Positions 1-64,000 of a stretch of DNA of 64,000 nucleotides are shown here, piece after piece. Below the pieces are notes generated by a model. The model had not been told where the DNA came from. It ran no database searches and worked only from the letters and a program-made list of their open reading frames with translations. The position numbers and the translations under genes were made by a program. How positions within the stretch are numbered: the stretch's first letter is position 1; each line of letters opens with the position of its first letter. This DNA is from Iodidimonas nitroreducens (GTDB taxonomy: Bacteria > Pseudomonadota > Alphaproteobacteria > Sphingomonadales > Rhodothalassiaceae), in NCBI GenBank assembly GCA_000710935.1, contig BAYV01000109.1:62001-126000 (forward strand), given 5' to 3'.

Positions 1-707
1 GCAATATCATCCGCCGTGCGCAGGATCATGCGGGATGGCAACAGGGCGCGGGCTTCGGCCACGGTACCGGTAAACACATCGCGGCCATGGGCGATGATGC
101 AGACCCGATCACATAAACGCTCGGCATGCTGCATCACATGGGTGGAAAATAAGATCGTCTTGCCCGCGCGCTTCATATCGCCCACAAGGCCTTCCAGAAC
201 CTGTTGATTGACCGGATCAAGACCGGAAAAAGGCTCATCCAGAATCAGAAGATCGGGATCATGGACCAAAGTGGACAGCACCTGCACCTTTTGGGCCATG
301 CCTTTCGATAATTGTTGCACCCGCTTTTTAGCGGCTTCACCCAAGCCATAGCGCTGCAGCAGAATGCGGGCCTGTTCCAGCGCCGAAGCCGCATCCATCC
401 CCTTCAACTGACCCAGATAGGCGATCACCCGTTCCGCCGACATCCGCTTGTAAAGGCCGCGTTCTTCGGGCAGATAGCCGATGCGCTGCGAGACCTCGAG
501 CGCGGTGGGGGCCCCCAGAACCTGACGGCTGCCGCCATCGGGATCGATGATCCCCAAAAGAATGCGGATACTGGTGCTTTTTCCGGCGCCATTCTGACCC
601 AGAAAGCCAAAAACCTCCCCCGGCTCCACCGACAAAGAAAGATCATCGAGAGCCAGTTGATCGCCATAATATTTTTGGATATGCGATAGAGCAATGACAG
701 GGGCCAT
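1..707 (-). CDS. ABC transporter ATP-binding protein, NatA-like (3' end cut by window edge)
   Basis: This is the ATPase subunit of an ABC-2 type exporter, and it should sit on the inner face of the cytoplasmic membrane with a permease encoded beyond the window. The first 235 codons are visible. Walker A is GQNGAGKST (residues 37-45), the NatA-type stretch LPEERGLYK follows the Q-loop (79-87), the signature is LSKGM (133-137), Walker B is LLILDEP (153-159), and the switch histidine is H190. The start at 707 gives the usual short lead into the first strand. The substrate cannot be told; NatA relatives export sodium or drugs. It is divergent from the glutathione transferase gene. The C-terminus lies outside the window. 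Confidence 0.93.
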   Translation of the reverse strand, partial: MAPVIALSHIQKYYGDQLALDDLSLSVEPGEVFGFLGQNGAGKSTSIRILLGIIDPDGGSRQVLGAPTALEVSQRIGYLPEERGLYKRMSAERVIAYLGQLKGMDAASALEQARILLQRYGLGEAAKKRVQQLSKGMAQKVQVLSTLVHDPDLLILDEPFSGLDPVNQQVLEGLVGDMKRAGKTILFSTHVMQHAERLCDRVCIIAHGRDVFTGTVAEARALLPSRMILRTADDI

Positions 708-823
708 GGATTTTCCAGATGATAAGGTCTGAGCCGAAAACAGAGACTGAATAAAAGCAAAGTCATGACGAACATGCTATAGCCAACGCAAGCTGAGTTA
801 TAAAGTATCTTCAAACATCCATC

Positions 824-1549
824 ATGGAGACCGCATTGACGCGCGTTCTGTATCATAGCTGGCTCGATGCCGGTTCACGGCTGGTACGGATCGTTCTGGC
901 GGAAAAATCTTTAGAAGCCCGCCTGCGCCTTGAAAAACCCTGGGAAAGACGGCCGGATTTCCTGCGGCTCAACCCTGCGGGCCGTGTTCCTGTATTGGTT
1001 GAAGATACTCATATTTTTTGCGATAGCATTGCTATTTGCGAATATCTTGATGAAGCCCATGGCCCTTTAACGCAAGCCAGCGATCCCCCAAAGGAAGGGG
1101 CCACAGGCCCGAATTCTTTGATCGGCGGCGATCTTATCGAACGGGCCGAAATCCGCCGCCTGATGGGATGGTTCATGGGGAAATTCGATCATGAAGTCAG
1201 CGCCCTTTTGATCAATGAAAAGCTTTTGAAGCGTTTTTTGCGGATGGGCGAGCCCGATAGTTCGGCCATCAGATCGGCGCATCATAATCTTGGTATCCAT
1301 CTGAATTATATCGATTTCCTGGCCGAACGTCGACATTATCTGGGGGGCGCCCATTTTTCCATGGCCGATGCCTGCGCCGCCGCCCATCTTTCAATCATCG
1401 ATTATTTTGGCGATATTCCATGGGATCGTCATCTGGCGGCGCGCGATTGGTATATGCGGGTGAAATCCCGCCGCTCGCTGCGTCTGATCCTGCAGGATCG
1501 CATCCCCGGATTAACCCCGCCCCGCCATTATGAAAGGCCCGATTTTTGA
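824..1549 (+). CDS. Glutathione S-transferase family protein
   Basis: This 241-residue cytosolic protein has a thioredoxin-like N-terminal half with the cis-proline segment RVPVLV (about 54-59) and the glutathione-binding DSIAICEYLDEA (about 67-78). An all-helical C-terminal domain follows, with the family pattern GGAHFSMADACAAAHL. Members conjugate glutathione to electrophiles or act as peroxidases; the substrate is unknown here. The stop codon overlaps the TTG start of queG, so the two are probably co-transcribed, a pairing that is common in alphaproteobacteria. Nothing looks truncated. Confidence 0.92.
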   Translation: METALTRVLYHSWLDAGSRLVRIVLAEKSLEARLRLEKPWERRPDFLRLNPAGRVPVLVEDTHIFCDSIAICEYLDEAHGPLTQASDPPKEGATGPNSLIGGDLIERAEIRRLMGWFMGKFDHEVSALLINEKLLKRFLRMGEPDSSAIRSAHHNLGIHLNYIDFLAERRHYLGGAHFSMADACAAAHLSIIDYFGDIPWDRHLAARDWYMRVKSRRSLRLILQDRIPGLTPPRHYERPDF

Positions 1550-2733
1550 CCCCCCCGGCCCCTCATATCGCCAAGGCGGGCGGCCCACAAACCCCAGACC
1601 AACTGGGCCGCCTGATCCGCGAACAGGCGCTTAAAAGCGGCTTTGATGCGGTGGGGATTGCCGATCCCGATGGGGTGGAAAAGGCGGGCGTGCATCTGCT
1701 GCGGTTCGTGGCCCTTGGCCGCCATGGCGAGATGGGCTGGATGGCCGAAAAAGCCGACCGCCGCCGCCATCCCAAAGCCCTGTGGCCCGAGGTGCGATCG
1801 GTCATCATGCTGGGGCTGAATTATGGCCCGGCCCATGATCCCCTTGATCAGCTTGGCTGGCCCGATCAGGGCACCATTTCGGTTTATGCCCGCAATAAGG
1901 ATTATCATGATCTGATCAAAACCCGGCTACGGATGCTGGCCCGCTGGCTGGTGGAACAGACCGGCTGCGCCCTGAAGCTGTTTGTGGATACCGCACCGGT
2001 GATGGAAAAGCCGCTGGCCGCCGCCGCCGGGCTGGGCTGGCAGGGCAAGCACACCAATCTGATTTCCCGCGATCTGGGTAACTGGCTTTTCTTGGGGGCG
2101 ATTTTCACCGATCTGGCCTTGCCCACCGATGGGCCGATCAAGGATCATTGCGGAAGCTGCCGCCGGTGCCTTGATATATGCCCCACCAAAGCTTTTCCCG
2201 CCCCTTATCAGCTTGATGCGCGGCGCTGCATTTCTTATCTCACCATTGAATATAAAGGCCATATCGATGCCGATCTGCGCCCCGCCATGGGCAATCGCAT
2301 CTATGGCTGCGATGATTGTTTGGCAGTGTGCCCATGGAATAAATACGCCCATAAAACCAATGATCCGGCGTTTTTTCCCCGGCCCGAGCTGAGCGCCCCT
2401 GATCTCGCCGATCTCGCCGAGCTTGATGATGCCGCTTTTCGCACGGTTTTTGCCGGATCGCCGATCAAACGCACCGGCCGCGATTGTTTTGTCCGCAATG
2501 TGCTGATCGCCATCGGCAATTCAGCAAACCCCGCGCATCTGCCGGTGATCCATCGCAGGCTGGATGATCCATCCCCTTTGGTGCGGGCCATGGCAATCTG
2601 GGCACTGGGTCGGCTGGGGGATGAGCATCAGATCAAAGCGGCCAAACGCACCCATCGGCCCCGGGAAACGGATCAAGATGTCATCAGGGAATGGGCGCGG
2701 CTCGATTCCCGGTCTTTGGATCAGGCCCCGTGA
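1546..2733 (+). CDS. queG: Epoxyqueuosine reductase
   Basis: QueG carries out the last step of queuosine synthesis, the cobalamin-dependent reduction of epoxyqueuosine to queuosine in the wobble position of GUN tRNAs. The 395-residue protein has the N-terminal DUF1730 region, including DTAPVMEKPLAAAAGLGW. It then has two 4Fe-4S motifs, CGSCRRCLDICP (from about residue 202) and CDDCLAVCP (from about 255). A HEAT-like tail follows, around PLVRAMAIWALGRLG. The start is a TTG that overlaps the stop of the upstream glutathione transferase gene; no closer ATG exists. Length and motifs agree with intact QueG. Confidence 0.95.
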   Translation: MTPPAPHIAKAGGPQTPDQLGRLIREQALKSGFDAVGIADPDGVEKAGVHLLRFVALGRHGEMGWMAEKADRRRHPKALWPEVRSVIMLGLNYGPAHDPLDQLGWPDQGTISVYARNKDYHDLIKTRLRMLARWLVEQTGCALKLFVDTAPVMEKPLAAAAGLGWQGKHTNLISRDLGNWLFLGAIFTDLALPTDGPIKDHCGSCRRCLDICPTKAFPAPYQLDARRCISYLTIEYKGHIDADLRPAMGNRIYGCDDCLAVCPWNKYAHKTNDPAFFPRPELSAPDLADLAELDDAAFRTVFAGSPIKRTGRDCFVRNVLIAIGNSANPAHLPVIHRRLDDPSPLVRAMAIWALGRLGDEHQIKAAKRTHRPRETDQDVIREWARLDSRSLDQAP

Positions 2734-2816
2734 AGCACGCTTTGATGGATCCTTTTCTTTAAGGGCACTGATGTTATGCTCTTGCATCATGGCATCGGGC
2801 TTGCCACCATCGGCTT

Positions 2817-3332
2817 ATGGCAAACAGCATCAACATCAAAAATGATCCCCCCCTTGGCCCGATCGAAGATCGGCCCCGCAATTTTGTGGTGGTGGTGGAT
2901 GAAAGCGAAGAAACGCGGCTGGCCATTCGCTTTGCCTCGGGCCGTGCCGGGCATATCGTGGGGGGTGGCATCATCCTGTTTCATGCTGTGGCGCCGGCCG
3001 ATTTCCAGCATTGGATGGCGGTGGCGGATCGGATGCGCGATGAAGCCCTAGCTGAAGCCCGGGCGATGCTTGAAGATGTGGCGGCGGGCATTTATGCCTA
3101 TTCCGGGGTAAAGCCGGAAATCATCGTGCGTGAAGGCCAGCCCAAAGAAGAATTATATCAATTCATCAAGGAACGTCAGGATTTATTCGCTTTGGTTCTG
3201 GCCGCAAGCCCCGGGGGCGAGCCCGGGCCTTTGGTGGATTATTTTTCCGGCCCTCTGGTGGCTGGCCTGCCTTGCCCGGTGGTGATCGTGCCCGGCAGCC
3301 TTGACCCCGAGAGCATCGACCGCCTTGTTTGA
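2817..3332 (+). CDS. Universal stress protein (UspA family)
   Basis: A 171-residue protein with the UspA fold: the first strand FVVVVDESEET, the acidic turn that follows it, and the last strand PCPVVIVPGS. Usp proteins bind ATP or partner proteins during stress. The usual nucleotide loop G-x2-G-x9-G-S/T before the last strand is not recognisable; the corresponding stretch is SPGGEPGPLVDYFSGPLV. It may therefore belong to the non-ATP-binding type. No clear Shine-Dalgarno sequence precedes the ATG. It follows queG by about 83 bases. Confidence 0.85.
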   Translation: MANSINIKNDPPLGPIEDRPRNFVVVVDESEETRLAIRFASGRAGHIVGGGIILFHAVAPADFQHWMAVADRMRDEALAEARAMLEDVAAGIYAYSGVKPEIIVREGQPKEELYQFIKERQDLFALVLAASPGGEPGPLVDYFSGPLVAGLPCPVVIVPGSLDPESIDRLV

Positions 3333-3446
3333 ATAAATCACGACGGATATAGTCTGAATTACTTGACCTTGGCTGGCTTTGACGCCACATAAGCAGGGAA
3401 CCCATAGGGTGCTGCCCCCGGGTGGCGCTGATCACGAGGATGTTTC

Positions 3447-4019
3447 ATGTTTATTCAAACCGAACAAACCCCCAATCCCGCGACCCTGATGTTTTTGCCC
3501 GGGCGCACCGTTCTTGAAGACGGAACAGCGGAATTCACCGATCCTGATAAAGCCAAAGCCTCACCTTTGGCGGAAGCCCTGTTTGCAGTTTCGGGTGTGG
3601 AGGCGGTTTTTCTGGGGACCGAATTCATCACCGTCACCAAAAACGACAGCCATGAATGGTCGGCGTTGAAGCCGGATATTCTGGCGGTGGTGATGCAGCA
3701 TTTCACCTCGGGTGCGCCGGTGCTCCTTGATGCTGATGCCCCCCGTACCGGCGGCCCGGCCGAGATGGAAAGCGATCCGGCGGATGATGAAATCATCAAT
3801 CAGATCAAGGAACTGCTTGATGCCAAGGTACGCCCGGCGGTGGCCCGCGATGGCGGCGATATTACCTATCACGGCTTTAAAGAAGGCGTTGTTTATCTGC
3901 ATATGCAAGGCGCCTGTGCGGGCTGCCCCAGCTCAACCATGACCTTGAAACAGGGGATCGAAAATCTGCTGCGCTATTATATCCCGGAAATCACCGAAGT
4001 ACGGGCTTTGGCCGTATAG
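3447..4019 (+). CDS. NifU/Nfu-family iron-sulfur cluster scaffold protein
   Basis: A 190-residue protein that carries and delivers Fe-S clusters to apoproteins. The N-terminal Nfu domain begins MFIQTEQTPNPATLMFLPG. The C-terminal NifU-like domain has DGGDITYHGF and the cluster-binding CAGCPSS (CxxC near residue 153). This two-domain layout is typical of alphaproteobacterial and mitochondrial Nfu1. A good site, GAGGA, precedes the ATG. The gene ends 12 bases before the convergent deacetylase gene. Target proteins in this window could include QueG, MiaB, Nth and HemW, all of which need 4Fe-4S clusters; that is inference. Confidence 0.93.
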   Translation: MFIQTEQTPNPATLMFLPGRTVLEDGTAEFTDPDKAKASPLAEALFAVSGVEAVFLGTEFITVTKNDSHEWSALKPDILAVVMQHFTSGAPVLLDADAPRTGGPAEMESDPADDEIINQIKELLDAKVRPAVARDGGDITYHGFKEGVVYLHMQGACAGCPSSTMTLKQGIENLLRYYIPEITEVRALAV

Positions 4020-4031
4020 CCAGCAAAGCTT

Positions 4032-5093
4032 TCAATCCGGGCTGCCGGGTACATAGAAAAATTTCCCCAGCCAAAACCAGCGGCCCTCGGGTCCCGGCAG
4101 GGTGCAGTTGATTCGGCTCCGCCCGGGGGGAAAGGGCTCGTCGATCCGAACCTCGATCCGGCGATTGCCCAGATTTTCGATCCGGGCCTGCTGGCTGTGG
4201 CTGGGATAGCAGGCCAAGGCTGAAAGGCCTGGGATATCCATCATCAGGCTGAAGCCATAGGCGGGTGCGGGGCTATCTGGTTGCAGGATCGGCCCCCGGG
4301 GCACGACATCGGATATTGGCAGGGCGCGCGCCGGGGCGATCAAACGAAAGCGTTCTTCGGTTGCATAATTTTCGTTGAAGGGAAATCGCGGCAGGGAAAA
4401 TTGACTGTCCCACGCGGCCGCCACACCGGAATATTGCGCCATCGCACCTTTGAACCCCATCTCACGCAACATGGATTCCAGATCGGGTCCATATTCGCCA
4501 TAGGGCCAGGCAAAAAGTTCGGGCACGGCCCCTAATTCTTCGCGAAACCGATCACTGGCGCGCAGAATATCGGCCCGGGCAGCCTCCACCCCTTCATCCA
4601 CCATATGCATATGCGCGGCCCCATGATGGCCGATCGCAACCCCATCAGCGGCAAGAGCGCGCAGCGCATCCCATGTGAGATAACCGGGTAAGCCCTGATC
4701 CACAGGATCGGTGGCAACAAAAAGCGTGGCCGGAAAGCCACGGTCTTTCAGCATCGGCCAGCCGGTGGTGGCAAAGGATTGATAGGCATCATCGATGGTG
4801 ATGGCGACAGTTTTTTGAGGCAGCGCCCGCCCGCTTTGAAAGGCGCTGAAGATCTCGGACAACGGCAGAACGGAATAACCGCCCGCAACCAGTTCATCGA
4901 GCTGGAATTTGAATTGATCGGTGCGGATATTGGTGAGGGGGATGCCATCCTCGCCAAAGCGATGATAGATCATGATCACCGCATCCAGCTGATCGGCAGC
5001 GGCCAGATCGCGTGGCTTTTCGGATGCGGCCAGAGCAGAATGGCCGAAGATGGCCGCAAGCCACAGAGCGCAGAGGATGGTGCGACATCTCAT
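4032..5093 (-). CDS. Secreted polysaccharide deacetylase family protein
   Basis: A NodB-type carbohydrate esterase that should act outside the cytoplasmic membrane by removing acetyl groups from a polysaccharide or peptidoglycan. The metal-binding motif AITIDDAYQS (TxDD) and the H-x3-H motif GHHGAAHMH are present, followed by FAWPYGEYG. The open frame starts at 5177. The internal ATG at 5093 is preferred because it gives a clean signal peptide, MRCRTILCALWLAAIFGHSA, with cleavage near ALAA, in a 353-residue protein. The longer start would put 28 residues before it. The C-terminal third is a beta-rich extension without a recognised motif. The substrate is unknown. Confidence 0.85.
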   Translation of the reverse strand: MRCRTILCALWLAAIFGHSALAASEKPRDLAAADQLDAVIMIYHRFGEDGIPLTNIRTDQFKFQLDELVAGGYSVLPLSEIFSAFQSGRALPQKTVAITIDDAYQSFATTGWPMLKDRGFPATLFVATDPVDQGLPGYLTWDALRALAADGVAIGHHGAAHMHMVDEGVEAARADILRASDRFREELGAVPELFAWPYGEYGPDLESMLREMGFKGAMAQYSGVAAAWDSQFSLPRFPFNENYATEERFRLIAPARALPISDVVPRGPILQPDSPAPAYGFSLMMDIPGLSALACYPSHSQQARIENLGNRRIEVRIDEPFPPGRSRINCTLPGPEGRWFWLGKFFYVPGSPD

Positions 5094-5221
5094 CAGAGAA
5101 CGATTTGCCAAGCCCCATGGGATGCGGCTAAAAAGCCCGTAATCTTGATGATGGCTGTGATATGTGATCATGGTCACTTTATGTCCGATATTTTTGAAAG
5201 CCGAGTTAAAAGGAGAGCCCC

Positions 5222-5815
5222 TTGAGCGCGACCTTGTCTGATGCCGCCCTCGATACCTTGTTTCGCACGGCCCGTTCGTATAATCGCTGGCAGGCGAAAT
5301 CTGTTTCGGATGAAACGGTCGGGGCCCTTTATGATCTGCTCAAATATGGGCCCACCAGCGCCAATTGTTCTCCGGCGCGCTTTGTGTTCGTGAAAAGCCA
5401 AGAAGCCAAAGCACGGTTGATGGAGCATGTGATTGTAGGCAATCGGGTGAAGGTTGAACAAGCCCCCCTCATTGTGATCATCGCATGGGATCGGCAGTTT
5501 TATGATAAAATCCCGCAATTATTTCCCCATAATCCCGATGCGCGCAACTGGTTTGCCCATGATGCAGAGGTGGCACAGAGCACGGCTTTTCGCAATGCCA
5601 CCTTGCAAGGCGCTTATCTGATGCTGGCGGCGCGGGCTTTGGGCCTTGATTGCGGGCCGATGAGCGGCTTTGATCAGGCGGGCCTTGATGCTGATTTTTT
5701 CCCCGATGGCCAATGGGTTTCAAATTTCATCTGCGCTTTGGGCCATGGCAGCGAAGAAGAGCTATATCCCCGCAGCCCGCGTCTTGCCTTTGATGAGGCT
5801 TGCCGCATTCTATAA
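5222..5815 (+). CDS. Malonic semialdehyde reductase-like nitroreductase (RutE/HadB family)
   Basis: A 197-residue FMN-dependent nitroreductase-fold enzyme. The stretches KYGPTSANCSPARFVFV, FRNATLQGAYLMLAARALGL and CGPMSGFD match the RutE/HadB subfamily along its whole length. In E. coli RutE reduces malonic semialdehyde to 3-hydroxypropionate in pyrimidine breakdown. No other rut gene is in the window, so the true substrate is uncertain. The start is TTG with a strong AAAGGAGAG site; no ATG is better placed. Its end overlaps the longest possible frame of tsaB, so the two are probably co-transcribed. Confidence 0.88.
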   Translation: MSATLSDAALDTLFRTARSYNRWQAKSVSDETVGALYDLLKYGPTSANCSPARFVFVKSQEAKARLMEHVIVGNRVKVEQAPLIVIIAWDRQFYDKIPQLFPHNPDARNWFAHDAEVAQSTAFRNATLQGAYLMLAARALGLDCGPMSGFDQAGLDADFFPDGQWVSNFICALGHGSEEELYPRSPRLAFDEACRIL

Positions 5816-5826
5816 GGATCGCGCCT

Positions 5827-6534
5827 TTGTTGCTGGCTTTTGATACCGGGGCCGATCAGTGTTCACTGGCATTGTGCCCGCTTGATCCTCCCCATCGGGC
5901 CCCCTTTCTGGCCAGCCGGGCCATGCGCCGGGGTCAGGCTGAAGCCTTATTGCCGATGATCGCGGATCTGATGGGCGCCCATGCGGTGGCGCTGTCGGAT
6001 TTGAGCCATCTGGCCGTCACCACCGGTCCGGGCAGCTTTGCCGGGGTGCGCATCGGCATTGCGGCGGCGCGGGGGCTGGCGCTGGCTTTGGACCTGCCCC
6101 TTCATGGCTTTGGCACATTGGAAGTTTTGGCCTTTGCCGCTTGTGATCGCCGTTTGCCAGCGGCTGAAGCCTTGCCCATTCTGGCGGCCATTGCGGCCCG
6201 GGGCGATCAGCTTTATGTGCAGGCCTATGATGCGGCAGGGGTTGCGCAAGCAGACCCCAAAGTCAGCGACGGGGCGGCAATGGCGCGGGATTATCAGGGC
6301 TTTTCGGGGCTTTTGGTGGGGAGCGGGGCGGCGGCGTTGAAGGCGGTTTTGCCCCATGCCCAAATGGCCCAAACACCCGCAGCTTTGGCGGCATCTTTGG
6401 CAGCGCTGGCGCGCCAGCGCATCAAAGGGGGGGCACCCGGAACCCGGCTCCAACCGCCCACGCCTCTTTATCTGCGCCCGCCCGATGCCACCCTCAGCGC
6501 GCGGCCCGGTCTCACCCATCTGGAGCGATCATGA
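5827..6534 (+). CDS. tsaB: tRNA threonylcarbamoyladenosine synthesis protein TsaB
   Basis: TsaB is the partner of TsaD and TsaE in making the universal t6A37 modification of ANN-decoding tRNAs. The protein is an ASKHA-fold pseudo-enzyme. The N-terminus LLAFDTGADQCSLAL and the motif VTTGPGSFAGVRIGIAAARG are diagnostic. The TTG at 5827 is preferred over an upstream TTG at 5800 because AAGGA lies 8 bases before it and the protein then begins MLLAFDTG, as usual for the family (235 residues). The stop overlaps the rimI start as ATGA, giving the common tsaB-rimI coupling. Confidence 0.93.
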   Translation: MLLAFDTGADQCSLALCPLDPPHRAPFLASRAMRRGQAEALLPMIADLMGAHAVALSDLSHLAVTTGPGSFAGVRIGIAAARGLALALDLPLHGFGTLEVLAFAACDRRLPAAEALPILAAIAARGDQLYVQAYDAAGVAQADPKVSDGAAMARDYQGFSGLLVGSGAAALKAVLPHAQMAQTPAALAASLAALARQRIKGGAPGTRLQPPTPLYLRPPDATLSARPGLTHLERS

Positions 6535-7040
6535 CCATGCGAACCGATGATGTGCCAGATGATGTGAAGCCATCGGATCTGATGGTCCTGAAAACGGGGA
6601 TCGAGGGCGCGGATATCGTCTTTGCCCTGCATCAGGCCTGTTTCCCCCCCGGCAGCGGGGAGCGCTGGAGCCATACCGATCTGTGCGAGGTTTTGCGGAT
6701 GCCGGGGACGCTGGCCCTCATTGCCAGCCGGGATGATCAGCCTTTGGGCTATGGCCTTGCCCGTTTTGCCGCTGATGAATGTGAATTATTATCCCTGGCC
6801 GTGGCCGATCCCCAGCGTCGGTCGGGCGTGGCCCATGCTTTGGTGGGGCATCTGATCCATTTGTGCCGCAATCGCTCAATGGCGCGTTTGTTTCTCGAAG
6901 TCCGCGAAGACAATGAGGCAGCGCGGGCCTTATATAACAAATCGGGCTTCAAAATGGTGGGCCGGCGCCCCAGATATTACAAGATGGCTAATGGAACGGC
7001 AAAAGATGCGGTGACGATGGCATATTCCTTGAACGATTGA
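6531..7040 (+). CDS. rimI: Ribosomal protein S18-alanine N-acetyltransferase
   Basis: A GNAT-fold acetyltransferase of 169 residues that acetylates the N-terminal alanine of ribosomal protein S18. Visible motifs are the acetyl-CoA loop LAVADPQRRSGVAHAL and the C-terminal LEVREDNEAARALYNKSGF with GRRPRYY. The ATG overlaps the tsaB stop (ATGA), so translation is probably coupled. An N-terminal extension of about 25 residues precedes the catalytic domain. The link with tsaB is conserved in many bacteria. Confidence 0.92.
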   Translation: MTMRTDDVPDDVKPSDLMVLKTGIEGADIVFALHQACFPPGSGERWSHTDLCEVLRMPGTLALIASRDDQPLGYGLARFAADECELLSLAVADPQRRSGVAHALVGHLIHLCRNRSMARLFLEVREDNEAARALYNKSGFKMVGRRPRYYKMANGTAKDAVTMAYSLND

Positions 7041-7080
7041 TCATCCTTAAAAAATAATCAAAAATCATCACGTAAAATTC

Positions 7081-7108
7081 TTGAAGTATTCGCATATTTT
7101 CGTATATC
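7081..7108 (+). promoter_or_regulatory. Candidate sigma-70 promoter of the mucR gene
   Basis: TTGAAG (7081-7086) and TATATC (7103-7108) are separated by 16 bases in a strongly AT-rich stretch (about 7040-7160) between rimI and mucR. AT-rich promoter DNA is the usual binding substrate of MucR proteins, so autoregulation is plausible. The assignment rests on sequence match only. Confidence 0.5.
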
Positions 7109-7183
7109 AATCTCATCTGTATAGCATCTGTTGCACAAACCTTTAAAGTTTATGCAAAATAAATGAGATTGGGAGTAACGGCT

Positions 7184-7585
7184 TTGAAAAATGATGAATT
7201 GCTTGCCTTGACTGCGGATATTGTCGTCTCTCACCTTTCGAACAACTCTGTCCCGGTGTCCGAACTCCCAAAATTGATCGAGGATGTGTATCAGGCCTTG
7301 CGGTCGATTGGATCAGAGGAAGCGGTGGTCGCCGAAGAACGTCCGGAACCGGCGGTGCCGATCAAGAAATCGGTGACCCCTGATTTCGTGATTTGTTTGG
7401 AAGATGGCAAAAAGCTCAAGATGCTCAAGCGCTATCTGAAGGCCCGCTTTGATATGACCCCGGAAGATTACCGCGAACGCTGGGGCCTGCCCGCCGATTA
7501 TCCCATGGTGGCCCCCAATTACGCAAAGCAAAGACAGGCTTTGGCGAAGAAAATAGGGCTGGGCACCCGGCGGCGCAAATCCTGA
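7184..7585 (+). CDS. mucR: MucR/Ros-family transcriptional regulator lacking zinc ligands
   Basis: A 133-residue DNA-binding protein of the Ros/MucR family, which controls exopolysaccharide, motility and cell-cycle genes in alphaproteobacteria. The N-terminal oligomerisation segment ELLALTADIVVSHLSNNSVP and the C-terminal LPADYPMVAPNYA are typical. In the finger C71-L-E-D74 the expected two histidines are replaced by Tyr84 and Arg88, so zinc probably is not bound in the usual way. Zinc-free family members are known. The TTG start at 7184 has GGGAG 8 bases upstream; the ATG at 7163 has no ribosome site. AT-rich upstream DNA suggests self-control. Confidence 0.92.
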   Translation: MKNDELLALTADIVVSHLSNNSVPVSELPKLIEDVYQALRSIGSEEAVVAEERPEPAVPIKKSVTPDFVICLEDGKKLKMLKRYLKARFDMTPEDYRERWGLPADYPMVAPNYAKQRQALAKKIGLGTRRRKS

Positions 7586-7654
7586 TCCTTTAACAGAAGC
7601 GGATGCCTTTTTCGGCGGTCTGATGGAAAATCTGACGAGAAGTTTTTGCTTTTC

Positions 7655-7667
7655 GGCTTTCAAAGCC
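7655..7667. promoter_or_regulatory. Perfect 6-bp palindrome beside the fur promoter
   Basis: GGCTTT-C-AAAGCC lies directly next to the candidate -35 box of the fur gene. It could be a regulator-binding site or the remains of a hairpin after mucR. It does not match the known Mur-responsive sequence, so the regulator is unknown. Confidence 0.35.
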
Positions 7668-7696
7668 TGTCACGATGGTGAAAATATCGCTATATA
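7667..7696 (+). promoter_or_regulatory. Candidate sigma-70 promoter of the fur gene
   Basis: CTGTCA (7667-7672) and TATATA (7691-7696) are spaced by 18 bases, ending 54 bases before the chosen fur start. The -35 box matches the consensus at four of six positions. Confidence 0.45.
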
Positions 7697-7750
7697 AGCA
7701 CGAAGATAATGGTGTTTGTCCCTGCTAGGGCAGGAATCGGAGAGATGATG

Positions 7751-8182
7751 ATGGATGAGCAGCAGCCCGATATCGAACAGAAATGTGTCGAAAAGGGGAT
7801 GCGCATGACTGATCAAAGGCGCGTGATCGCCCGGGTTTTGAGCGATGCCACCGATCATCCCGATGTGGAAGAGGTTTATCGCCGCTCGATAGCGGTGGAT
7901 GATAAAATCTCTATCGCCACGGTGTATCGCACGGTCCGCCTGTTCGAGGAATCGGGGATTTTAGAGCGCCATGATTTTCGCGATGGCCGTTCGCGCTATG
8001 AGCCGGTGAGCGACGAGCATCATGATCATCTGATCGATCTGGAAACAGGCCAGGTTGTTGAATTTCATAATGAAGAGATCGAACGGCTGCAACAGGAGGT
8101 GGCGCGCAAGCTGGGTTATAAGCTGGTGGATCATCGGATGGAGCTTTATGCTGTGCCCTTGTCGCGCAAAGATAATGCATGA
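7751..8182 (+). CDS. fur: Fur/Mur-family metal-responsive regulator
   Basis: A Fur-family repressor of 143 residues with the winged helix (MRMTDQRRVIARVL, then SIATVYRTVRLFEESGI) and the metal-binding stretch SDEHHDHLIDLETGQVVEF. The CxxC pair of gammaproteobacterial Fur (LICLDCG) is absent, as in alphaproteobacterial Fur/Mur proteins, many of which answer to manganese instead of iron. Three ATGs in a row occur (7745, 7748, 7751); GGAG at 7739-7742 is correctly spaced only for 7751. Irr is encoded 21 kb away, so iron control is probably shared between the two. Confidence 0.92.
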   Translation: MDEQQPDIEQKCVEKGMRMTDQRRVIARVLSDATDHPDVEEVYRRSIAVDDKISIATVYRTVRLFEESGILERHDFRDGRSRYEPVSDEHHDHLIDLETGQVVEFHNEEIERLQQEVARKLGYKLVDHRMELYAVPLSRKDNA

Positions 8183-8254
8183 GGAATTGCCCTGACCTTT
8201 GCCCCAACTGATCGCGCCCCAGCCGAGCGGCAGGCCCCTGCCGGGGGCTATGAT

Positions 8255-9073
8255 ATGACGACCACCGAAGTGCGGACCTTGCGAGAACTTCGGGGCACTT
8301 TGTCATTTCATCCCGGGGCGGCGCTCGCTCTGGTGGCTATCGTATTAAGCTGTTGTCTTGCCATTCCGATGCAAATGTTCGTGCTGCGCTTTCTGCCCTC
8401 GCGCTGGTGTTTTCTGCCGCGCAGCCTCAGCCATCTGATCAGCCGCCTGATCGGGGTGAAAACCGAAGTGCGCGGGCGTGAGGCCAAAGGCCCGCTTTTG
8501 CTCGTGTCCAATCATATTTCATGGCTGGATATTCCGATCATCGGCGGCCAGTGCCATGCCGCTTTCATTGCCAAAAGCGAGGTGGAAGGCTGGGGTGGCA
8601 TCAGCCTGATGGCCCGGCTTTATCGTTCGGTTTTTGTGGATCGCGGGCGGCCCCGTAGCAGCATGGATCAGCGCAATGAAATCAGCTCTCGATTGGCCTC
8701 GGGCGATAAGCTGATTTTGTTTGCCGAGGGCACATCAACCGATGGAACCAGCGTCAAGCCATTTAAATCCGCATTGTTTTCGGTGGCTCAGGATATTGAT
8801 GATCTCAATATTCAATGTGTGACCATCGCCTATACCACCATTAATGGGATGCCCATTTCGCGTTCCATGCGGCCTTTGATCGGGTGGTATGGCGATATGG
8901 AACTCACAAGCCATATCTGGCAGATTTTGCGTTTGGGGACAATCAGGGCGGTGATCCAGTTCCATCCGCCCATCAGATTAGACCCATCCCTCAGCCGCAA
9001 AGACCTGGCCCGGCTTTGTCATGAAACCGTCTCCAAAGGCTTGGCAGATGCCAATAGCGGGCGACTTGGCTGA
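8255..9073 (+). CDS. 1-acyl-sn-glycerol-3-phosphate acyltransferase (PlsC-like)
   Basis: A membrane-bound acyltransferase that makes phosphatidic acid from lysophosphatidic acid; an OlsA-type role in ornithine lipid synthesis is an alternative. The HX4D motif is NHISWLD (His87, Asp92) and the glycerophosphate-binding motif is FAEGTSTDG. Residues 22-45 form a membrane segment. In-frame coding sequence runs upstream to a CTG at 8192 placed 6 bases after GAGGA, so a 21-residue N-terminal extension is possible. The ATG at 8255 has only a GGGGG run before it. The fur-plsC-miaB order is common in alphaproteobacteria. Confidence 0.9.
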   Translation: MTTTEVRTLRELRGTLSFHPGAALALVAIVLSCCLAIPMQMFVLRFLPSRWCFLPRSLSHLISRLIGVKTEVRGREAKGPLLLVSNHISWLDIPIIGGQCHAAFIAKSEVEGWGGISLMARLYRSVFVDRGRPRSSMDQRNEISSRLASGDKLILFAEGTSTDGTSVKPFKSALFSVAQDIDDLNIQCVTIAYTTINGMPISRSMRPLIGWYGDMELTSHIWQILRLGTIRAVIQFHPPIRLDPSLSRKDLARLCHETVSKGLADANSGRLG

Positions 9074-9151
9074 TCCTCTTTTTTGGCTTGGGTCGTGGGG
9101 GATGGCGGCTTTTTCTTGCAATAGGGGGCGGTTTTCGTCCATAGGCGCATC

Positions 9152-10612
9152 ATGAATATTGAACAGAACATATCCCCGGCGTCTCCCCCTGATGCGGCAT
9201 CCCAATCAGGGGATGAAAGCCCGCGCACTGTCTATATCAAAACCTATGGCTGTCAGATGAATGTTTATGACAGCCAGCGCATGGCCGATGCTTTGGCATC
9301 CCGTCATTTCGTGCCGGTTGATCAGCCCGATGAGGCTGATCTGGTGATTTTGAACACCTGCCATATTCGCGAAAAGGCGGCGGAAAAGGTGTTTTCTGAA
9401 GTCGGCCGCTTGAAACGCTTGAAAATCGAGCGCACCCGGGCGGGCAAGGGCATGTATATCGCCATTGCCGGCTGTGTGGCGCAGGCCGAAGGCGCGGAGA
9501 TTATCCGCCGGGCACCGGCTGTGGATATGGTCTTTGGGCCGCAAACCTATCACCGCCTGCCGGATATGATCAGCCGTGCCGATGAACAAAGGGCGCGGGG
9601 CCAGACTGTGCGGGTGCTCGATACCGATTTCCCTGCCGAAGATAAATTCGATCATCTGCCGGGGAAAAGTGGGCATAAGGGCCCCACGGCTTTTCTCACC
9701 GTGCAGGAAGGCTGCGATAAATTCTGCACTTTTTGCGTGGTTCCCTATACCCGTGGGTCTGAAGTTTCGCGCCCGGTGCAGGCGATCATCGATGAAGCCC
9801 GGCGTTTGGTGGACGGTGGCGCGCGCGAAATCACGCTTTTGGGTCAGAATGTCAATGCCTATCATGGCTTGAAGGTGGATGGGCGCAGTGAAAGCCTGGC
9901 CGGGCTTTTAGCGGCCTTGAACGAGATTGATGGCCTTGCCCGCTTGCGCTATACTACCAGCCATCCTCGGGATATGAGTGATGATCTGATCGCTGCCCAT
10001 GCCAGCCTCGATGTTTTGATGCCGTATCTGCATCTGCCGGTGCAATCGGGTTCTGATCGTATTCTGAAAGCAATGAACCGCCAGCATCGGGCGGAAGATT
10101 ATCTGGCGATCATCGAAAAACTGCGGGCCGCCCGCCCCGATATTGCCTTATCAGGCGATTTCATCGTCGGATTCCCCGGTGAAACTGATGCGGATTTTGC
10201 CGCCACCCTCGATCTGGTGCGCCGGGTGTCTTATGCGCAGGCCTATAGCTTTAAATACAGCCCCCGCCCCGGCACACCGGCCAGCATCATCGAAGATCAG
10301 GTGGATGAAGAGGTGAAAATCGAAAGGCTGGCCGCCTTGCAGGCCCTGCTCAATGAACAGCAGCTTGCTTTCAATCAAAAATCCGTGGGCCAGACAATGG
10401 CGGTTCTGCTCGAACGCCCGGGCAAAATGCCGGGCCAGTTGCTGGGTCGCAGCCCTTATAATCAATCTGTACATGTGGATCTGCATGCCTTGGGGGCAAA
10501 TGGCCCTCTGGACGAACAGGCATCACAGTCATACAGTGATCATATTGGTCGGCTTATGATGGTTGACATTCAATCCGCCGGACCCAACAGCCTGCGCGGC
10601 AGGCAGATCTGA
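9152..10612 (+). CDS. miaB: tRNA-2-methylthio-N6-dimethylallyladenosine synthase
   Basis: MiaB adds a methylthio group to i6A37 in tRNAs reading UNN codons. The 486-residue protein has the N-terminal UPF0004 domain ([15 protein letters not shown], with cysteines for the auxiliary cluster). The radical-SAM motif CDKFCTFC follows (Cys188, 192 and 195), then LGQNVNAY and the C-terminal TRAM domain. About 25 residues precede the first domain. Length and motifs are complete. The next gene, phoH, begins 28 bases downstream. Confidence 0.96.
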
Positions 10613-10640
10613 AGCCGGCAGAAAAAGGCATGGAGGTCGA

Positions 10641-11759
10641 TTGAGCAGTCTGACAGAGGTGCAAAAAGTTCAGATCCGCAAAAACCGGATGCAGCAGGAA
10701 CAGGCCCGCGCCCATGCGCCCGGCCAGGATGATGCGGCCCGGGTGATATTGGATTTAGAGAATAACAGGCTGCTCGCCGCACTTTATGGGCCGCATGATC
10801 GGCATCTTGCCCGAATCGAGCAAACCCTTGATGTTGTTATCGTCAACCGTGGCAATCGGCTTTTGATCACGGGCGCTCCCGGCGCTTGCGAAATGGCCGC
10901 TCAGGTGCTGCAAGCGCTTTATCAGCGTTTGGAGCGGGGTGAAATCCTTGAACAGGGCGATCTTGATGGAACAGTGCGCATGATGGGCGGATCTCCCGGT
11001 CTTGTGGATGCGGGAGGCGGGCCAAAGGCGGCATCCCCGTCGCAAAAGCCCATGCCGGGCGGTGGGGCGGATGCGGGGGGCGGCGTGCGGATCAATACCC
11101 GCAATCGCATTATTCAGCCGCGTTCGCCCATGCAGGAACGCTATATGGCGGCCCTTCAATCCACCTTGATGACCTTTGGCATCGGCCCGGCGGGAACCGG
11201 GAAAACCTATCTGGCGGTGGCGATGGCGGTATCGCGGATGCTGTCTGGCGATGTGGAGCGGATCATTCTGTCGCGTCCGGCGGTTGAGGCGGGGGAAAAT
11301 CTGGGTTTTCTGCCCGGTGATCTGAAGGAAAAGGTCGATCCCTATCTGCGCCCGCTTTATGATGCCCTATATGATATGATGCCTGCCGATCAGGTGGAAA
11401 AACGCCTGTTATCAGGGCAGATCGAAGTGGCCCCCCTCGCCTATATGCGGGGCCGCACTTTGGCGAATGCCTGTGTGATTTTGGATGAGGCGCAAAATAC
11501 CACGCCGGTGCAGATGAAGATGTTCCTCACCCGTTTTGGGGAAAATTCCCATATGATGATCTGCGGCGATCCCAGTCAGGTCGATCTGCCCCCCCACACC
11601 CAAAGCGGATTGATGAGTGCCCTTGCTATTCTCGAAGATGTCGAAGGCATTGCCGTCATCCGCTTCACGGAAAAAGATGTGGTGCGCCATCCTCTGGTTG
11701 CCCGGATCGTTGCCGCCTATGAACGCCAAAGCGCCCAAGCGCCCAAAATCGGATCGTGA
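10641..11759 (+). CDS. phoH: PhoH family ATPase
   Basis: A 372-residue cytoplasmic P-loop ATPase related to the helicase superfamily 1 core. Its exact role is unsettled; conserved linkage to ybeY points to RNA metabolism. Walker A is GPAGTGKT (182-189). The family stretch LGFLPGDLKEKVDPYLRPLY and Walker B ILDEAQNTT follow. The N-terminal 110 residues hold a KH-like region (ITGAPGACEMAAQV). The open frame extends up to 10563, inside miaB, but the TTG at 10641 has GGAGG just upstream and gives the normal family length. Confidence 0.94.
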   Translation: MSSLTEVQKVQIRKNRMQQEQARAHAPGQDDAARVILDLENNRLLAALYGPHDRHLARIEQTLDVVIVNRGNRLLITGAPGACEMAAQVLQALYQRLERGEILEQGDLDGTVRMMGGSPGLVDAGGGPKAASPSQKPMPGGGADAGGGVRINTRNRIIQPRSPMQERYMAALQSTLMTFGIGPAGTGKTYLAVAMAVSRMLSGDVERIILSRPAVEAGENLGFLPGDLKEKVDPYLRPLYDALYDMMPADQVEKRLLSGQIEVAPLAYMRGRTLANACVILDEAQNTTPVQMKMFLTRFGENSHMMICGDPSQVDLPPHTQSGLMSALAILEDVEGIAVIRFTEKDVVRHPLVARIVAAYERQSAQAPKIGS

Positions 11760-11765
11760 TATTTG

Positions 11766-12464
11766 ATGCCTGATGACCCGTCCAGTCCCGCCGGCAGCGG
11801 CCCGGTCGTTGCCAAAGATAAAATCCTCCACACGATCATTGATGGGGCCCGGATCGATGTGGCCATCACCAGCGGTGATTGGTCAATAGATCGCCTGCCC
11901 ATAGCGGGGCAAGGCCCAGCCGATGGGGCCCCATCCCCTATAAGCTTATGCCATAAGGCGGCAAAAGCCGCGCTCAGGGGCGGGATCGCCGGTCGCCCCG
12001 ATCTGCACTCTTGTCTCGCATCCTTGGCCCCCGATCAGGCACGGGGGATGATGGTGGAATTGGCGGTGGAACTGGCTGATGATCAGCGGGTGGCCCGGCT
12101 CAATGCCGATTATCGCGGCAAAAGCGGCCCCACCAATGTTTTATCCTTTCCCGCTTTCGAGGCCGATGATCTGGCGGCCGCCTTTGCCGCCACGCCTCCG
12201 GGCATGCCCCTGATGCTGGGCGATCTGATTTTAGCGGATGGGGTGATGACGGCCGAGGCTTTGGCGCAGGGTAAAGATTTTAGCGATCATCTCAGCCATC
12301 TTGTGGTGCATGGGGTGCTGCATTGTTTGGGCTATGACCATCAAGAAGATGATGAGGCGAGCATCATGGAAGCCCTGGAGCGCCGGATTCTGGCGGATTT
12401 GGGGATTGCCGATCCCTATGCCGATACTGGCCCCCATGACGATAAAGGGAGAGCGGGCCAATGA
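11766..12464 (+). CDS. ybeY: Endoribonuclease / rRNA maturation factor YbeY
   Basis: YbeY is a metal-dependent single-strand endoribonuclease required for 3' maturation of 16S rRNA and for ribosome quality control. The zinc motif HGVLHCLGYDH (His182, His186, His192) and the earlier RLNADYRGKSGPTNVLSFP are diagnostic. At 232 residues it is longer than the usual 150-170 because of a roughly 30-residue N-terminal extension and inserted loops. The ATG at 11766 is preferred over the TTG directly before it. It overlaps corC by ATGA, in the conserved phoH-ybeY-corC-lnt order. Confidence 0.95.
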   Translation: MPDDPSSPAGSGPVVAKDKILHTIIDGARIDVAITSGDWSIDRLPIAGQGPADGAPSPISLCHKAAKAALRGGIAGRPDLHSCLASLAPDQARGMMVELAVELADDQRVARLNADYRGKSGPTNVLSFPAFEADDLAAAFAATPPGMPLMLGDLILADGVMTAEALAQGKDFSDHLSHLVVHGVLHCLGYDHQEDDEASIMEALERRILADLGIADPYADTGPHDDKGRAGQ

Positions 12465-13330
12465 GCACGATGCTGGCCATTTTTCGCAAATTGGGTTTGG
12501 GGCGAAATGATACCGGCCTGCGCGAAACCCTTGAAGGCATTTTGGAAGATCATCGTGATGAACTGGGGGCGTTGTCTTTGGGCGCCGATGAAATCAGGAT
12601 GCTGTTCAATATTCTCAAGAATGGCGATCTGCGCATCCGCGATATCATGGTGCCCCGGGTGGATGTGGTGGCGGTTGATATCGAGGAATCTTTCGATCAG
12701 ATTTTGAAGCTGTTTGCCGAGGCTGCCCATTCCCGCCTGCCCCTTTATCGGGGATCATTGGATGATATCATCGGGATGGTGCATGTCAAAGATGCCCTTA
12801 GCCTGCTTCATGGCAAGGAAGCCGGGCAATCCGATCAGCCGGCCCGGGTCTCCGATATCCAGCGCCCGGTTTTATTTGTGGCCCCATCCATGCGGGCCAT
12901 GGATTTGCTGGCAAAGATGCGGTCGAGCCGGATTCATATGGCGGTGATCGTTGATGAATATGGCGGCACCGATGGCCTTGTCACCATCGAAGATCTGGTG
13001 GAACAGATCGTGGGTGATATCGAAGATGAGCATGATACCGAAGAGCCGGTTCTGATCCGGCCTTTGGGGGAAGGCAAATTCGATGCCGATGCGCGCTTGT
13101 CCTTGGAGGACCTGGAAAAAACCATCGATATCGATCTCACCGATGAACGCTGGGAAGATGTGGATACGGTGGGGGGTCTGGTCTTTTCCCTGGCGGGGCG
13201 GGTGCCGCAGATCGGCGAGCGGATCAAGCATGAATCCGGCGTTCGTTTTGAAGTGGTGGATGCCGAACCCCGGCGGATTTTGAAGCTGCGGATCTTCACC
13301 CCCAAAAACGCACTCTCGCGCCATGCATGA
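12461..13330 (+). CDS. corC: CorC/HlyC-family CBS-domain protein
   Basis: A 289-residue cytoplasmic protein with two CBS domains (about 60-185, including RDIMVPRVDVVAVD and IVDEYGGTDGLVTIEDLVEQIVG shortened at both ends) and a C-terminal CorC_HlyC domain (about 200-285). Members bind adenosine nucleotides and are tied to magnesium and cobalt efflux; old annotations say hemolysin. There are no membrane segments, as for CorC of gammaproteobacteria. Start and stop both overlap neighbours (ATGA with ybeY; 8 bases with lnt), so the four-gene run is one translational unit. Confidence 0.92.
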   Translation: MSTMLAIFRKLGLGRNDTGLRETLEGILEDHRDELGALSLGADEIRMLFNILKNGDLRIRDIMVPRVDVVAVDIEESFDQILKLFAEAAHSRLPLYRGSLDDIIGMVHVKDALSLLHGKEAGQSDQPARVSDIQRPVLFVAPSMRAMDLLAKMRSSRIHMAVIVDEYGGTDGLVTIEDLVEQIVGDIEDEHDTEEPVLIRPLGEGKFDADARLSLEDLEKTIDIDLTDERWEDVDTVGGLVFSLAGRVPQIGERIKHESGVRFEVVDAEPRRILKLRIFTPKNALSRHA

Positions 13331-14978
13331 TCAGCTTATGGCGCGGGTTGATCCGGGGCCTGCCGGGAGCCGATTTGCCCATATTGGGTCGTTGCTGCAC
13401 CGGGCTTTTTTGAAGCGGCGTATGGGGCGATGGGCCGTTTTGTTTTTATTGGGGGCGATCAGCAGTTTTGCTTTTGCCCCCTTTTATATTCTGCCCGTTT
13501 TATGGATCAGTTTTCCCCTGTTTTTGCTGATTGTGATGGGGGCGGATCGGGGGCGTGGCGCCTTTATCGATGGCTGGTTTTTTGGCTTTGGCGCCTTTGC
13601 CATTGGCCTGCGGTGGATCGTTCAAAGCTTTGCCAATCAGCCATCGGTGCCTGATGCGATGGGGCCCCCGGCGGTTTTGCTTTTGGCGGCGTTTTTGGCC
13701 CTTTATCCGGCCTTGGCGGCCGCGCTCAGTTGGCGGTTTGCCCCTAAAGGCCCGCTGGGTCTGGTGTTTTTTGCCATCATTTTTATCCTGATGGAATGGC
13801 TGCGGGGGCATCTTTTCACCGGTTTTCCATGGAATCCGATCTCGGCCATCTGGACCGTCTGGACCCCGATGATGCAGCCTTTGGCGCTGATCGGCCCTTA
13901 TGGCCTTGGTATTTTAACAATGATGCTGATTTTGGCCCCCTTGGGGTTCAGCCCGCGCTTTCGGGGCAGCAGGCTGTGGCTTTATCCGGCTTTGATGCTG
14001 GTTTTGCTGATCATCTGGGGCGGCTATGGGATGTGGCGGCTGGATCAGCATCCCACCAAACGCGATGGCACCATCACAGTGCGGCTGGTGCAGGCCAATA
14101 TTCCCCAAAAGCAGAAATGGGATCGGGCTTTGCGGCGGTCGCATTTCGCCGATTATCTGGCCTTGAGCGATGGCCTGCCCCCCCCCGAAGGGCGGCTTTT
14201 GGTGGTCTGGCCGGAAACCGCGATCACCGATCCTTTTTTTGATCGATCCCCCGGAGGCCGGGCGCTGGTGGCGCGGATGCTGCCCGATGATGGGATTTTG
14301 CTCGCCGGATCGCTGCGTGTGGAAACAAGCCCCGATGCCGGGCAAAACGCCTATAATTCCTTATTCGCCTTTGATTCCAAGGGCGGTCTGCCGGGCGTTT
14401 ATGATAAGCATCATCTGGTGCCTTTTGGTGAATATCTCCCAGCGCGGGGGCTATTATCGGCGCTGGGTCTGGAGAAAATCGCAGGGGGGATGTTTGATAT
14501 ATCCAAAGGCCCTGGGCCGCAAACCCTAAGCATCGAAGGCCTGCCGCTGATCAGCCCGCTGATCTGTTATGAGGTTATTTTCCCCGGTGCGGTGCGCCCC
14601 CGGGGGGGCGAGGCCGGCTTGCTGGTGAATATCACCAATGATGCGTGGTTTGGGATGAGCTCTGGCCCGCATCAGCATTTTGCCCAAAGCCGGATGCGGG
14701 CGGTGGAGCAGGGATTGCCTTTGCTGCGTTCGGCGGGTACCGGGATCAGCGCCGTGGTCGATCCATTGGGCCGGGTTCTGAGCGAGATCAGGCTGGGCCA
14801 GAGAGGGGTGACCGATAGCGCCCTTCCCCTCAAGCTGGATGGTAAAACAACCTATGCGCGGATCGGTGATTGGCCCTTGTGGATCAGCCTGATCGGAGTG
14901 GTTCTTCTTTTGATGATCCGTAAAAATACACGTTTTACGGGCTTTTATTACTTGAAATTCAAGCCGAATGTACCTTGA
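13323..14978 (+). CDS. lnt: Apolipoprotein N-acyltransferase
   Basis: Lnt adds the third acyl chain to the N-terminal cysteine of lipoproteins in the inner membrane. About eight N-terminal membrane segments (45-240) precede the carbon-nitrogen hydrolase domain. Its catalytic triad is visible as Glu298 (WPETAI), Lys362 (YDKHHLVPFGEYLP) and Cys415 (ICYEVIFP). The 551-residue length is normal. The first ATG overlaps the end of corC; a second ATG at 13338 is possible. Substrates would include the lipoproteins encoded at 31.5, 32.3, 50.6 and 61.1 kb. Confidence 0.95.
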   Translation: MHDQLMARVDPGPAGSRFAHIGSLLHRAFLKRRMGRWAVLFLLGAISSFAFAPFYILPVLWISFPLFLLIVMGADRGRGAFIDGWFFGFGAFAIGLRWIVQSFANQPSVPDAMGPPAVLLLAAFLALYPALAAALSWRFAPKGPLGLVFFAIIFILMEWLRGHLFTGFPWNPISAIWTVWTPMMQPLALIGPYGLGILTMMLILAPLGFSPRFRGSRLWLYPALMLVLLIIWGGYGMWRLDQHPTKRDGTITVRLVQANIPQKQKWDRALRRSHFADYLALSDGLPPPEGRLLVVWPETAITDPFFDRSPGGRALVARMLPDDGILLAGSLRVETSPDAGQNAYNSLFAFDSKGGLPGVYDKHHLVPFGEYLPARGLLSALGLEKIAGGMFDISKGPGPQTLSIEGLPLISPLICYEVIFPGAVRPRGGEAGLLVNITNDAWFGMSSGPHQHFAQSRMRAVEQGLPLLRSAGTGISAVVDPLGRVLSEIRLGQRGVTDSALPLKLDGKTTYARIGDWPLWISLIGVVLLLMIRKNTRFTGFYYLKFKPNVP

Positions 14979-14998
14979 CCGCCATTCTGCACTCACGC

Positions 14999-15020
14999 TA
15001 AACACAAGAGTACGTGTTAA
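14999..15020. promoter_or_regulatory. Imperfect inverted repeat upstream of the XRE regulator gene
   Basis: TAAACAC (14999-15005) and GTGTTAA (15014-15020) form a 6-of-7 inverted repeat with an 8-base spacer. It ends 12 bases before the candidate -35 box of the regulator gene. The position suits an operator, perhaps for the XRE protein itself, but this is inference. Confidence 0.35.
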
Positions 15021-15032
15021 TGGCCTGTTTTC

Positions 15033-15061
15033 TTGATACGATATTAGGGTTGTGTTTTACT
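15033..15061 (+). promoter_or_regulatory. Candidate sigma-70 promoter of the XRE regulator gene
   Basis: TTGATA (15033-15038), 17 bases, then TTTACT (15056-15061). The promoter would give a leader of about 60 bases before the GTG start. Confidence 0.45.
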
Positions 15062-15128
15062 CTGTTCTGCGTTTAAAGACAAATTCCGTCTTCGCATTCT
15101 ATTTGACATAATAACAAGGATTCCCCCT

Positions 15129-15533
15129 GTGGCAGCAAACCCTGATCCCATTGATGTTCATGTTGGTTCGCGCGTGCGCCTTCGCCGAACATTGCTTGGC
15201 ATGAGCCAGGAAAAGCTTGGTGATGCTCTGGGCCTGACCTTTCAGCAGATCCAGAAATATGAACGCGGCGCCAATCGGATCGGGTCGAGCCGGCTTTTCA
15301 AGCTCTCGCAGATCCTTGATGTGCCCGTTTCTTTCTTTTTCGATGATATGCCCGATGATGTGCAAAAAGCCAATCGCGGCCTTTCGGATACGCCCAGCGA
15401 ACCTTTCGAGGCGGATCAGCTCTCCAAGCGCGAAACATTGGAACTGGTCAGGGCCTATTATAAAATTACTCAGCCCAAAATCCGCAAACATATGTTTGAA
15501 TTGATCAAATCCATCGCCCATAGCGAGAACTGA
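15129..15533 (+). CDS. XRE-family helix-turn-helix regulator
   Basis: A 134-residue repressor-type protein. The helix-turn-helix covers about residues 12-66 (VRLRRTLLGMSQEKLGDALG, then TFQQIQKYERGANRI). The C-terminal part contains LSKRETLELVRAYYKI. This is the small regulator found between lnt and metK in many alphaproteobacteria, and control of the S-adenosylmethionine cycle has been suggested from that position. The start is GTG; no strong ribosome site is seen apart from AAGGA 10 bases upstream. Confidence 0.9.
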   Translation: MAANPDPIDVHVGSRVRLRRTLLGMSQEKLGDALGLTFQQIQKYERGANRIGSSRLFKLSQILDVPVSFFFDDMPDDVQKANRGLSDTPSEPFEADQLSKRETLELVRAYYKITQPKIRKHMFELIKSIAHSEN

Positions 15534-15569
15534 TCGGTTCTTTATTTGCTTCCTTAATGTTTATAGAAC

Positions 15570-15595
15570 AACCGCCCAAGGCATTTGGGTTGGTT
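15570..15595. other. Hairpin in the metK upstream region
   Basis: CCCAA (15575-15579) pairs with TTGGG (15585-15589) around GGCAT, and AACC (15570-15573) can pair with GGTT (15592-15595). There is no T-run after it. It lies before the metK promoter, so it would belong to the 3' end of the XRE transcript. It matches no SAM riboswitch class I can recall. Confidence 0.4.
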
Positions 15596-15645
15596 GCCAT
15601 TGGCGTTGGTTCATCCGCTTTATCTGTTCAGATCGATATGGGGTT

Positions 15646-15671
15646 AAGCATATAAAGATTTCTTTATGCTT
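15646..15671. other. Hairpin touching the metK -35 box
   Basis: AAGCAT (15646-15651) and AAAG (15654-15657) pair with CTTT (15662-15665) and ATGCTT (15666-15671), leaving a two-base bulge. The right arm runs into the -35 box of the metK promoter. It may end the XRE transcript or serve as a protein-binding site. Confidence 0.4.
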
Positions 15672-15698
15672 GTTCCCGTGCGGTGGCTTCGTTATAGA
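15670..15698 (+). promoter_or_regulatory. Candidate sigma-70 promoter of metK
   Basis: TTGTTC (15670-15675), 17 bases, TATAGA (15693-15698). Transcription would start near 15705, giving a leader of about 38 bases that is too short to hold a riboswitch. Confidence 0.55.
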
Positions 15699-15742
15699 TT
15701 TGAAGATCTTTGACGGGCCAAATTTGGCGATTGGAGGAACAG

Positions 15743-16924
15743 GTGGCGCAAAGCAATTATCTCTTTACCAGCGAATCCGTGTCTGAAGGGCATCCCGATA
15801 AAGTATCGGATCGCATTTCTGACAGCATTCTCGATCTTTATCTGGCTGCCGATCCCAATGCGCGCGTGGCGGCAGAAACACTGGTCACCACCAATCGCAT
15901 CATTTTGGCTGGCGAGGTGCGCGGCCCCTCTTCCATTGGTCCCAAAGATCTGGAGCGGGTAGCCCGGGATGCGGTTCGCCAGATCGGCTATGAGCAGGAT
16001 GGCTTTCACTGGGAAAAGGCTAAGCTCGAATGCCTGATCCATGAACAATCGACCGATATCGCCATGGGTGTGGATGCCAATGAGGCGGCCAGCAAAGAAG
16101 AAGGCGCGGGCGATCAGGGGATCATGTTTGGCTATGCCTGCCGGGAAACCGATGCCTTGATGCCTGCCCCCATTCAATTTGCCCATCGCATTTTGAAAAA
16201 GCTCGCCGATGTGCGTCATTCGGGCGAAGCGTCGCTTTTGGAGCCCGATTCCAAAAGTCAGGTGACCTTGAAATATGAAAATGGCCAGCCGGTGGCCACT
16301 ACATCCATCGTGGTGTCTACCCAGCATCGTGAAGAGATCAGCCAGCCCGATCTGCGCGAACTGGTGCGCGGCTATGTGGAGCAGGTTTTGCCCGAAGGCT
16401 GGATGTGCCCTGATGATGCTTTTTATGTGAATCCCACCGGTAAATTCGTGATTGGCGGCCCGGATGGTGATGCGGGGCTGACCGGGCGCAAGATCATTGT
16501 TGATACCTATGGCGGGGCGGCCCCCCATGGCGGCGGGGCTTTTTCTGGAAAAGACCCCTCGAAAGTGGATCGCTCGGCAGCCTATGCCGCGCGCTATCTG
16601 GCCAAAAATGTGGTGGCTGCCGGTTTGGCGGATAAATGCACCATCCAGCTTGCCTATGCCATTGGCATTTCTCATCCGCTGGCGGTTTATACCGATTTTC
16701 ATGGTACCGGTGTAGTTGCCGAAGATCAGGTCTCGAAACTGCTGCGTGAATTGATGAGCCTGTCGCCCCGCGGGATTCGCGAGCATCTCTCCCTCAATCG
16801 TCCGATTTATGCGCGCACTGCGGCTTATGGCCATTTTGGCCGGGAGCCAGAGGCGGATGGCGGCTTTTCCTGGGAGAAAACCGATCTTGCTGATCCTTTG
16901 AAACGGGCCTTTGGCGCGCGATAA
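15743..16924 (+). CDS. metK: S-adenosylmethionine synthase
   Basis: MetK makes S-adenosylmethionine from methionine and ATP as a cytoplasmic tetramer. The motifs [24 protein letters not shown] and the P-loop-like [18 protein letters not shown] are complete in 393 residues. The open frame begins at 15710, but the GTG at 15743 has GGAGG five bases upstream and starts the protein at the family's usual place ([16 protein letters not shown]). The product feeds the methyltransferases TrmB and RsmI and the radical-SAM enzymes encoded in this window. Confidence 0.97.
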
Positions 16925-16989
16925 AGCGGCAGCGCTCTTTAAACCAAAGGGCTCATTAGCGAAGATGTGCGGCGAGGGTGCGTGGGGAT

Positions 16990-17745
16990 ATGATCAGCGA
17001 AGAGCGGCGGGCCCGGCTGAATGAGCGGCAATTTTTTGGACGCCGCAAAGGCCCGGCCCTCAGCCCCCGGCAACAGGATGTGATGGTTCGGGGCTATGCC
17101 CGCTATGGCATTGATCTGCCCGAAAAATCATCTGCTGCTTCGGCATCCGGGGCATCTGGTCCCGGCGATCAGGGGGCTGTGGCTCTTGATCTTTCCGCCC
17201 TGTTTCCGGCCGGGATCAAAAGCTTCGGGCTGGAAATCGGCTTTGGCAAGGGCGAGCATCTGGCCCATCAGGCGCGCACCCGGCCCGTAATGGGGTTTAT
17301 CGGCTGCGAGCCTTTTTTGAATGGCATGGCCGCATGCCTTGATGTGCTTTTGCGCGAGAATATCACCAATGTTCGGGTGTATATGGATGATGCGCGGGCG
17401 ATGATCGATGCCCTGCCCGATGCCGGATTGGATATCGTTTATCTGCTGCATCCCGATCCATGGCATAAAAAGCGCCATGCCAAACGGCGCTTTGTAAACC
17501 CCGACAATCTCGATGCTCTGGCCCGGGTATTAAAGCCGGGCGGGGAATTGCGGATCGTTACCGATGATCCGGTTTATCGCCAATGGACCGCCATCCGCAT
17601 GACAGAACGGACGGATTTTCACTGGATGGCGGAAAAGCCCGCCGATTGGCGCACGCCGCCCGCCGATTGGATCGACACCCGCTATGCCCTGAAGGCCGGA
17701 CGCGAAGGCCGGCTTGATTGTTTTTTCCGCTATCAAAAGCTTTGA
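16990..17745 (+). CDS. trmB: tRNA (guanine-N7-)-methyltransferase
   Basis: TrmB methylates N7 of G46 in the variable loop of tRNAs using S-adenosylmethionine. The SAM-binding loop is LEIGFGKGEHL, followed by GCEPFLNG, the catalytic-region motif LLHPDPWHKKRHAKRRF and IVTDDPVYRQW. An insertion of about 20 low-complexity residues (SSAASASGASGPGDQ) lies near residue 50. The ATG at 16990 is chosen; a GTG at 16978 is an alternative. It follows metK by 65 bases, the normal alphaproteobacterial order. Confidence 0.95.
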   Translation: MISEERRARLNERQFFGRRKGPALSPRQQDVMVRGYARYGIDLPEKSSAASASGASGPGDQGAVALDLSALFPAGIKSFGLEIGFGKGEHLAHQARTRPVMGFIGCEPFLNGMAACLDVLLRENITNVRVYMDDARAMIDALPDAGLDIVYLLHPDPWHKKRHAKRRFVNPDNLDALARVLKPGGELRIVTDDPVYRQWTAIRMTERTDFHWMAEKPADWRTPPADWIDTRYALKAGREGRLDCFFRYQKL

Positions 17746-17773
17746 TGGGGCGATAACGGGTTCTTGTGTGGGC

Positions 17774-17801
17774 TTGTGCGATGGGCTGCTCTGTGTATAT
17801 A
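17774..17801 (+). promoter_or_regulatory. Candidate promoter of the rimP-nusA-infB operon
   Basis: TTGTGC (17774-17779) and TATATA (17796-17801) are 16 bases apart; TATATA also reads at 17798-17803 with 18-base spacing. It lies upstream of the terminator-like hairpin at 17841, so transcripts would have to pass that hairpin to reach rimP. Confidence 0.45.
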
Positions 17802-17840
17802 TAGCCCTGCTCTCCCAAACATGCGGGATCAATGTTGAGG

Positions 17841-17864
17841 AGTGGGCCCCGGCCCACTTTTTTT
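17841..17864 (+). terminator. Terminator-like hairpin before rimP (trmB terminator or operon attenuator)
   Basis: AGTGGGCC (17841-17848) and GGCCCACT (17851-17858) form a perfect arm pair followed by seven T in a row (17858-17864). If transcription starts only upstream of trmB it is a normal terminator. If the promoter at 17774 is used, it is a premature terminator in the rimP leader. Attenuator-like rimP leaders are known in gammaproteobacteria. Confidence 0.75.
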
Positions 17865-17933
17865 GTTTAGCATGGTCTTTCCAAGATGGGGGCGCGGAAA
17901 GCGGAACAGACGATCGGGACGGCAGAAGCGAAG

Positions 17934-18422
17934 ATGGATGCGGCACAAAAGGTCAAAGCGATTATAGAACCCACTGTAGAATCAATGGGTTATGAGTTGG
18001 TTCGGGTCAGCTTTGGCGGCGATGCCCGGGCCAAATTGCAGATCATGGCCGAACGTCCTGATGGCACCATGTCGGTGGATGATTGTGCTTTGCTGAGCCG
18101 GGAAGTTTCGGCGCTTTTGGATGTTGAAGATCCGATTCCGGGCGAATATGTGCTGGAGGTCAGCTCACCGGGGATTGACCGGCCTTTGACCCGCGCCAAG
18201 GATTTTGAGCGCTGGGCCGGTTTCGAGGTGCGGATCGAGTTGGATGAAACCCATGAGGGCCGCAAGCGCTATCGCGGGCTTTTGCTCGGCCTTGTTGGGG
18301 ATCGGGTGCGGCTCAGGGTGGATGGTGAGGATTTGGAGATTCCGTTCGATCATGTGCACAAGGCAAAGCTTGTGATGACCGATGAATTGTTAGACATGGC
18401 GCGCCGCGCGGCGCGTGATTGA
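17934..18422 (+). CDS. rimP: Ribosome maturation factor RimP
   Basis: RimP helps assemble the 30S subunit, acting early on S12 and the central pseudoknot. The N-terminal domain has IIEPTVESMGYELVRV and the LEVSSPGIDRPL loop (about 78-89); the C-terminal SH3-like domain follows. The open frame reaches back to an ATG at 17886 without a ribosome site. The ATG at 17934 gives a 162-residue protein that starts just before the conserved region. It is the first gene of the conserved rimP-nusA-ylxR-infB-rbfA-truB-rpsO run. Confidence 0.92.
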   Translation: MDAAQKVKAIIEPTVESMGYELVRVSFGGDARAKLQIMAERPDGTMSVDDCALLSREVSALLDVEDPIPGEYVLEVSSPGIDRPLTRAKDFERWAGFEVRIELDETHEGRKRYRGLLLGLVGDRVRLRVDGEDLEIPFDHVHKAKLVMTDELLDMARRAARD

Positions 18423-18426
18423 GAAA

Positions 18427-18444
18427 AGTGGGCCCCGGGCCCGG
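18427..18444 (+). other. Short GC hairpin and repeated 12-mer in front of nusA
   Basis: The 12 bases AGTGGGCCCCGG (18427-18438) are identical to 17841-17852 in front of rimP. Here they continue into GGCCC, giving a 5-bp stem (18430-18434 with 18438-18442) just upstream of the nusA ribosome site, without a T-run. It may affect translation of nusA. Confidence 0.4.
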
Positions 18445-18463
18445 AATGAGGAGCGAGAAGAGC

Positions 18464-20080
18464 ATGGCAGCGGCGGTCAGTGCCAACCGGCTTGAACTCT
18501 TGCAGATCGCGGATGCGGCTGCGCGGGAAAAAATGATCGATCGAGAGATCGTTCTGGAAGCAATGGAAGAAGCCATTCAAAAAGCTGCCCGCACGCGCTA
18601 TGGGGCGGAAAATGAAATTCGGGCGCAGATCGATCGCAAAAGCGGCGAAATTCGTCTGTTTCGGGTGATGGAAGTGGTTGAAGAGGTGGAAACCCCTGCC
18701 ACCCAGATTTCCCTGGCGGATGCGCGCCACGAAAAAGAAGATGCCGCCATCGGTGATTTTCTTGCTGATAGCCTGCCGCCCATAGATTATAGCCGCATCG
18801 GGGCACAAACCGCCAAGCAGGTGATCGTGCAAAAGGTGCGCGATGCCGAACGCGATCGCCAATATGCTGAATATAAAGATCGGATCGGCGAAGTGGTGAC
18901 CGGGGTGATCAAGCGGGTTGAATATGGCAATGCCATTGTTGATCTGGGCCGGGCCGAAGCCATCATGCGCCGGGATCAGGTGATCCCGCGTGAGCATCTG
19001 CGGCAGAATGAACGCATTCGCGGGATCATTTATGATGTGCGCCGGGAGACCCGGGGTCCGCAGATTTTCATGTCCCGCACCAAGCCGGAATTCATGTCGG
19101 CCCTGTTTGCCCAGGAAGTGCCGGAAATCTACGACAATATCATCGAGATCAAGGCCGTGGCCCGCGATCCCGGCAGCCGGGCCAAAATCGCCGTTTTGTC
19201 GAATGACAGCTCCATCGATCCGGTGGGGGCCTGTGTGGGGATGCGTGGCAGCCGGGTGCAGGCGGTGGTGAATGAATTGCAAGGGGAAAAGATCGATATC
19301 ATCCCCTGGCAGGATGATCAGGCCAGCTTCATTGTCAATGCCCTGGCCCCTGCAGAAGTGGCCAAGGTAGTGATGGATGAAGACAGCAATCGAATCGAGG
19401 TGGTGGTACCCGATGATCAGTTGAGCCTCGCCATCGGGCGGCGTGGTCAGAATGTGCGTCTGGCCTCGCAGCTCACCGGCTGGACCATCGATATCATGAC
19501 CGAGCAGGAAGAAAGCGAGCGGCGTCAGGAAGAATTCACGCAGCAAACGCAGTTTTTTGTCGATGCTCTTGATGTTGATGAAACCCTTGCCCAATTGTTG
19601 GTGGCGGAAGGCTTCAGCGATCTGGAAGAAGTGGCTTATGTGGAGCCGGATGAACTGGCTGCCATCGAGGGCTTTGACGAAGAGCTGATCGGCGAATTGC
19701 AAAAGCGGGCGCTGGATGCTCTGGAAGCGCAAAGCGCCGTTGCCGAAGAAAAACGCCGGGCTTTGGGGGTATTGGATGAATTGGCCGATCTCGATGGCCT
19801 GACCCCTTTGATGCTTGTGGCTTTGGGCGAGGCTGAAGTCAAAAGCCTTGAGGATTTTGCCGGGTTCACCACTGAAGAGCTGGTATCCGATCGGGATGCA
19901 CCCCTGAGGAATGCCGGGCTCGATCCTTTGGAAGCTCAGAATTTGATCATGAAGGCGCGCCGTTTGGCTGGCTGGATCACGGATGAGGATCTGGAACAGG
20001 CGTCAGTTAAAGGCCTTCATGCTGATGGGGGCGATGAGGACGACGGCGGCCTTGCGGATGAAACGCCAGAGCAGGCATAA
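18464..20080 (+). CDS. nusA: Transcription elongation/termination factor NusA
   Basis: NusA binds RNA polymerase and controls pausing, termination and antitermination. In order there are the N-terminal polymerase-binding domain (LLQIADAAAREKMIDREIV), an S1 domain (about 135-200, IGEVVTGVIKRVEYGNAIVD) and two KH domains (VGACVGMRGSRVQAV and LSLAIGRRGQNVRLASQL). Acidic helix-hairpin C-terminal repeats follow to 538 residues. The frame opens at 18419, but the ATG at 18464 follows AGGAG and begins at the family start. The acidic repeats resemble the AR domains of proteobacterial NusA. Confidence 0.96.
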   Translation: MAAAVSANRLELLQIADAAAREKMIDREIVLEAMEEAIQKAARTRYGAENEIRAQIDRKSGEIRLFRVMEVVEEVETPATQISLADARHEKEDAAIGDFLADSLPPIDYSRIGAQTAKQVIVQKVRDAERDRQYAEYKDRIGEVVTGVIKRVEYGNAIVDLGRAEAIMRRDQVIPREHLRQNERIRGIIYDVRRETRGPQIFMSRTKPEFMSALFAQEVPEIYDNIIEIKAVARDPGSRAKIAVLSNDSSIDPVGACVGMRGSRVQAVVNELQGEKIDIIPWQDDQASFIVNALAPAEVAKVVMDEDSNRIEVVVPDDQLSLAIGRRGQNVRLASQLTGWTIDIMTEQEESERRQEEFTQQTQFFVDALDVDETLAQLLVAEGFSDLEEVAYVEPDELAAIEGFDEELIGELQKRALDALEAQSAVAEEKRRALGVLDELADLDGLTPLMLVALGEAEVKSLEDFAGFTTEELVSDRDAPLRNAGLDPLEAQNLIMKARRLAGWITDEDLEQASVKGLHADGGDEDDGGLADETPEQA

Positions 20081-20092
20081 GGACAAGACCGC

Positions 20093-20770
20093 TTGGGACA
20101 GTCTCGACAAAAGCGGGAAGAGCCCGAACGGCGCTGTCTGGTCTGCTCGGAGGTGGGGCCACGAGAGACGATGATTCGTCTTGTTATGGCCCCGGATGAA
20201 AAATTGATCCCTGATCTGGCGGAATCCTTGCCCGGTCGGGGGGTTTGGATCAAAGCTGATCGGGCATCGTTCGAGCAGGCTTTGGACAAAAAACGGTTTA
20301 TAGGGGCCGTGGCGCGATCCTTGAAACGACCGATCATGCCTGCGATGGTGGATCGGGCTTTACCGGATCTGATCGATCGGCTTCTTCTGGATCGTGTAAT
20401 GGGGCGGCTTGGGCTGGAAAAACGGGCTGGCCGCCTTGTAACAGGCTTTGAAAAGGTGCGGGCGGCCCTGCTTTCCGGGCGGGCGTCGATCCTGATCGAA
20501 GCGGCGGATGGGGCTGTGGATGGGCGCCGCAAGGTGCGGACTGCGGCTGGCGAAACGGTTGCGATTGCAGCGATTTTGGATCGAACCCAATTGGGTTTGG
20601 CATTAGGGCGTGAAAATGTGGTACATGCAGCCGTTCTGAAAGGGACAGGGGCAACGCGCCTGCTGTGTGAATTGGAAAGACTGGCCCTTTGGCGCGGTCA
20701 GTCACTGGCTCCGGCCTTGAATTTGGCGGTGCCGCATGCGCAGCCTGCCGGGCCTGAAGCCGAGGAATGA
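20093..20770 (+). CDS. ylxR: YlxR-type RNA-binding protein with L7Ae-like C-terminal domain
   Basis: A 225-residue protein with an N-terminal YlxR/DUF448 domain ([20 protein letters not shown], then [12 protein letters not shown]). Its C-terminal half is L7Ae-like (LERVMGRL region to [15 protein letters not shown]). YlxR proteins are small RNA-binding or RNase P-modulating factors between nusA and infB; the two-domain version is common in alphaproteobacteria. The start is TTG with AAGGA upstream, 12 bases after nusA. The cellular task here is not established. Confidence 0.9.
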
Positions 20771-20813
20771 CGGATCGCGGGGACAGTCTCCGTGTGTAGA
20801 TCGAAGAGAGAAT

Positions 20814-23624
20814 ATGAGCGACGACAACAAATTAAGCCTCACTGGGCGCGGTAAACTGGGTGTTGGCACGAGCCGCGATCAAGCGAATGTTCGGCAGAAT
20901 TTTTCCCATGGCCGTTCCAAACCGGTTGTCGTTGAGCGACGCCGGAAACGGGTTCTGAAAAAAGGAACCGGGTCGGAATCGGCAGCGGGCAACGAGGCTA
21001 AAGCGAGCCCGGCGGCTCCCGAGGCGCCAGCAGATCCAATAGCGCCGGTCGCAAAAACCGAAGCGCCCAAACCAGCAGTGGCAACGCCTGAAGCTGCAAA
21101 GCCTCGTCAGGCTGAGCGGACATCAGCGGGTTATAGTGCGCGTCAATCGTCTGCTTCTTCGGCGCATCAAACGGTGGGTCGGTCTGTGGGCCGGTCAACC
21201 GGTTCCTCAGGGGGCCAGGATAGCCGGAGTTTGACGAGCCAGGAACTGGCCGTGCGCAAGCGGGCGCTGGAAAGCCTGGATGCCGAGCGCAAGCGCGCCG
21301 AAGAAGAACATCAACGCGTGGAGGCCGAGGCCCGCAAGCGCGCTGAAGACGAGCGTCGGCGCAAGGCAGAGGAAGAAGCCGTGCGCGAAGCGGCCGAGGC
21401 CGTTCGCCGGGCCGAAGCCAAAACGGCACCGGAAGGGGCCACCCCCGCTGCTGAGCCAGCGTCTCCGGCTGGGGGCGAACTGACCAAAGCCGAAGAACAG
21501 GCAAAGCGCCTCGCCGAACAGGCTGCCAAGCGGGCCGCTGAAGACAAGATCCGCAAAAAGGCGGAGGCCGAAGCCCGCAAGAAAACCGAAGAAGAAGAGC
21601 GGGCCCGCGAAGAAGCGCACAAACCCGAATCAACCAAGGTCGATACCAAAAAGCCGGTGAAGCGGCGTGAGGATAAGCCTGAGGAAGATGATGAAAAGCG
21701 CAGCCGTGGCAAGCGCAGCCGGGGGGGCGATAGTCGCCGTTCTGGCAAGCTGACGGTCAATCGCGCCTTTGATAGCGAAGAAGAGCAAGAACGCCGTCGG
21801 TCGATGGCGGCCTTCCGGCGTGCTCAGGCCAAGCGCCGGGGCGGCCAATCGATCAAGGATCAGGAAAAGCAGGCGCGAGACGTGATTATCCCAGAGGTGA
21901 TCACCGTGCAGGAACTGGCCAACCGGATGGCGGAAAAAGCCACCGATGCCATTCGGGTGCTGATGAAAATGGGCGTGATGGCCACGATCAATGAAAATCT
22001 TGATCAGGATACCGCTGAAATCGTCGTGACCGAATTGGGCCATACCCCGCGTCGTGTTTCGGAAGCGGATGTGGAAATCGGTTTGGTTGGTGAACAGGAT
22101 GATCCGGCCGATCAGCAGCCCCGGCCCCCGGTCGTCACGATCATGGGCCATGTGGATCATGGGAAAACCTCGCTGCTTGATGCCCTGCGCTCCACGGATG
22201 TGGCTTCGGGCGAAGCTGGCGGGATCACCCAGCATATCGGCGCTTATCAGGTCAATCTGCCTTCGGGCGCGCGGATCACCTTCCTTGATACGCCGGGCCA
22301 TGAAGCCTTTACCCAGATGCGGGCCCGTGGGGCCAGTGTCACCGATATCGTGGTTCTGGTGGTGGCTGCCGATGATGGCATCAAGCCGCAAACCATCGAA
22401 GCGATCAACCATGCCAAGGCGGCCAAAGTGCCGATGATCATTGCGATCAACAAGATCGATACCCCCGGGGCCAATCCCGAACGCGTGCGGCAGGAATTGT
22501 TGCAGCATGATGTTCAGGTCGAAGCCATGGGCGGTGATGTTCTTGATGTTGAGGTCTCGGCCCTGAAGCGGACCAATCTCGACAAGCTTGAAGACGCCAT
22601 CATCTTGCAATCCGAAGTGCTGGAATTGAAAGCCAATCCCAATCGCGCCGCCGAAGGCGTGGTGGTGGAAGCCAAGCTGGAAAAAGGCCGGGGTCCGGTA
22701 GCGACAGTTCTGGTGGCGCGCGGCACTTTGCGGGTTGGCGATATTGTGGTGGCGGGCGGCGAATGGGGCAAGGTGCGCGCCCTGATCGATGAACGCGGCC
22801 AGCAATTGCAGGAAGCCGGGCCGGCGCGTCCGGTGGAAATTCTGGGCCTCAATGGGGCGCCATCGGCCGGGGATGCTTTCTCGGTTGTGGAGTCGGAAGC
22901 GCGGGCGCGCGAGGTGTGCAGCTATCGTCAGCAGCAGATTCGCAAGCGGCGTCAGTTTGTGGCCCCCACCAGCATCGAGGGTATGTTCACCCAGTTGAAG
23001 GAAAAGAAGGCCGAAGATTTTCCTGTGGTTATCAAGGGTGATGTGCAGGGTTCGGTTGAAGCCATCGTGCAATCGCTGGCGAAAATCGGCGGTGATGATA
23101 TCAAGGCGCGGGTTTTGCATGCCGCCGCCGGGGGCATCACCGAAACCGATGTCACCCTGGCCAATGCGTCGGGCGCCTTGATCATCGGCTTTAATGTGCG
23201 GGCCAATAAACAGGCGCGCGAAGCCGCCGAACGGGATGGCGTGGCCATCAAATATTATTCGGTGATCTATAGCCTTGTGGATGAAGTGAAGGCGGCGATG
23301 GCCGGTCAGCTTGGTCCGGTGATCGAGGAAACGACCATCGGCATGGCCGAAGTGCGCGATGTATTCTCGGCAGGGAAATCGGGCAAGGCTGCCGGTTGTT
23401 TCGTCAATGAAGGGGTGATTCGCAAATCTGCCAAGGCCCGTTTGTTGCGGGATGATGTGGTGGTCTACACCGGTCGCCTCACCTCATTGCGACGCTTCAA
23501 GGATGATGTGGACGAAGTGCGGTCTGGCACCGAATGCGGGATGGCCTTTGAAAATTATCAGGATATGAAGGTTGGCGATCAGGTCGAAATCTTCCAGACC
23601 CGCGAGGTTGAACGCAAACTCTGA
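20814..23624 (+). CDS. infB: Translation initiation factor IF-2
   Basis: IF-2 is the GTPase that brings formyl-Met-tRNA to the 30S subunit and joins the subunits. The 936-residue protein has a long charged N-terminal region (to about 350) rich in Ala, Glu, Lys and Arg with coiled-coil character. An IF-2 N2 domain, the G domain (GHVDHGKT at 445-452, [13 protein letters not shown]) and two beta-barrel domains follow. The ATG at 20814 with GAAGAGAG upstream is chosen over the open frame from 20736, which lies inside ylxR. Confidence 0.97.
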
Positions 23625-23641
23625 TCAGGGAGATGGCGCCC

Positions 23642-24076
23642 ATGCGTGCGCGTGAAGGTGGACGCTCGGTGCGTCTTTTGCGCGTGGGGGAAACGATCCG
23701 CCACGCGCTGTCTGGCATCCTCAGCCGGGATGAACTGGCCGATCCCGATCTTTCCGGGCGCACCCTAACCGTTTCGGCGGTGGAGGTCAGCCCCGATATG
23801 CGCCATGCCGATGTTTTCGTGGTGCCCTTATTGGGCGCCCATGCCGATGAGGTGATGCGGGGATTGGGCCGCAGTGCATCGCATTTGCGGGCTTTATTGG
23901 CTCGGCAAGTGAGCTTTAAATATCTGCCGCAGCTTCATTTCAAGCTTGATGAAAGCTTTAGTGAAGGGGATCGGATCGAAGCCTTGCTGCGCTCTGAAAA
24001 AGTGAGCCAGGATCTGGCCTCCCACCCTGATGATGACTCCGATGATGATCGCCCTGTTGACGGCGAGGACGCATGA
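23642..24076 (+). CDS. rbfA: 30S ribosome-binding factor A
   Basis: RbfA is a cold-shock-linked factor that binds the 30S subunit near helix 1 of 16S rRNA during late assembly. The KH-like fold shows in VGETIRHALSGILSRDEL, VSAVEVSPDMRHADVFV and YLPQLHFKLDES. An acidic tail of about 20 residues ends the 144-residue protein. The ATG at 23642 lies nine bases after GGGAG; an ATG at 23633 would be too close to that site. The stop overlaps truB as ATGA. Confidence 0.94.
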   Translation: MRAREGGRSVRLLRVGETIRHALSGILSRDELADPDLSGRTLTVSAVEVSPDMRHADVFVVPLLGAHADEVMRGLGRSASHLRALLARQVSFKYLPQLHFKLDESFSEGDRIEALLRSEKVSQDLASHPDDDSDDDRPVDGEDA

Positions 24077-24969
24077 GCCAACGGCGGCGGGGGCAGGATA
24101 TTCATGGCTGGGTGATTTTGGATAAACCCTTAGGCTTGAGCTCATCCCAGGGCGTGGGCAAGGTGCGGGGCCTTCTGGATGCGCGCAAAGCGGGCCATGC
24201 CGGTACCCTTGATCCGCTGGCCAGTGGGGTTTTGCCCATCGGCCTGGGGGAAGCCACCAAGGCCATGCCCTTTATCGTTGATTCCACAAAAGATTATGTT
24301 TTCAGCATTGCATTTGGCGAGGCGCGCAGCACCGATGATTGTGAAGGCGAGGTGGTGGCGCGCAGCGATGTGATCCCCAATGAAGCCGCCATACTGGCCG
24401 CTTTGCCGCAGTTCATCGGCGAGATCGCGCAGGTGCCCCCGGCCTATTCGGCGATCAAGCTGGATGGAAAGCGCGCTTATGCCCTTGCCCGTGGGGGCGA
24501 AACACCGCTTTTGCAGGCCCGCCCGGTTCATGTTCATGATCTGCGCTATCTGGGGCCCGATGAAGCGGGGCATGGGCGGTTTTTCATGTGTTGCGGCAAA
24601 GGAACCTATGTGCGCTCTCTGGCCCGGGATTTGAGCCAAAGTCTCGACACGGTAGGGCATGTGGCGGCGCTGCGCCGGACCCGGGTGGGGCCCTTTCATG
24701 AACGGGCGGCAATTTCTCTGGAAAATCTTGAAAAAGTCAGGCATGGTGCGCCCGCCGAGGCCATTGTGCTTCCCGTTACGACCGCGCTGGACGACATCCC
24801 GGCGCTGGCCATAACGGATCAGGAGGCAGACCTCATTAAAAAAGGTCAATGTCTCCGGCATTCCTCCGCGCAGGATGGCGATCTGATCCTGATCTGTGGC
24901 GAGCGGCCTGTGGCCATTGCCCGTTGTCAGTCAGGATTGATTACATCCCGGCGGGTTTTCAACCTCTAG
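24073..24969 (+). CDS. truB: tRNA pseudouridine-55 synthase
   Basis: TruB converts U55 in the T-loop of all tRNAs to pseudouridine. The catalytic motif HAGTLDPLASGVLPIGLG includes Asp47; the second motif PPAYSAIKLDGKRAYALAR and YVRSLARDL follow. The 298-residue length is normal. The start overlaps the rbfA stop. The C-terminal PUA-like region is short, as in other proteobacteria. Confidence 0.96.
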   Translation: MSQRRRGQDIHGWVILDKPLGLSSSQGVGKVRGLLDARKAGHAGTLDPLASGVLPIGLGEATKAMPFIVDSTKDYVFSIAFGEARSTDDCEGEVVARSDVIPNEAAILAALPQFIGEIAQVPPAYSAIKLDGKRAYALARGGETPLLQARPVHVHDLRYLGPDEAGHGRFFMCCGKGTYVRSLARDLSQSLDTVGHVAALRRTRVGPFHERAAISLENLEKVRHGAPAEAIVLPVTTALDDIPALAITDQEADLIKKGQCLRHSSAQDGDLILICGERPVAIARCQSGLITSRRVFNL

Positions 24970-24984
24970 TATATGGAGAACTCG

Positions 24985-25254
24985 ATGTCGATCACTGCTG
25001 AGCGCAAGCAAGAGCTGATCAAAGACTATGCACAGGCCGAAGGCGACACCGGATCGCCGGAAGTACAGGTGGCGATCCTGACGGAACGGATTGCCAATCT
25101 GACCGGGCATTTCAAGACCCACGCCAAGGATAATCATTCCCGCCGCGGTCTTTTGCAGATGGTTAATCAACGCCGTCGTCTGCTCGATTATCTCAAGCGC
25201 AAGGATCAGGGCCGTTATACCAGCCTGATCAAGCGTCTTGGGCTGCGCAAATAA
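24985..25254 (+). CDS. rpsO: Ribosomal protein S15
   Basis: S15 is a primary 16S rRNA-binding protein of the 30S platform. The 89-residue protein [12 protein letters not shown] to KRLGLRK has the invariant [16 protein letters not shown] and [20 protein letters not shown]. The frame is open from an ATG at 24973, but the start at 24985 has GGAG upstream and the normal N-terminus. It lies 15 bases after truB and is followed by its own terminator. Confidence 0.98.
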
Positions 25255-25264
25255 AATCTCTGGG

Positions 25265-25299
25265 AGCCGGGATGTGAACAGCAGCCCGGCTTCTTTTCT
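25265..25299 (+). terminator. Terminator after rpsO
   Basis: AGCCGGG (25265-25271) pairs with CCCGGCT (25285-25291) across a 13-base loop, followed by the T-rich TCTTTTCT. The loop and tail also carry the candidate pnp promoter, so read-through and new initiation could both feed pnp. Confidence 0.75.
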
Positions 25300-25304
25300 A
25301 TAAT
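25275..25304 (+). promoter_or_regulatory. Candidate promoter of pnp inside the rpsO terminator
   Basis: TGAACA (25275-25280), 18 bases, and a perfect TATAAT (25299-25304). A separate pnp promoter between the rpsO terminator and pnp is known in E. coli, so the arrangement is credible. The start of transcription would be near 25311. Confidence 0.6.
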
Positions 25305-25319
25305 CCGGTTGTGCCTTTT

Positions 25320-25429
25320 GGGGCCACCGGCGCGGAACGGGACGAAATTCGTCGGCCCCTTGTGCGTTAAAAGCTTGGAAACGGGCAGCAGATCTGCCCA
25401 CAGGAGCCGGATGGAAGGCCATCGGCTTC
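25320..25429 (+). other. Structured pnp leader with three hairpins
   Basis: Hairpin 1: GGGGCC (25320-25325) with GGCCCC (25354-25359), enclosing the nested palindrome GACGAAATTCGTC (25341-25353). Hairpin 2: GGGCAG (25383-25388) with CTGCCC (25394-25399). Hairpin 3: GAGCCGGATGG (25404-25414) with CCATCGGCTTC (25419-25429), ending 20 bases before the pnp start. Enterobacterial pnp mRNA has a leader stem cut by RNase III and then bound by PNPase; a like role here is inference. Confidence 0.6.
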
Positions 25430-25449
25430 ATGACCGTTTGGAAGTCAGA

Positions 25450-27570
25450 ATGTTCGAAATCTATCGCAAAACCATCGAGTGGGGCGGACGCTCCCTCACC
25501 CTGGAAACCGGCCGCATCGCCCGTCAGGCCGATGGTGCCGTGGTCGCCACTTATGGCGAAACATCAGTTTTGTGCACGGTTGTTGCCGCGCGCAAGGCGG
25601 AACCGGGTCGGGATTTCTTTCCCCTCACCGTAAATTATCAGGAAAAAACCTATGCTGCCGGCAAAATTCCCGGCGGCTTTTTCAAACGCGAAGGGCGCCC
25701 TTCTGAAAAGGAAACGCTGACCTCGCGCTTGATCGATCGCCCGATCAGACCGCTGTTCCCTGCGGAATTCCGCAATGACACGCAGGTGATCTGCACCGTT
25801 TTAAGCCATGATATGGAAAATGATCCCGATATCGTGGCGATGGTGGGAGCCTCGGCGGCCCTCACCTTGTCGGGCATTCCGTTCTTTGGCCCCATCGGTG
25901 GTGCCCGTGTGGGGTATAAGGATGGCGCCTATCTGCTCAATCCGGTTCCGGCCGATCTGGAACAAAGCGATCTCGATCTGATCGTTGCGGGCACCCAGGA
26001 TGCGGTTTTGATGGTTGAATCCGAAGCCAGCGAGCTTTCGGAAGAGGTCATGCTCGGTGCCGTTCTTTATGGCCATGAGCAGATGCAACCGGTTCTGGAT
26101 GCGATCATCGCTCTGGCCGAAGAAGCCGCTAAAGAGCCATGGGATCTTCCGACAAAGCCTGATCTTTCAGCCCTTGAAGCCAAGGTCTCTGAATTGGCAG
26201 CCGCCGGTTTGGAAGATGCCTATAGCCTGACGGAAAAGCAGGAACGCCGCAATCGGATCGATGCGGTGAAGGCATCGGTGAAAGAAGCTTTTGCCGATGA
26301 TGCCGAGAATGCCGAAAAGGTGGGCGATCTTTTCAAGAAGCTCGAAAAAGCGATCGTGCGCGGCAATATCCTGAAGGGCAAGCCCCGGATCGATGGCCGG
26401 GCGCTTGATCAGGTGCGGCCGATCCTGGCGGAAGTGGGGGTTTTGCCCCGGGCCCATGGCTCGGCGCTGTTCACCCGCGGGGAAACACAGGCGCTGGTGG
26501 TGACCACCCTTGGCACTGGCGATGATGAACAGATCGTCGATGCCCTTGATGGCTCCTATCGTGAGCATTTCATGCTGCATTATAATTTCCCGCCCTATTC
26601 GGTGGGGGAAACGGGCCGCGTCGGCTTTACCGGACGGCGCGAAGTGGGCCATGGCAAGCTGGCATGGCGGGCTTTGAAGGCGGTTTTGCCATCAAAGGAA
26701 AGCTTCCCCTATACCATCCGCATCGTTTCTGAAATCACTGAATCCAATGGCTCGTCCTCGATGGCCACAGTGTGTGGCTCGTCTTTGTCGATGATGGATT
26801 CCGGGGTGCCTTTGGCGCGTCCGGTCTCTGGCATTGCCATGGGTTTGATCAAGGAAGGCGACGATTTCGCCGTTCTCTCGGATATTCTGGGTGATGAAGA
26901 TCATCTGGGCGATATGGATTTCAAGGTGGCGGGGACCGAAAAGGGCATCACCTCCTTGCAGATGGATATCAAGATCGCCGGGATCACCGGAGAAATCATG
27001 GAAAAAGCGCTGGCTCAGGCCCATGGCGGGCGGGCGCATATCCTTGGCGAAATGAACAAGGCGCTGACCGGTTCGCGGACCGAATTGTCTGCCAATGCAC
27101 CGCGCATTGAAACGATGCAGATCAACAAGGAAAAAATCCGCGAAGTGATCGGCACCGGCGGCAAGGTGATCCGGGAAATCGTTGAAACCACGGGCGCCAA
27201 GCTCGATATCGATGATGATGGCCTGATCAAGATTTCCAGCTCTGATCCTGATGCCATTGCCCGCGCTCGTGCCTGGATCGAAGGCATCGTGGCGGTGCCG
27301 GAAGTGGGCCGGATCTATGCTGGCAAAGTGGTGCGGATCATGGATTTCGGGGCCTTTGTCAATTTCATCGGCAGCCGGGATGGCCTGGTGCATATCTCTG
27401 AACTGGCTGATCACCGGGTCGATAAAGTGACCGATATCGTCAAGGAAGGCGATCAGGTGAAGGTGCAGGTTCTGGATATTGATGATCGTGGCAAGGTGCG
27501 CTTGTCGATGCGCCTTGTTGATCAGGAAACCGGTCAGCCGCGCGAAGATAGTCGAGGCGCGAAGGGTTGA
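25450..27570 (+). CDS. pnp: Polyribonucleotide nucleotidyltransferase (PNPase)
   Basis: PNPase is the trimeric 3'-5' phosphorolytic exoribonuclease of the degradosome. The 706-residue protein has two RNase PH domains ([15 protein letters not shown] in the first; [20 protein letters not shown] in the second) joined by a helical linker. A KH domain ([15 protein letters not shown], about 560) and an S1 domain ([15 protein letters not shown], about 625-690) follow. The frame opens at 25309, but [13 protein letters not shown] at 25450 is the family start, preceded by GGAAG. Autoregulation is suggested by the leader. Confidence 0.97.
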
Positions 27571-27609
27571 TTCTCATAAAATTCACCCCATTTTCAAGTT
27601 AAATTAATG

Positions 27610-27644
27610 AACGCCGGGATGGTTCTTTAACCGTCCCGGCGTTT
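27610..27644 (+). terminator. Terminator-like stem after pnp
   Basis: AACGCCGGGA (27610-27619) pairs perfectly with TCCCGGCGTT (27634-27643), and GGTT (27621-27624) pairs with AACC (27629-27632) inside it. This gives about 15 nearly continuous pairs with a CTTT loop. The T-run after it is short (TTT), so termination may be partial or the stem may protect the 3' end. Confidence 0.7.
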
Positions 27645-27710
27645 GAGTTACAAAACGAAATGAGCTTAAATGATCGCACATAATTCTTTGATAGCCCGGA
27701 GATCAGCTCG

Positions 27711-29105
27711 ATGAAGGCACTGAATGCGATAAGAATGGCCGGCAAGGATCTTCTTCCTTTGATCGAAGGGGGGAAGGGGATCTCTGTGACCAGCGGCGCA
27801 TCATCGGGGCCATGGGCAGCGGCGGGCGGCATCGGCACGGTTTCTGCGGTGAATGCCGATAGCTATGATGAAGATGGATCGGTGATCCGCCAAGTTTATA
27901 ATGGCCGCACCCGCCGCGAACGCCATGAAGAACTGGTGCGCTATTCCATCGAAGGCGGTGTTGAGCAGGTGCGCCGGGCCCATGAAAATGCGGGCGGTGG
28001 CGGCGCCATCAATATCAATATTCTGTGGGAAATGGGCGGTGCCCAGCGGATTTTGGAAGGGGTTCTGGATAAAACCCGGGAATTGGTGAGCGGCGTCACC
28101 TGTGGTGCCGGAATGCCTTATAAGCTGGCGGAAATCTGCGCTGGCTATGGCGTGCATTATTATCCCATCGTTTCATCGGGCAGGGCGTTTCGGGCGCTGT
28201 GGAAGCGGGCCTATCATAAATTTTCCAGCTATCTGGGCGCTGTGGTTTATGAAGATCCTTGGCTTGCGGGGGGCCATAATGGGCTATCGAACAGCGAAGA
28301 TCCGCAAAAACCCGAAGATCCCTATCCGCGGGTGGTGGCTTTGCGCCAAACCATGCGCGATGCCGGTTGCCCCGAAGTGCCGATCATCATGGCCGGGGGC
28401 GTGTGGTTTTTGCGCGAATGGGAAGATTGGCTCGATAATCCCGAAGTGGGGCCGATTGCCTTTCAATTTGGCACCCGTCCTTTAGTGACGCGGGAAAGCC
28501 CGATCCCCGAAGCCTGGAAACAGATGCTGTTGTCCTTGAAAAAGGGTGATGTGCTTTTGCATCATTTCTCACCCACGGGCTTTTATTCCTCGGCCATCAA
28601 AAATCGGTTTTTACAGGAATTGGTGGAGCGCAGCGATCGCCAGATCGCTTATTCCCCCCAGCCTGTGGGCACCCATGATACCCTGCTCACCGATGGGTCC
28701 CGGCGGAAATTCTATGTGACGGCAGCGGATGCCGCCCGCGCCGCACAATGGCTGGATCAAGGCTATGGCGAGGCGATGAAAACCCCGGATAATACTCTGG
28801 TTTTTGTCACCACTCAAAGCCGCGATAAAATCAGGAAGGATCAGGCCGATTGCATGGGCTGCTTATCCCAGTGCCAGTTTTCCAATTGGGCGGATAATGA
28901 AAAAAATTCCACCGGCCGCAAAACCGATCCGCGCAGCTTTTGCATCCAGAAAACCCTTCAGGATGTGGCCCATGGGGCCTCGATTGAGGATAATCTTGTC
29001 TTTGCCGGGCACAATGCCTATCGCTTTTCCGAAGATCCCTTTTATTCCAATGGCTTCATACCCAATGTGAAACAGCTTGTGGATCGCATCCTGACTGGGG
29101 ATTGA
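27711..29105 (+). CDS. Nitronate monooxygenase-like FMN protein with cysteine-rich tail
   Basis: A 464-residue TIM-barrel flavoprotein of the 2-nitropropane dioxygenase/nitronate monooxygenase family. Visible parts are SGVTCGAGMPYKLAEI, the loop PWLAGGHNG and the phosphate-binding IIMAGGVWF. The C-terminal 70 residues add a cysteine-rich segment, DCMGCLSQCQFSNW, with one more cysteine in SFCIQKTL; it could bind metal or an Fe-S cluster. The substrate is unknown. The inverted repeat and promoter of irr begin about ten bases after its stop. Confidence 0.85.
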   Translation: MKALNAIRMAGKDLLPLIEGGKGISVTSGASSGPWAAAGGIGTVSAVNADSYDEDGSVIRQVYNGRTRRERHEELVRYSIEGGVEQVRRAHENAGGGGAININILWEMGGAQRILEGVLDKTRELVSGVTCGAGMPYKLAEICAGYGVHYYPIVSSGRAFRALWKRAYHKFSSYLGAVVYEDPWLAGGHNGLSNSEDPQKPEDPYPRVVALRQTMRDAGCPEVPIIMAGGVWFLREWEDWLDNPEVGPIAFQFGTRPLVTRESPIPEAWKQMLLSLKKGDVLLHHFSPTGFYSSAIKNRFLQELVERSDRQIAYSPQPVGTHDTLLTDGSRRKFYVTAADAARAAQWLDQGYGEAMKTPDNTLVFVTTQSRDKIRKDQADCMGCLSQCQFSNWADNEKNSTGRKTDPRSFCIQKTLQDVAHGASIEDNLVFAGHNAYRFSEDPFYSNGFIPNVKQLVDRILTGD

Positions 29106-29114
29106 CCGCGCGCC

Positions 29115-29147
29115 GAATATTAAACAAACATTACTTGTTAAATATTC
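29115..29147. promoter_or_regulatory. Long inverted repeat over the irr promoter
   Basis: GAATATTAAACAA (29115-29127) and TTGTTAAATATTC (29135-29147) are inverted copies matching at 12 of 13 positions with a 7-base spacer. The right arm includes the candidate -35 box of irr. There is no T-run, so a terminator is unlikely. An operator for autoregulation by Irr or for another iron regulator is the simplest reading. Confidence 0.65.
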
Positions 29148-29163
29148 CGTCCAAGGTTAATTT
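29135..29163 (+). promoter_or_regulatory. Candidate irr promoter
   Basis: TTGTTA (29135-29140), 17 bases, TAATTT (29158-29163). The -35 box lies inside the right arm of the inverted repeat, so a bound protein would block RNA polymerase. Confidence 0.5.
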
Positions 29164-29199
29164 ATCTGATCATTCCCAGCAGGCAAGGGAGCATCGGAT

Positions 29200-29643
29200 A
29201 TGTTGAACCGGGAAGGCCTCAGCCAAAGTCAGGCTGTCAGGCCCTATGCGGCCAGTCTCAATCTTTTGCGGGATGCGGGCCTTCGCCCCACGCGGCAGCG
29301 TTTATCGCTGGCCAAATTATTGTTCAGCAGTGGCCATGTGCGTCATGTTACCGCCGAAAGCCTGCATGAAGAAGCGCTTGCCGAAGGGATGAGGGTATCA
29401 CTGGCAACGGTTTATAATACCCTCCATCAATTAACCGATGCCGGCTTGCTCAATGAACTGGTGATCGATTCGTCACGCACCTATTTCGATACCAATACCG
29501 ATGGCCATCATCATTTCTATAATGCCACCACGGGCGAGGTTTATGATGTTCCGCATGATGATGTGGTGCTGTCCTGCCTGCCAAAACCCCCTGCCGGGGC
29601 CTCGGTCTCTTCGGTGCATGTGGTGATTTATATCGAAAGCTGA
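29200..29643 (+). CDS. irr: Iron response regulator Irr (Fur family)
   Basis: Irr is the alphaproteobacterial Fur-family regulator that senses heme or the state of heme synthesis and controls iron-using genes. The 147-residue protein has the winged helix (GLRPTRQRLSLAKLLF, then VSLATVYNTLHQLTDAGLL). It also has the triple histidine DGHHHFYN, which marks Irr and its heme site. A second cysteine-type heme motif near the N-terminus, as in Bradyrhizobium Irr, is absent. The ATG is preceded by a GGGAG site. The upstream inverted repeat suggests autoregulation. Confidence 0.92.
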   Translation: MLNREGLSQSQAVRPYAASLNLLRDAGLRPTRQRLSLAKLLFSSGHVRHVTAESLHEEALAEGMRVSLATVYNTLHQLTDAGLLNELVIDSSRTYFDTNTDGHHHFYNATTGEVYDVPHDDVVLSCLPKPPAGASVSSVHVVIYIES

Positions 29644-29650
29644 ACGGGTT

Positions 29651-30331
29651 TCAGTTCAGCGCCTCCCCGCGATAAGTGCCCCACAGGGCATTGCGATCGA
29701 TCCATGCCGATCGCCCCCCCGCCCCCACTTCGCACCAGAGCGGCGTGCAGTTTTGCAGGCTGACGATCACTCCGGCTTCAACCTCGAAAATGGGATGATC
29801 GCTTGGTTCCGGCTTTTGATAAAGCTTGTGCAGGCCACCCGAAACAAGGGCGGTGCGATTGCCCGAAAGCAAGGCGGAATGCATCCAACCCTGGGTGCCA
29901 TCCCAATCACGCACCCGGCGCCAATGGCCATATTCTGCGGTGATCTCAAGGGGGATATTGCGTCTTACATAGGTCCATAAAATGGGATATTGCTGGCCCG
30001 GACCGGTGCGCATATGGGCTTTATCGGACGCAAGGGAGACAAAGCGCGGCAAGGGCAACCCCGAAGCGCCGGGGATTCGCTCACCGGGATCGATCATCTG
30101 GGCCATGGCGGGGGCGGGCCCCATGCTCGGGCCGGATTGATCGAGGCCAGCCGAAAAAAATCCCGCCACAAGCATCAGTGCAGTAAAAACGCGCCCCGTG
30201 CAGCGGGCACAAAGCCGCCAAAGCCGCCCATTTCTGGCGGCATCCGATGCTTTATCGAAAAATGCTGACGCGGATGCTTTGAAAGGAGCCATCTGATCTG
30301 CTAGGAAAAGAGTGAGCGGAAGTTTTGTCAT
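29651..30331 (-). CDS. SH3-domain protein, probably periplasmic
   Basis: A 226-residue protein with an N-terminal membrane or signal segment (about 48-62, FTALMLVAGFFSAGL). Two bacterial SH3-like repeats follow: LASDKAHMRTGPGQQYPI with WRRVRDWDGTQGWMHSALL, and VSLQNCTPLWCEVGAGGRSAWI. This COG3807-type protein is usually found next to a 2-hydroxyacid dehydrogenase gene in alphaproteobacteria, as here. It may bind the cell wall; the function is unknown. No clear ribosome site is seen, so a later start, for example M14, remains possible. Confidence 0.85.
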   Translation of the reverse strand: MTKLPLTLFLADQMAPFKASASAFFDKASDAARNGRLWRLCARCTGRVFTALMLVAGFFSAGLDQSGPSMGPAPAMAQMIDPGERIPGASGLPLPRFVSLASDKAHMRTGPGQQYPILWTYVRRNIPLEITAEYGHWRRVRDWDGTQGWMHSALLSGNRTALVSGGLHKLYQKPEPSDHPIFEVEAGVIVSLQNCTPLWCEVGAGGRSAWIDRNALWGTYRGEALN

Positions 30332-30398
30332 CTGAGTGCATCTTGTACCTGATCCGGTTTATTCCGCAACCCTTACGGCAATCAAGGACTTGACGCTG

Positions 30399-31397
30399 AT
30401 GAGCGAGGCACGAGACAAGACCAGACCCCGCGTTATTGTGAGCCGCCGACTGCCCGAACCCATCGAAACCCGAATGGCCGAGCTGTTTGATATCGTGCTC
30501 AATCCCGATGATCAGCCCTTATCGTCTTCTGATCTGATCAAGGCCGTGGCCGAAGCGGATGTGCTGGTGCCCACAGTGACAGATCGAATCGATGCAGCTG
30601 TTCTGGCCCATGCCGGTCCGCGTTTGAAGCTGATCGCCAATTTCGGCAATGGGGTCGATCATATCGATCTGGCCAGCGCCCGGCAGCGGGGCATCACGGT
30701 GACCAACACCCCCGGTGTTTTAACAGAAGATACCGCCGATATGACCATGGCCCTCATTCTGGCCGTGCCCCGCCGCCTGATTGAAGGTGTGCGGCTTTTG
30801 GAAGATGGCGATTGGCAGGGCTGGTCGCCCACCGGCCTTTTGGGCACAAGGCTGTGGGGGAAGCGTTTGGGCATCATCGGCATGGGCCGAATCGGTCAGG
30901 CGGTGGCCCGGCGGGCCAAGGCTTTCGGGATGCAGGTGCATTATCATAATCGTCGCCGCTTACCCGCCCGGCTCGAACAATCCCTTGAAGCCACATGGTG
31001 GGAAAGTCTGGATCAGATGCTGGCCCGGGCCGATGTGATCAGCATCCATTGTCCGCACACCCCGGCCACCTATCATCTTTTGTCGGCGCGCCGCCTAAAG
31101 CAGCTTCAGCCTCATGCCTATGTGATCAATACCGCCCGGGGCGAGGTGGTGGATGAAAATGCCCTGCTGCGAATGCTGGAAGCGGGCGAACTGGCGGGGG
31201 CCGGGCTTGATGTTTATGAACATGAACCGGCGGTCAATCCCCGGCTTCTGGCCCTGCCATCGGTGGTCGCTTTGCCGCATATGGGCTCTGCCACCCGGGA
31301 AGCCCGCATCGATATGGGGGAAAAGGTGCTGATCAATATCAAAACCTTTGCCGATGGACATGCCCCGCCGGATCGGGTTTTGGGGGAATGGCTTTAG
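30399..31397 (+). CDS. D-2-hydroxyacid dehydrogenase (glyoxylate/hydroxypyruvate reductase type)
   Basis: A 332-residue NAD(P)H-dependent reductase of 2-oxoacids such as glyoxylate or hydroxypyruvate. The nucleotide loop is GMGRIGQAVARRA; the catalytic arginine lies in INTARGEVVDE, the glutamate in DVYEHEP and the histidine in LPHMGSAT. The frame opens at 30336, but the ATG at 30399 follows AAGGA and starts just before the first strand PRVIVSRRLPE. It is divergent from the SH3 gene and followed by a strong two-way terminator. Confidence 0.92.
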   Translation: MSEARDKTRPRVIVSRRLPEPIETRMAELFDIVLNPDDQPLSSSDLIKAVAEADVLVPTVTDRIDAAVLAHAGPRLKLIANFGNGVDHIDLASARQRGITVTNTPGVLTEDTADMTMALILAVPRRLIEGVRLLEDGDWQGWSPTGLLGTRLWGKRLGIIGMGRIGQAVARRAKAFGMQVHYHNRRRLPARLEQSLEATWWESLDQMLARADVISIHCPHTPATYHLLSARRLKQLQPHAYVINTARGEVVDENALLRMLEAGELAGAGLDVYEHEPAVNPRLLALPSVVALPHMGSATREARIDMGEKVLINIKTFADGHAPPDRVLGEWL

Positions 31398-31419
31398 GGC
31401 GAGGACTCTGAACCCACAA

Positions 31420-31445
31420 AAAAGGAGCGGCGAACCGCTCCTTTT
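31420..31445. terminator. Bidirectional terminator between the dehydrogenase and DUF4136 genes
   Basis: AAGGAGCGG (31422-31430) and CCGCTCCTT (31435-31443) form a 9-bp stem with a CGAA loop. TTTT follows on the plus strand, and six A before it (31418-31423) make a T6 run on the minus strand. It serves both convergent genes. Confidence 0.88.
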
Positions 31446-31494
31446 CGATCAGATGGGGGCATAAGGAATGACCCCTTGTGCGTGGCTGAAAGCC

Positions 31495-32160
31495 TCAATA
31501 GCCGATATCTTCACCCTTGGGTAATTCCAGCTCAACTCTTTGGCTTTTACCGCTTTCGCCGGGGAACTCGCTAAACATCGCCTGCACCAGATAGGGCATG
31601 GCTTCGGGCAGATTGGTATTGCTCAAGGTGGTATCGGCGCGGCCCTCGAAAAGAACTTCGTCCTGGGGATTGAGCATCGCCAAGGTCAGCCGCACGGAAT
31701 AAACCGTGACCGAATAAACATCGCTGCCGCCATAACCGCCATAGCCATAACCATAGCCGCCAAATCCATGGCCACCGAAACCATGGCCAAAGCCCGAGCG
31801 GAAGCCATAAGGATGATAGAAACTGCCGCCATAATAAGGATAGCCGCCATAATAGCCCGGCCGTGAGAAAATCTTTTCCCGACCATCCGAAACCAGCCAA
31901 TCCAGTTCAACCCGGATATCCGCATTGTCTTCGGTAGGGCGATAACCGGCATCGATTAATTGTGCGCGCACAAGACTTGCATATTGCTCGAATTCAAGGC
32001 TGCCCTTTTTTTCAGGATCAATGGGCATGATCGTGATGCTTTTGCCTGCAGGCTGTTCCAATCGATGAAAGCGGGCAACATCGGCCTCGAATGTTTTCGC
32101 GCAGGCCGCTACCGTCAAAGCCGACAGGAGCAGTAAAATTTTAAAACCTTGCCTCATCAT
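31495..32160 (-). CDS. DUF4136 lipoprotein with Gly/Tyr/His-rich insertion
   Basis: A predicted outer-envelope lipoprotein of 221 residues: the signal ends in the lipobox VAAC with Cys20. The DUF4136 core (ITIMPIDPE, DIRVELDWLV, then VYSVRLTLAML and FEGRADTTL) is interrupted at about residues 101-146 by a segment made almost only of Gly, Tyr, Phe and His. The open frame begins at 32211, but the start at 32160 puts the signal peptide first; a second ATG directly follows. The function is unknown. The small lipoprotein gene lies just upstream on the same strand. Confidence 0.88.
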   Translation of the reverse strand: MMRQGFKILLLLSALTVAACAKTFEADVARFHRLEQPAGKSITIMPIDPEKKGSLEFEQYASLVRAQLIDAGYRPTEDNADIRVELDWLVSDGREKIFSRPGYYGGYPYYGGSFYHPYGFRSGFGHGFGGHGFGGYGYGYGGYGGSDVYSVTVYSVRLTLAMLNPQDEVLFEGRADTTLSNTNLPEAMPYLVQAMFSEFPGESGKSQRVELELPKGEDIGY

Positions 32161-32305
32161 AGCCTTGTCATCCTTGCGTCGTCGCACATGCAGATCATTA
32201 TCAATCATCAATGCATCGAAGTCATTTCACATTAAATCAAAAGACTGAACCGGTGATGAATTATCATTCCCTGTCGTTCAAGCATAAAGCCTTATCCCGC
32301 ACCCA

Positions 32306-32551
32306 TCACAGAGCAAGTCTTTCCTTCTCATCCTTTGCCAAAGATTGGCGATCCGGCTTTTCAGCAGGCTTATCCTGCTCGGCCCTGAATTTGATGTGCG
32401 ATTGACGCATGGAGCGATAGGTCGCCCAATAATCGCCATAGCGGGTGACAGAGGTGGCTTTTTCAGGAGAAGAGGATACCCGCTTTTCCACGCCCTCGGC
32501 ACAGGCCGACAAAGCCAGAAGAAAAGGCGATAGGACCATCATTTTATTCAT
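32306..32551 (-). CDS. Small hypothetical lipoprotein
   Basis: An 81-residue protein with a lipoprotein signal (MNKMMVLSPFLLALSAC; Cys17) and a charged mature part without a recognised domain. A strong GGGGAG site precedes the ATG at 32551, which supports it as a real gene. It may be co-transcribed with the DUF4136 lipoprotein gene downstream. Confidence 0.72.
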   Translation of the reverse strand: MNKMMVLSPFLLALSACAEGVEKRVSSSPEKATSVTRYGDYWATYRSMRQSHIKFRAEQDKPAEKPDRQSLAKDEKERLAL

Positions 32552-32573
32552 TTTTCATCTCCCCAATCACAAA

Positions 32574-32669
32574 GGGCCCGGCCAGGGCCCAATCCACAAA
32601 AGGATCGCACACAAGATGTAAGCGCCCCTGGTCGGACTGCAAGCCCCTGCGACAAGGAGATGCAGGGCT
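32574..32669 (-). terminator. Two hairpins downstream of trpS
   Basis: Read on the minus strand, AGCCCTGC pairs with GCAGGGGCT (32642-32669, one bulge). Further on, GGGCCC-TGGCC-GGGCCC (32574-32590) is followed by TTT. Neither has a long T-run. The second stands only about 20 bases before the small lipoprotein start, so it may end trpS transcripts or shape the lipoprotein mRNA leader. Confidence 0.4.
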
Positions 32670-32687
32670 CTATATGGCCCCCCGCCC

Positions 32688-33722
32688 TTAAAAGGATCGC
32701 GCCCCCAATAAACCCACAACCGCGCGCACCTCTTCCATCACCGGGCGGGCAAGGGCCGCAGCCTTCTCAGCACCTTTGTCGAGAACAGCATCGATTTCCG
32801 CCGGATCGCGCATCAAGCGGCTCATTTCGTTGCTGATGGGGGCAAGGCGGGCCACCGCCAGATCCGCCAGATCCTTTTTAAAGGGCGCAAACTCCTTGCC
32901 CCCATGGCGGGCCAGCACATCGGCCTGGCTGAGATCGGCCAAAGCCGCATAAATCCCCACCAGATTGCTGGCTTCGGGCCGATCGGCAAGGCCTGCGGCA
33001 TCCTCTGGCAAAGGCAGGGGATCGGTTTTAGCCTTGCGAATCTTCAAGGCGATGCGATCGGCATCATCGGTGAGATTAAGGCGCGAGGCATCCGACGGAT
33101 CGGATTTGCTCATTTTTTTGGCACCATCGCGCAGGCTCATCACCCGCGCCCCTTCTTTCTGGATAATCGGCTCCACGATGGGGAACACCTCACGCCCGAA
33201 ATCATTATTGAATTTAAGAGCAATATCGCGGGTCAATTCCAGATGCTGTTTTTGATCTTCGCCCACCGGCACATGGGTGGCTTTATAAGCCAGAATATCG
33301 GCGGCCATCAGATCGGGATAAACATAAAGCCCCACACTGGCCTTTTCCCGGTTTTTCCCTGCCTTATCCTTGAACTGGGTCATCCGATTGAGCCAGCCGA
33401 TCCGCGCCACGCAATTGAAAATCCAGGCCAATTCGGCATGAGCAGCGACCCGACTTTGATTGAACAGGATGGATTTTTGCGGATCAACACCGCAGGCTAT
33501 ATAGGCCGCCGCTGCTTCGCGGGTTTGCTGGATCAAAACGGCCGGTTCCTGCCACACCGTGATGGCATGAAGATCCACCACACAATAAATGCATTCATAA
33601 TCCTCTTGCAGACGCACCCAATTCCGGAAAGCCCCCAGATAATTTCCCAGATGCATTGATCCCGTAGGCTGGGCACCCGAAAAAACGCGATTACGAGGCA
33701 GGGTGGGCTGACGCTCATTCAT
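32688..33722 (-). CDS. trpS: Tryptophanyl-tRNA synthetase
   Basis: A class I aminoacyl-tRNA synthetase that charges tRNA-Trp. The HIGH-type motif is [12 protein letters not shown] (about 17-28) and the KMSKS loop is [10 protein letters not shown]. The frame opens at 33818, but the ATG at 33722 ([19 protein letters not shown]) has AAGGA upstream and gives the usual 344 residues. It is last in the minus-strand run mutS-glnD-murJ-trpS, 92 bases after murJ. Confidence 0.96.
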
Positions 33723-33814
33723 GATGACGATCCTTATTGACGCACCAACCCCTAAAAAGATCAGGGCGGCATGATCTCGATTGCCGCGACTTATGACAAT
33801 GGCACAACAACCGG

Positions 33815-35404
33815 TCAAGCATCGGGGCGGCGAAGCCTGCGGATTTCACGGGGCACCACGGCCCCTGTCAAAACAGCCGACAGGCCATAAGCCGCCATGC
33901 CCGAAAAGACCAAAGCCGCCAGCAGGCCAATCCGGGGCCACAGATGGGCATCCGCCGGAAGCACCAGCCCAAAGCGGATAGCCAAAAGAACGACAACCAT
34001 CGCAAGGCAGGAAAATAAGGCCCGCCAAAGCCTTGTTTTAAAGCGCTGATCGAGCAGCAGATGGCGGCGCTTGCGCAAAAAAACATAAAGCAGCCCGGCA
34101 TTCAGCCAGGCCGCAAGGCTGGTGGATAAAGCCAGCCCCACATGCCCCAAAGGCCCCATCAACAGCAGATTGAGCCCCAGATTGACAAACAGCGCCAGCA
34201 TCGCGATTTTCACCGGCGTTTTCATATCTTCCCGGGCATAAAACCCCGGCACCAGCACCTTGATCAGCACAAAAGCGGGCAGACCAAAGGCAAAGGCCAT
34301 CAGGGCCCGTGCTGTTTTGCCGCTGTCATCGGCGCTGAAGGCGCCATGCTCGAACAAGGTGGTGATCAGCGGCCCGGCAATGGTAATGAGGGCAAAAGCC
34401 GCCGGCAAGGTGAGGATGAGGGCAAATTCCACCGCCCGATTATGCTGGGCATTGGCGGCATCAGATACGCCATCCCCGCCATGCGCCCCCCCCTGTGCAC
34501 TATCAGCCAAAGTGCGCGAGAGATGCGGCAGTAAAACCGTGCCCACCGCAATGCCGATCACCCCCAAAGGAAACTGATTGAGCCGATCCGCATAAAACAG
34601 ATAAGACAAAGCCCCTTCCGGCAATAAGGATGCGAGAATGATATCGATCACCAGATTGACCTGAGTCATCCCCGCCCCCAAAGCCACGGGGATCATCACC
34701 GTCAGCAGATGCTTCACCGATGGGGTGAGACGTGGGCGCGGCAAAGACAGGCTCCACCCCGCCCGTCGGGCCGCCAGCACCAGCATCAAAAGCTGCGCCA
34801 TCCCCGCAAGGCTGACCGCCACGGCCAGCGCCTTGGCGGTGATCATCTCATTGTCATGGAAAAGCAAAAGGGCGGCAATCAGGATGATATTGAGCAAAAC
34901 CGGGGCCGCAGCCGCTTCAGCAAAGCGCCCCAAGCCATTTAAAACACCAGAAAAAAGCGAAACCAGCGAGATTAGAACCAGATAGGGAAAGGTGAGACGC
35001 GTGAGATCGATGGCCAGCGCAAATTTATCCGGCTGATCGACAAAACCGGGGGCCAGAGCGAGCATCACAAAGGGCATGAAAAGCTGCATCAGCGCCATCA
35101 AAAGCAGCAGGACCGGCAGCAAAATAGCAAGGGCATCCTGCGCAAAAGCCCGCGCCGCATCGATGCTGCGGGGATGGGGATGGCGGCCCAGCAATTTGGC
35201 GAAAAGCGGCACGAAGGCCGAAGAAAATGCCCCTTCGGCAAACAGACGGCGGAAAAAATTGGGCAGCTTGAAGGCCACGAAAAAGCAATCTGCCGCCAGC
35301 CCCGCGCCTAAGAATTGCGCCATCAAAATATCGCGCACAAAGCCCAGAATGCGGCTGATCAGCGTGAAGGCGCCGACCGTGGTAAAGCCGCGCATCATGC
35401 TCAT
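33815..35404 (-). CDS. murJ: Lipid II flippase MurJ
   Basis: MurJ moves lipid II across the cytoplasmic membrane for peptidoglycan synthesis. The 529-residue protein has about fourteen membrane segments and the family motifs [37 protein letters not shown] and AFSSAFVPL near the N-terminus. The first ATG is taken; ATGs at codons 3 and 4 are alternatives. It follows glnD by 15 bases, the standard alphaproteobacterial glnD-murJ-trpS order. Confidence 0.96.
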
Positions 35405-35419
35405 GCTAAAAACCGCATC

Positions 35420-38206
35420 TCAAGAGCGCCCATGGGCCAACTGCCCACCTTTGCGCCGCACATCATGGCTCAGGGGCAATTGCCCTTTCGTGGCGGCCAT
35501 CAATTTTCTTTCGATATTGGCGATGCGCTGGCTGCCGATGATTTTCTGGCCTTCCAGATCCTGCACATAAAAAACATCCACCGCCCGCTCACCATAGGTG
35601 GCCACATGCGCCGAGAAAATCGACAATCGCATGCGTGATAAGGCCCGTGTCAGATCATAAAGCAGGCCCACCCGATCCCGGGCATTCACCTCGATCACCG
35701 TGGCACGGTTGGAGGCCCGATTATCAACGATCACCAAAGGCTCCACCTTGAAAACGGCGGTCCGGCTTTTGATCCCATCGCTTTTGCGCTTCAGCTTTTC
35801 TTCGGCGGGTAATTTATTCACCACCGCCCGGCGGATCGATTGTTCCAGTTCGGCCAGCTTACGCGGATCGCTATAGGCCGAGCCATCCGGGCTTTGGATG
35901 CGGAAATTATCCAGCGCCTTGCCGTCCGACGTGGTGTGAATCTTACCATCCATCACATTCGCGCCGGCCACCGCAAAAGCCCCCGAAAGCCGCGCAAAAA
36001 GCCCCGGACGATCCCGGGTAAACACGCTCACTTCGGTCATATCCTGAAAGGCATTGACCGAAACCATCACCCCCACTTCCTCGCCCGCCTGCTCGGTTTT
36101 GCGGATCAGCCGGGCATTATGTTCATGGGTATCGCCATCTTCGGAAATCCAGTAGCTATCATGCAGGCGGCCCATATGGCTATCGCGATCCCGTTCGGGC
36201 CAATCGGCAAGCCTTCCGGCCAGATCTTTCTTTTTGCCATCCACCCGATCCCGGCGGCCACTGACCGCGTGGCCAGCCACCAGCACTTCTTCGGCCTGTT
36301 CATAAAGATCGCGCAAAAGCTGGCCTTTCCAGCCATTCCACACCCCCGGCCCCACCGCCCGGATATCCACCACGGTCAGAATGAGCAAAAGCTTCAAACG
36401 CTCCGGGCTTTTCACCGCTTCACAAAAATCGAGCACGGTTTTGCGATCCGCCAGATCGCGCTTGAAGGCGGTTTGGCTCATCAAAAGATGCCAGCGCACG
36501 AGCCAGGCCACGAGATCGGTTTCCGATGGGGTCAGCCCCATCCGGGGGCACAGCTTGCGGGCCACCCGCTCGCCGATGCGGGAATGATCGCCGCCCCGCC
36601 CCTTGGCGATATCATGCAAAAACACCGCCATATAAAGAACCCGCCGCGACACCAGCTTGCCGATCAGATCGGTGGAAAGCGGATGCTCGTCTTTCAATTC
36701 GCCGCGTTCGATCCTGGCCAGCAGGCCCAGGGCATGGATGCTGTGCTCATCCACCGTATAATGGTGATACATATCATATTGCATCTGCGCCACGATGCGC
36801 CCGAAATCGGGCACGAATTTGCCGAAAACCCCGGCTTCGTTCATCCGCCGCAAATTGATTTCAGGATGATTGGCCGAGGTCAGCACATCCATGAAAGCTT
36901 TATTGGCGGCAAAATCATGGCGCACATCCCGATCGATCAAGCCCAGATGCCGCCCCATATAGCGCAGGGCATTGGGGTGGATGTCATATCCGGTTTCATG
37001 GGCAACCGCAAAAATCTCCACCATCTTGCGCGGTTCATCGATGAACATCTGCTCATTGCGCACCGTGAGCCTTTCCCCATCCACCCGAAAGCCCCGGATC
37101 GACCGTCTTGGCCGCCAGTTCGCCAGCGAAAACAGGGTGTTTTTCTGGTGCCGCGCCTCCAGCACGGCGCAGACCACGCGGGTGAGATCGCCCACTTGTT
37201 TGGCGACGAGGAAATAATGCTTCATGAAGCGTTCCACCCCTGAAAGCCCGGGATGATCGCGGTAATTCAGCCTGTTGGCCAATTCAAGCTGCACATCAAA
37301 AGTCAGCCTTTCCTGCGCCCGGCCCACCAGAAAATGCAAAGACACCCGCACCGTCCATAAAAAGGATTCGGCCTTTTTGAAGGTTTTAAGCTCGTCTTCT
37401 TCTAAGATGCCTTCGGCCACCAGATCCTTTGGCAAATGCACATCATAAAGAAAGCGGGTGATCCAGAACAGCGTGTGCAGATCGCGCAGGCCGCCTTTTC
37501 CATCTTTCAGATTGGGTTCCACCACATAGCGGCTATCGCCCATGCGATCATGGCGGGCATCGCGCTCGGCCAGCTTTTCATCCACAAACTGATGGCCGCG
37601 CACCTCCCGGACCGAGCTTTGATAAAGACGCCCAAGCTCTTCATATAAAGCCTGATCCCCTGCCAGCATCCGGCGTTCGAGCAAGGATGTATTGACCGAA
37701 ACATCTTCGCGGGCCATGCGCACACAATCGACGGGCGAGCGCACCGCCTGACCCACCTTCAAGCCCAGATCCCAAAGGGTATAGAGCATGAATTCAACGA
37801 TCTGTTCATGCCATGATGTGGATTTATAGGGATAGAGAAATAAAAGATCGAGATCAGAGAACGGAGCCAGTTCGCCGCGCCCATAGCCGCCGGTGGCAAT
37901 CACCGCCATGCGCTCGCTATCGGTGGGATTGGGGCGGGGATAAAGCCGGGTGATGGCCAGATCATAAAGGCCGATGATCAATTTATCCGCCAGATAGCTG
38001 AAAGCCGCCGCCACCCGCCGACCGCTCATGCCATCCTGTTCATGGCGGGCCTTGATCTCATCGAAGCCGCGCTGCCACATGGCCTTTGAAACCGCAAGAA
38101 TCTGCTGCTGGCGCTCTTTTGGATCGGCGCACAAGGCGGCCTCGGCCAGATCTTTGGCATAGTCAGCGGGATCGATGATCTGACGTTTTTTCGCTATGGT
38201 GACCAT
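35420..38206 (-). CDS. glnD: Bifunctional uridylyltransferase/uridylyl-removing enzyme GlnD
   Basis: GlnD senses glutamine and adds or removes UMP on PII proteins, setting nitrogen metabolism. The nucleotidyltransferase site is GGYGRGELAPFSDLDLL with Asp118 and Asp120. A central HD hydrolase domain (VFLHDIAKGRGGDHSRIGE) and two C-terminal ACT domains (TEVSVFTRDRPGLFARLSG and EVNARDRVGLLYDLTRALS) follow. The 928-residue length is usual for the group. It lies 40 bases after mutS and is probably in the same transcript. Confidence 0.97.
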   Translation of the reverse strand: MVTIAKKRQIIDPADYAKDLAEAALCADPKERQQQILAVSKAMWQRGFDEIKARHEQDGMSGRRVAAAFSYLADKLIIGLYDLAITRLYPRPNPTDSERMAVIATGGYGRGELAPFSDLDLLFLYPYKSTSWHEQIVEFMLYTLWDLGLKVGQAVRSPVDCVRMAREDVSVNTSLLERRMLAGDQALYEELGRLYQSSVREVRGHQFVDEKLAERDARHDRMGDSRYVVEPNLKDGKGGLRDLHTLFWITRFLYDVHLPKDLVAEGILEEDELKTFKKAESFLWTVRVSLHFLVGRAQERLTFDVQLELANRLNYRDHPGLSGVERFMKHYFLVAKQVGDLTRVVCAVLEARHQKNTLFSLANWRPRRSIRGFRVDGERLTVRNEQMFIDEPRKMVEIFAVAHETGYDIHPNALRYMGRHLGLIDRDVRHDFAANKAFMDVLTSANHPEINLRRMNEAGVFGKFVPDFGRIVAQMQYDMYHHYTVDEHSIHALGLLARIERGELKDEHPLSTDLIGKLVSRRVLYMAVFLHDIAKGRGGDHSRIGERVARKLCPRMGLTPSETDLVAWLVRWHLLMSQTAFKRDLADRKTVLDFCEAVKSPERLKLLLILTVVDIRAVGPGVWNGWKGQLLRDLYEQAEEVLVAGHAVSGRRDRVDGKKKDLAGRLADWPERDRDSHMGRLHDSYWISEDGDTHEHNARLIRKTEQAGEEVGVMVSVNAFQDMTEVSVFTRDRPGLFARLSGAFAVAGANVMDGKIHTTSDGKALDNFRIQSPDGSAYSDPRKLAELEQSIRRAVVNKLPAEEKLKRKSDGIKSRTAVFKVEPLVIVDNRASNRATVIEVNARDRVGLLYDLTRALSRMRLSIFSAHVATYGERAVDVFYVQDLEGQKIIGSQRIANIERKLMAATKGQLPLSHDVRRKGGQLAHGRS

Positions 38207-38246
38207 GAAATCCCTTTTGGTGATAAAGGTGCATCGCGTTCAGGCA

Positions 38247-40973
38247 TCAATATGGGCCCTGGCTCAGGCTTTTTAAGTGATAAACCAGATCATGCGCCTG
38301 TTTGGGGGTCAACTCATCAGGATTGCTTGTCCGCACGGCATCCAGCACTGCGCTGGCCGCCTCATCTTTGGGCGCGGGGGTCGCAGGGCTTGCGGCCGAT
38401 CGTTCAAACAGGGGCAGATCGCCCAAAGCCCCGCGGGTTCGCGCCCCTTCGCCACTGGCTTCCAGATCATCCAGCACCTGCCGCGCCCGATTGATCACCG
38501 CCTTGGGCAAGCCCGCTAAGGATGCCACCTGAATGCCATAGGATCGATCCGCCGCCCCCATCGTGACTTCGTGCAAAAACACCACATCGCCGCGCCATTC
38601 CTTCACCCGCATGGAGCGCAAGGCTAAAGAGGACAAACGCACCTTCAGGGCCGACATTTCATGATAATGGGTGGCAAACAAAGCCCGGGAGCGATTGACA
38701 TCATGGAGATGCTCAACCGCAGCCCAGGCGATGGACAAACCATCGAAGGTGGCCGTGCCCCGGCCGATTTCATCAAGAATCACCAAAGAGCGGTCTGTTG
38801 CCTGATTGAGGATCGCCGCCGTTTCAACCATTTCCACCATGAAGGTGGAGCGCCCCTGCGCCAGATCATCCGATGCCCCCACCCGGCTGAACAGGCGATC
38901 CACAATGCCGATATGCGCCGCCTCGGCAGGCACGAAGCTCCCCGCCTGCGCCAGAATGGCAATCAGGGCATTTTGTCGCAAAAAGGTTGATTTCCCGGCC
39001 ATATTGGGGCCGGTCACCAGCCACAGGCGCTGATCGGGGCCCAGATCGCAATCATTGGCGATGAACGGCCCGCCATCCTCCTTGCGCAAGGCTGCCTCCA
39101 CCACCGGATGCCGCCCGCCGCGAATATCAAAGGCCCGATCCTCGCTGATTTTTGGCCGCGCCCAGCGATCGATCACCGCGCGTTCGGCCAAGGCAGCGGA
39201 CACATCGATCTCTGCCAGCGCCTGCGCGCAGGCCATCAGCTCGTGCCAATGATCGGCAATGCGGGCCACCAGCTCATCGAACATCTGCTGTTCCATGGCC
39301 AGCGCCCGATCCCCTGCCTGATTGATTTCAGCCGCCAAACCCGCCAGTTCGGTGGTGGAAAAGCGCACGGCATTGGCCAATGTCTGGCGATGAATGAAGC
39401 GCTGGGCATGGGGGGGCTGCATCAAAAGATCCGCCGCTTTCGCGGGCACATCGATATGATAGCCCAAAACATTATTATGCTTGATCTTCAATGCATTCAG
39501 GCCGGTATCGCGGCGATAATCGGCTTCCAGCCCGGCGATCAACCGGCGGCTTTCATCGCGCAGGGTGCGTACTTCATCCAAAGCCGCATCATAGCCTTTG
39601 GTGATAAAGCCGCCATCCCGGGCCAGCGCCGGGGGATCCGCCACCAGCGCCCGGCCCAGCAGATCTTCAAGGGCCGCATGGCCGGTCAGGGCTTTTTGCG
39701 CCCTATCGAGCAGAACCGGAAGGCCATGATCATCAAGGCCACCATCGGCGGCACTGCCGCGATTGAGGCGATCACACAGCTCGGCCGCCACCCGCAGAGC
39801 ATCACGCACCGCCGCCAGATCACGCGGCGTTCCACGATCCAGCATCAGGCGCGACAAAGCGCGTTCCAGATCGGGTGCGGCCCGCAAATCCGTGCGCAGA
39901 TCGGCGCGCAGATCCGATACCTTCACACAATGATCCACCGCATCCAGCCGCTGTTCGATCAGCGCCAGATCGGTAAGGGGGGCCGCAAGACGGGCCGCCT
40001 GCGCCCGCGCCCCGGCCCCGGTGATGGTGCAATCGATAGTGGCGATCAGGCTGCCTTTGCTTTCCCCCGCCAAAGTGCGTGCCAGTTCAAGACTGCGGCG
40101 GGTAGCGGCATCGATCAGCATCACCGAGCCACGGGCCCTTTGCCCCGGCGGACGCAGGCGCGGCATCCGGCCTTTTTGTGTGCTTTCCAGATAATCCAGA
40201 AGGGCATCGAACGCAGCAAGCTCGGCGCGGCTGAAATCGCCAAAGGCATCAAGGCTCGCCACCCCATAAAGTGCCTTCAGGCGCCGCTCGCCCCCCAGAC
40301 TATCCCATGATCCCGCTGGCAAGGGCGAGACCACATCGGCCATCCCATCGAGCAGGCGGCGCACATCTGAATCATCAAGCAGCTTTGCCGCCACCAAAAG
40401 CTCACCGGGAGCAAGCTGGGCCAGATCGGCCGAAAGATGATCGGGGCTGGTTTCCATGCTCATGAAACTGCCGGTAGACATATCGGCATAGGCGACGGCC
40501 ATATTGTTTCCCACCGCTACCAGAACCGCCAGATAATTATGGCGGCGAGCATCGAGCAGGGTGTCTTCCGTCAGGGTGCCCGGCGTCACCAAGCGCACCA
40601 CTTCGCGGGCCACCACCGATTTTGCGCCGCGCTTTTTCGCCTCTGCGGGGTCTTCGGTCTGTTCGCACACAGCCACCTTGAACCCCGACTTGATCAGGCG
40701 CGCCAGATAGCTCTCCGCCGCATGAACCGGCACCCCGGCCATGGGGATATCCTCGCCTTCATGCCTGCCACGACGGGTGAGGGTAATATCAAGGGCCGCC
40801 GCTGCCTTGATCGCATCATCGAAAAACAATTCGTAAAAATCGCCCATGCGATAAAACAGCAGACAATCAGGATGGGCGGCGCGGATGGCCAGATATTGCG
40901 CCATCATCGGCGTTGCCGCCCCATCCTGAGGATCGGCAGGGCCCTTTTTCACATTTTTTGCCGGATTGTTCAT
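38247..40973 (-). CDS. mutS: DNA mismatch repair protein MutS
   Basis: MutS recognises mismatches and starts repair with MutL. The mismatch-binding domain shows [17 protein letters not shown] (Phe-x-Glu motif). The ATPase has Walker [15 protein letters not shown], then [16 protein letters not shown], Walker [14 protein letters not shown] and LFATHYHEM. The frame runs up to 41249, beyond the maeB start on the other strand. The ATG at 40973 gives 908 residues and begins about 22 residues before the conserved domain. Its ribosome site is weak. Confidence 0.96.
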
Positions 40974-41011
40974 AAAGGCCAGATTTTCATATAGATTGTT
41001 CTCGGACCGTC

Positions 41012-41041
41012 TACATAATGCTAGAAGATGAGGCACATCAA
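41012..41041 (-). promoter_or_regulatory. Candidate mutS promoter
   Basis: On the minus strand TTGATG (41041-41036), 18 bases, TATGTA (41017-41012), about 40 bases before the mutS start. It lies between mutS and the tandem repeat. Confidence 0.4.
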
Positions 41042-41095
41042 CCAGCCCTGTTCCAGTGGATCGTCTTTTTAGCATTGTGCCCGATGAACTGCCAG

Positions 41096-41146
41096 AATCC
41101 TCTTGCGACCCTAATCCTCTTGCGACCCTAACCCTCTTATGACCCT
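41096..41146. repeat. Three 17-bp tandem repeats between mutS and maeB
   Basis: The unit AATCCTCTTGCGACCCT occurs at 41096-41112 and again, identical, at 41113-41129. A third copy with three changes is at 41130-41146. A repeat of nearly two helical turns in a divergent promoter region could hold an array of protein sites or be slippage-generated. Confidence 0.9.
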
Positions 41147-41178
41147 TCAAGCCCCTGCAACAAGGATCAGAACCCTTC

Positions 41179-43491
41179 ATGACCGATACGCCCCCCAAAT
41201 CCCCTGCATCTAAAACCGCCGAGTCGAAATCCACTGAATCGCGATTCACCGACCGCGAAGCCTTGCGCTTTCACGCTTTTCCCACGGCGGGCAAGATCGA
41301 GATCACCCCCACCAAACCGATGGCCACCCAGCGCGATCTATCCCTTGCTTATTCCCCCGGCGTGGCCGCCCCGGTAAAGGCGATTGCCGAAAATCCCGAC
41401 TGTATTTTCGATTATACCGCCCGGGGCAATCTGGTGGCGGTAATTTCCAATGGCTCGGCCATTTTGGGCCTGGGCAATCTGGGGGCTGCCGCATCAAAGC
41501 CGGTGATGGAGGGCAAAGCCGTTCTGTTCAAGCGCTTTGCGGATATCGATGCCATCGATATCGAGCTCAATTCCAGCGATGTGGATGCCATTGTCAGCGC
41601 CGTGACCCTGATGGAGCCGACCTTTGGCGGCATCAATCTCGAAGATATCGGTGCGCCCGCCTGTTTCATCATCGAACAGCGCCTGCGTGAAGCCATGGAT
41701 ATTCCGGTTTTCCATGATGATCAGCATGGCACGGCCATCATCACCGGCGCAGGGTTCATCAATGCCCTTTTTCTGACAGATCGCGATATCAAGGATGTGC
41801 GGGTGGTGATGAATGGGGCGGGGGCGGCATCGATCGCCTGTGCAGAATTGATCAAGGCGATGGGGGTGCCCCATGATCATCTGATCATGTGCGATAGCAA
41901 AGGCGTGATCCACACAAACCGCGAAGACAGCCTCAATCAATGGAAATCCGCCCATGCGGTAGACACACCCCTGCGCACCCTGGCGGAAGCGATGGAGGGT
42001 GCCGATGTGTTTATCGGGCTTTCGGTGGAAGGGGCCGTGAATGCGGAGATGGTGAAAAGCATGGCCCCAAAGCCGATCATTTTTGCCATGGCCAATCCCA
42101 ATCCCGAAATCAGCCCCGAAGAGGTGGCCACCATCCGCGATGATGCCATCATGGCCACCGGGCGATCGGATTATCCCAATCAGGTCAATAATGTATTGGG
42201 TTTTCCTTATATCTTTCGCGGAGCGCTTGATGTGCGGGCCCGCACCATCAATGACGAGATGAAAATCGCCGCCGCCCATGCTTTGGCCGAATTGGCGCGC
42301 ACCGATGTGCCCGAAGAAGTGGCCGCCGCCTATTCCGGGCGCAAACACAGCTTTGGCCCCGAATATATCATCCCCGCCCCTTTCGATCCCCGGCTGATGG
42401 AATTCGTTCCCCCCCGGGTGGCGCAGGCGGCCATGGATAGCGGCGTGGCCCGCAAACCCATCGAGGATATGGCCGCTTATCGTCGTCAGGTCTCGAACCG
42501 GCTCAATCCCACCATCGGTCTGTTGGGCGAGATGTTTGACATGCTCACCGATCACAATAAGCGGGTGATCTTTGCCGAAGGGGAAGAAGATCGCATGGTG
42601 CGCGCCGCCATGGGCTTTCAATCGGGGGGCTATGGCCAGGCGATCCTGATCGGCTATGAAGATGTGGTGGCCCGCAAACTGCGTGATATGGGCGCCAATC
42701 CCGATGATTATGATATCCGCTCTGCCGCCACCTCATCGCGCAATGCCGATTATACCGAATGGCTTTATGGTCGCCTGCAGCGCAAGGGCTATTTAAAGCG
42801 CGATGCCCAAAGGCTGGTAAACCGGGATCGCAATGCCTTTTCCGCCTGCATGCTGGCCCATGGCGATGCCGATGCCATGGTCACCGGGCTGACGCGCAAT
42901 TATTATCAGGCCATTGAAAATATTCAGCTCGTGATCGATCCCAAGGCGGGCGTCGCCCCGTTCGGGCTGACCATCGTGATGTCCCGCGATCGCACGGTGT
43001 TTATTGCCGATACGGTGATGAACGAACGCCCCACCGGCAGCGAACTGGCCGATATTGCCCAAAATGCCGCCGCTGCCGTGCGTCATCTGGGGCACGAGCC
43101 CCGCGCCGCCATGCTGTCTTTTTCCAATTTCGGCCAACCGATGCGGGAAAAGGCCGATCATGTGCGCGAAGCCGTGGCCATTTTGGAACAGCGCGATGTG
43201 AATTTCGAATTCGAGGGGGATATGGCCCCCGATACCGCGCTCAACCCCGATCTTTTGAAGCTTTATCCCTTTGCGCGGCTTTCCGGCCCGGCCAATCTGC
43301 TGGTCATGCCGGCCCTTCATTCCGCCAATATTTCGACAAAGCTGGTGGGAGCTTTGGGCGGTGCCCGGGTGATCGGGCCGATTTTGTGGGGCTTTGATCG
43401 CTCGATTCAGGTGGTGCGGATGGGATCGCACACATCGGATGTGCTGAATATGGCGGCTTTAGCCGCTGTGGGCTCGATCAAGCGCGATTGA
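41179..43491 (+). CDS. maeB: NADP-dependent malic enzyme with phosphotransacetylase-like domain
   Basis: MaeB decarboxylates malate to pyruvate with NADP. The 770-residue protein has the malic N-terminal domain ([25 protein letters not shown]) and a nucleotide-binding domain ([17 protein letters not shown]). A C-terminal phosphate acetyl/butyryltransferase-like domain (about 445-765) in MaeB usually binds acetyl-CoA for control and is not catalytic. The ATG follows AAGGATC. It is divergent from mutS across the tandem repeat and convergent with the acyltransferase gene. Confidence 0.96.
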
Positions 43492-43554
43492 TCGTTCGCC
43501 CCCCGGCCTTTCTGGTCCCCGTGGTTCCTGAACTAAAGCTCAGATGATGATTTT

Positions 43555-44466
43555 TCAAATGATAATCTGGCGGCCACCACCAATGGCTTCGGCGGCCTCG
43601 GCCTCACCATCATTGATCGCCCCTGGGGTGCCAAAGCGCATGGAATAGCGCTTGGTCACCCGCTCTACGGGCAGCAGGATGAATACATCAGTGGTGCCAA
43701 ACTGATCATCCACCACCGCCCCATCCCCGATGAAGCAGCCAAGGCGCAGATAGCCCTTGATCAAAGGCGGCAAAGAGCGGCGAGCCATGCGGATATCAAG
43801 CTGATCGCGCGGCACCCTGTTCATATCTTCAAAACGCTCGGGCACGGCACGCACCATGAAATCCGCCGGGCACAGATGTTCGTGCCATAAATAGGATAAG
43901 GGAGCCGCCAAAGCATCGGGATCGGTGCCATGCAAAGAGGCACAGCCAAACATATAAGCAATGGAATGTTCTGCCAGATAGCCCGCAATCCCCTTCCATA
44001 AAAGGGTGATGGTGGCATTCGAACGATAATCCCGCGCCACACAGGAGCGACCCAATTCCAAAAGCTGGCCGCCCTTGCCCATATGGGCCTGAAAGCGTTC
44101 CCCCATCAAAGGGCCGAGATCATATTCCTGAGCGGAATAAAAGCCGCCATGCTGGGACGCCACCCTTTGGCGCAGCAGACGATAGGTGCCGACCACCCGG
44201 CTGCCTTTGGGCTTGGAATGATCGATGACCAGCAAATGATCGCATAAGGGATCATAAACATCCATATCGCGGCGTTCGCGCTGCATCTGAAGCGTGGGCT
44301 GTGCCGACATTTCCTCATAGAAAATGCGATAGCGCAAACGCTGGGCTTCCAGAATTTCAGACTCTTCACGCGAACAGCGCACCTCCAAAGGGCCTGATCG
44401 GGCGTAATAATCGGCGTTCGCCAGTGTTTGTGCGGCGACGACCTTGTCTTTGCCGGTGTAATCCAT
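43555..44466 (-). CDS. GNAT-type acyltransferase, OlsB/hemolysin-like
   Basis: A 303-residue protein of the acyl-ACP-using GNAT branch that includes OlsB, which attaches a 3-hydroxy fatty acid to ornithine in the first step of ornithine lipid synthesis. Visible features are LRYRIFYEEMSAQP, DHLLVIDH, VVGTYRLLRQRVA, LELGRSCVARDYR and LIKGYLRLGCFIGDGAVVD near the end, all typical. No OlsA gene is next to it; the PlsC-like gene at 8.3 kb could supply that step. The start at 44466 has no strong ribosome site. Confidence 0.85.
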   Translation of the reverse strand: MDYTGKDKVVAAQTLANADYYARSGPLEVRCSREESEILEAQRLRYRIFYEEMSAQPTLQMQRERRDMDVYDPLCDHLLVIDHSKPKGSRVVGTYRLLRQRVASQHGGFYSAQEYDLGPLMGERFQAHMGKGGQLLELGRSCVARDYRSNATITLLWKGIAGYLAEHSIAYMFGCASLHGTDPDALAAPLSYLWHEHLCPADFMVRAVPERFEDMNRVPRDQLDIRMARRSLPPLIKGYLRLGCFIGDGAVVDDQFGTTDVFILLPVERVTKRYSMRFGTPGAINDGEAEAAEAIGGGRQIII

Positions 44467-44550
44467 AACGCGCTTCTAAGCCCCTTCAGAGACAATTTCG
44501 TGACGCGGCTTTCAGAAAACGATTAAAAATCCTGCGCCCCATCGCATCAA

Positions 44551-44575
44551 AACGGCTCGGAGTGTGAGCCTTTGC
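44551..44575 (-). terminator. Candidate terminator of the AmpG-like gene
   Basis: On the minus strand GGCTC-ACACTCC-GAGCC is followed by GTTTTG. It lies about 95 bases after the permease stop and about 85 bases before the acyltransferase start. The stem is only 5 bp, so strength is uncertain. Confidence 0.45.
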
Positions 44576-44667
44576 CGTTCATATCTCAACCCAAACCTGC
44601 GGTGCATTGCCCATATCCAGCGCACAAATGCGCGAGGGCCTGACCGTCTCTTATGCGTTTTCGATCT

Positions 44668-46128
44668 TCAGTCCCATTTTCTTGTGCGGGCAAGAAACCA
44701 TAACAAAATCAGCCCCGGTATGCCAGCAATCCCCGATAGGATGAAGAAATCGAACCAGCCCACAGCTTCCGCCAAAAACCCCGCAGGGGCCGCCAGAAAG
44801 GTGCGCGCCACCAAAGCCGTAGCGGATAAAAGGGCATATTGGGTGGCGGTATAGGCATCATTCACCAGCCGCGACAGAAAAACGACGAAGATGGTATTGC
44901 CCATGCCGGACGCAAAATTTTCAAAGCCGATCACCCCCGCCAGCCACGGCCAATGAGCATCGATCAAAGCGCCTTTCAATTCAGACGGGATATTGCCCTG
45001 CCCGAAAGCCGTTTCAACCCCCAATGTGGCAAAGCCCGCCATCCAATCCAGCCACGAAAAGCCCAGATTCGACACAACCTGCAAAACCCCGGCGATCCAA
45101 AGGGCGCGCACCAGCCCAAAGGCGTGCATCAAAAGCCCCCCGGCAAACATGCCCGCAAACACCGCCACCAACCCAAACCCTTTATAAACAAAGGCAATGG
45201 TGGATTTCTGATAGCCCAGATCACGCACGAAAGGCCCCGATAAAGCCCCGGCAAAGGCATCCTGGAATTTAAACAAAACCACAAAGGCCATGACCGAAAG
45301 CAAAGCCCAGCCAAAACGACGCACCAGATCGACAAAAGGTGCCGCCACCATCACATAAAGGGTGGCCAGCCCCCGGCCCCTGCGCCCCCCGGCCAAACGC
45401 GGCCGCGTTGCTAAAAACCGCGCCACCTCGTGCTGCCGGGCGTCCAGTTCGGCTTCCACCCGGCGTTCGGGTTCATGATTAAAAGCCACCGCCAAAAGCC
45501 CGAGAACCAAAGTGAGGCTGGCAAATAAATAGGCGCTTTCCCAACTTGCTACATCGGCCAGCCATAAAACCAGAACCCCCGCCGCAAGCTTGGCCCCCAG
45601 ATACCACGCCGTGGCATGAACCGCCGTGCCCCCCGCCAATTGCCGATCATCCAGATATTCAATGCGATAAGCATCCACCACAATATCGAAGGTGGCCGAG
45701 GCAAAAGCCACCCCCACCGCCAACAGGATGCTGGTCATGAGGGCGCTGGCCGGATCAACCACCGAAAGCCCGAACAAAAGCGCCAGCATCAGCACCAGGG
45801 TCAGCGCCATCCAGCCCCGCCTTTGGCCCAATCGGCGGGTGAGAGGGCCCAGCCTGATATGATCCACAAAAGGGGCCCATAAAAATTTGATGGCATAGGC
45901 CGTACCGATCAGGCTGGTCAGCCCGATGGTGCCGAAATCGATCCCGGCATCGGTGAGGCGGATACGAAAGGTTTCACCAATCAGACCCAAAGGCAGGCCG
46001 CTGGCAAAGCCGAAAAACAAAAACACCGCCACCCGGCGTTCCAGATAAATGGACCCCACCCCAAAAAGCCGGGCAAGGGCTTTGGGCACGACATAAGACG
46101 GCGGCTTGGATGAACTTGAAGATGACAT
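44668..46128 (-). CDS. ampG: AmpG-like muropeptide permease (MFS transporter)
   Basis: A 486-residue inner-membrane transporter of the major facilitator superfamily with about 12-14 membrane segments. The opening FGFASGLPLGLIGETFRIRL, then GTIGLTSLIGTAYAIKFLWA and PFVDHIRLG, matches AmpG, which imports anhydro-muropeptides for recycling. No beta-lactamase or ampR gene is nearby. It follows comM by 66 bases on the same strand. Confidence 0.88.
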   Translation of the reverse strand: MSSSSSSKPPSYVVPKALARLFGVGSIYLERRVAVFLFFGFASGLPLGLIGETFRIRLTDAGIDFGTIGLTSLIGTAYAIKFLWAPFVDHIRLGPLTRRLGQRRGWMALTLVLMLALLFGLSVVDPASALMTSILLAVGVAFASATFDIVVDAYRIEYLDDRQLAGGTAVHATAWYLGAKLAAGVLVLWLADVASWESAYLFASLTLVLGLLAVAFNHEPERRVEAELDARQHEVARFLATRPRLAGGRRGRGLATLYVMVAAPFVDLVRRFGWALLSVMAFVVLFKFQDAFAGALSGPFVRDLGYQKSTIAFVYKGFGLVAVFAGMFAGGLLMHAFGLVRALWIAGVLQVVSNLGFSWLDWMAGFATLGVETAFGQGNIPSELKGALIDAHWPWLAGVIGFENFASGMGNTIFVVFLSRLVNDAYTATQYALLSATALVARTFLAAPAGFLAEAVGWFDFFILSGIAGIPGLILLWFLARTRKWD

Positions 46129-46194
46129 CAGCGGCAGACTAAGCGGCCCTTATGGCCTTGAGAAGGCATAAAATGAACATCCTGCTTTGAAGGC

Positions 46195-47721
46195 TTATAA
46201 CGAGGAAAGCGCCGGAGCGATGCGGCGAAAGCTCAAAGCTTCGGCGATATGCCCCCGGCCCACATCTTGTGCCTGATCCATATCCGCCAGGGTGCGGGCC
46301 ACCCGCAAAATGCGGTGATAGCCCCGCGCCGATAACCGCATCCGCTCAATTGCCTGATTGAGAAGGGCACAGCCCGCCTCATCGGGGGTGGCGATCCGAT
46401 CCAGAATCTCGCCATCGGCTTCGGCATTGGTACGCAGATCATCGATTCCCATGGCGCGAAAGCGGGCTTCCTGCACCGCCCGGGTTGCGGCCACCCGGCG
46501 CGCCACTTCGGCCGATCCTTCGGCGGGTGGCGGCAGGCCAAGATCCGCCGCCGAAACTGCCGGAACATCGATATGCAGATCAATCCGATCAAAGAGCGGG
46601 CCGGAAATTTTCGATTGATAATCAATGGCGCAGCGCGGTGCCCGGGCACAGGCAAGGGCGGCATCATCAAGATGCCCGCAGCGGCAGGGATTCATCGCCG
46701 CCACAAGCTGAAAGCGCGCCGGATAGGTGACATGGGCCATGGCGCGCGAGACCACGGCCTTGCCGGTTTCGATAGGCTGACGCAGGCTTTCCAGGGTGGC
46801 CCGGGGAAATTCCGGCAGTTCATCCAAAAACAGCACGCCCATATGGGCAAGGCTGATTTCCCCCGGTCGGGCCCGCGCCCCGCCGCCCACCAAAGCCGGC
46901 ATGGATGCAGAATGATGGGGGCTGCGAAACGGCCGCCTGCGGCTGATCGCCCCGCCATCGAGCAATCCCGCCACCGAGGCAATCATCGAGACATCGAGGG
47001 CTTCGCGTGCATCGAGGGGCGGCAAAATCGAGGGCAGGCGGGAAGCCAGCATCGATTTCCCCGACCCCGGCGGCCCGATCATCAAAAGATTATGCCCTCC
47101 CGATGCGGCGATTTCCAAAGCCCGCTTCGCCATTTCCTGACCTTTGATATCGCGCAGATCGGGCAGGGTGCCGCCTTCATCCATCACCCCTGCCTGGGGC
47201 TGAGATAAAATCTGGCTGCCCTTCAGATGATTGATCAGGGTCAGCAGATCAGGTGCCGCCAAAATTGCCAGATCGCCCGCCCAGGCCGCCTCGCCCCCCT
47301 GCTGAGCCGGGCAAACCAAAGTGAGATCAAGCGCCGAAGCGGCCAAAGCCGCAGGCAAAACGCCGGGTACCGCGCTGATCCTGCCATCCAGCGACAATTC
47401 ACCCAAGGCCAGCAATTGCGCGCTTTCTTCGCGATCAAGCACATCCATCGCCGCCATCAGGCCAAGGGCGATGGGCAGATCGAAATGGCTGCCTTCCTTT
47501 GGCAGATCGGCTGGCGACAGATTGACCGTGATGCGCTTGGGCGGCAAAGCCAGCCCCATCGCCGCCAACGCCGAGCGCACCCGTTCGCGCGATTCGCCCA
47601 CCGCCTTATCGGGCAGACCAACAATGGTAAAGCCGGGCAGGCCAGCGCTTAATTGCACCTGAACATCAACGGGCCGGGCTTCGATCCCGGCAAAGGCCAC
47701 CGTATTGATATGTGCAACCAA
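46195..47721 (-). CDS. comM: ComM/YifB-family Mg-chelatase-like AAA ATPase
   Basis: A hexameric AAA+ ATPase of the Mg-chelatase type; ComM of naturally transformable bacteria drives branch migration during recombination. The protein opens VAHINTVAFAGIEARPVDVQ and carries ChlI-like NLSPADLPKEGSHFDLPIAL. Walker A is GPPGSGKS (216-223), and RSPHHSASMPALVGGG and FLDELPEF follow. The frame opens at 47961, but the TTG at 47721 has AAGGGGGG six bases upstream and gives 508 residues with the family N-terminus; an ATG at 47751 is an alternative. Confidence 0.93.
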   Translation of the reverse strand: MVAHINTVAFAGIEARPVDVQVQLSAGLPGFTIVGLPDKAVGESRERVRSALAAMGLALPPKRITVNLSPADLPKEGSHFDLPIALGLMAAMDVLDREESAQLLALGELSLDGRISAVPGVLPAALAASALDLTLVCPAQQGGEAAWAGDLAILAAPDLLTLINHLKGSQILSQPQAGVMDEGGTLPDLRDIKGQEMAKRALEIAASGGHNLLMIGPPGSGKSMLASRLPSILPPLDAREALDVSMIASVAGLLDGGAISRRRPFRSPHHSASMPALVGGGARARPGEISLAHMGVLFLDELPEFPRATLESLRQPIETGKAVVSRAMAHVTYPARFQLVAAMNPCRCGHLDDAALACARAPRCAIDYQSKISGPLFDRIDLHIDVPAVSAADLGLPPPAEGSAEVARRVAATRAVQEARFRAMGIDDLRTNAEADGEILDRIATPDEAGCALLNQAIERMRLSARGYHRILRVARTLADMDQAQDVGRGHIAEALSFRRIAPALSSL

Positions 47722-47959
47722 ATGCCGCCCCCCTTCTCTTTTCGTGGTCATGCAAGATGTAGATTGCCCGCAGCCGATGCTGTGTGGCGGGCCAATGTGC
47801 GGGCTTTGGGCCAAAGCGTCAATCATAGTTGTATAAGACGCGGCTCTTTCGCTCGCAACAGATGGTTTCATTCCGGAAAGGGCGGCGGGCCTTCTATGGA
47901 TTGTCTTGCTGTTTATCGGCATCGCGGGCATGTTTTGGCGAGAAGATAAGGAGCAGATC

Positions 47960-48328
47960 ATGGCCTATGATGACACAAATATCTTTGCCCGCATTCTGCG
48001 CGGCGAAATCCCCGCAAAAACCGTTTATGAAGATGAACATGCTCTGGCCTTTCACGATATCAACCCCCAGGCCCCCCAGCATATTCTGGTGATCCCCAAG
48101 GGCCCCTATCAATCGATGGATGATTTCACCGCCCACGCCCCCGATGCCCTGATTGCAGGCTTTTTCAAGGCTGTGGGCCATGTGGCGCGGCAAATGGGGG
48201 CCACCGAAACCGGCTATCGCATTCTGGCCAATCATGGTGCCGATGCCCATCAGGAGGTGCCGCATCTGCACATCCATATCTTTGCCGGTCGCCCTTTGGG
48301 GCCCATGCTCACCCCTATGAAGGATTGA
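47960..48328 (+). CDS. HIT-family nucleotide-binding protein (HinT-like)
   Basis: A 122-residue purine nucleoside phosphoramidase-type protein. The histidine triad is PHLHIHIFAGR (His102, 104, 106), and FHDINPQAPQHILVIPK is typical of HinT. Such proteins hydrolyse AMP-lysine or AMP-NH2 substrates. The ATG at 47960 has AAGGAG upstream; the open frame from 47906 lacks one. It is divergent from comM and followed four bases later by the MAPEG gene. Confidence 0.94.
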   Translation: MAYDDTNIFARILRGEIPAKTVYEDEHALAFHDINPQAPQHILVIPKGPYQSMDDFTAHAPDALIAGFFKAVGHVARQMGATETGYRILANHGADAHQEVPHLHIHIFAGRPLGPMLTPMKD

Positions 48329-48332
48329 ACCG

Positions 48333-48725
48333 ATGACCATTGCCGCATGGTGCCTTTTGGCCGCTTTCATTCTGATCTATGCGCCGCGCGGACCGGCTTT
48401 GCGCGGCATATTGGAGCAGGAAGGGCATTATGATATTCTGGAACCCCGCGCCCAGCAGGCCCGGCTGAAAGGCAAGGCGCTGCGGGCCATGGGGGCGCAT
48501 CAGAATATGATCGAGGCCTTTGGCCCCTTTGCCGCCGCCGTGATCATGGCGCATTTTCTGGAGGCCGACCCCCACTGGCGTGATGGATTGGCGCTGTTAT
48601 TCATCGCCGCCCGGATCCTGTTCATTCCGGCTTATCTCAAGGATTGGGGCTATGGCCGCACCGCCATATGGGCCGTGGGCCTGATCGCCACCCTGATGCT
48701 GTTCATCCTGCCGGCTTTAGGCTGA
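48333..48725 (+). CDS. MAPEG-family membrane protein
   Basis: A 130-residue protein with about four membrane segments and the MAPEG pattern RAMGAHQNMIEAFGPFAAAV followed by AARILFIPAYL. The family covers glutathione-dependent membrane enzymes and relatives of unknown substrate. It lies four bases after the HIT gene and overlaps the end of the convergent sugar kinase gene by nine bases. Confidence 0.88.
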   Translation: MTIAAWCLLAAFILIYAPRGPALRGILEQEGHYDILEPRAQQARLKGKALRAMGAHQNMIEAFGPFAAAVIMAHFLEADPHWRDGLALLFIAARILFIPAYLKDWGYGRTAIWAVGLIATLMLFILPALG

Positions 48726-49712
48726 CATCGCCTTTGCCACCAGCGCCTTCAAATCGGCTTCGGGCCGGGCGCCATAATGCGAGATGATTTCGGCCGCGCA
48801 GATCGATGCCACCCGCCCCATGGTGCGGGCATCCTGGCCCCTGACATAGGCATGAAGAAAGCCCGCCGAATAAAGATCGCCCGCGCCTGTGGCATCCACC
48901 AGCTTTGCAATCGGTTCGGCATCGATGGTCACCCGTTCCGATCCATAGAGAACCACCGAGCCTTTTTCCGACCGCGTAAGGGCGGCCAGTTCCACCTTTT
49001 GCCCCAGCGCCTTGATCGCCTGTTCGAAATCATCGGTTTGATAAAGCGATTTGATCTCGTCTTCATTGGCAAACAGAATATCCACATGATGATCCACCAG
49101 ATCGCGAAATTCATCGCGATAGCGATCCACACAAAAGGAATCCGACAAGGTGAGCGCGACTTTCGTACCCGCTTCATGGGCAAGGCGCATGGCCTTTAAA
49201 AAGGCCTTTTTCGCCTCGATAGGATCCCACAGATAGCCTTCCAGATAGATGACCTTAGCGGCGGCGATTTCTTCGGGGACGATATCGGCTTCCGTCAAAC
49301 CCTGGCTTGCCCCCAGAAAGGTATTCATGCTGCGCTGGCCATCCGGCGTCACGATGATGAGGCAGCGGGCGGTGGGCTCACCCGAAGGGGCCATGGGGGT
49401 GGTGAAATCCACCCCGGTGGCACGCAGATCATGGGCGAAAACCTGGCCCAGCTGATCATCTTTCACTTTTCCAATGAAGCGGACGCGGCCGCCCAAAGCC
49501 GCAAATCCCGCCGTAGAATTAGCCACCGATCCGCCGGAAATCTCGACCCCCGGCCCCATGGCATCATATAAATGGCGGGCCCGATCCGTATCGATCAGGG
49601 TCATTCCCGCCTTTTGAATATCATGGGCCGCGAGAAAGGCATCGTCATCGCGAGAGATCACATCCACGATCGCATTGCCGATCCCAACCAGATCATGTGT
49701 CTTTTCAACCAT
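48717..49712 (-). CDS. PfkB-family carbohydrate/adenosine kinase
   Basis: A 331-residue ribokinase-fold enzyme that phosphorylates adenosine or a sugar with ATP. N-terminal LVGIGNAIVDVI, the substrate loop SGGSVANSTAGFAALGG and the catalytic LVDATGAGDLYSAGFLHAY (Asp base in GAGD) are present. Adenosine kinase is the usual annotation for this alphaproteobacterial type. The frame opens at 49874; the ATG at 49712 lies nine bases after AAGG and is preferred over the ATG at 49721. Confidence 0.92.
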   Translation of the reverse strand: MVEKTHDLVGIGNAIVDVISRDDDAFLAAHDIQKAGMTLIDTDRARHLYDAMGPGVEISGGSVANSTAGFAALGGRVRFIGKVKDDQLGQVFAHDLRATGVDFTTPMAPSGEPTARCLIIVTPDGQRSMNTFLGASQGLTEADIVPEEIAAAKVIYLEGYLWDPIEAKKAFLKAMRLAHEAGTKVALTLSDSFCVDRYRDEFRDLVDHHVDILFANEDEIKSLYQTDDFEQAIKALGQKVELAALTRSEKGSVVLYGSERVTIDAEPIAKLVDATGAGDLYSAGFLHAYVRGQDARTMGRVASICAAEIISHYGARPEADLKALVAKAMSA

Positions 49713-49851
49713 ATGCGGCATCCTTATCATCATTATTGGTGATTGACTGAGCGGGAGTATAGCGATTGTCGCACAGATGCCAACCAGCGCACTTTCCACA
49801 AGGGGCATCGGGCTGCTAAAACAGGGCCGACTTATTTTAAAGAGCCATGAC

Positions 49852-50565
49852 ATGTCGATCATCCGCGCCCTCAATCAAGCCATCGGCCAATTAAACGATC
49901 CGGCTTTTCGCCGGGTCATCCTTTTAGGATTCGGCTTGTCGCTTCTGGTGTTCCTTCTTCTGCTGGGGGGGCTGATCGCCCTCGTGCCCCTGATCCCCGA
50001 AAGCGGTATCGACTGGATCGACAAGGCTGTGATCTGGCTTGCCGGTTTGGGGGTTCCCCTGATCTTTGCTTTGGTCACATGGCTGCTTTTTCCCGCTGTG
50101 ATGACCAGCATCACCAGCCTGTTTCTCGATGATGTGGTGGATGCCGTGGAAGCGCTTCACTATCCTGATCTGGCGGGCTGGCGGGCCTCGCCTTTGCATG
50201 AAGTCATCTGGCTGGGGCTGCGGCTTTCCCTGCTGATCGTGCTGATCAATCTGCTGGCCCTGCCGCTTTATCTGACCCTGCTTTTTACCGGCTTTGGCAC
50301 TTTGGCGCTTTATCTGGCGATCAATGGCTATTTATTGGGCCGGGAATATTATGAAATGGTGGCGGTGCGCCATGCCACCCCGAAAAATGCCGGGCATCTG
50401 CGCAAACAAAACCGGGATAAAGCCTTTCTGGGTGGGCTGATGATCGCCCTTTTATTCATGATCCCGGTGCTGAACCTGATGGCCCCGGTCATCGGCATTG
50501 CCATGATGGTGCATCTGTTTCATGACAAACAGGAAAACAAGCCGGAAAGCCGACGGGTCAACTGA
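49852..50565 (+). CDS. EI24/CysZ-like membrane protein
   Basis: A 237-residue inner-membrane protein with about five to six hydrophobic segments and the family features LFPAVMTSITSLFLDDVVDAVE and LAINGYLLGREYYEMVA. CysZ brings in sulfate in gammaproteobacteria; the role of the alphaproteobacterial EI24 proteins is not established. The ATG at 49852 is chosen because the longer frame adds 25 residues without a ribosome site. It is directly followed by the lipoprotein gene (no gap). Confidence 0.85.
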   Translation: MSIIRALNQAIGQLNDPAFRRVILLGFGLSLLVFLLLLGGLIALVPLIPESGIDWIDKAVIWLAGLGVPLIFALVTWLLFPAVMTSITSLFLDDVVDAVEALHYPDLAGWRASPLHEVIWLGLRLSLLIVLINLLALPLYLTLLFTGFGTLALYLAINGYLLGREYYEMVAVRHATPKNAGHLRKQNRDKAFLGGLMIALLFMIPVLNLMAPVIGIAMMVHLFHDKQENKPESRRVN

Positions 50566-51045
50566 ATGATGGGGATCAGCACTTTAAGAACGATCATCCG
50601 GCGCTTTGGCCTGCTTATCCTGCTGATGGCCGGGGCGGCGGGCTGCACATCGCTGCTCGATCAAAGCCCCAAAGCCCCGGAGCCACAGGCATCTCCGGCT
50701 GCACCCTCCCCATCGTCTTTGGCCCCAAACAGCAAAAAAGGCACCGATCTGGCATCCCCCCCCACCCCTATCACCGTGCCGCAATCTCCTGATCCCGGGC
50801 GGCTTTTAGGGCTGACTGCTGGCGATGTGCATCATCTGATGGGGGTGCCGCTTTTGGTCAGGCGCGAAGATCGGGCGCAGATGATGCAATATAAATCCGC
50901 CCAATGCGTGCTTGATATCTATTTATACGAGCCCCAGCCCGGCATGCATTTTCGCGCCCAGCATGTGGAAGCCCGCGATCTGGATGGCCAGCCATTCGAT
51001 TCCACCCAATGCATGGCCCAGCTGATTCCCCGCACCCACTGGTAA
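50566..51045 (+). CDS. Hypothetical lipoprotein with proline-rich linker
   Basis: A 159-residue predicted lipoprotein (signal ending MAGAAGC, Cys27) with a Pro/Ala/Ser-rich stretch at about 34-80. A C-terminal domain (LLGLTAGDVHHLMGVPLLVRRE, shortened; CVLDIYLYEP) resembles SmpA/OmlA-type folds in its G-L-T start, but the match is weak. The ATG directly follows the EI24 stop, so the two are translationally linked. The function is unknown. Confidence 0.8.
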   Translation: MMGISTLRTIIRRFGLLILLMAGAAGCTSLLDQSPKAPEPQASPAAPSPSSLAPNSKKGTDLASPPTPITVPQSPDPGRLLGLTAGDVHHLMGVPLLVRREDRAQMMQYKSAQCVLDIYLYEPQPGMHFRAQHVEARDLDGQPFDSTQCMAQLIPRTHW

Positions 51046-51074
51046 TTTGGCCACATGGCGACGCAGCAAAATGA

Positions 51075-51722
51075 TCAGGCGGTTTTATCTTCATAAAGGC
51101 ACAAATCCCGCACCGGGCACCGCCCACATTCGGGCTTTCGTGCCTTGCAGATATAGCGGCCATGCAAAATCAGCCAATGATGAGCATGGCGCATGAAGCG
51201 CGCCGGAATGCGGGCAACGAGGCCATCTTCAACCGCCCGAACAGTTTTCCCCGGGGCCAGCCCCAATCTGTTGGACAGGCGAAAAATATGGGTATCCACC
51301 GCCATGGTCGGCTGGGCAAAGGCCACATTCAAAACCACATTGGCGGTTTTGCGCCCCACCCCCGGCAGGGTTTCAAGGGCGCTGCGATCCGCTGGCACAG
51401 TCCCGCCGTATTCTTCGCATAAGATTTTTGACAAAGCGAAAACATTGCGGGCCTTATTATTGAAAAGCCCGATGGTTTTGATGTGATCCCTTATGCCCGC
51501 TTCGCCCAGGGCAACCATCGCCGCCGGATGATCGGCAAGGGCAAAGAGCTTTTTGGTGGCTTTGTTCACCCCGGCATCGGTGGCCTGCGCCGACAGCACC
51601 ACGGCCACGAGCAGGGTATAGGGATTGCGATAGTCCAATTCGGTTTGGGGGGCCGGATCGGCCTTTTCAAAGCGGGAAAACAAGGTTTCAATGGCTTTGG
51701 CCGACAGTTTATGACAAGGCAT
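51075..51722 (-). CDS. nth: Endonuclease III
   Basis: Nth is the bifunctional glycosylase/AP lyase that removes oxidised pyrimidines. The helix-hairpin-helix LPGVGRKTANVV carries catalytic Lys125, Asp143 sits in VDTHIFRLSNRLGL, and the 4Fe-4S cluster ligands are Cys192, 199, 202 and 208 (C-x6-C-x2-C-x5-C). The 215-residue length is normal. It is divergent from the DUF2244 gene with 15 bases between starts. Confidence 0.97.
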   Translation of the reverse strand: MPCHKLSAKAIETLFSRFEKADPAPQTELDYRNPYTLLVAVVLSAQATDAGVNKATKKLFALADHPAAMVALGEAGIRDHIKTIGLFNNKARNVFALSKILCEEYGGTVPADRSALETLPGVGRKTANVVLNVAFAQPTMAVDTHIFRLSNRLGLAPGKTVRAVEDGLVARIPARFMRHAHHWLILHGRYICKARKPECGRCPVRDLCLYEDKTA

Positions 51723-51737
51723 GAGGGCCCTTTCGAG

Positions 51738-52307
51738 ATGACATCACAATCCAATCCTGATCCTGTTTACAGCACCGGCTGTTCCGGTCAAGCGTCTGCC
51801 CCCTTGTGGTTTCATGCCACCGTACGGCCGCATCGCTCCCTTGACCGCAGGCACTTTGTGCTCTTTTTCATGGGGCTGCTGGCCCTGAGCGCCCTGGCGG
51901 CTTTACGCTTCTGGTTTTTGGGCGCCTGGCCGGTGGCGGCTTTCTTCATTGTCGATGCCCTGCTGATCTGGGGGGCTTTCCGCCTTTCTTATGCCCATGC
52001 CCGATCATTTGAAACCATCGCGCTTTTGGAAGATGCCCTGATCATCACCAAAACAAGCTGGCGCGGAAAAACAGATCGCCACCAATTTGATCCTTATTGG
52101 GTAAGGATTGCGATCACCGACCCGCCAAGCCCGGAGCGCCGCCAAGCCGCAACACCCCGACTTTATCTTCAGGCCCGCCTTTATCTTCAGGAACGCGGGC
52201 AATCCCTTGAGGTGGGTGAGGCGCTCAGCCCCCCAGAGCGGCTCTCTTTGGCTGAGGCTTTAAAAACCACCCTTGCCACCAAAAAAGCCGGGCACCCGCC
52301 ATTATAA
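51738..52307 (+). CDS. DUF2244 membrane protein
   Basis: A 189-residue protein with two adjacent membrane segments (about 43-85, FVLFFMGLLALSALAALRFW and the next), then a cytoplasmic beta-rich domain. The family is typical of alphaproteobacteria and often divergent from nth, as here; its function is unknown. The frame extends back into nth; the ATG at 51738 gives the family length. A six-codon tandem duplication (RLYLQA-RLYLQE) lies at 52158-52193. Confidence 0.88.
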   Translation: MTSQSNPDPVYSTGCSGQASAPLWFHATVRPHRSLDRRHFVLFFMGLLALSALAALRFWFLGAWPVAAFFIVDALLIWGAFRLSYAHARSFETIALLEDALIITKTSWRGKTDRHQFDPYWVRIAITDPPSPERRQAATPRLYLQARLYLQERGQSLEVGEALSPPERLSLAEALKTTLATKKAGHPPL

Positions 52308-52314
52308 CAGCGGA

Positions 52315-53118
52315 TCACAAACCGAGCACATCCGCCATATCGAAAAGCCCGGGCGTTTGATCCTCTTGCCAGCGCGTGGCCAGCCACAAAGCCGCATGAA
52401 CCGCGCCACGGGCAAAAATCTGCCGGTCCGATGCCAGATGCGACAGCACCAGACGCTCGCCCATCCCGGCAAAAATCACCTGATGTTCCCCCACCACATC
52501 GCCCCCGCGCAAAGTGGCAAAACCGATCCGGCCCGGCACCCGCGGCCCGATCTGGCCATCACGCAGTTTTTCGCTCATCTCATCCAGATCAACACCCCGG
52601 CCCATCGCCACGGCCCGGCCCAAGGCCAGCGCCGTTCCCGATGGCGCATCAACCTTGTGACGATGGTGCATTTCCAGAATTTCCGCATCAAATTCAGGGC
52701 CAAGGGCGCGCGCCGCCTGCCGCACCAAAGACGACAGCAAGCTGATGCCCAAAGAAAAATTCGCCGCCTGCAAAATGGGAATGGTGCGCGCCGCATCATC
52801 AATATCCGCCTGCTGGTCAGCCGTAAAACCGGTGGTGCCCAAAACCAAAGGCTTTTCATGGCTGCAGGCCAAAGCCAGATGATCAAGGCTGGCTTTGGGG
52901 CTGGTAAAATCGATCAGAACATCGGATCGCGCAAAAAGGGCTGCCGCATCTTCATCGATGCTATCTGCAAAAGACCGGCCATCGGCCGTGTGGACCAATG
53001 GCGATGCCCCGGGCCGCACCGTTCCCCCCGACAAAAGAGCGCGGGATGAACCATCAACCTCGGCAAGGAGCGCCCGCCCCATGCGCCCGGCACAGCCTAA
53101 TATTCCGATTTTGATCAT
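52315..53118 (-). CDS. dapB: 4-hydroxy-tetrahydrodipicolinate reductase
   Basis: DapB makes tetrahydrodipicolinate in the lysine/diaminopimelate pathway. The NAD(P) loop is IGILGCAGRMGRAL; the substrate site is EMHHRHKVDAPSGTAL (His151-Lys155). The ATG at 53118 has GGGGGAG six bases upstream and gives 267 residues; an ATG 18 bases earlier is less likely. It is 58 bases after dnaJ on the same strand, a link conserved in alphaproteobacteria. Confidence 0.96.
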   Translation of the reverse strand: MIKIGILGCAGRMGRALLAEVDGSSRALLSGGTVRPGASPLVHTADGRSFADSIDEDAAALFARSDVLIDFTSPKASLDHLALACSHEKPLVLGTTGFTADQQADIDDAARTIPILQAANFSLGISLLSSLVRQAARALGPEFDAEILEMHHRHKVDAPSGTALALGRAVAMGRGVDLDEMSEKLRDGQIGPRVPGRIGFATLRGGDVVGEHQVIFAGMGERLVLSHLASDRQIFARGAVHAALWLATRWQEDQTPGLFDMADVLGL

Positions 53119-53176
53119 CGCCTGCTCCCCCATCATCCGCCCCGCTCATTGCGGCCCACCTTCAGCGCTGATCGGA

Positions 53177-54310
53177 TCAATCCGTCAGATCATCCCATAA
53201 ATCCTTCACCCGGCTGAAAAAGCCGGAGGATTGCGGCGTGTGGCGCTCGCCAAAATCCTCGCCAAGGCTGCGGATTTTTTCTTTTTGCGCCTTCGATAAA
53301 TTGACCGGCGTTTCCACCTGAACCTCGATCATCATATCGCCATAGATGGGTGTATTGATCTGGGGCATCCCTTTATTGCGCAGCCGGAATTGCCGCCCAT
53401 TCTGGGTACCTTCGGGGATTTTCAGGCGCGCCCGTCCGCCACCGATGGTGGGCACCTCAACATCGCCCCCCAAAATGGCGGTGACGATAGAAATAGGCAC
53501 CCGGCAATAGATCGTCGTGCCTTCGCGCTCGAAAAGCTTATGCGGGCGGATCGACAGGAAAATATATAAATCCCCCGGAGGGCCGCCCCGGAAACCGGCC
53601 TCGCCCTCGCTGGCAAGGCGGATGCGGGTGCCTTCTTCAACACCGGCAGGAATTTTCACCGAAAGCTGGCGCACTTTTTCCACCCGGCCCATGCCATGGC
53701 AGCTTTTGCAGGGGCTGGAAATCACCCGGCCCGCGCCCTTGCATCCCGGGCAGGTGCGTTCAACAGTGAAAAACCCCTGAGCCGAGCGGATTTTGCCCGC
53801 CCCATTGCAGGCCGGACACAGCTCAGGCACCGAGCCTTCTTCGGCACCGGTTCCCGAACAATCATCACAAGGCACACTGGTGGGCACATCAATGGTTTCA
53901 GTCAGCCCGTGATAGGCATTTTCCAGGGAAATTTCGAGATTAAAGCGCAGATCGGAGCCCCGCCGGGCCGAGGATTGGCCGCGCCCGCGCCCGCGTCCGC
54001 CCATCATATCGCCAAAGAACTGATCGAAAATATCGGAGAAGCTATCCTGATCAAAGCCATGCGCCTGCGCCCCGGGGCCTGCGCCATTGGCAAAAGCCGC
54101 ATGGCCATAGCGATCATAGGCCGCCCGCTTTTGATCATCCTTCAAGATATCATAGGCCTGGCTGATTTCTTTGAAGCGGCGCTCGGCCTCTTCATCACCG
54201 GGATTGCGATCAGGATGATATTTCATGGCAAGCTTGCGATAGGCGCTTTTAAGGGTCGAACCATCCGCCCCGCGTTCCACACCAAGCGTTTCATAATAGC
54301 ATTCAGTCAT
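53177..54310 (-). CDS. dnaJ: Chaperone protein DnaJ
   Basis: The Hsp40 co-chaperone stimulates DnaK ATPase. The J domain has YHPDRNPG (HPD at 32-34). A Gly-rich linker with GGRGRGRGQ follows, then four zinc-binding repeats (CDDCSGTG, CPACNGAG, CPGCKGAG, CKSCHGMG) and the C-terminal substrate domain. The 377-residue length is standard for the type I class. It follows dnaK by 120 bases. Confidence 0.97.
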   Translation of the reverse strand: MTECYYETLGVERGADGSTLKSAYRKLAMKYHPDRNPGDEEAERRFKEISQAYDILKDDQKRAAYDRYGHAAFANGAGPGAQAHGFDQDSFSDIFDQFFGDMMGGRGRGRGQSSARRGSDLRFNLEISLENAYHGLTETIDVPTSVPCDDCSGTGAEEGSVPELCPACNGAGKIRSAQGFFTVERTCPGCKGAGRVISSPCKSCHGMGRVEKVRQLSVKIPAGVEEGTRIRLASEGEAGFRGGPPGDLYIFLSIRPHKLFEREGTTIYCRVPISIVTAILGGDVEVPTIGGGRARLKIPEGTQNGRQFRLRNKGMPQINTPIYGDMMIEVQVETPVNLSKAQKEKIRSLGEDFGERHTPQSSGFFSRVKDLWDDLTD

Positions 54311-54430
54311 GAAGCAATCCGTTCTGTTTTTTCATCGGAAGCGAAAGCCCTGCGCCGCCGAACCGCCATCAAGGCAGGCACCGACGGCGCAAAAGGCATC
54401 CATCCGATGATGGGATATCAACTCGCAAGA

Positions 54431-56356
54431 TTATTTCTTGTCTTCGTCAACTTCCTCGAAATCGGCATCCACAACATCCTCGTCAGAGGCTTTTTTGGCA
54501 GCCGCATCCGCCTGCTGGGCATCCGTTGGGGCGCCTTCGCCGGCATCATCCTGCTGCGCTTTGTAGATGGCTTCACCCAGCTTCATGGAAAGCTGGGTCA
54601 GGCTTTCCGTTTTCTGCTGGATGGCATCGGCATCATTGCTATCGAGAACGGATTTAAGCTCGGTGACCGCCGTTTCAATCGCCGCCTTATCATCGGCAGA
54701 CACCTTATCCCCGTGTTCCGACAGATTTTTCTCGGTCTGATGCACCAAAGCTTCAGCCTGATTGCGGGCCTCGACCACAGCCCGCCGCTTTTTATCTTCG
54801 GCGGCATTGGCTTCGGCATCCTTCACCATCTTTTCGATATCGGCATCCGACAGCCCGCCCGAAGCCTGAATACGGATCTGCTGTTCCTTGCCGGTGCCTT
54901 TATCCTTGGCGGAAACATTGACGATCCCATTGGCATCGATATCAAAGGCCACCTCGATCTGCGGCACACCGCGCGGAGCCGGGGGCAGCCCAACGAGATC
55001 GAACTGACCGAGCATTTTATTATCGGCGGCCATTTCGCGCTCACCCTGGAACACCCGGATGGTCACCGCGCCCTGATTATCCTCGGCCGTTGAGAAGACC
55101 TGGGATTTCTTGGTGGGGATGGTGGTATTGCGCTCGATCAGGCGGGTGAACACACCACCCAATGTTTCAATGCCCAGCGACAAGGGCGTTACATCAAGCA
55201 GCAGCACATCTTTCACATCGCCTTGCAGCACACCCGCCTGAATAGCCGCCCCAAGGGCCACCACCTCATCGGGATTAACCCCCTTATGGGGTTCGCGGCC
55301 AAAGAAGGATTTCACCGTTTCATGCACTTTGGGCATGCGGGTCATGCCGCCCACCAGCACCACATCATCGATTTCACCGGCGTTGATGCCCGCATCCTTC
55401 AGCGCCTTTTTGCATGGCTCAAGGGTGCGCTTGATCAGATCTTCCACCAGCGCTTCGAGCTTCGCCCGGCTCAGCTTCATGGTCAGATGCTTGGGGCCCG
55501 AAGAATCGGCGGTGATGAAGGGAAGATTGACCTCGGTTTGCGTGGCCGAGCTCAATTCGATCTTGGCCTTTTCTGCCGCTTCCTTCAGCCTTTGCAGGGC
55601 AAGCTTGTCGCCGCGCAGATCAATGCCATTTTCTTTTTTGAATTCATCGGCCAGATAATCAACAATCCTGAGGTCGAAATCCTCGCCACCCAAAAAGGTA
55701 TCGCCATTGGTGGCCTTCACCTCGAACACGCCATCGCCGATCTCAAGGATCGAGACATCGAAGGTGCCGCCCCCCAGATCATAAACCGCAATGGTTTTGC
55801 CATCCTGCTTTTCAAGGCCATAGGCCAAAGCGGCAGCGGTGGGTTCATTGATGATCCGCAAAACCTCAAGGCCCGCGATTTTACCGGCATCTTTCGTTGC
55901 CTGCCGCTGGGCATCATTGAAATAAGCCGGAACCGTGATCACCGCCTGGCTGACGGTTTCACCCAGATAGCTTTCCGCCGTTTCCTTCATTTTTTGCAGG
56001 ATGAACGCGGAAATCTGCGAGGGAGAATATTTTTCGCCGCGCGCTTCCACCCAGGCATCGCCATTATCGGCCTTGACGATGGAATAAGGGACCATGCCCT
56101 TATCTTTGGTGGTGGTGGGGTCGGCATAGGTGCGGCCAATCAGGCGCTTGATGGCAAACAGCGTATCTTTGGCATTGGTCACCGCCTGACGCTTGGCGGA
56201 TTGCCCCACGAGCCGCTCGCTATCTTCGGTGAAGGCAACAATCGAGGGCGTTGTCCGCACACCTTCGGCATTTTCAATCACTTTGGGGTTGGAGCCTTCC
56301 ATCACCGCAACGCAGCTATTGGTGGTCCCCAGATCGATTCCGATGACTTTACTCAT
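54431..56356 (-). CDS. dnaK: Chaperone protein DnaK (Hsp70)
   Basis: The main Hsp70 chaperone, 641 residues. The ATPase domain has [30 protein letters not shown] and [13 protein letters not shown]; the substrate domain has [17 protein letters not shown]. It ends in an acidic tail EVDEDKK. Its transcript probably starts from a heat-shock type promoter near 56513-56541, giving a leader of about 150 bases. It is followed by dnaJ and preceded by grpE on the same strand. Confidence 0.98.
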
Positions 56357-56512
56357 AATGTCTGACCTTTTTTTTCAGCCGGGTCGGCGGGCCACATCAT
56401 GCACCCGTCCGGCCCTCCAATCAGGATATTCATTCATTGTGTGTCGCTCGAAACAACATGTCCGGTGCATCCGGCTGTCTTGAAACATTTTTCGCGCGAC
56501 AATCGACCCTGC

Positions 56513-56541
56513 ATATAGGGCCGCCTTTTCCGTGCTGCAAG
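56513..56541 (-). promoter_or_regulatory. Probable RpoH (heat-shock) promoter of dnaK
   Basis: On the minus strand CTTG (56541-56538), 18 bases, CCTATAT (56519-56513). This fits the alphaproteobacterial heat-shock consensus CTTG-N17/18-CYTATNT. The initiation point would be near 56506, about 150 bases before the dnaK ATG. No CIRCE element is seen here. Confidence 0.65.
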
Positions 56542-56586
56542 GCAGAGGATCGATGCAGATGCATTTCCCCTCTTTTTCGCCCGCCT

Positions 56587-57279
56587 TCAGGCCGTGGTAT
56601 CAACCCCCTTGGGGGATGATGGGTCCGGCGCGGAGTCAGCCCCCGGGCCGGGAGCCGCTTTGGCCACCGTTACCATCGCCGGGCGCAGCAGGCGATCCCG
56701 GATCACATAGCCCGCCTGATACACATCCACCACCGTTCCCGGTGCCTGTGAATGGCTTTCCACCTCGGCCATGGCCTGATGGAAATTATGATCAAATTTC
56801 TCGCCCCTGGGTTCGATCCGGCGGATGCCATGGCGCTCGAAAGCATTGAGCAATTCCCGCTCGGTCATCTCAACGCCATCGACAAAGGTTTTGATCAGCT
56901 TATCCTGGCGCGCCTCGGCGGGCAGGGCTTCAAGGGCCCGGCGCAGATTATCCGGCACGCTCAAAAGATCACGGGCAAGGCCCGAGACCGCATAAGCGCT
57001 GGTTTCCTGCTTTTCCCGCGCCGTACGCCGCAAGATATTTTCTACCTCGGCCCGGGCCCGCATCGCCTGATCGCGCAAGGTTTCGATCTCGGCTTCCAGC
57101 GCCCCGATCCGATCAGGCGGGGTGCTCGCCCCCTTCTCATCGGCGGCATCCGCCTTGGCTTTGGCCTCGGCCCCGCTTTCGGGGGATGGGTTGGATGAAT
57201 CTGGCCCGGCCTGTGGCTTTTGGGCTTCATCCCGGGTTTCATCAGTTGGGTGTCTGTTCATTTCGTCCGATCCGCTCAT
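56587..57279 (-). CDS. grpE: Nucleotide exchange factor GrpE
   Basis: GrpE releases ADP from DnaK. The 230-residue protein has a low-complexity acidic N-terminal region (to about 55) and a long coiled coil (LEAEIETLRDQAMRARAEVE). The beta domain is marked by HGIRRIEPRGEKFDHNFHQA and VVDVYQAGYVIRDRLLRPA. The low-complexity head makes it longer than E. coli GrpE. It lies 45 bases after hrcA and 230 bases before dnaK, which has its own promoter. Confidence 0.96.
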   Translation of the reverse strand: MSGSDEMNRHPTDETRDEAQKPQAGPDSSNPSPESGAEAKAKADAADEKGASTPPDRIGALEAEIETLRDQAMRARAEVENILRRTAREKQETSAYAVSGLARDLLSVPDNLRRALEALPAEARQDKLIKTFVDGVEMTERELLNAFERHGIRRIEPRGEKFDHNFHQAMAEVESHSQAPGTVVDVYQAGYVIRDRLLRPAMVTVAKAAPGPGADSAPDPSSPKGVDTTA

Positions 57280-57324
57280 GGCGCTCGTCCGCCTCCATTG
57301 ATAGGCCGCCGCAAGGGTTCACCC

Positions 57325-58356
57325 TCACAAGATCCGGCCGATGACCTTTGCTGTATAATCCACCATCGGGATGATCCGGGCATAATTGATCCGGGTTGGA
57401 CCAATCACCCCGATCATCCCAATGATCTTGTTATCGCCCTTCATATAGGGAGAGACAACGAGGGAGGAACCCGAAAGCGAAAAAAGATTGTTTTCCGAGC
57501 CGATAAAAATCTTCACCCCCTCGGCATCCCGAGCTTTTTCCAACAGGCGGGTGAGATCGAGCTTGGTTTCAAGATCATCAAAAAGCCTGCGGATTCGCTC
57601 TAAATCCTCGATCGCCCGCACATCTTCCAAAAGATTACCGCGCCCGCGCACGATCAGCGATGGCTTGTCATCTCCGGTCCATGTGGCAAGGCCCTGTTCC
57701 ACCACCTTGCCGGTGAGGCTGTCAAGCTCGGCCTTTTGATCGGCCAGTTCCCGGGCGATGATCGCACGGGCTTCTTCAAAGGTGCGATTCTTGAAACGGC
57801 TGTTGAGATAATTGCTGGCCTGAACCAAAGACGACGGGGGCAGGCCGGGGGGCAGGTCGATTACCCGATTTTCCACCACCCCATCTTCCGAGACCACCAC
57901 CACCAAAGCCTTTTCAGCCGAGAGCGGCACGAATTCCAGATGCTTTAAGGGGGCATTGGTTTTGGGCACCATCACAAGGCTGGCACATTGGCACAGCCCC
58001 GATAAAAGATTGGTGGCATCTTCTAAAACATCTTCCCGCCGCCGCCCCTGACCGGCACAGCGGATATCGATATTGGCACGCTCTTCTTCAGTGAGATTGC
58101 CGATTTCAAGCAGGCCATCCACGAAAAGCCGCAAACCCAATTCCGTGGGTATCCGCCCGGCAGACACATGGGGCGCGTAGATCAGCCCGGTTTCTTCCAG
58201 ATCGGCCATCACATTGCGAATAGAGGCCGCCGACAGATCAACGCCGGGATGCCGCGACAAAGTGCGTGACCCCACCGGATCGCCATTATCGAGATAGGAT
58301 TCCACGATCATCCGAAAAATGACGCGCGAACGATCGTTCAAGGTTTCGATCTGCAT
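57325..58356 (-). CDS. hrcA: Heat-inducible transcription repressor HrcA
   Basis: HrcA represses chaperone operons by binding the CIRCE inverted repeat. The 343-residue protein has the winged helix (PVGSRTLSR, LSAASIRNVMADLEETGLI) and the C-terminal GAF-like domain with VIGPTRINYARIIPMVDY. No CIRCE element is found before hrcA, grpE or dnaK in this window, so the target is likely groESL elsewhere, as in other alphaproteobacteria. It is divergent from rph. Confidence 0.96.
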   Translation of the reverse strand: MQIETLNDRSRVIFRMIVESYLDNGDPVGSRTLSRHPGVDLSAASIRNVMADLEETGLIYAPHVSAGRIPTELGLRLFVDGLLEIGNLTEEERANIDIRCAGQGRRREDVLEDATNLLSGLCQCASLVMVPKTNAPLKHLEFVPLSAEKALVVVVSEDGVVENRVIDLPPGLPPSSLVQASNYLNSRFKNRTFEEARAIIARELADQKAELDSLTGKVVEQGLATWTGDDKPSLIVRGRGNLLEDVRAIEDLERIRRLFDDLETKLDLTRLLEKARDAEGVKIFIGSENNLFSLSGSSLVVSPYMKGDNKIIGMIGVIGPTRINYARIIPMVDYTAKVIGRIL

Positions 58357-58605
58357 GTCACCTGTCCGAGCTGATGAGCTGTCAAGCCTTTGATTTAAGG
58401 GGCCGGGGGCCGATCGTCAATCCACAGACAGCGATCCCCAAAGGCGCATGCCGGGATTGTTTTCCCAAAAGGAGGGCTGGACGGCGGTTCGCTGCAAGGG
58501 TTAGAAGGCTGTGATCTGGCCCTGCCTGTGCTTTGGCGCATGGGCGCATCATGATCCCCCAAACGGGATCGGGTGCCGTGGCTTTCAGGATCTGGAGAGA
58601 CCCCC

Positions 58606-59325
58606 ATGCGACCATCCGGCCGAGCCCTTGACGAAATGCGCCCCTTGAGCCTTCAGCGCGGATTTTCCAAACATGCCGAAGGTTCATGCCTCGTCAAATT
58701 CGGGGATACCCATGTTTTATGCACGGCAAGCCTTGAAAGCCGTCCGCCGCCCTTCCTGCGCGATACCGGCAAAGGCTGGGTGACGGCGGAATATGGCATG
58801 TTGCCCCGCTCCACCCACAGCCGCATGGATCGCGAAGCGGCGCGCGGCAAGCAATCGGGGCGAACCCAGGAAATCCAGCGGCTGATCGGTCGCTCCTTGC
58901 GCGCCATTACCGAGCTTGAAGGTTTGGGCGAACGCCAGATCCGTATCGATTGCGATGTGATTCAGGCCGATGGGGGCACCCGCACCGCCGCCATTTCAGG
59001 CAGCTTTGTGGCTTTGGTGGATTGCCTGCGCTATATGCGCGATGCCGGGCTGATCGATACTCTGCCGATCCGCGAGCCGGTGGCCGCCATTTCCTGCGGG
59101 ATCTATCAAAACAACCCGATCCTTGATCTGGATTATGATGAAGACAGTGCTGCCGAAACCGATGCCAATTTCGTGCTCACGGCATCGGGCGGGATTGTGG
59201 AAATTCAAGGCACCGCCGAAGCGACACCTTTTTCCGAAGAACAGTTCCTGCGGCTTTTGCGGCTGGCGCGGATCGGCTGTGATCGGGTTGTTGCTGAACA
59301 AAAACGCGTTTTGGGCCTGAAATAA
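58606..59325 (+). CDS. rph: Ribonuclease PH
   Basis: RNase PH trims tRNA 3' ends phosphorolytically. The motifs [56 protein letters not shown] and [17 protein letters not shown] are complete in 239 residues. The ATG at 58606 has GGAGAG upstream; the frame from 58573 adds eleven residues without a site. The rdgB start overlaps the stop by one base (TAATG). Confidence 0.97.
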
Positions 59326-59930
59326 TGACCGCCCGGCGCTTTTCCGGAGATCGCCTTGTGCTGGCCAGCCATAATGCCGGCAAGGTGCGCGAAATCAAGC
59401 TGTTGCTGGCGCCTTTGGGGATCAAAGTATTAGCAGCAGGCGATTTGGGCCTTGATGAACCCGAAGAAACCGGCACAAGCTTTATCGCCAATGCCGAATT
59501 AAAGGCGCTGGCCGCCGCCAAAGCCAGTGATCTGCCCGCTTTATCCGATGATTCCGGGCTGGTGGTGCATGGGCTTCTTGGCGCCCCCGGCATTTATTCG
59601 GCGCGCTGGGCAGGGCCGGAAAAGGATTTCGGCCACGCCATGAACCTGATCGCCGAAAAGCTGGATGGGGCCGACAGCACCGCCCATTTCATCTGCGCCC
59701 TTTCTTTGGCCTGGCCCGATGGCCATAGGGAAAGCGTGGAAGGCCGGATCGATGGCCATTTGTGTTTTCCGCCCCGGGGCACACGCGGTTTTGGCTATGA
59801 TCCGATCTTCGTGCCCGATGGCTATGATCTCAGCTTTGGGGAAATGGACCCCGACCACAAGGCCGCCATCAATCACCGCGCCGATGCCTTTCGCCAGATG
59901 CTGGAGCGCTGCTTTGACCGATCTGCCTGA
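59325..59930 (+). CDS. rdgB: Non-canonical purine NTP pyrophosphatase (RdgB/HAM1)
   Basis: RdgB hydrolyses dITP and XTP to keep them out of DNA. The 201-residue protein has [16 protein letters not shown], the acidic motif [20 protein letters not shown] and the C-terminal [14 protein letters not shown]. It overlaps rph by one base and hemW by 17 bases in a different frame, so the three are translationally coupled. Confidence 0.96.
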
Positions 59931-61122
59931 TCTAAAAACCCGTGCCGACAGCGCAGAGCGAGATCGCCTTGCGATCTATATTCACTGGCCCTTTTGCGAA
60001 CGCAAATGCCCCTATTGCGATTTCAACAGCCATGTCCGCGATGAGGTTGATCACCCACGCTGGCAGCGCGCCCTGCTGGCGGAACTGGCATGGTTTGCCG
60101 AACGCACCCAAGGCCATCGCGTGCCCAGCATTTTTTTCGGCGGCGGCACCCCATCCCTGATGAAACCGAGCCTTGTAGAGGCCCTCATCGATGCGGTGGC
60201 GGGCCATTGGCCCCTTGATGCGCAGCCGGAAATCACGCTGGAAGCCAATCCCTCCAGCGTTGAGGCCGGGCGCTTTGCCGATTATCGCCATGCCGGTGTC
60301 AATCGGGTGTCTTTGGGGGTGCAGGCCCTTGATGATCAGGCGCTGGCCTTTTTGGGGCGGCTTCATTCCAAAGATGAAGCTTTGGCGGCGCTGGATGTGG
60401 CCCGCCATCATTTCGACCGCATATCCTTCGATCTGATTTATGCCCGCCCCGACCAAAGCCTTGAATCTTGGCATAATGAGCTTTCCCGCGCTCTGCACTA
60501 TCAGGCGGGGCACCTTTCGGCCTATCAATTGACCATCGAGCAGGATACCGCCTTTTTCCGCCGCCATGCCCGGGGGGACTTTCACCTGCCGGATGAGGAT
60601 CTGGCTGCCGATCTTTTTGAGCTGACCGCCGAACTGACCGCCCAGGCCGGGCTTTATGCTTATGAAACATCGAACTATGCCCGGCCCGGTGAGGAATCGC
60701 GCCATAATCTTATTTATTGGCAGGGCGGGGGCTATCTGGGGATCGGCCCCGGGGCCCATGGCCGTATGCCCATCGCCCCAAAAGGGCAGCTTCCCCGCTA
60801 TCAGGCAACATCCCAGATCAAACGCCCCGAAGATTGGCTTCTGGCCGTGGAAAATCATGGCCATGGCCGCTTTGAAAGCGAAGAGATCGACCCCGAAAGC
60901 CGCGCCGCTGAAGCTGTGATGATGGGCCTGCGCCTAACCAAAGGGATTGATCGCCAGCATTTCAAACGGCACACCGGGTGCGATCTGATGACCATCATCA
61001 ACCGTGAAGCCTTGGCCGAATTGGTCGAACAGGGGCTTTTGGAATGCGATGCACAAGCTTTGCGCACCAGTCAAAAAGGCCGCTTATTGCTCAATGCCAT
61101 CATAGGCCGCCTGCTGGGTTGA
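59914..61122 (+). CDS. hemW: HemW, heme chaperone / radical-SAM coproporphyrinogen oxidase-like
   Basis: HemW binds heme and an Fe-S cluster and is thought to deliver heme to membrane proteins. It has the radical-SAM motif CERKCPYC (Cys28, 32, 35), then [23 protein letters not shown] and [15 protein letters not shown]. The 402-residue size fits HemW. The start is a TTG inside the end of rdgB, with GGAG eight bases upstream; the longer frame is only a shadow of rdgB. Its 3' end overlaps the convergent lipoprotein gene by 39 bases. Confidence 0.93.
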
Positions 61123-62484
61123 ACCCCGCCCATCAAGATCGAGATGGAAACCGATTCTGGGCCCCCGGAAATCCACCGGGGCGGGATCGATGATCCTGAA
61201 ATCACGCGCACCGATTTCCAAAATCGCCAGATTTCGCTCCACAATTCCATCCGAACCAAAGCGGAAAGCCCCATCAAGGCCGCTGAAGCCCGCCCGATCT
61301 TCAAAAGCCGCCGCTTCAAAGCGTTCGCTTTGCACGGGATTGCGGGCAAGGGTGGCCAAAAGCGCCATACCATCATAGCCCAATGTGGCAAGCCTTGGTG
61401 CCGGACGGCCATAGGCTTGTTCAAACCGTGCCAGAAAAGCCCGGGGCACGCTGGGCTCGGGGGCTGGAAACCACGCCCCGCGCAAGGGCGGTTCACGCAC
61501 CAATGAAGGTTCATCCCAAAGCCCGGTGCCCAAAAACTGAACCGTTTGGGGGTCGATCTCATAATAAGGCAAAAGCGGCCCCAAAGAGCGCAATAAAGGA
61601 TCGCCCTGGGCGATCAGCAGGGCATCAAAGCCTAGCGGCCCTAGGGCCTCCTTGGTTTTGAGCCGCTTTAAAATTTCATTGGACAGATCATCGCCCAAGG
61701 CTTCAAGGGCCTTTACCTCGGCAAGATAGGCAGCCCGGCGCTGATCATAATGGGCGAGAATTTTCACCGGCGCATCAAGGGCATCGGTTTCCGGCTCATA
61801 GCGAATCAGCGAGACCAGATCGCCCCCCGCTTCCTGCACAAGAGGGCCAAAGTGCTGCAAAATGCGATCCCCATAAGGCGATGAGGGGATCAATCCGGCC
61901 AAGCGGCCAAGCCCGCGCCCGATGGCATAGGAAACGATCCGCTCCACATCCTGATCGGGCATGAAGCCAAACAGATAAACCCCATCGCCAGCCACCCGCT
62001 GATCATTGGAAAAGCCCAGCAAAGGAATATCGGATTGGCGCAAAAGCGGGGCCACCGCCTGCACCGATGCGGCCAGAAGCGGCCCCAAAACCACCGAAAC
62101 CCCTTGATCCACAGCCTGTTGTGCGGCCAGCCTCGCCCCTTCCGCCGTGCCCGCCGTATCGAAAGGCAAAAGCCGCAAGCGGGGATCATAGGCATCAAAC
62201 AAGGCCAAAGCCGCCGCATCGCGCAAGGCCGCCCCCACATCCGCCGCCGGGCCGCTCAGGGGCACCAGAAGCGCAATCCTGATTTCGCCCTGATCGGGTG
62301 CCAAAAGCCCTTGATCAGGCGCATCAGCATCCCCCCCGGAGCGATCCACCCCCGAAAGTGCGGTGGGCGACCGCCCCGACTCACCCATAGCCGATCCATC
62401 CGAAGGCGGGGCCGTGGCACAGCCCGCAAGCAGCATGATCATCCCCATCATCGCGGGGCCGATAAGAAAACGCATGGACATCAT
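61084..62484 (-). CDS. LpoA-like penicillin-binding protein activator (periplasmic-binding fold lipoprotein)
   Basis: A predicted outer-membrane lipoprotein of 466 residues (signal ending LLAGC, Cys22). It has a low-complexity linker to about residue 60, then a leucine-binding-protein-like domain: IRIALLVPLSGPAADVGAAL, VSVVLGPLLAASVQAVAPLL, IPLLGFSNDQRVAGDGVYLF. LpoA of E. coli activates PBP1A; the N-terminal TPR domain of LpoA is missing here. It is divergent from rsmI, echoing the lpoA-rsmI-yraN neighbourhood of E. coli. An ATG at 62517 and others at 62481 and 62475 are alternative starts. Confidence 0.87.
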   Translation of the reverse strand: MMSMRFLIGPAMMGMIMLLAGCATAPPSDGSAMGESGRSPTALSGVDRSGGDADAPDQGLLAPDQGEIRIALLVPLSGPAADVGAALRDAAALALFDAYDPRLRLLPFDTAGTAEGARLAAQQAVDQGVSVVLGPLLAASVQAVAPLLRQSDIPLLGFSNDQRVAGDGVYLFGFMPDQDVERIVSYAIGRGLGRLAGLIPSSPYGDRILQHFGPLVQEAGGDLVSLIRYEPETDALDAPVKILAHYDQRRAAYLAEVKALEALGDDLSNEILKRLKTKEALGPLGFDALLIAQGDPLLRSLGPLLPYYEIDPQTVQFLGTGLWDEPSLVREPPLRGAWFPAPEPSVPRAFLARFEQAYGRPAPRLATLGYDGMALLATLARNPVQSERFEAAAFEDRAGFSGLDGAFRFGSDGIVERNLAILEIGARDFRIIDPAPVDFRGPRIGFHLDLDGRGSTQQAAYDGIEQ

Positions 62485-62573
62485 CCCGGCTTCTATGGTG
62501 AGTTCACTCTTGAACACTGGTTGGCATATAGACTAACGCTGCATCATAAAAGCCGCAAACAGAAGGCAACAAA

Positions 62574-63488
62574 GTGGCACAGGCTGATTTTGATGATGAG
62601 GCCAGCCTTGGGCCCCGCTCTGCCGTGGGGTCCATCCCCAGCGCCGGGCTTTATATCGTGGCCACCCCGATTGGCAACCTGGGTGATATCAGCCATCGCG
62701 CTCTGGCCATTCTGGCAGCCGCTGATCTGATCGCTTGCGAAGATACCCGGGTCAGCCTCAAGCTGCTCAATCATTATGGCTTGAAGCGCCCATTGATATC
62801 CTATCACGACCATAATGCCAAAACGAGCGGGGCCAAAATTCTCGATGCTCTGGCCGCCGGGAAAAGGGTCGCCCTGATATCGGATGCCGGAACGCCGCTG
62901 ATTTCCGATCCCGGCTATCGGCTGGTGGCCGATGCCCGCGCCGCCGGGCACAAGGTTATCCCCATTCCCGGTGCCTGTGCGTTCATCACCGCTTTATCCG
63001 CCTGTGGCCTGCCCACCGACAAGCTTTTGTTTCTTGGCTTTTCACCCCCCAAATCATCGGCCCGCAAAAAATTTGTCGAACCCTATCGATCCGTGGATGC
63101 CACCATGGTGCTTTATGAAAGCCCAAGCCGCCTGCCCGCCGCCCTTGCGGATTTTGCCGAAATTCTAGGGGCCGGGCGCGAAGCCGCCATCTGCCGCGAG
63201 ATGACCAAAAGCTATGAGGAAATACGCCGGGGCAGCCTTTTGGATCTGGCCGCCAGCACAGCCGCTCAGGAACACCGGATCAAGGGCGAAATCGTTTTAG
63301 CGATCGCCCCGCCGGAAGGCGAGCGGCCCAAAAGCGATCAGATCGATGATCTGATCAAAAAGGCGCTACAGGATTTATCGGTGCGCGAAGCCGCCGCCGC
63401 CATCGCCTGGATGACCGGGGAAAAGCGCCGCACCATTTATCAACGGGCTTTGGCCCTGCAAGGCCAGATCAGCGATGACCCGCAATAA
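62574..63488 (+). CDS. rsmI: 16S rRNA 2'-O-ribose C1402 methyltransferase
   Basis: RsmI methylates the ribose of C1402 in the decoding centre of 16S rRNA. Conserved parts are LYIVATPIGNLGDISHRAL, IACEDTRVSLKLLNHY, VALISDAGTPLISDPGYRLV and PIPGACAFITALSACGLP. The start is GTG with AGAAGG upstream; no nearer ATG exists. The N-terminus has about 25 extra residues. It is followed six bases later by yraN. Confidence 0.95.
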   Translation: MAQADFDDEASLGPRSAVGSIPSAGLYIVATPIGNLGDISHRALAILAAADLIACEDTRVSLKLLNHYGLKRPLISYHDHNAKTSGAKILDALAAGKRVALISDAGTPLISDPGYRLVADARAAGHKVIPIPGACAFITALSACGLPTDKLLFLGFSPPKSSARKKFVEPYRSVDATMVLYESPSRLPAALADFAEILGAGREAAICREMTKSYEEIRRGSLLDLAASTAAQEHRIKGEIVLAIAPPEGERPKSDQIDDLIKKALQDLSVREAAAAIAWMTGEKRRTIYQRALALQGQISDDPQ

Positions 63489-63494
63489 CCCGCA

Positions 63495-63899
63495 ATGACA
63501 TTGGCCCCGCATCATAAACCGGCACAAAAGGGGCGCAAAAAGGCCGAAATTCTGGGCCGCCGGGCGGAAGGGCTGGCGGCGCTTTATCTGAAGCTCAAGG
63601 GTTATCGCATCATCGCCCGGCGCTATCGCAGCCCCTTGGGTGAAATCGACCTGATCGCCCGGCATCACAACAGCCTTGTGTTCATCGAGGTAAAAGCCCG
63701 CAAAACCCTGACAAGCGGGCTTGAAGCGGTGCCGCCGCGCCAGCAGCAGCGATTGATGCGCGGGGCCCTTCATTTCATCATGCGCCACCCCCTTGAGGCA
63801 GATCTCTCCCTGCGCTTTGATGTCATCATCATCCGCCCTTTCAAATTGCCAAAGCATCTGATCCATGCGTTCGCGGGGGCAAAGCCCGGCCAGCTATAA
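63495..63899 (+). CDS. YraN-like UPF0102 nuclease-fold protein
   Basis: A 134-residue protein of the UPF0102 family with a restriction endonuclease-like fold. The motifs GRRAEGLAALYLKLKGYRII, GEIDLIARHHNSLVFIEVKAR (E-x..D..E-x-K pattern) and FDVIII are typical. A role in DNA recombination or repair has been proposed but not proven. It lies six bases after rsmI, as in most proteobacteria. Confidence 0.92.
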   Translation: MTLAPHHKPAQKGRKKAEILGRRAEGLAALYLKLKGYRIIARRYRSPLGEIDLIARHHNSLVFIEVKARKTLTSGLEAVPPRQQQRLMRGALHFIMRHPLEADLSLRFDVIIIRPFKLPKHLIHAFAGAKPGQL

Positions 63900-63965
63900 A
63901 CCCAAAACCCATCAGGCCATCAACCGGCACAGCCGGGCACGAGAAAATGATGACAAGGGGCCGGG

Positions 63966-64000
63966 ATGGCCTTTCCCCCTGATCGGCAACAGCTTATACA
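63966..64000 (+). CDS. Possible start of a further gene (cut by window edge)
   Basis: An ATG at 63966 is preceded by AAGGGG at a spacing of five bases and stays open to the edge (MAFPPDRQQLI). It is too short to identify, and the rest of the stretch after yraN shows nothing recognisable. Confidence 0.25.
   Translation, partial: MAFPPDRQQLI

Follow-up and report, generated by a model that had tools for sequence, protein, structure and literature searches.

An inverted repeat over the candidate irr promoter of Iodidimonas nitroreducens and its absence from close relatives

Upstream of the gene for the iron response regulator Irr, the 64,000-nucleotide stretch of the Iodidimonas nitroreducens genome analysed here (hereafter, the window) carries a long inverted repeat, one arm of which coincides with the candidate -35 box of the irr promoter. 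This arrangement raises the question of whether the dyad is an operator through which irr is controlled or a fortuitous embellishment of an ordinary promoter. The initial annotation, made from the letters of the sequence, had described the repeat, noted its overlap with the promoter and suggested direct blocking of RNA polymerase, with Irr itself or a Fur/Mur-type protein as the possible regulator. The repeat as such is borne out by reading of the sequence, in which positions 29115-29147 form 12 of 13 pairs around a 7-base spacer, with the bases flanking the dyad on each side (C and C) unpaired, and the coordinates confirm that the right arm contains the -35 box (Table 1).

Table 1. Features of the NMO-irr region of the window and the basis on which each was placed
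Feature	Positions	Strand	Basis
Nitronate monooxygenase-like (NMO) gene, usual neighbour 5' of irr	27711..29105	+	Pfam NMO
Dyad left arm, GAATATTAAACAA	29115..29127	+	Complementarity to right arm; not retained in either congener
Dyad spacer, ACATTAC, 7 bases	29128..29134	+	Sequence
Dyad right arm, TTGTTAAATATTC; its 5' hexamer is the candidate -35 box	29135..29147	+	Sequence, promoter profile
Candidate -35 box, TTGTTA	29135..29140	+	Top profile match in gap; CTTGT invariant in three-genome alignment
Candidate -10 box, TAATTT, 17 bases past the -35 box	29158..29163	+	Promoter profile; weak, 3/6 to TATAAT
irr, encoding a 147-aa iron response regulator of the Fur family	29200..29643	+	NCBIfam, Pfam, homologue search

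The naming of the downstream gene, which starts with an ATG at 29200, as irr was upheld by profile searches: its product belongs to the FUR family by Pfam and scores 185.4 bits against the NCBIfam IrrA model (cut-off 150) and 171.5 bits against the Irr model, the cut-off of which (170) is barely passed. Irr matches with an E-value no higher than 5e-35 are present in 22 of 60 genomes, its own included, and the rest have weaker matches of the Fur-family level, apart from two genomes without any. The comparisons below draw on a set of 24 distinct irr loci with at least 47% identity, which includes named loci and from which two duplicates were removed; the closest Irr proteins discussed are those of Iodidimonas muriae (79% identical to that of the window) and a second congener (73%). 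The genome G002 corresponds to I. muriae, since its locus L003 agrees with the named locus L033 in the position of irr and in the sequence before it. An NMO gene lies directly 5' of irr in 22 of these 24 loci, at a distance of 70-343 bases to the aligned part of irr, and this pairing (27711-29643 in the window, and its counterparts in relatives) provides a lead to a functional link between NMO and irr.

Promoters were sought with a two-block profile, seeded with TTGACA and TATAAT and fitted to 21 orthologous NMO-irr gaps, the window's gap being excluded. The pair proposed in the initial annotation, TTGTTA-17-TAATTT (29135-29163), ranks first in the window's gap with a score of 10.3, compared with 4.8 for the next site, and 10.3 was reached in 6 of 500 single-base shuffles, a control which, here as for the regulator consensuses considered below, is weaker than dinucleotide shuffling. 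The pair is located 36 bases 5' of irr, and in 10 of the 21 orthologs the promoter pick likewise falls 29-40 bases before the aligned irr start. TTG-type -35 boxes occur in 16 and 17-base spacers in 17 of the 21 orthologous gaps, counts to be read in the light of the sigma-70 seed, which makes the hexamers of the profile partly built in, whereas the position before irr is not. Within this consensus-seeded search, the hexamers in the window stand 17 bases apart, inside the 16-18 bases that befit a sigma-70-type promoter, and at an ortholog-shared place before irr. In I. muriae, the profile picked a different pair, TTGTAT-17-TATCAT, and the -35 box was taken by hand as TTGTAA, aligned with that of the other congener. 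Scanning with the plain consensus yielded no entry for a + strand promoter at the irr gap, since TAATTT is weak as a -10 box. The placement of TTGTTA-17-TAATTT as the irr promoter is reasonably supported by these comparisons, and irr would be transcribed from it.

The significance of the dyad depends on how it was come upon. In the 94-base NMO-irr gap, 13-base dyads with at most one mismatch and a spacer of 0-15 bases arise in 17 of 20,000 dinucleotide shuffles, and when the 63-base promoter region was shuffled 4,000 times, comparable dyads turned up in a fraction of 0.002. A survey of 464 kb of the genome, consisting of the window and 400 kb taken as 20 stretches of 20 kb, uncovered eight dyads of this quality, of which six lie clear of any ORF of 100 or more aa. 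The irr dyad is the sole A+T-rich one among these six, with 2 of 13 G+C in its left arm compared with 5-9 of 13 in the other five. The non-coding DNA surveyed amounts to ~43 kb, or ~460 gaps of 94 bases, which at 0.00085 per gap, and on the assumption that the other gaps share the composition of the NMO-irr gap, translates into ~0.4 dyads expected by chance; accordingly, the dyad is unusual for one promoter but unremarkable if picked from a long stretch. No second copy within three mismatches is present in the window's genome assembly, and a repeated element was rejected because the dyad is single-copy at this threshold. Across 113 loci, the dyad pattern has four exact matches, all at the same irr place.

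A conserved operator would be expected to leave a trace in the irr upstream regions of relatives, and the initial annotation had listed a lack of conservation in close relatives first among the outcomes that would speak against its reading; in these regions the dyad proved unconserved. Among the 21 orthologous gaps, the best match to the window dyad extends to 16 of the 26 arm bases, with 15 of 26 in each congener, and neither congener genome has a copy at up to three mismatches. In an alignment of the window with the two congeners, all three sequences share CTTGT in the -35 region, and the left arm is not retained. Dyads of any sequence near the -35 box were scored, as matches minus twice the mismatches, in 17 NMO-irr gaps, the window's among them, out of 22 distinct ones; L005, L007, L009, L013 and L023, in which the promoter is uncertain, were omitted, and these five have no score-10 dyad within 300 bases upstream (the gap of L005 is 343 bases long). 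The window dyad has a score of 10, equalled in 1 of 300 shuffles, and the best dyads of the congeners have scores of 5 and 6, equalled in 149 and 53 of 300 shuffles, respectively. The dyad most probably does not represent a conserved operator of irr.

Taken together, we consider it probable, on balance, that the locus carries an ordinary irr promoter and that the dyad over its -35 box is lineage-specific and either fortuitous or neutral. The stretch would represent a sigma-70-type promoter of irr in the short gap behind the NMO gene, the beginning of the right arm presumably being retained for its role as the -35 box. The left arm that pairs with it would be a product of chance or of neutral drift within this lineage, in DNA rich in A+T, with no protein binding to the resulting dyad. 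The likeness to ordinary sigma-70-type promoters resides in the TTG-type -35 box and the 17-base spacer, both common across the orthologous gaps, whereas the difference is the 13-base dyad that covers the -35 box in the window's species. Among the papers listed in our literature search, in which publications on Iodidimonas were screened by titles and abstract openings, there was no study of the irr promoter in this genus. Of more use, as matters stand, are the promoter-like hexamers common to the orthologs and the pairing of NMO with irr.

Since binding sites are subject to turnover from one species to the next, the absence of the dyad from relatives is compatible with an operator. Some operator role, taken jointly over another regulator, Irr and Fur/Mur, accordingly keeps a serious chance, albeit one clearly short of even, and the dyad, if bound, would be a lead to irr control in Iodidimonas. 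The form of this idea that survives best, although we regard it as rather unlikely, is an operator for a regulator other than Irr or Fur, whereby a dimer at about -55 to -23 (counted from an inferred irr start near 29170) would cover the -35 box and exclude RNA polymerase. The direct block of RNA polymerase suggested in the initial annotation would follow from this position if a dimer were bound, an argument from geometry and not evidence for a block. Besides the position relative to the -35 box, the low chance of such a dyad at a single promoter and its being the only A+T-rich one of such quality in the non-coding DNA surveyed speak for an operator of this kind, as do a differing dyad at the equivalent place in the distant relative L012 and a modest excess of half-sites in the genome. 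Conversely, the genome contains no second full site at up to three mismatches, and both congeners are devoid of the dyad.

The half-site excess carries less weight than its size might suggest. At up to two mismatches, the window's genome contains 67 half-sites (30 in forward and 37 in reverse orientation, a count to which the two arms of the dyad itself contribute) versus 47 (24 and 23) for a reversed control, which, here as in the Irr-box counts below, keeps base content but not dinucleotides. Of the congeners, both without the dyad, G001 has 81 half-sites versus 62 in the control, and the other, I. muriae (G002), has 55 versus 69. Since a comparable excess is found in a congener that lacks the dyad, the excess in the window's genome does not point to the dyad.

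The dyad of L012 is a 10-base perfect, A+T-rich one over the irr -35 box, TTTTTCATAT-acttga-ATATGAAAAA, reaching from ~12 bases 5' to 13 bases 3' of the first position of that box and beginning directly past the NMO stop codon. Its score is 10, none of 300 shuffles was as good, and it is the only strong dyad among the 14 non-congener gaps scored; ~0.015 such cases would be expected among 16 relatives. Its sequence differs from that of the window dyad, although 13 bases running through its right arm match the left arm of the latter at 11 of 13 positions, in the opposite placement. As a sign of operators over the -35 box, this case is a mild hint, given that it was noticed while looking. A broader reading, in which irr promoters of the order repeatedly gain fast-changing dyad operators at the -35 box, with sequences that differ by lineage as between the window and L012, is a long shot; if true, such operators would entail rewiring of irr control between species.

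For the named regulators, we scored eight working consensuses (Irr, Fur in two forms, Mur, PerR, RirA, FNR and LexA) on the dyad and compared the outcome with shuffles. The Irr box, or ICE (iron control element), was represented by the inverted repeat TTTAGAANNTTCTAAA as its working consensus. Repression of irr by its own product through the dyad, which the initial annotation had put forward, is improbable, even though Irr is a Fur-family protein encoded just 3' of the dyad and A/T-rich Irr motifs are reported in a Brucella DAP-seq study (PMC10374146). The ICE consensus used here matches the dyad at 7 of 14 positions, which 953 of 1000 shuffles equal, and the congeners, with Irr proteins 73-79% identical to that of the window, lack the dyad. 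Furthermore, in the bfr (bacterioferritin) upstream regions of five genomes from the family, the best ICE matches are 7-9 of 14, with none above 9, and no common dyad appears among the top four listed per genome; VIT1 (PF01988), sought as an mbfA-type target, was found in one of five genomes, which left no usable target of that type. The ICE mismatch is, however, weak evidence against Irr, because the consensus used is un-enriched in the genome, with 52 sites at up to three mismatches, none of them below two, versus 159 for the reversed control. The Irr boxes of Bradyrhizobium and Rhodobacter are described as conserved-sequence sites near promoters in Irr-encoding genomes (PMC3413700); the dyad resembles these sites in its promoter location, but differs from them in its poor fit to the working consensus and in the lack of enrichment of that consensus in this genome. 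As a separate observation, the bfr upstream regions of three Iodidimonas genomes (L091, L088 and L090) share the block CAAGNNNCTGATWTT, with CTTGA 10-11 bases further on, and this block is possibly a control site beside the promoter.

Alternatively, the dyad could act in RNA, as a hairpin that protects or ends the NMO message. The NMO stop codon is located 9 bases before the left arm, the L012 dyad likewise begins just past such a stop, and folding of the 33 bases of the dyad yields -6.4 kcal/mol (z -4.5, equalled by 1 of 200 shuffles), the z being -2.0 (equalled by 5 of 200) for 60 bases including the flanks. Yet the stem is weak and A-U-rich, a T run follows the dyad on neither strand, no Rfam match covers it at E up to 1 and the congeners do without it, all of which makes this reading quite improbable. 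Given that the dyad is upstream of the inferred irr start, the hairpin would form only in transcripts reading through from NMO. An intrinsic terminator was rejected, there being no G+C-rich stem with a T run (the flanks are CGTCCAAG and GGCGCGCG) and no entry for the dyad in the list of terminator-like sites. A known RNA family was likewise rejected, the sole match at E of at most 1 lying elsewhere, at 28903-28984 on the minus strand (mir-187; 17.3 bits versus a gathering cut-off of 58).

As for Fur or Mur, the product of the gene at 7.8 kb (7748-8179) matches Fur-family models, in line with the Fur/Mur label of the initial annotation, but stays below every NCBIfam cut-off (best 106.2 versus 146 bits), so that it may be either a Fur or a Mur, which leaves room for either metal. 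The irr promoter of Bradyrhizobium japonicum is reported to respond to iron through a Fur homologue and to be dissimilar to canonical Fur boxes (PMC3836376), and the Fur motif of Caulobacter is covered in PMC3751524. The locus studied here resembles that of B. japonicum in the gene concerned and in lacking a canonical Fur box as judged by the working consensus, and differs in that Fur control is described there, whereas the comparisons made here give no sign of it. Despite this precedent for a Fur homologue acting on irr without a canonical box, control by the regulator from 7.8 kb through the dyad is very improbable, since the working consensuses for Fur as a 19-mer (8/19; equalled by 996 of 1000 shuffles), Fur as a 7-1-7 (8/14; by 535 of 1000) and Mur (7/14; by 872 of 1000) all match at shuffle level and the dyad is missing from the congeners. 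On these comparisons, control by Irr or Fur through the dyad is not supported. The working consensuses for PerR, RirA, FNR and LexA were rejected as well, none exceeding the shuffles and LexA coming nearest (180 of 1000).

Other dyads met in the survey merit a brief mention. Two of the five other non-coding ones, in L106 and at 14946 in L109, adjoin T-rich sequence on one side and are possible terminators. Within the window, a G+C-rich dyad that pairs at 12 or more of 13 positions occupies 27610-27643, ~40 bases past the ORF at 25309-27570, a putative polynucleotide phosphorylase gene; this dyad could mark a transcript end, but is not followed by a T run.
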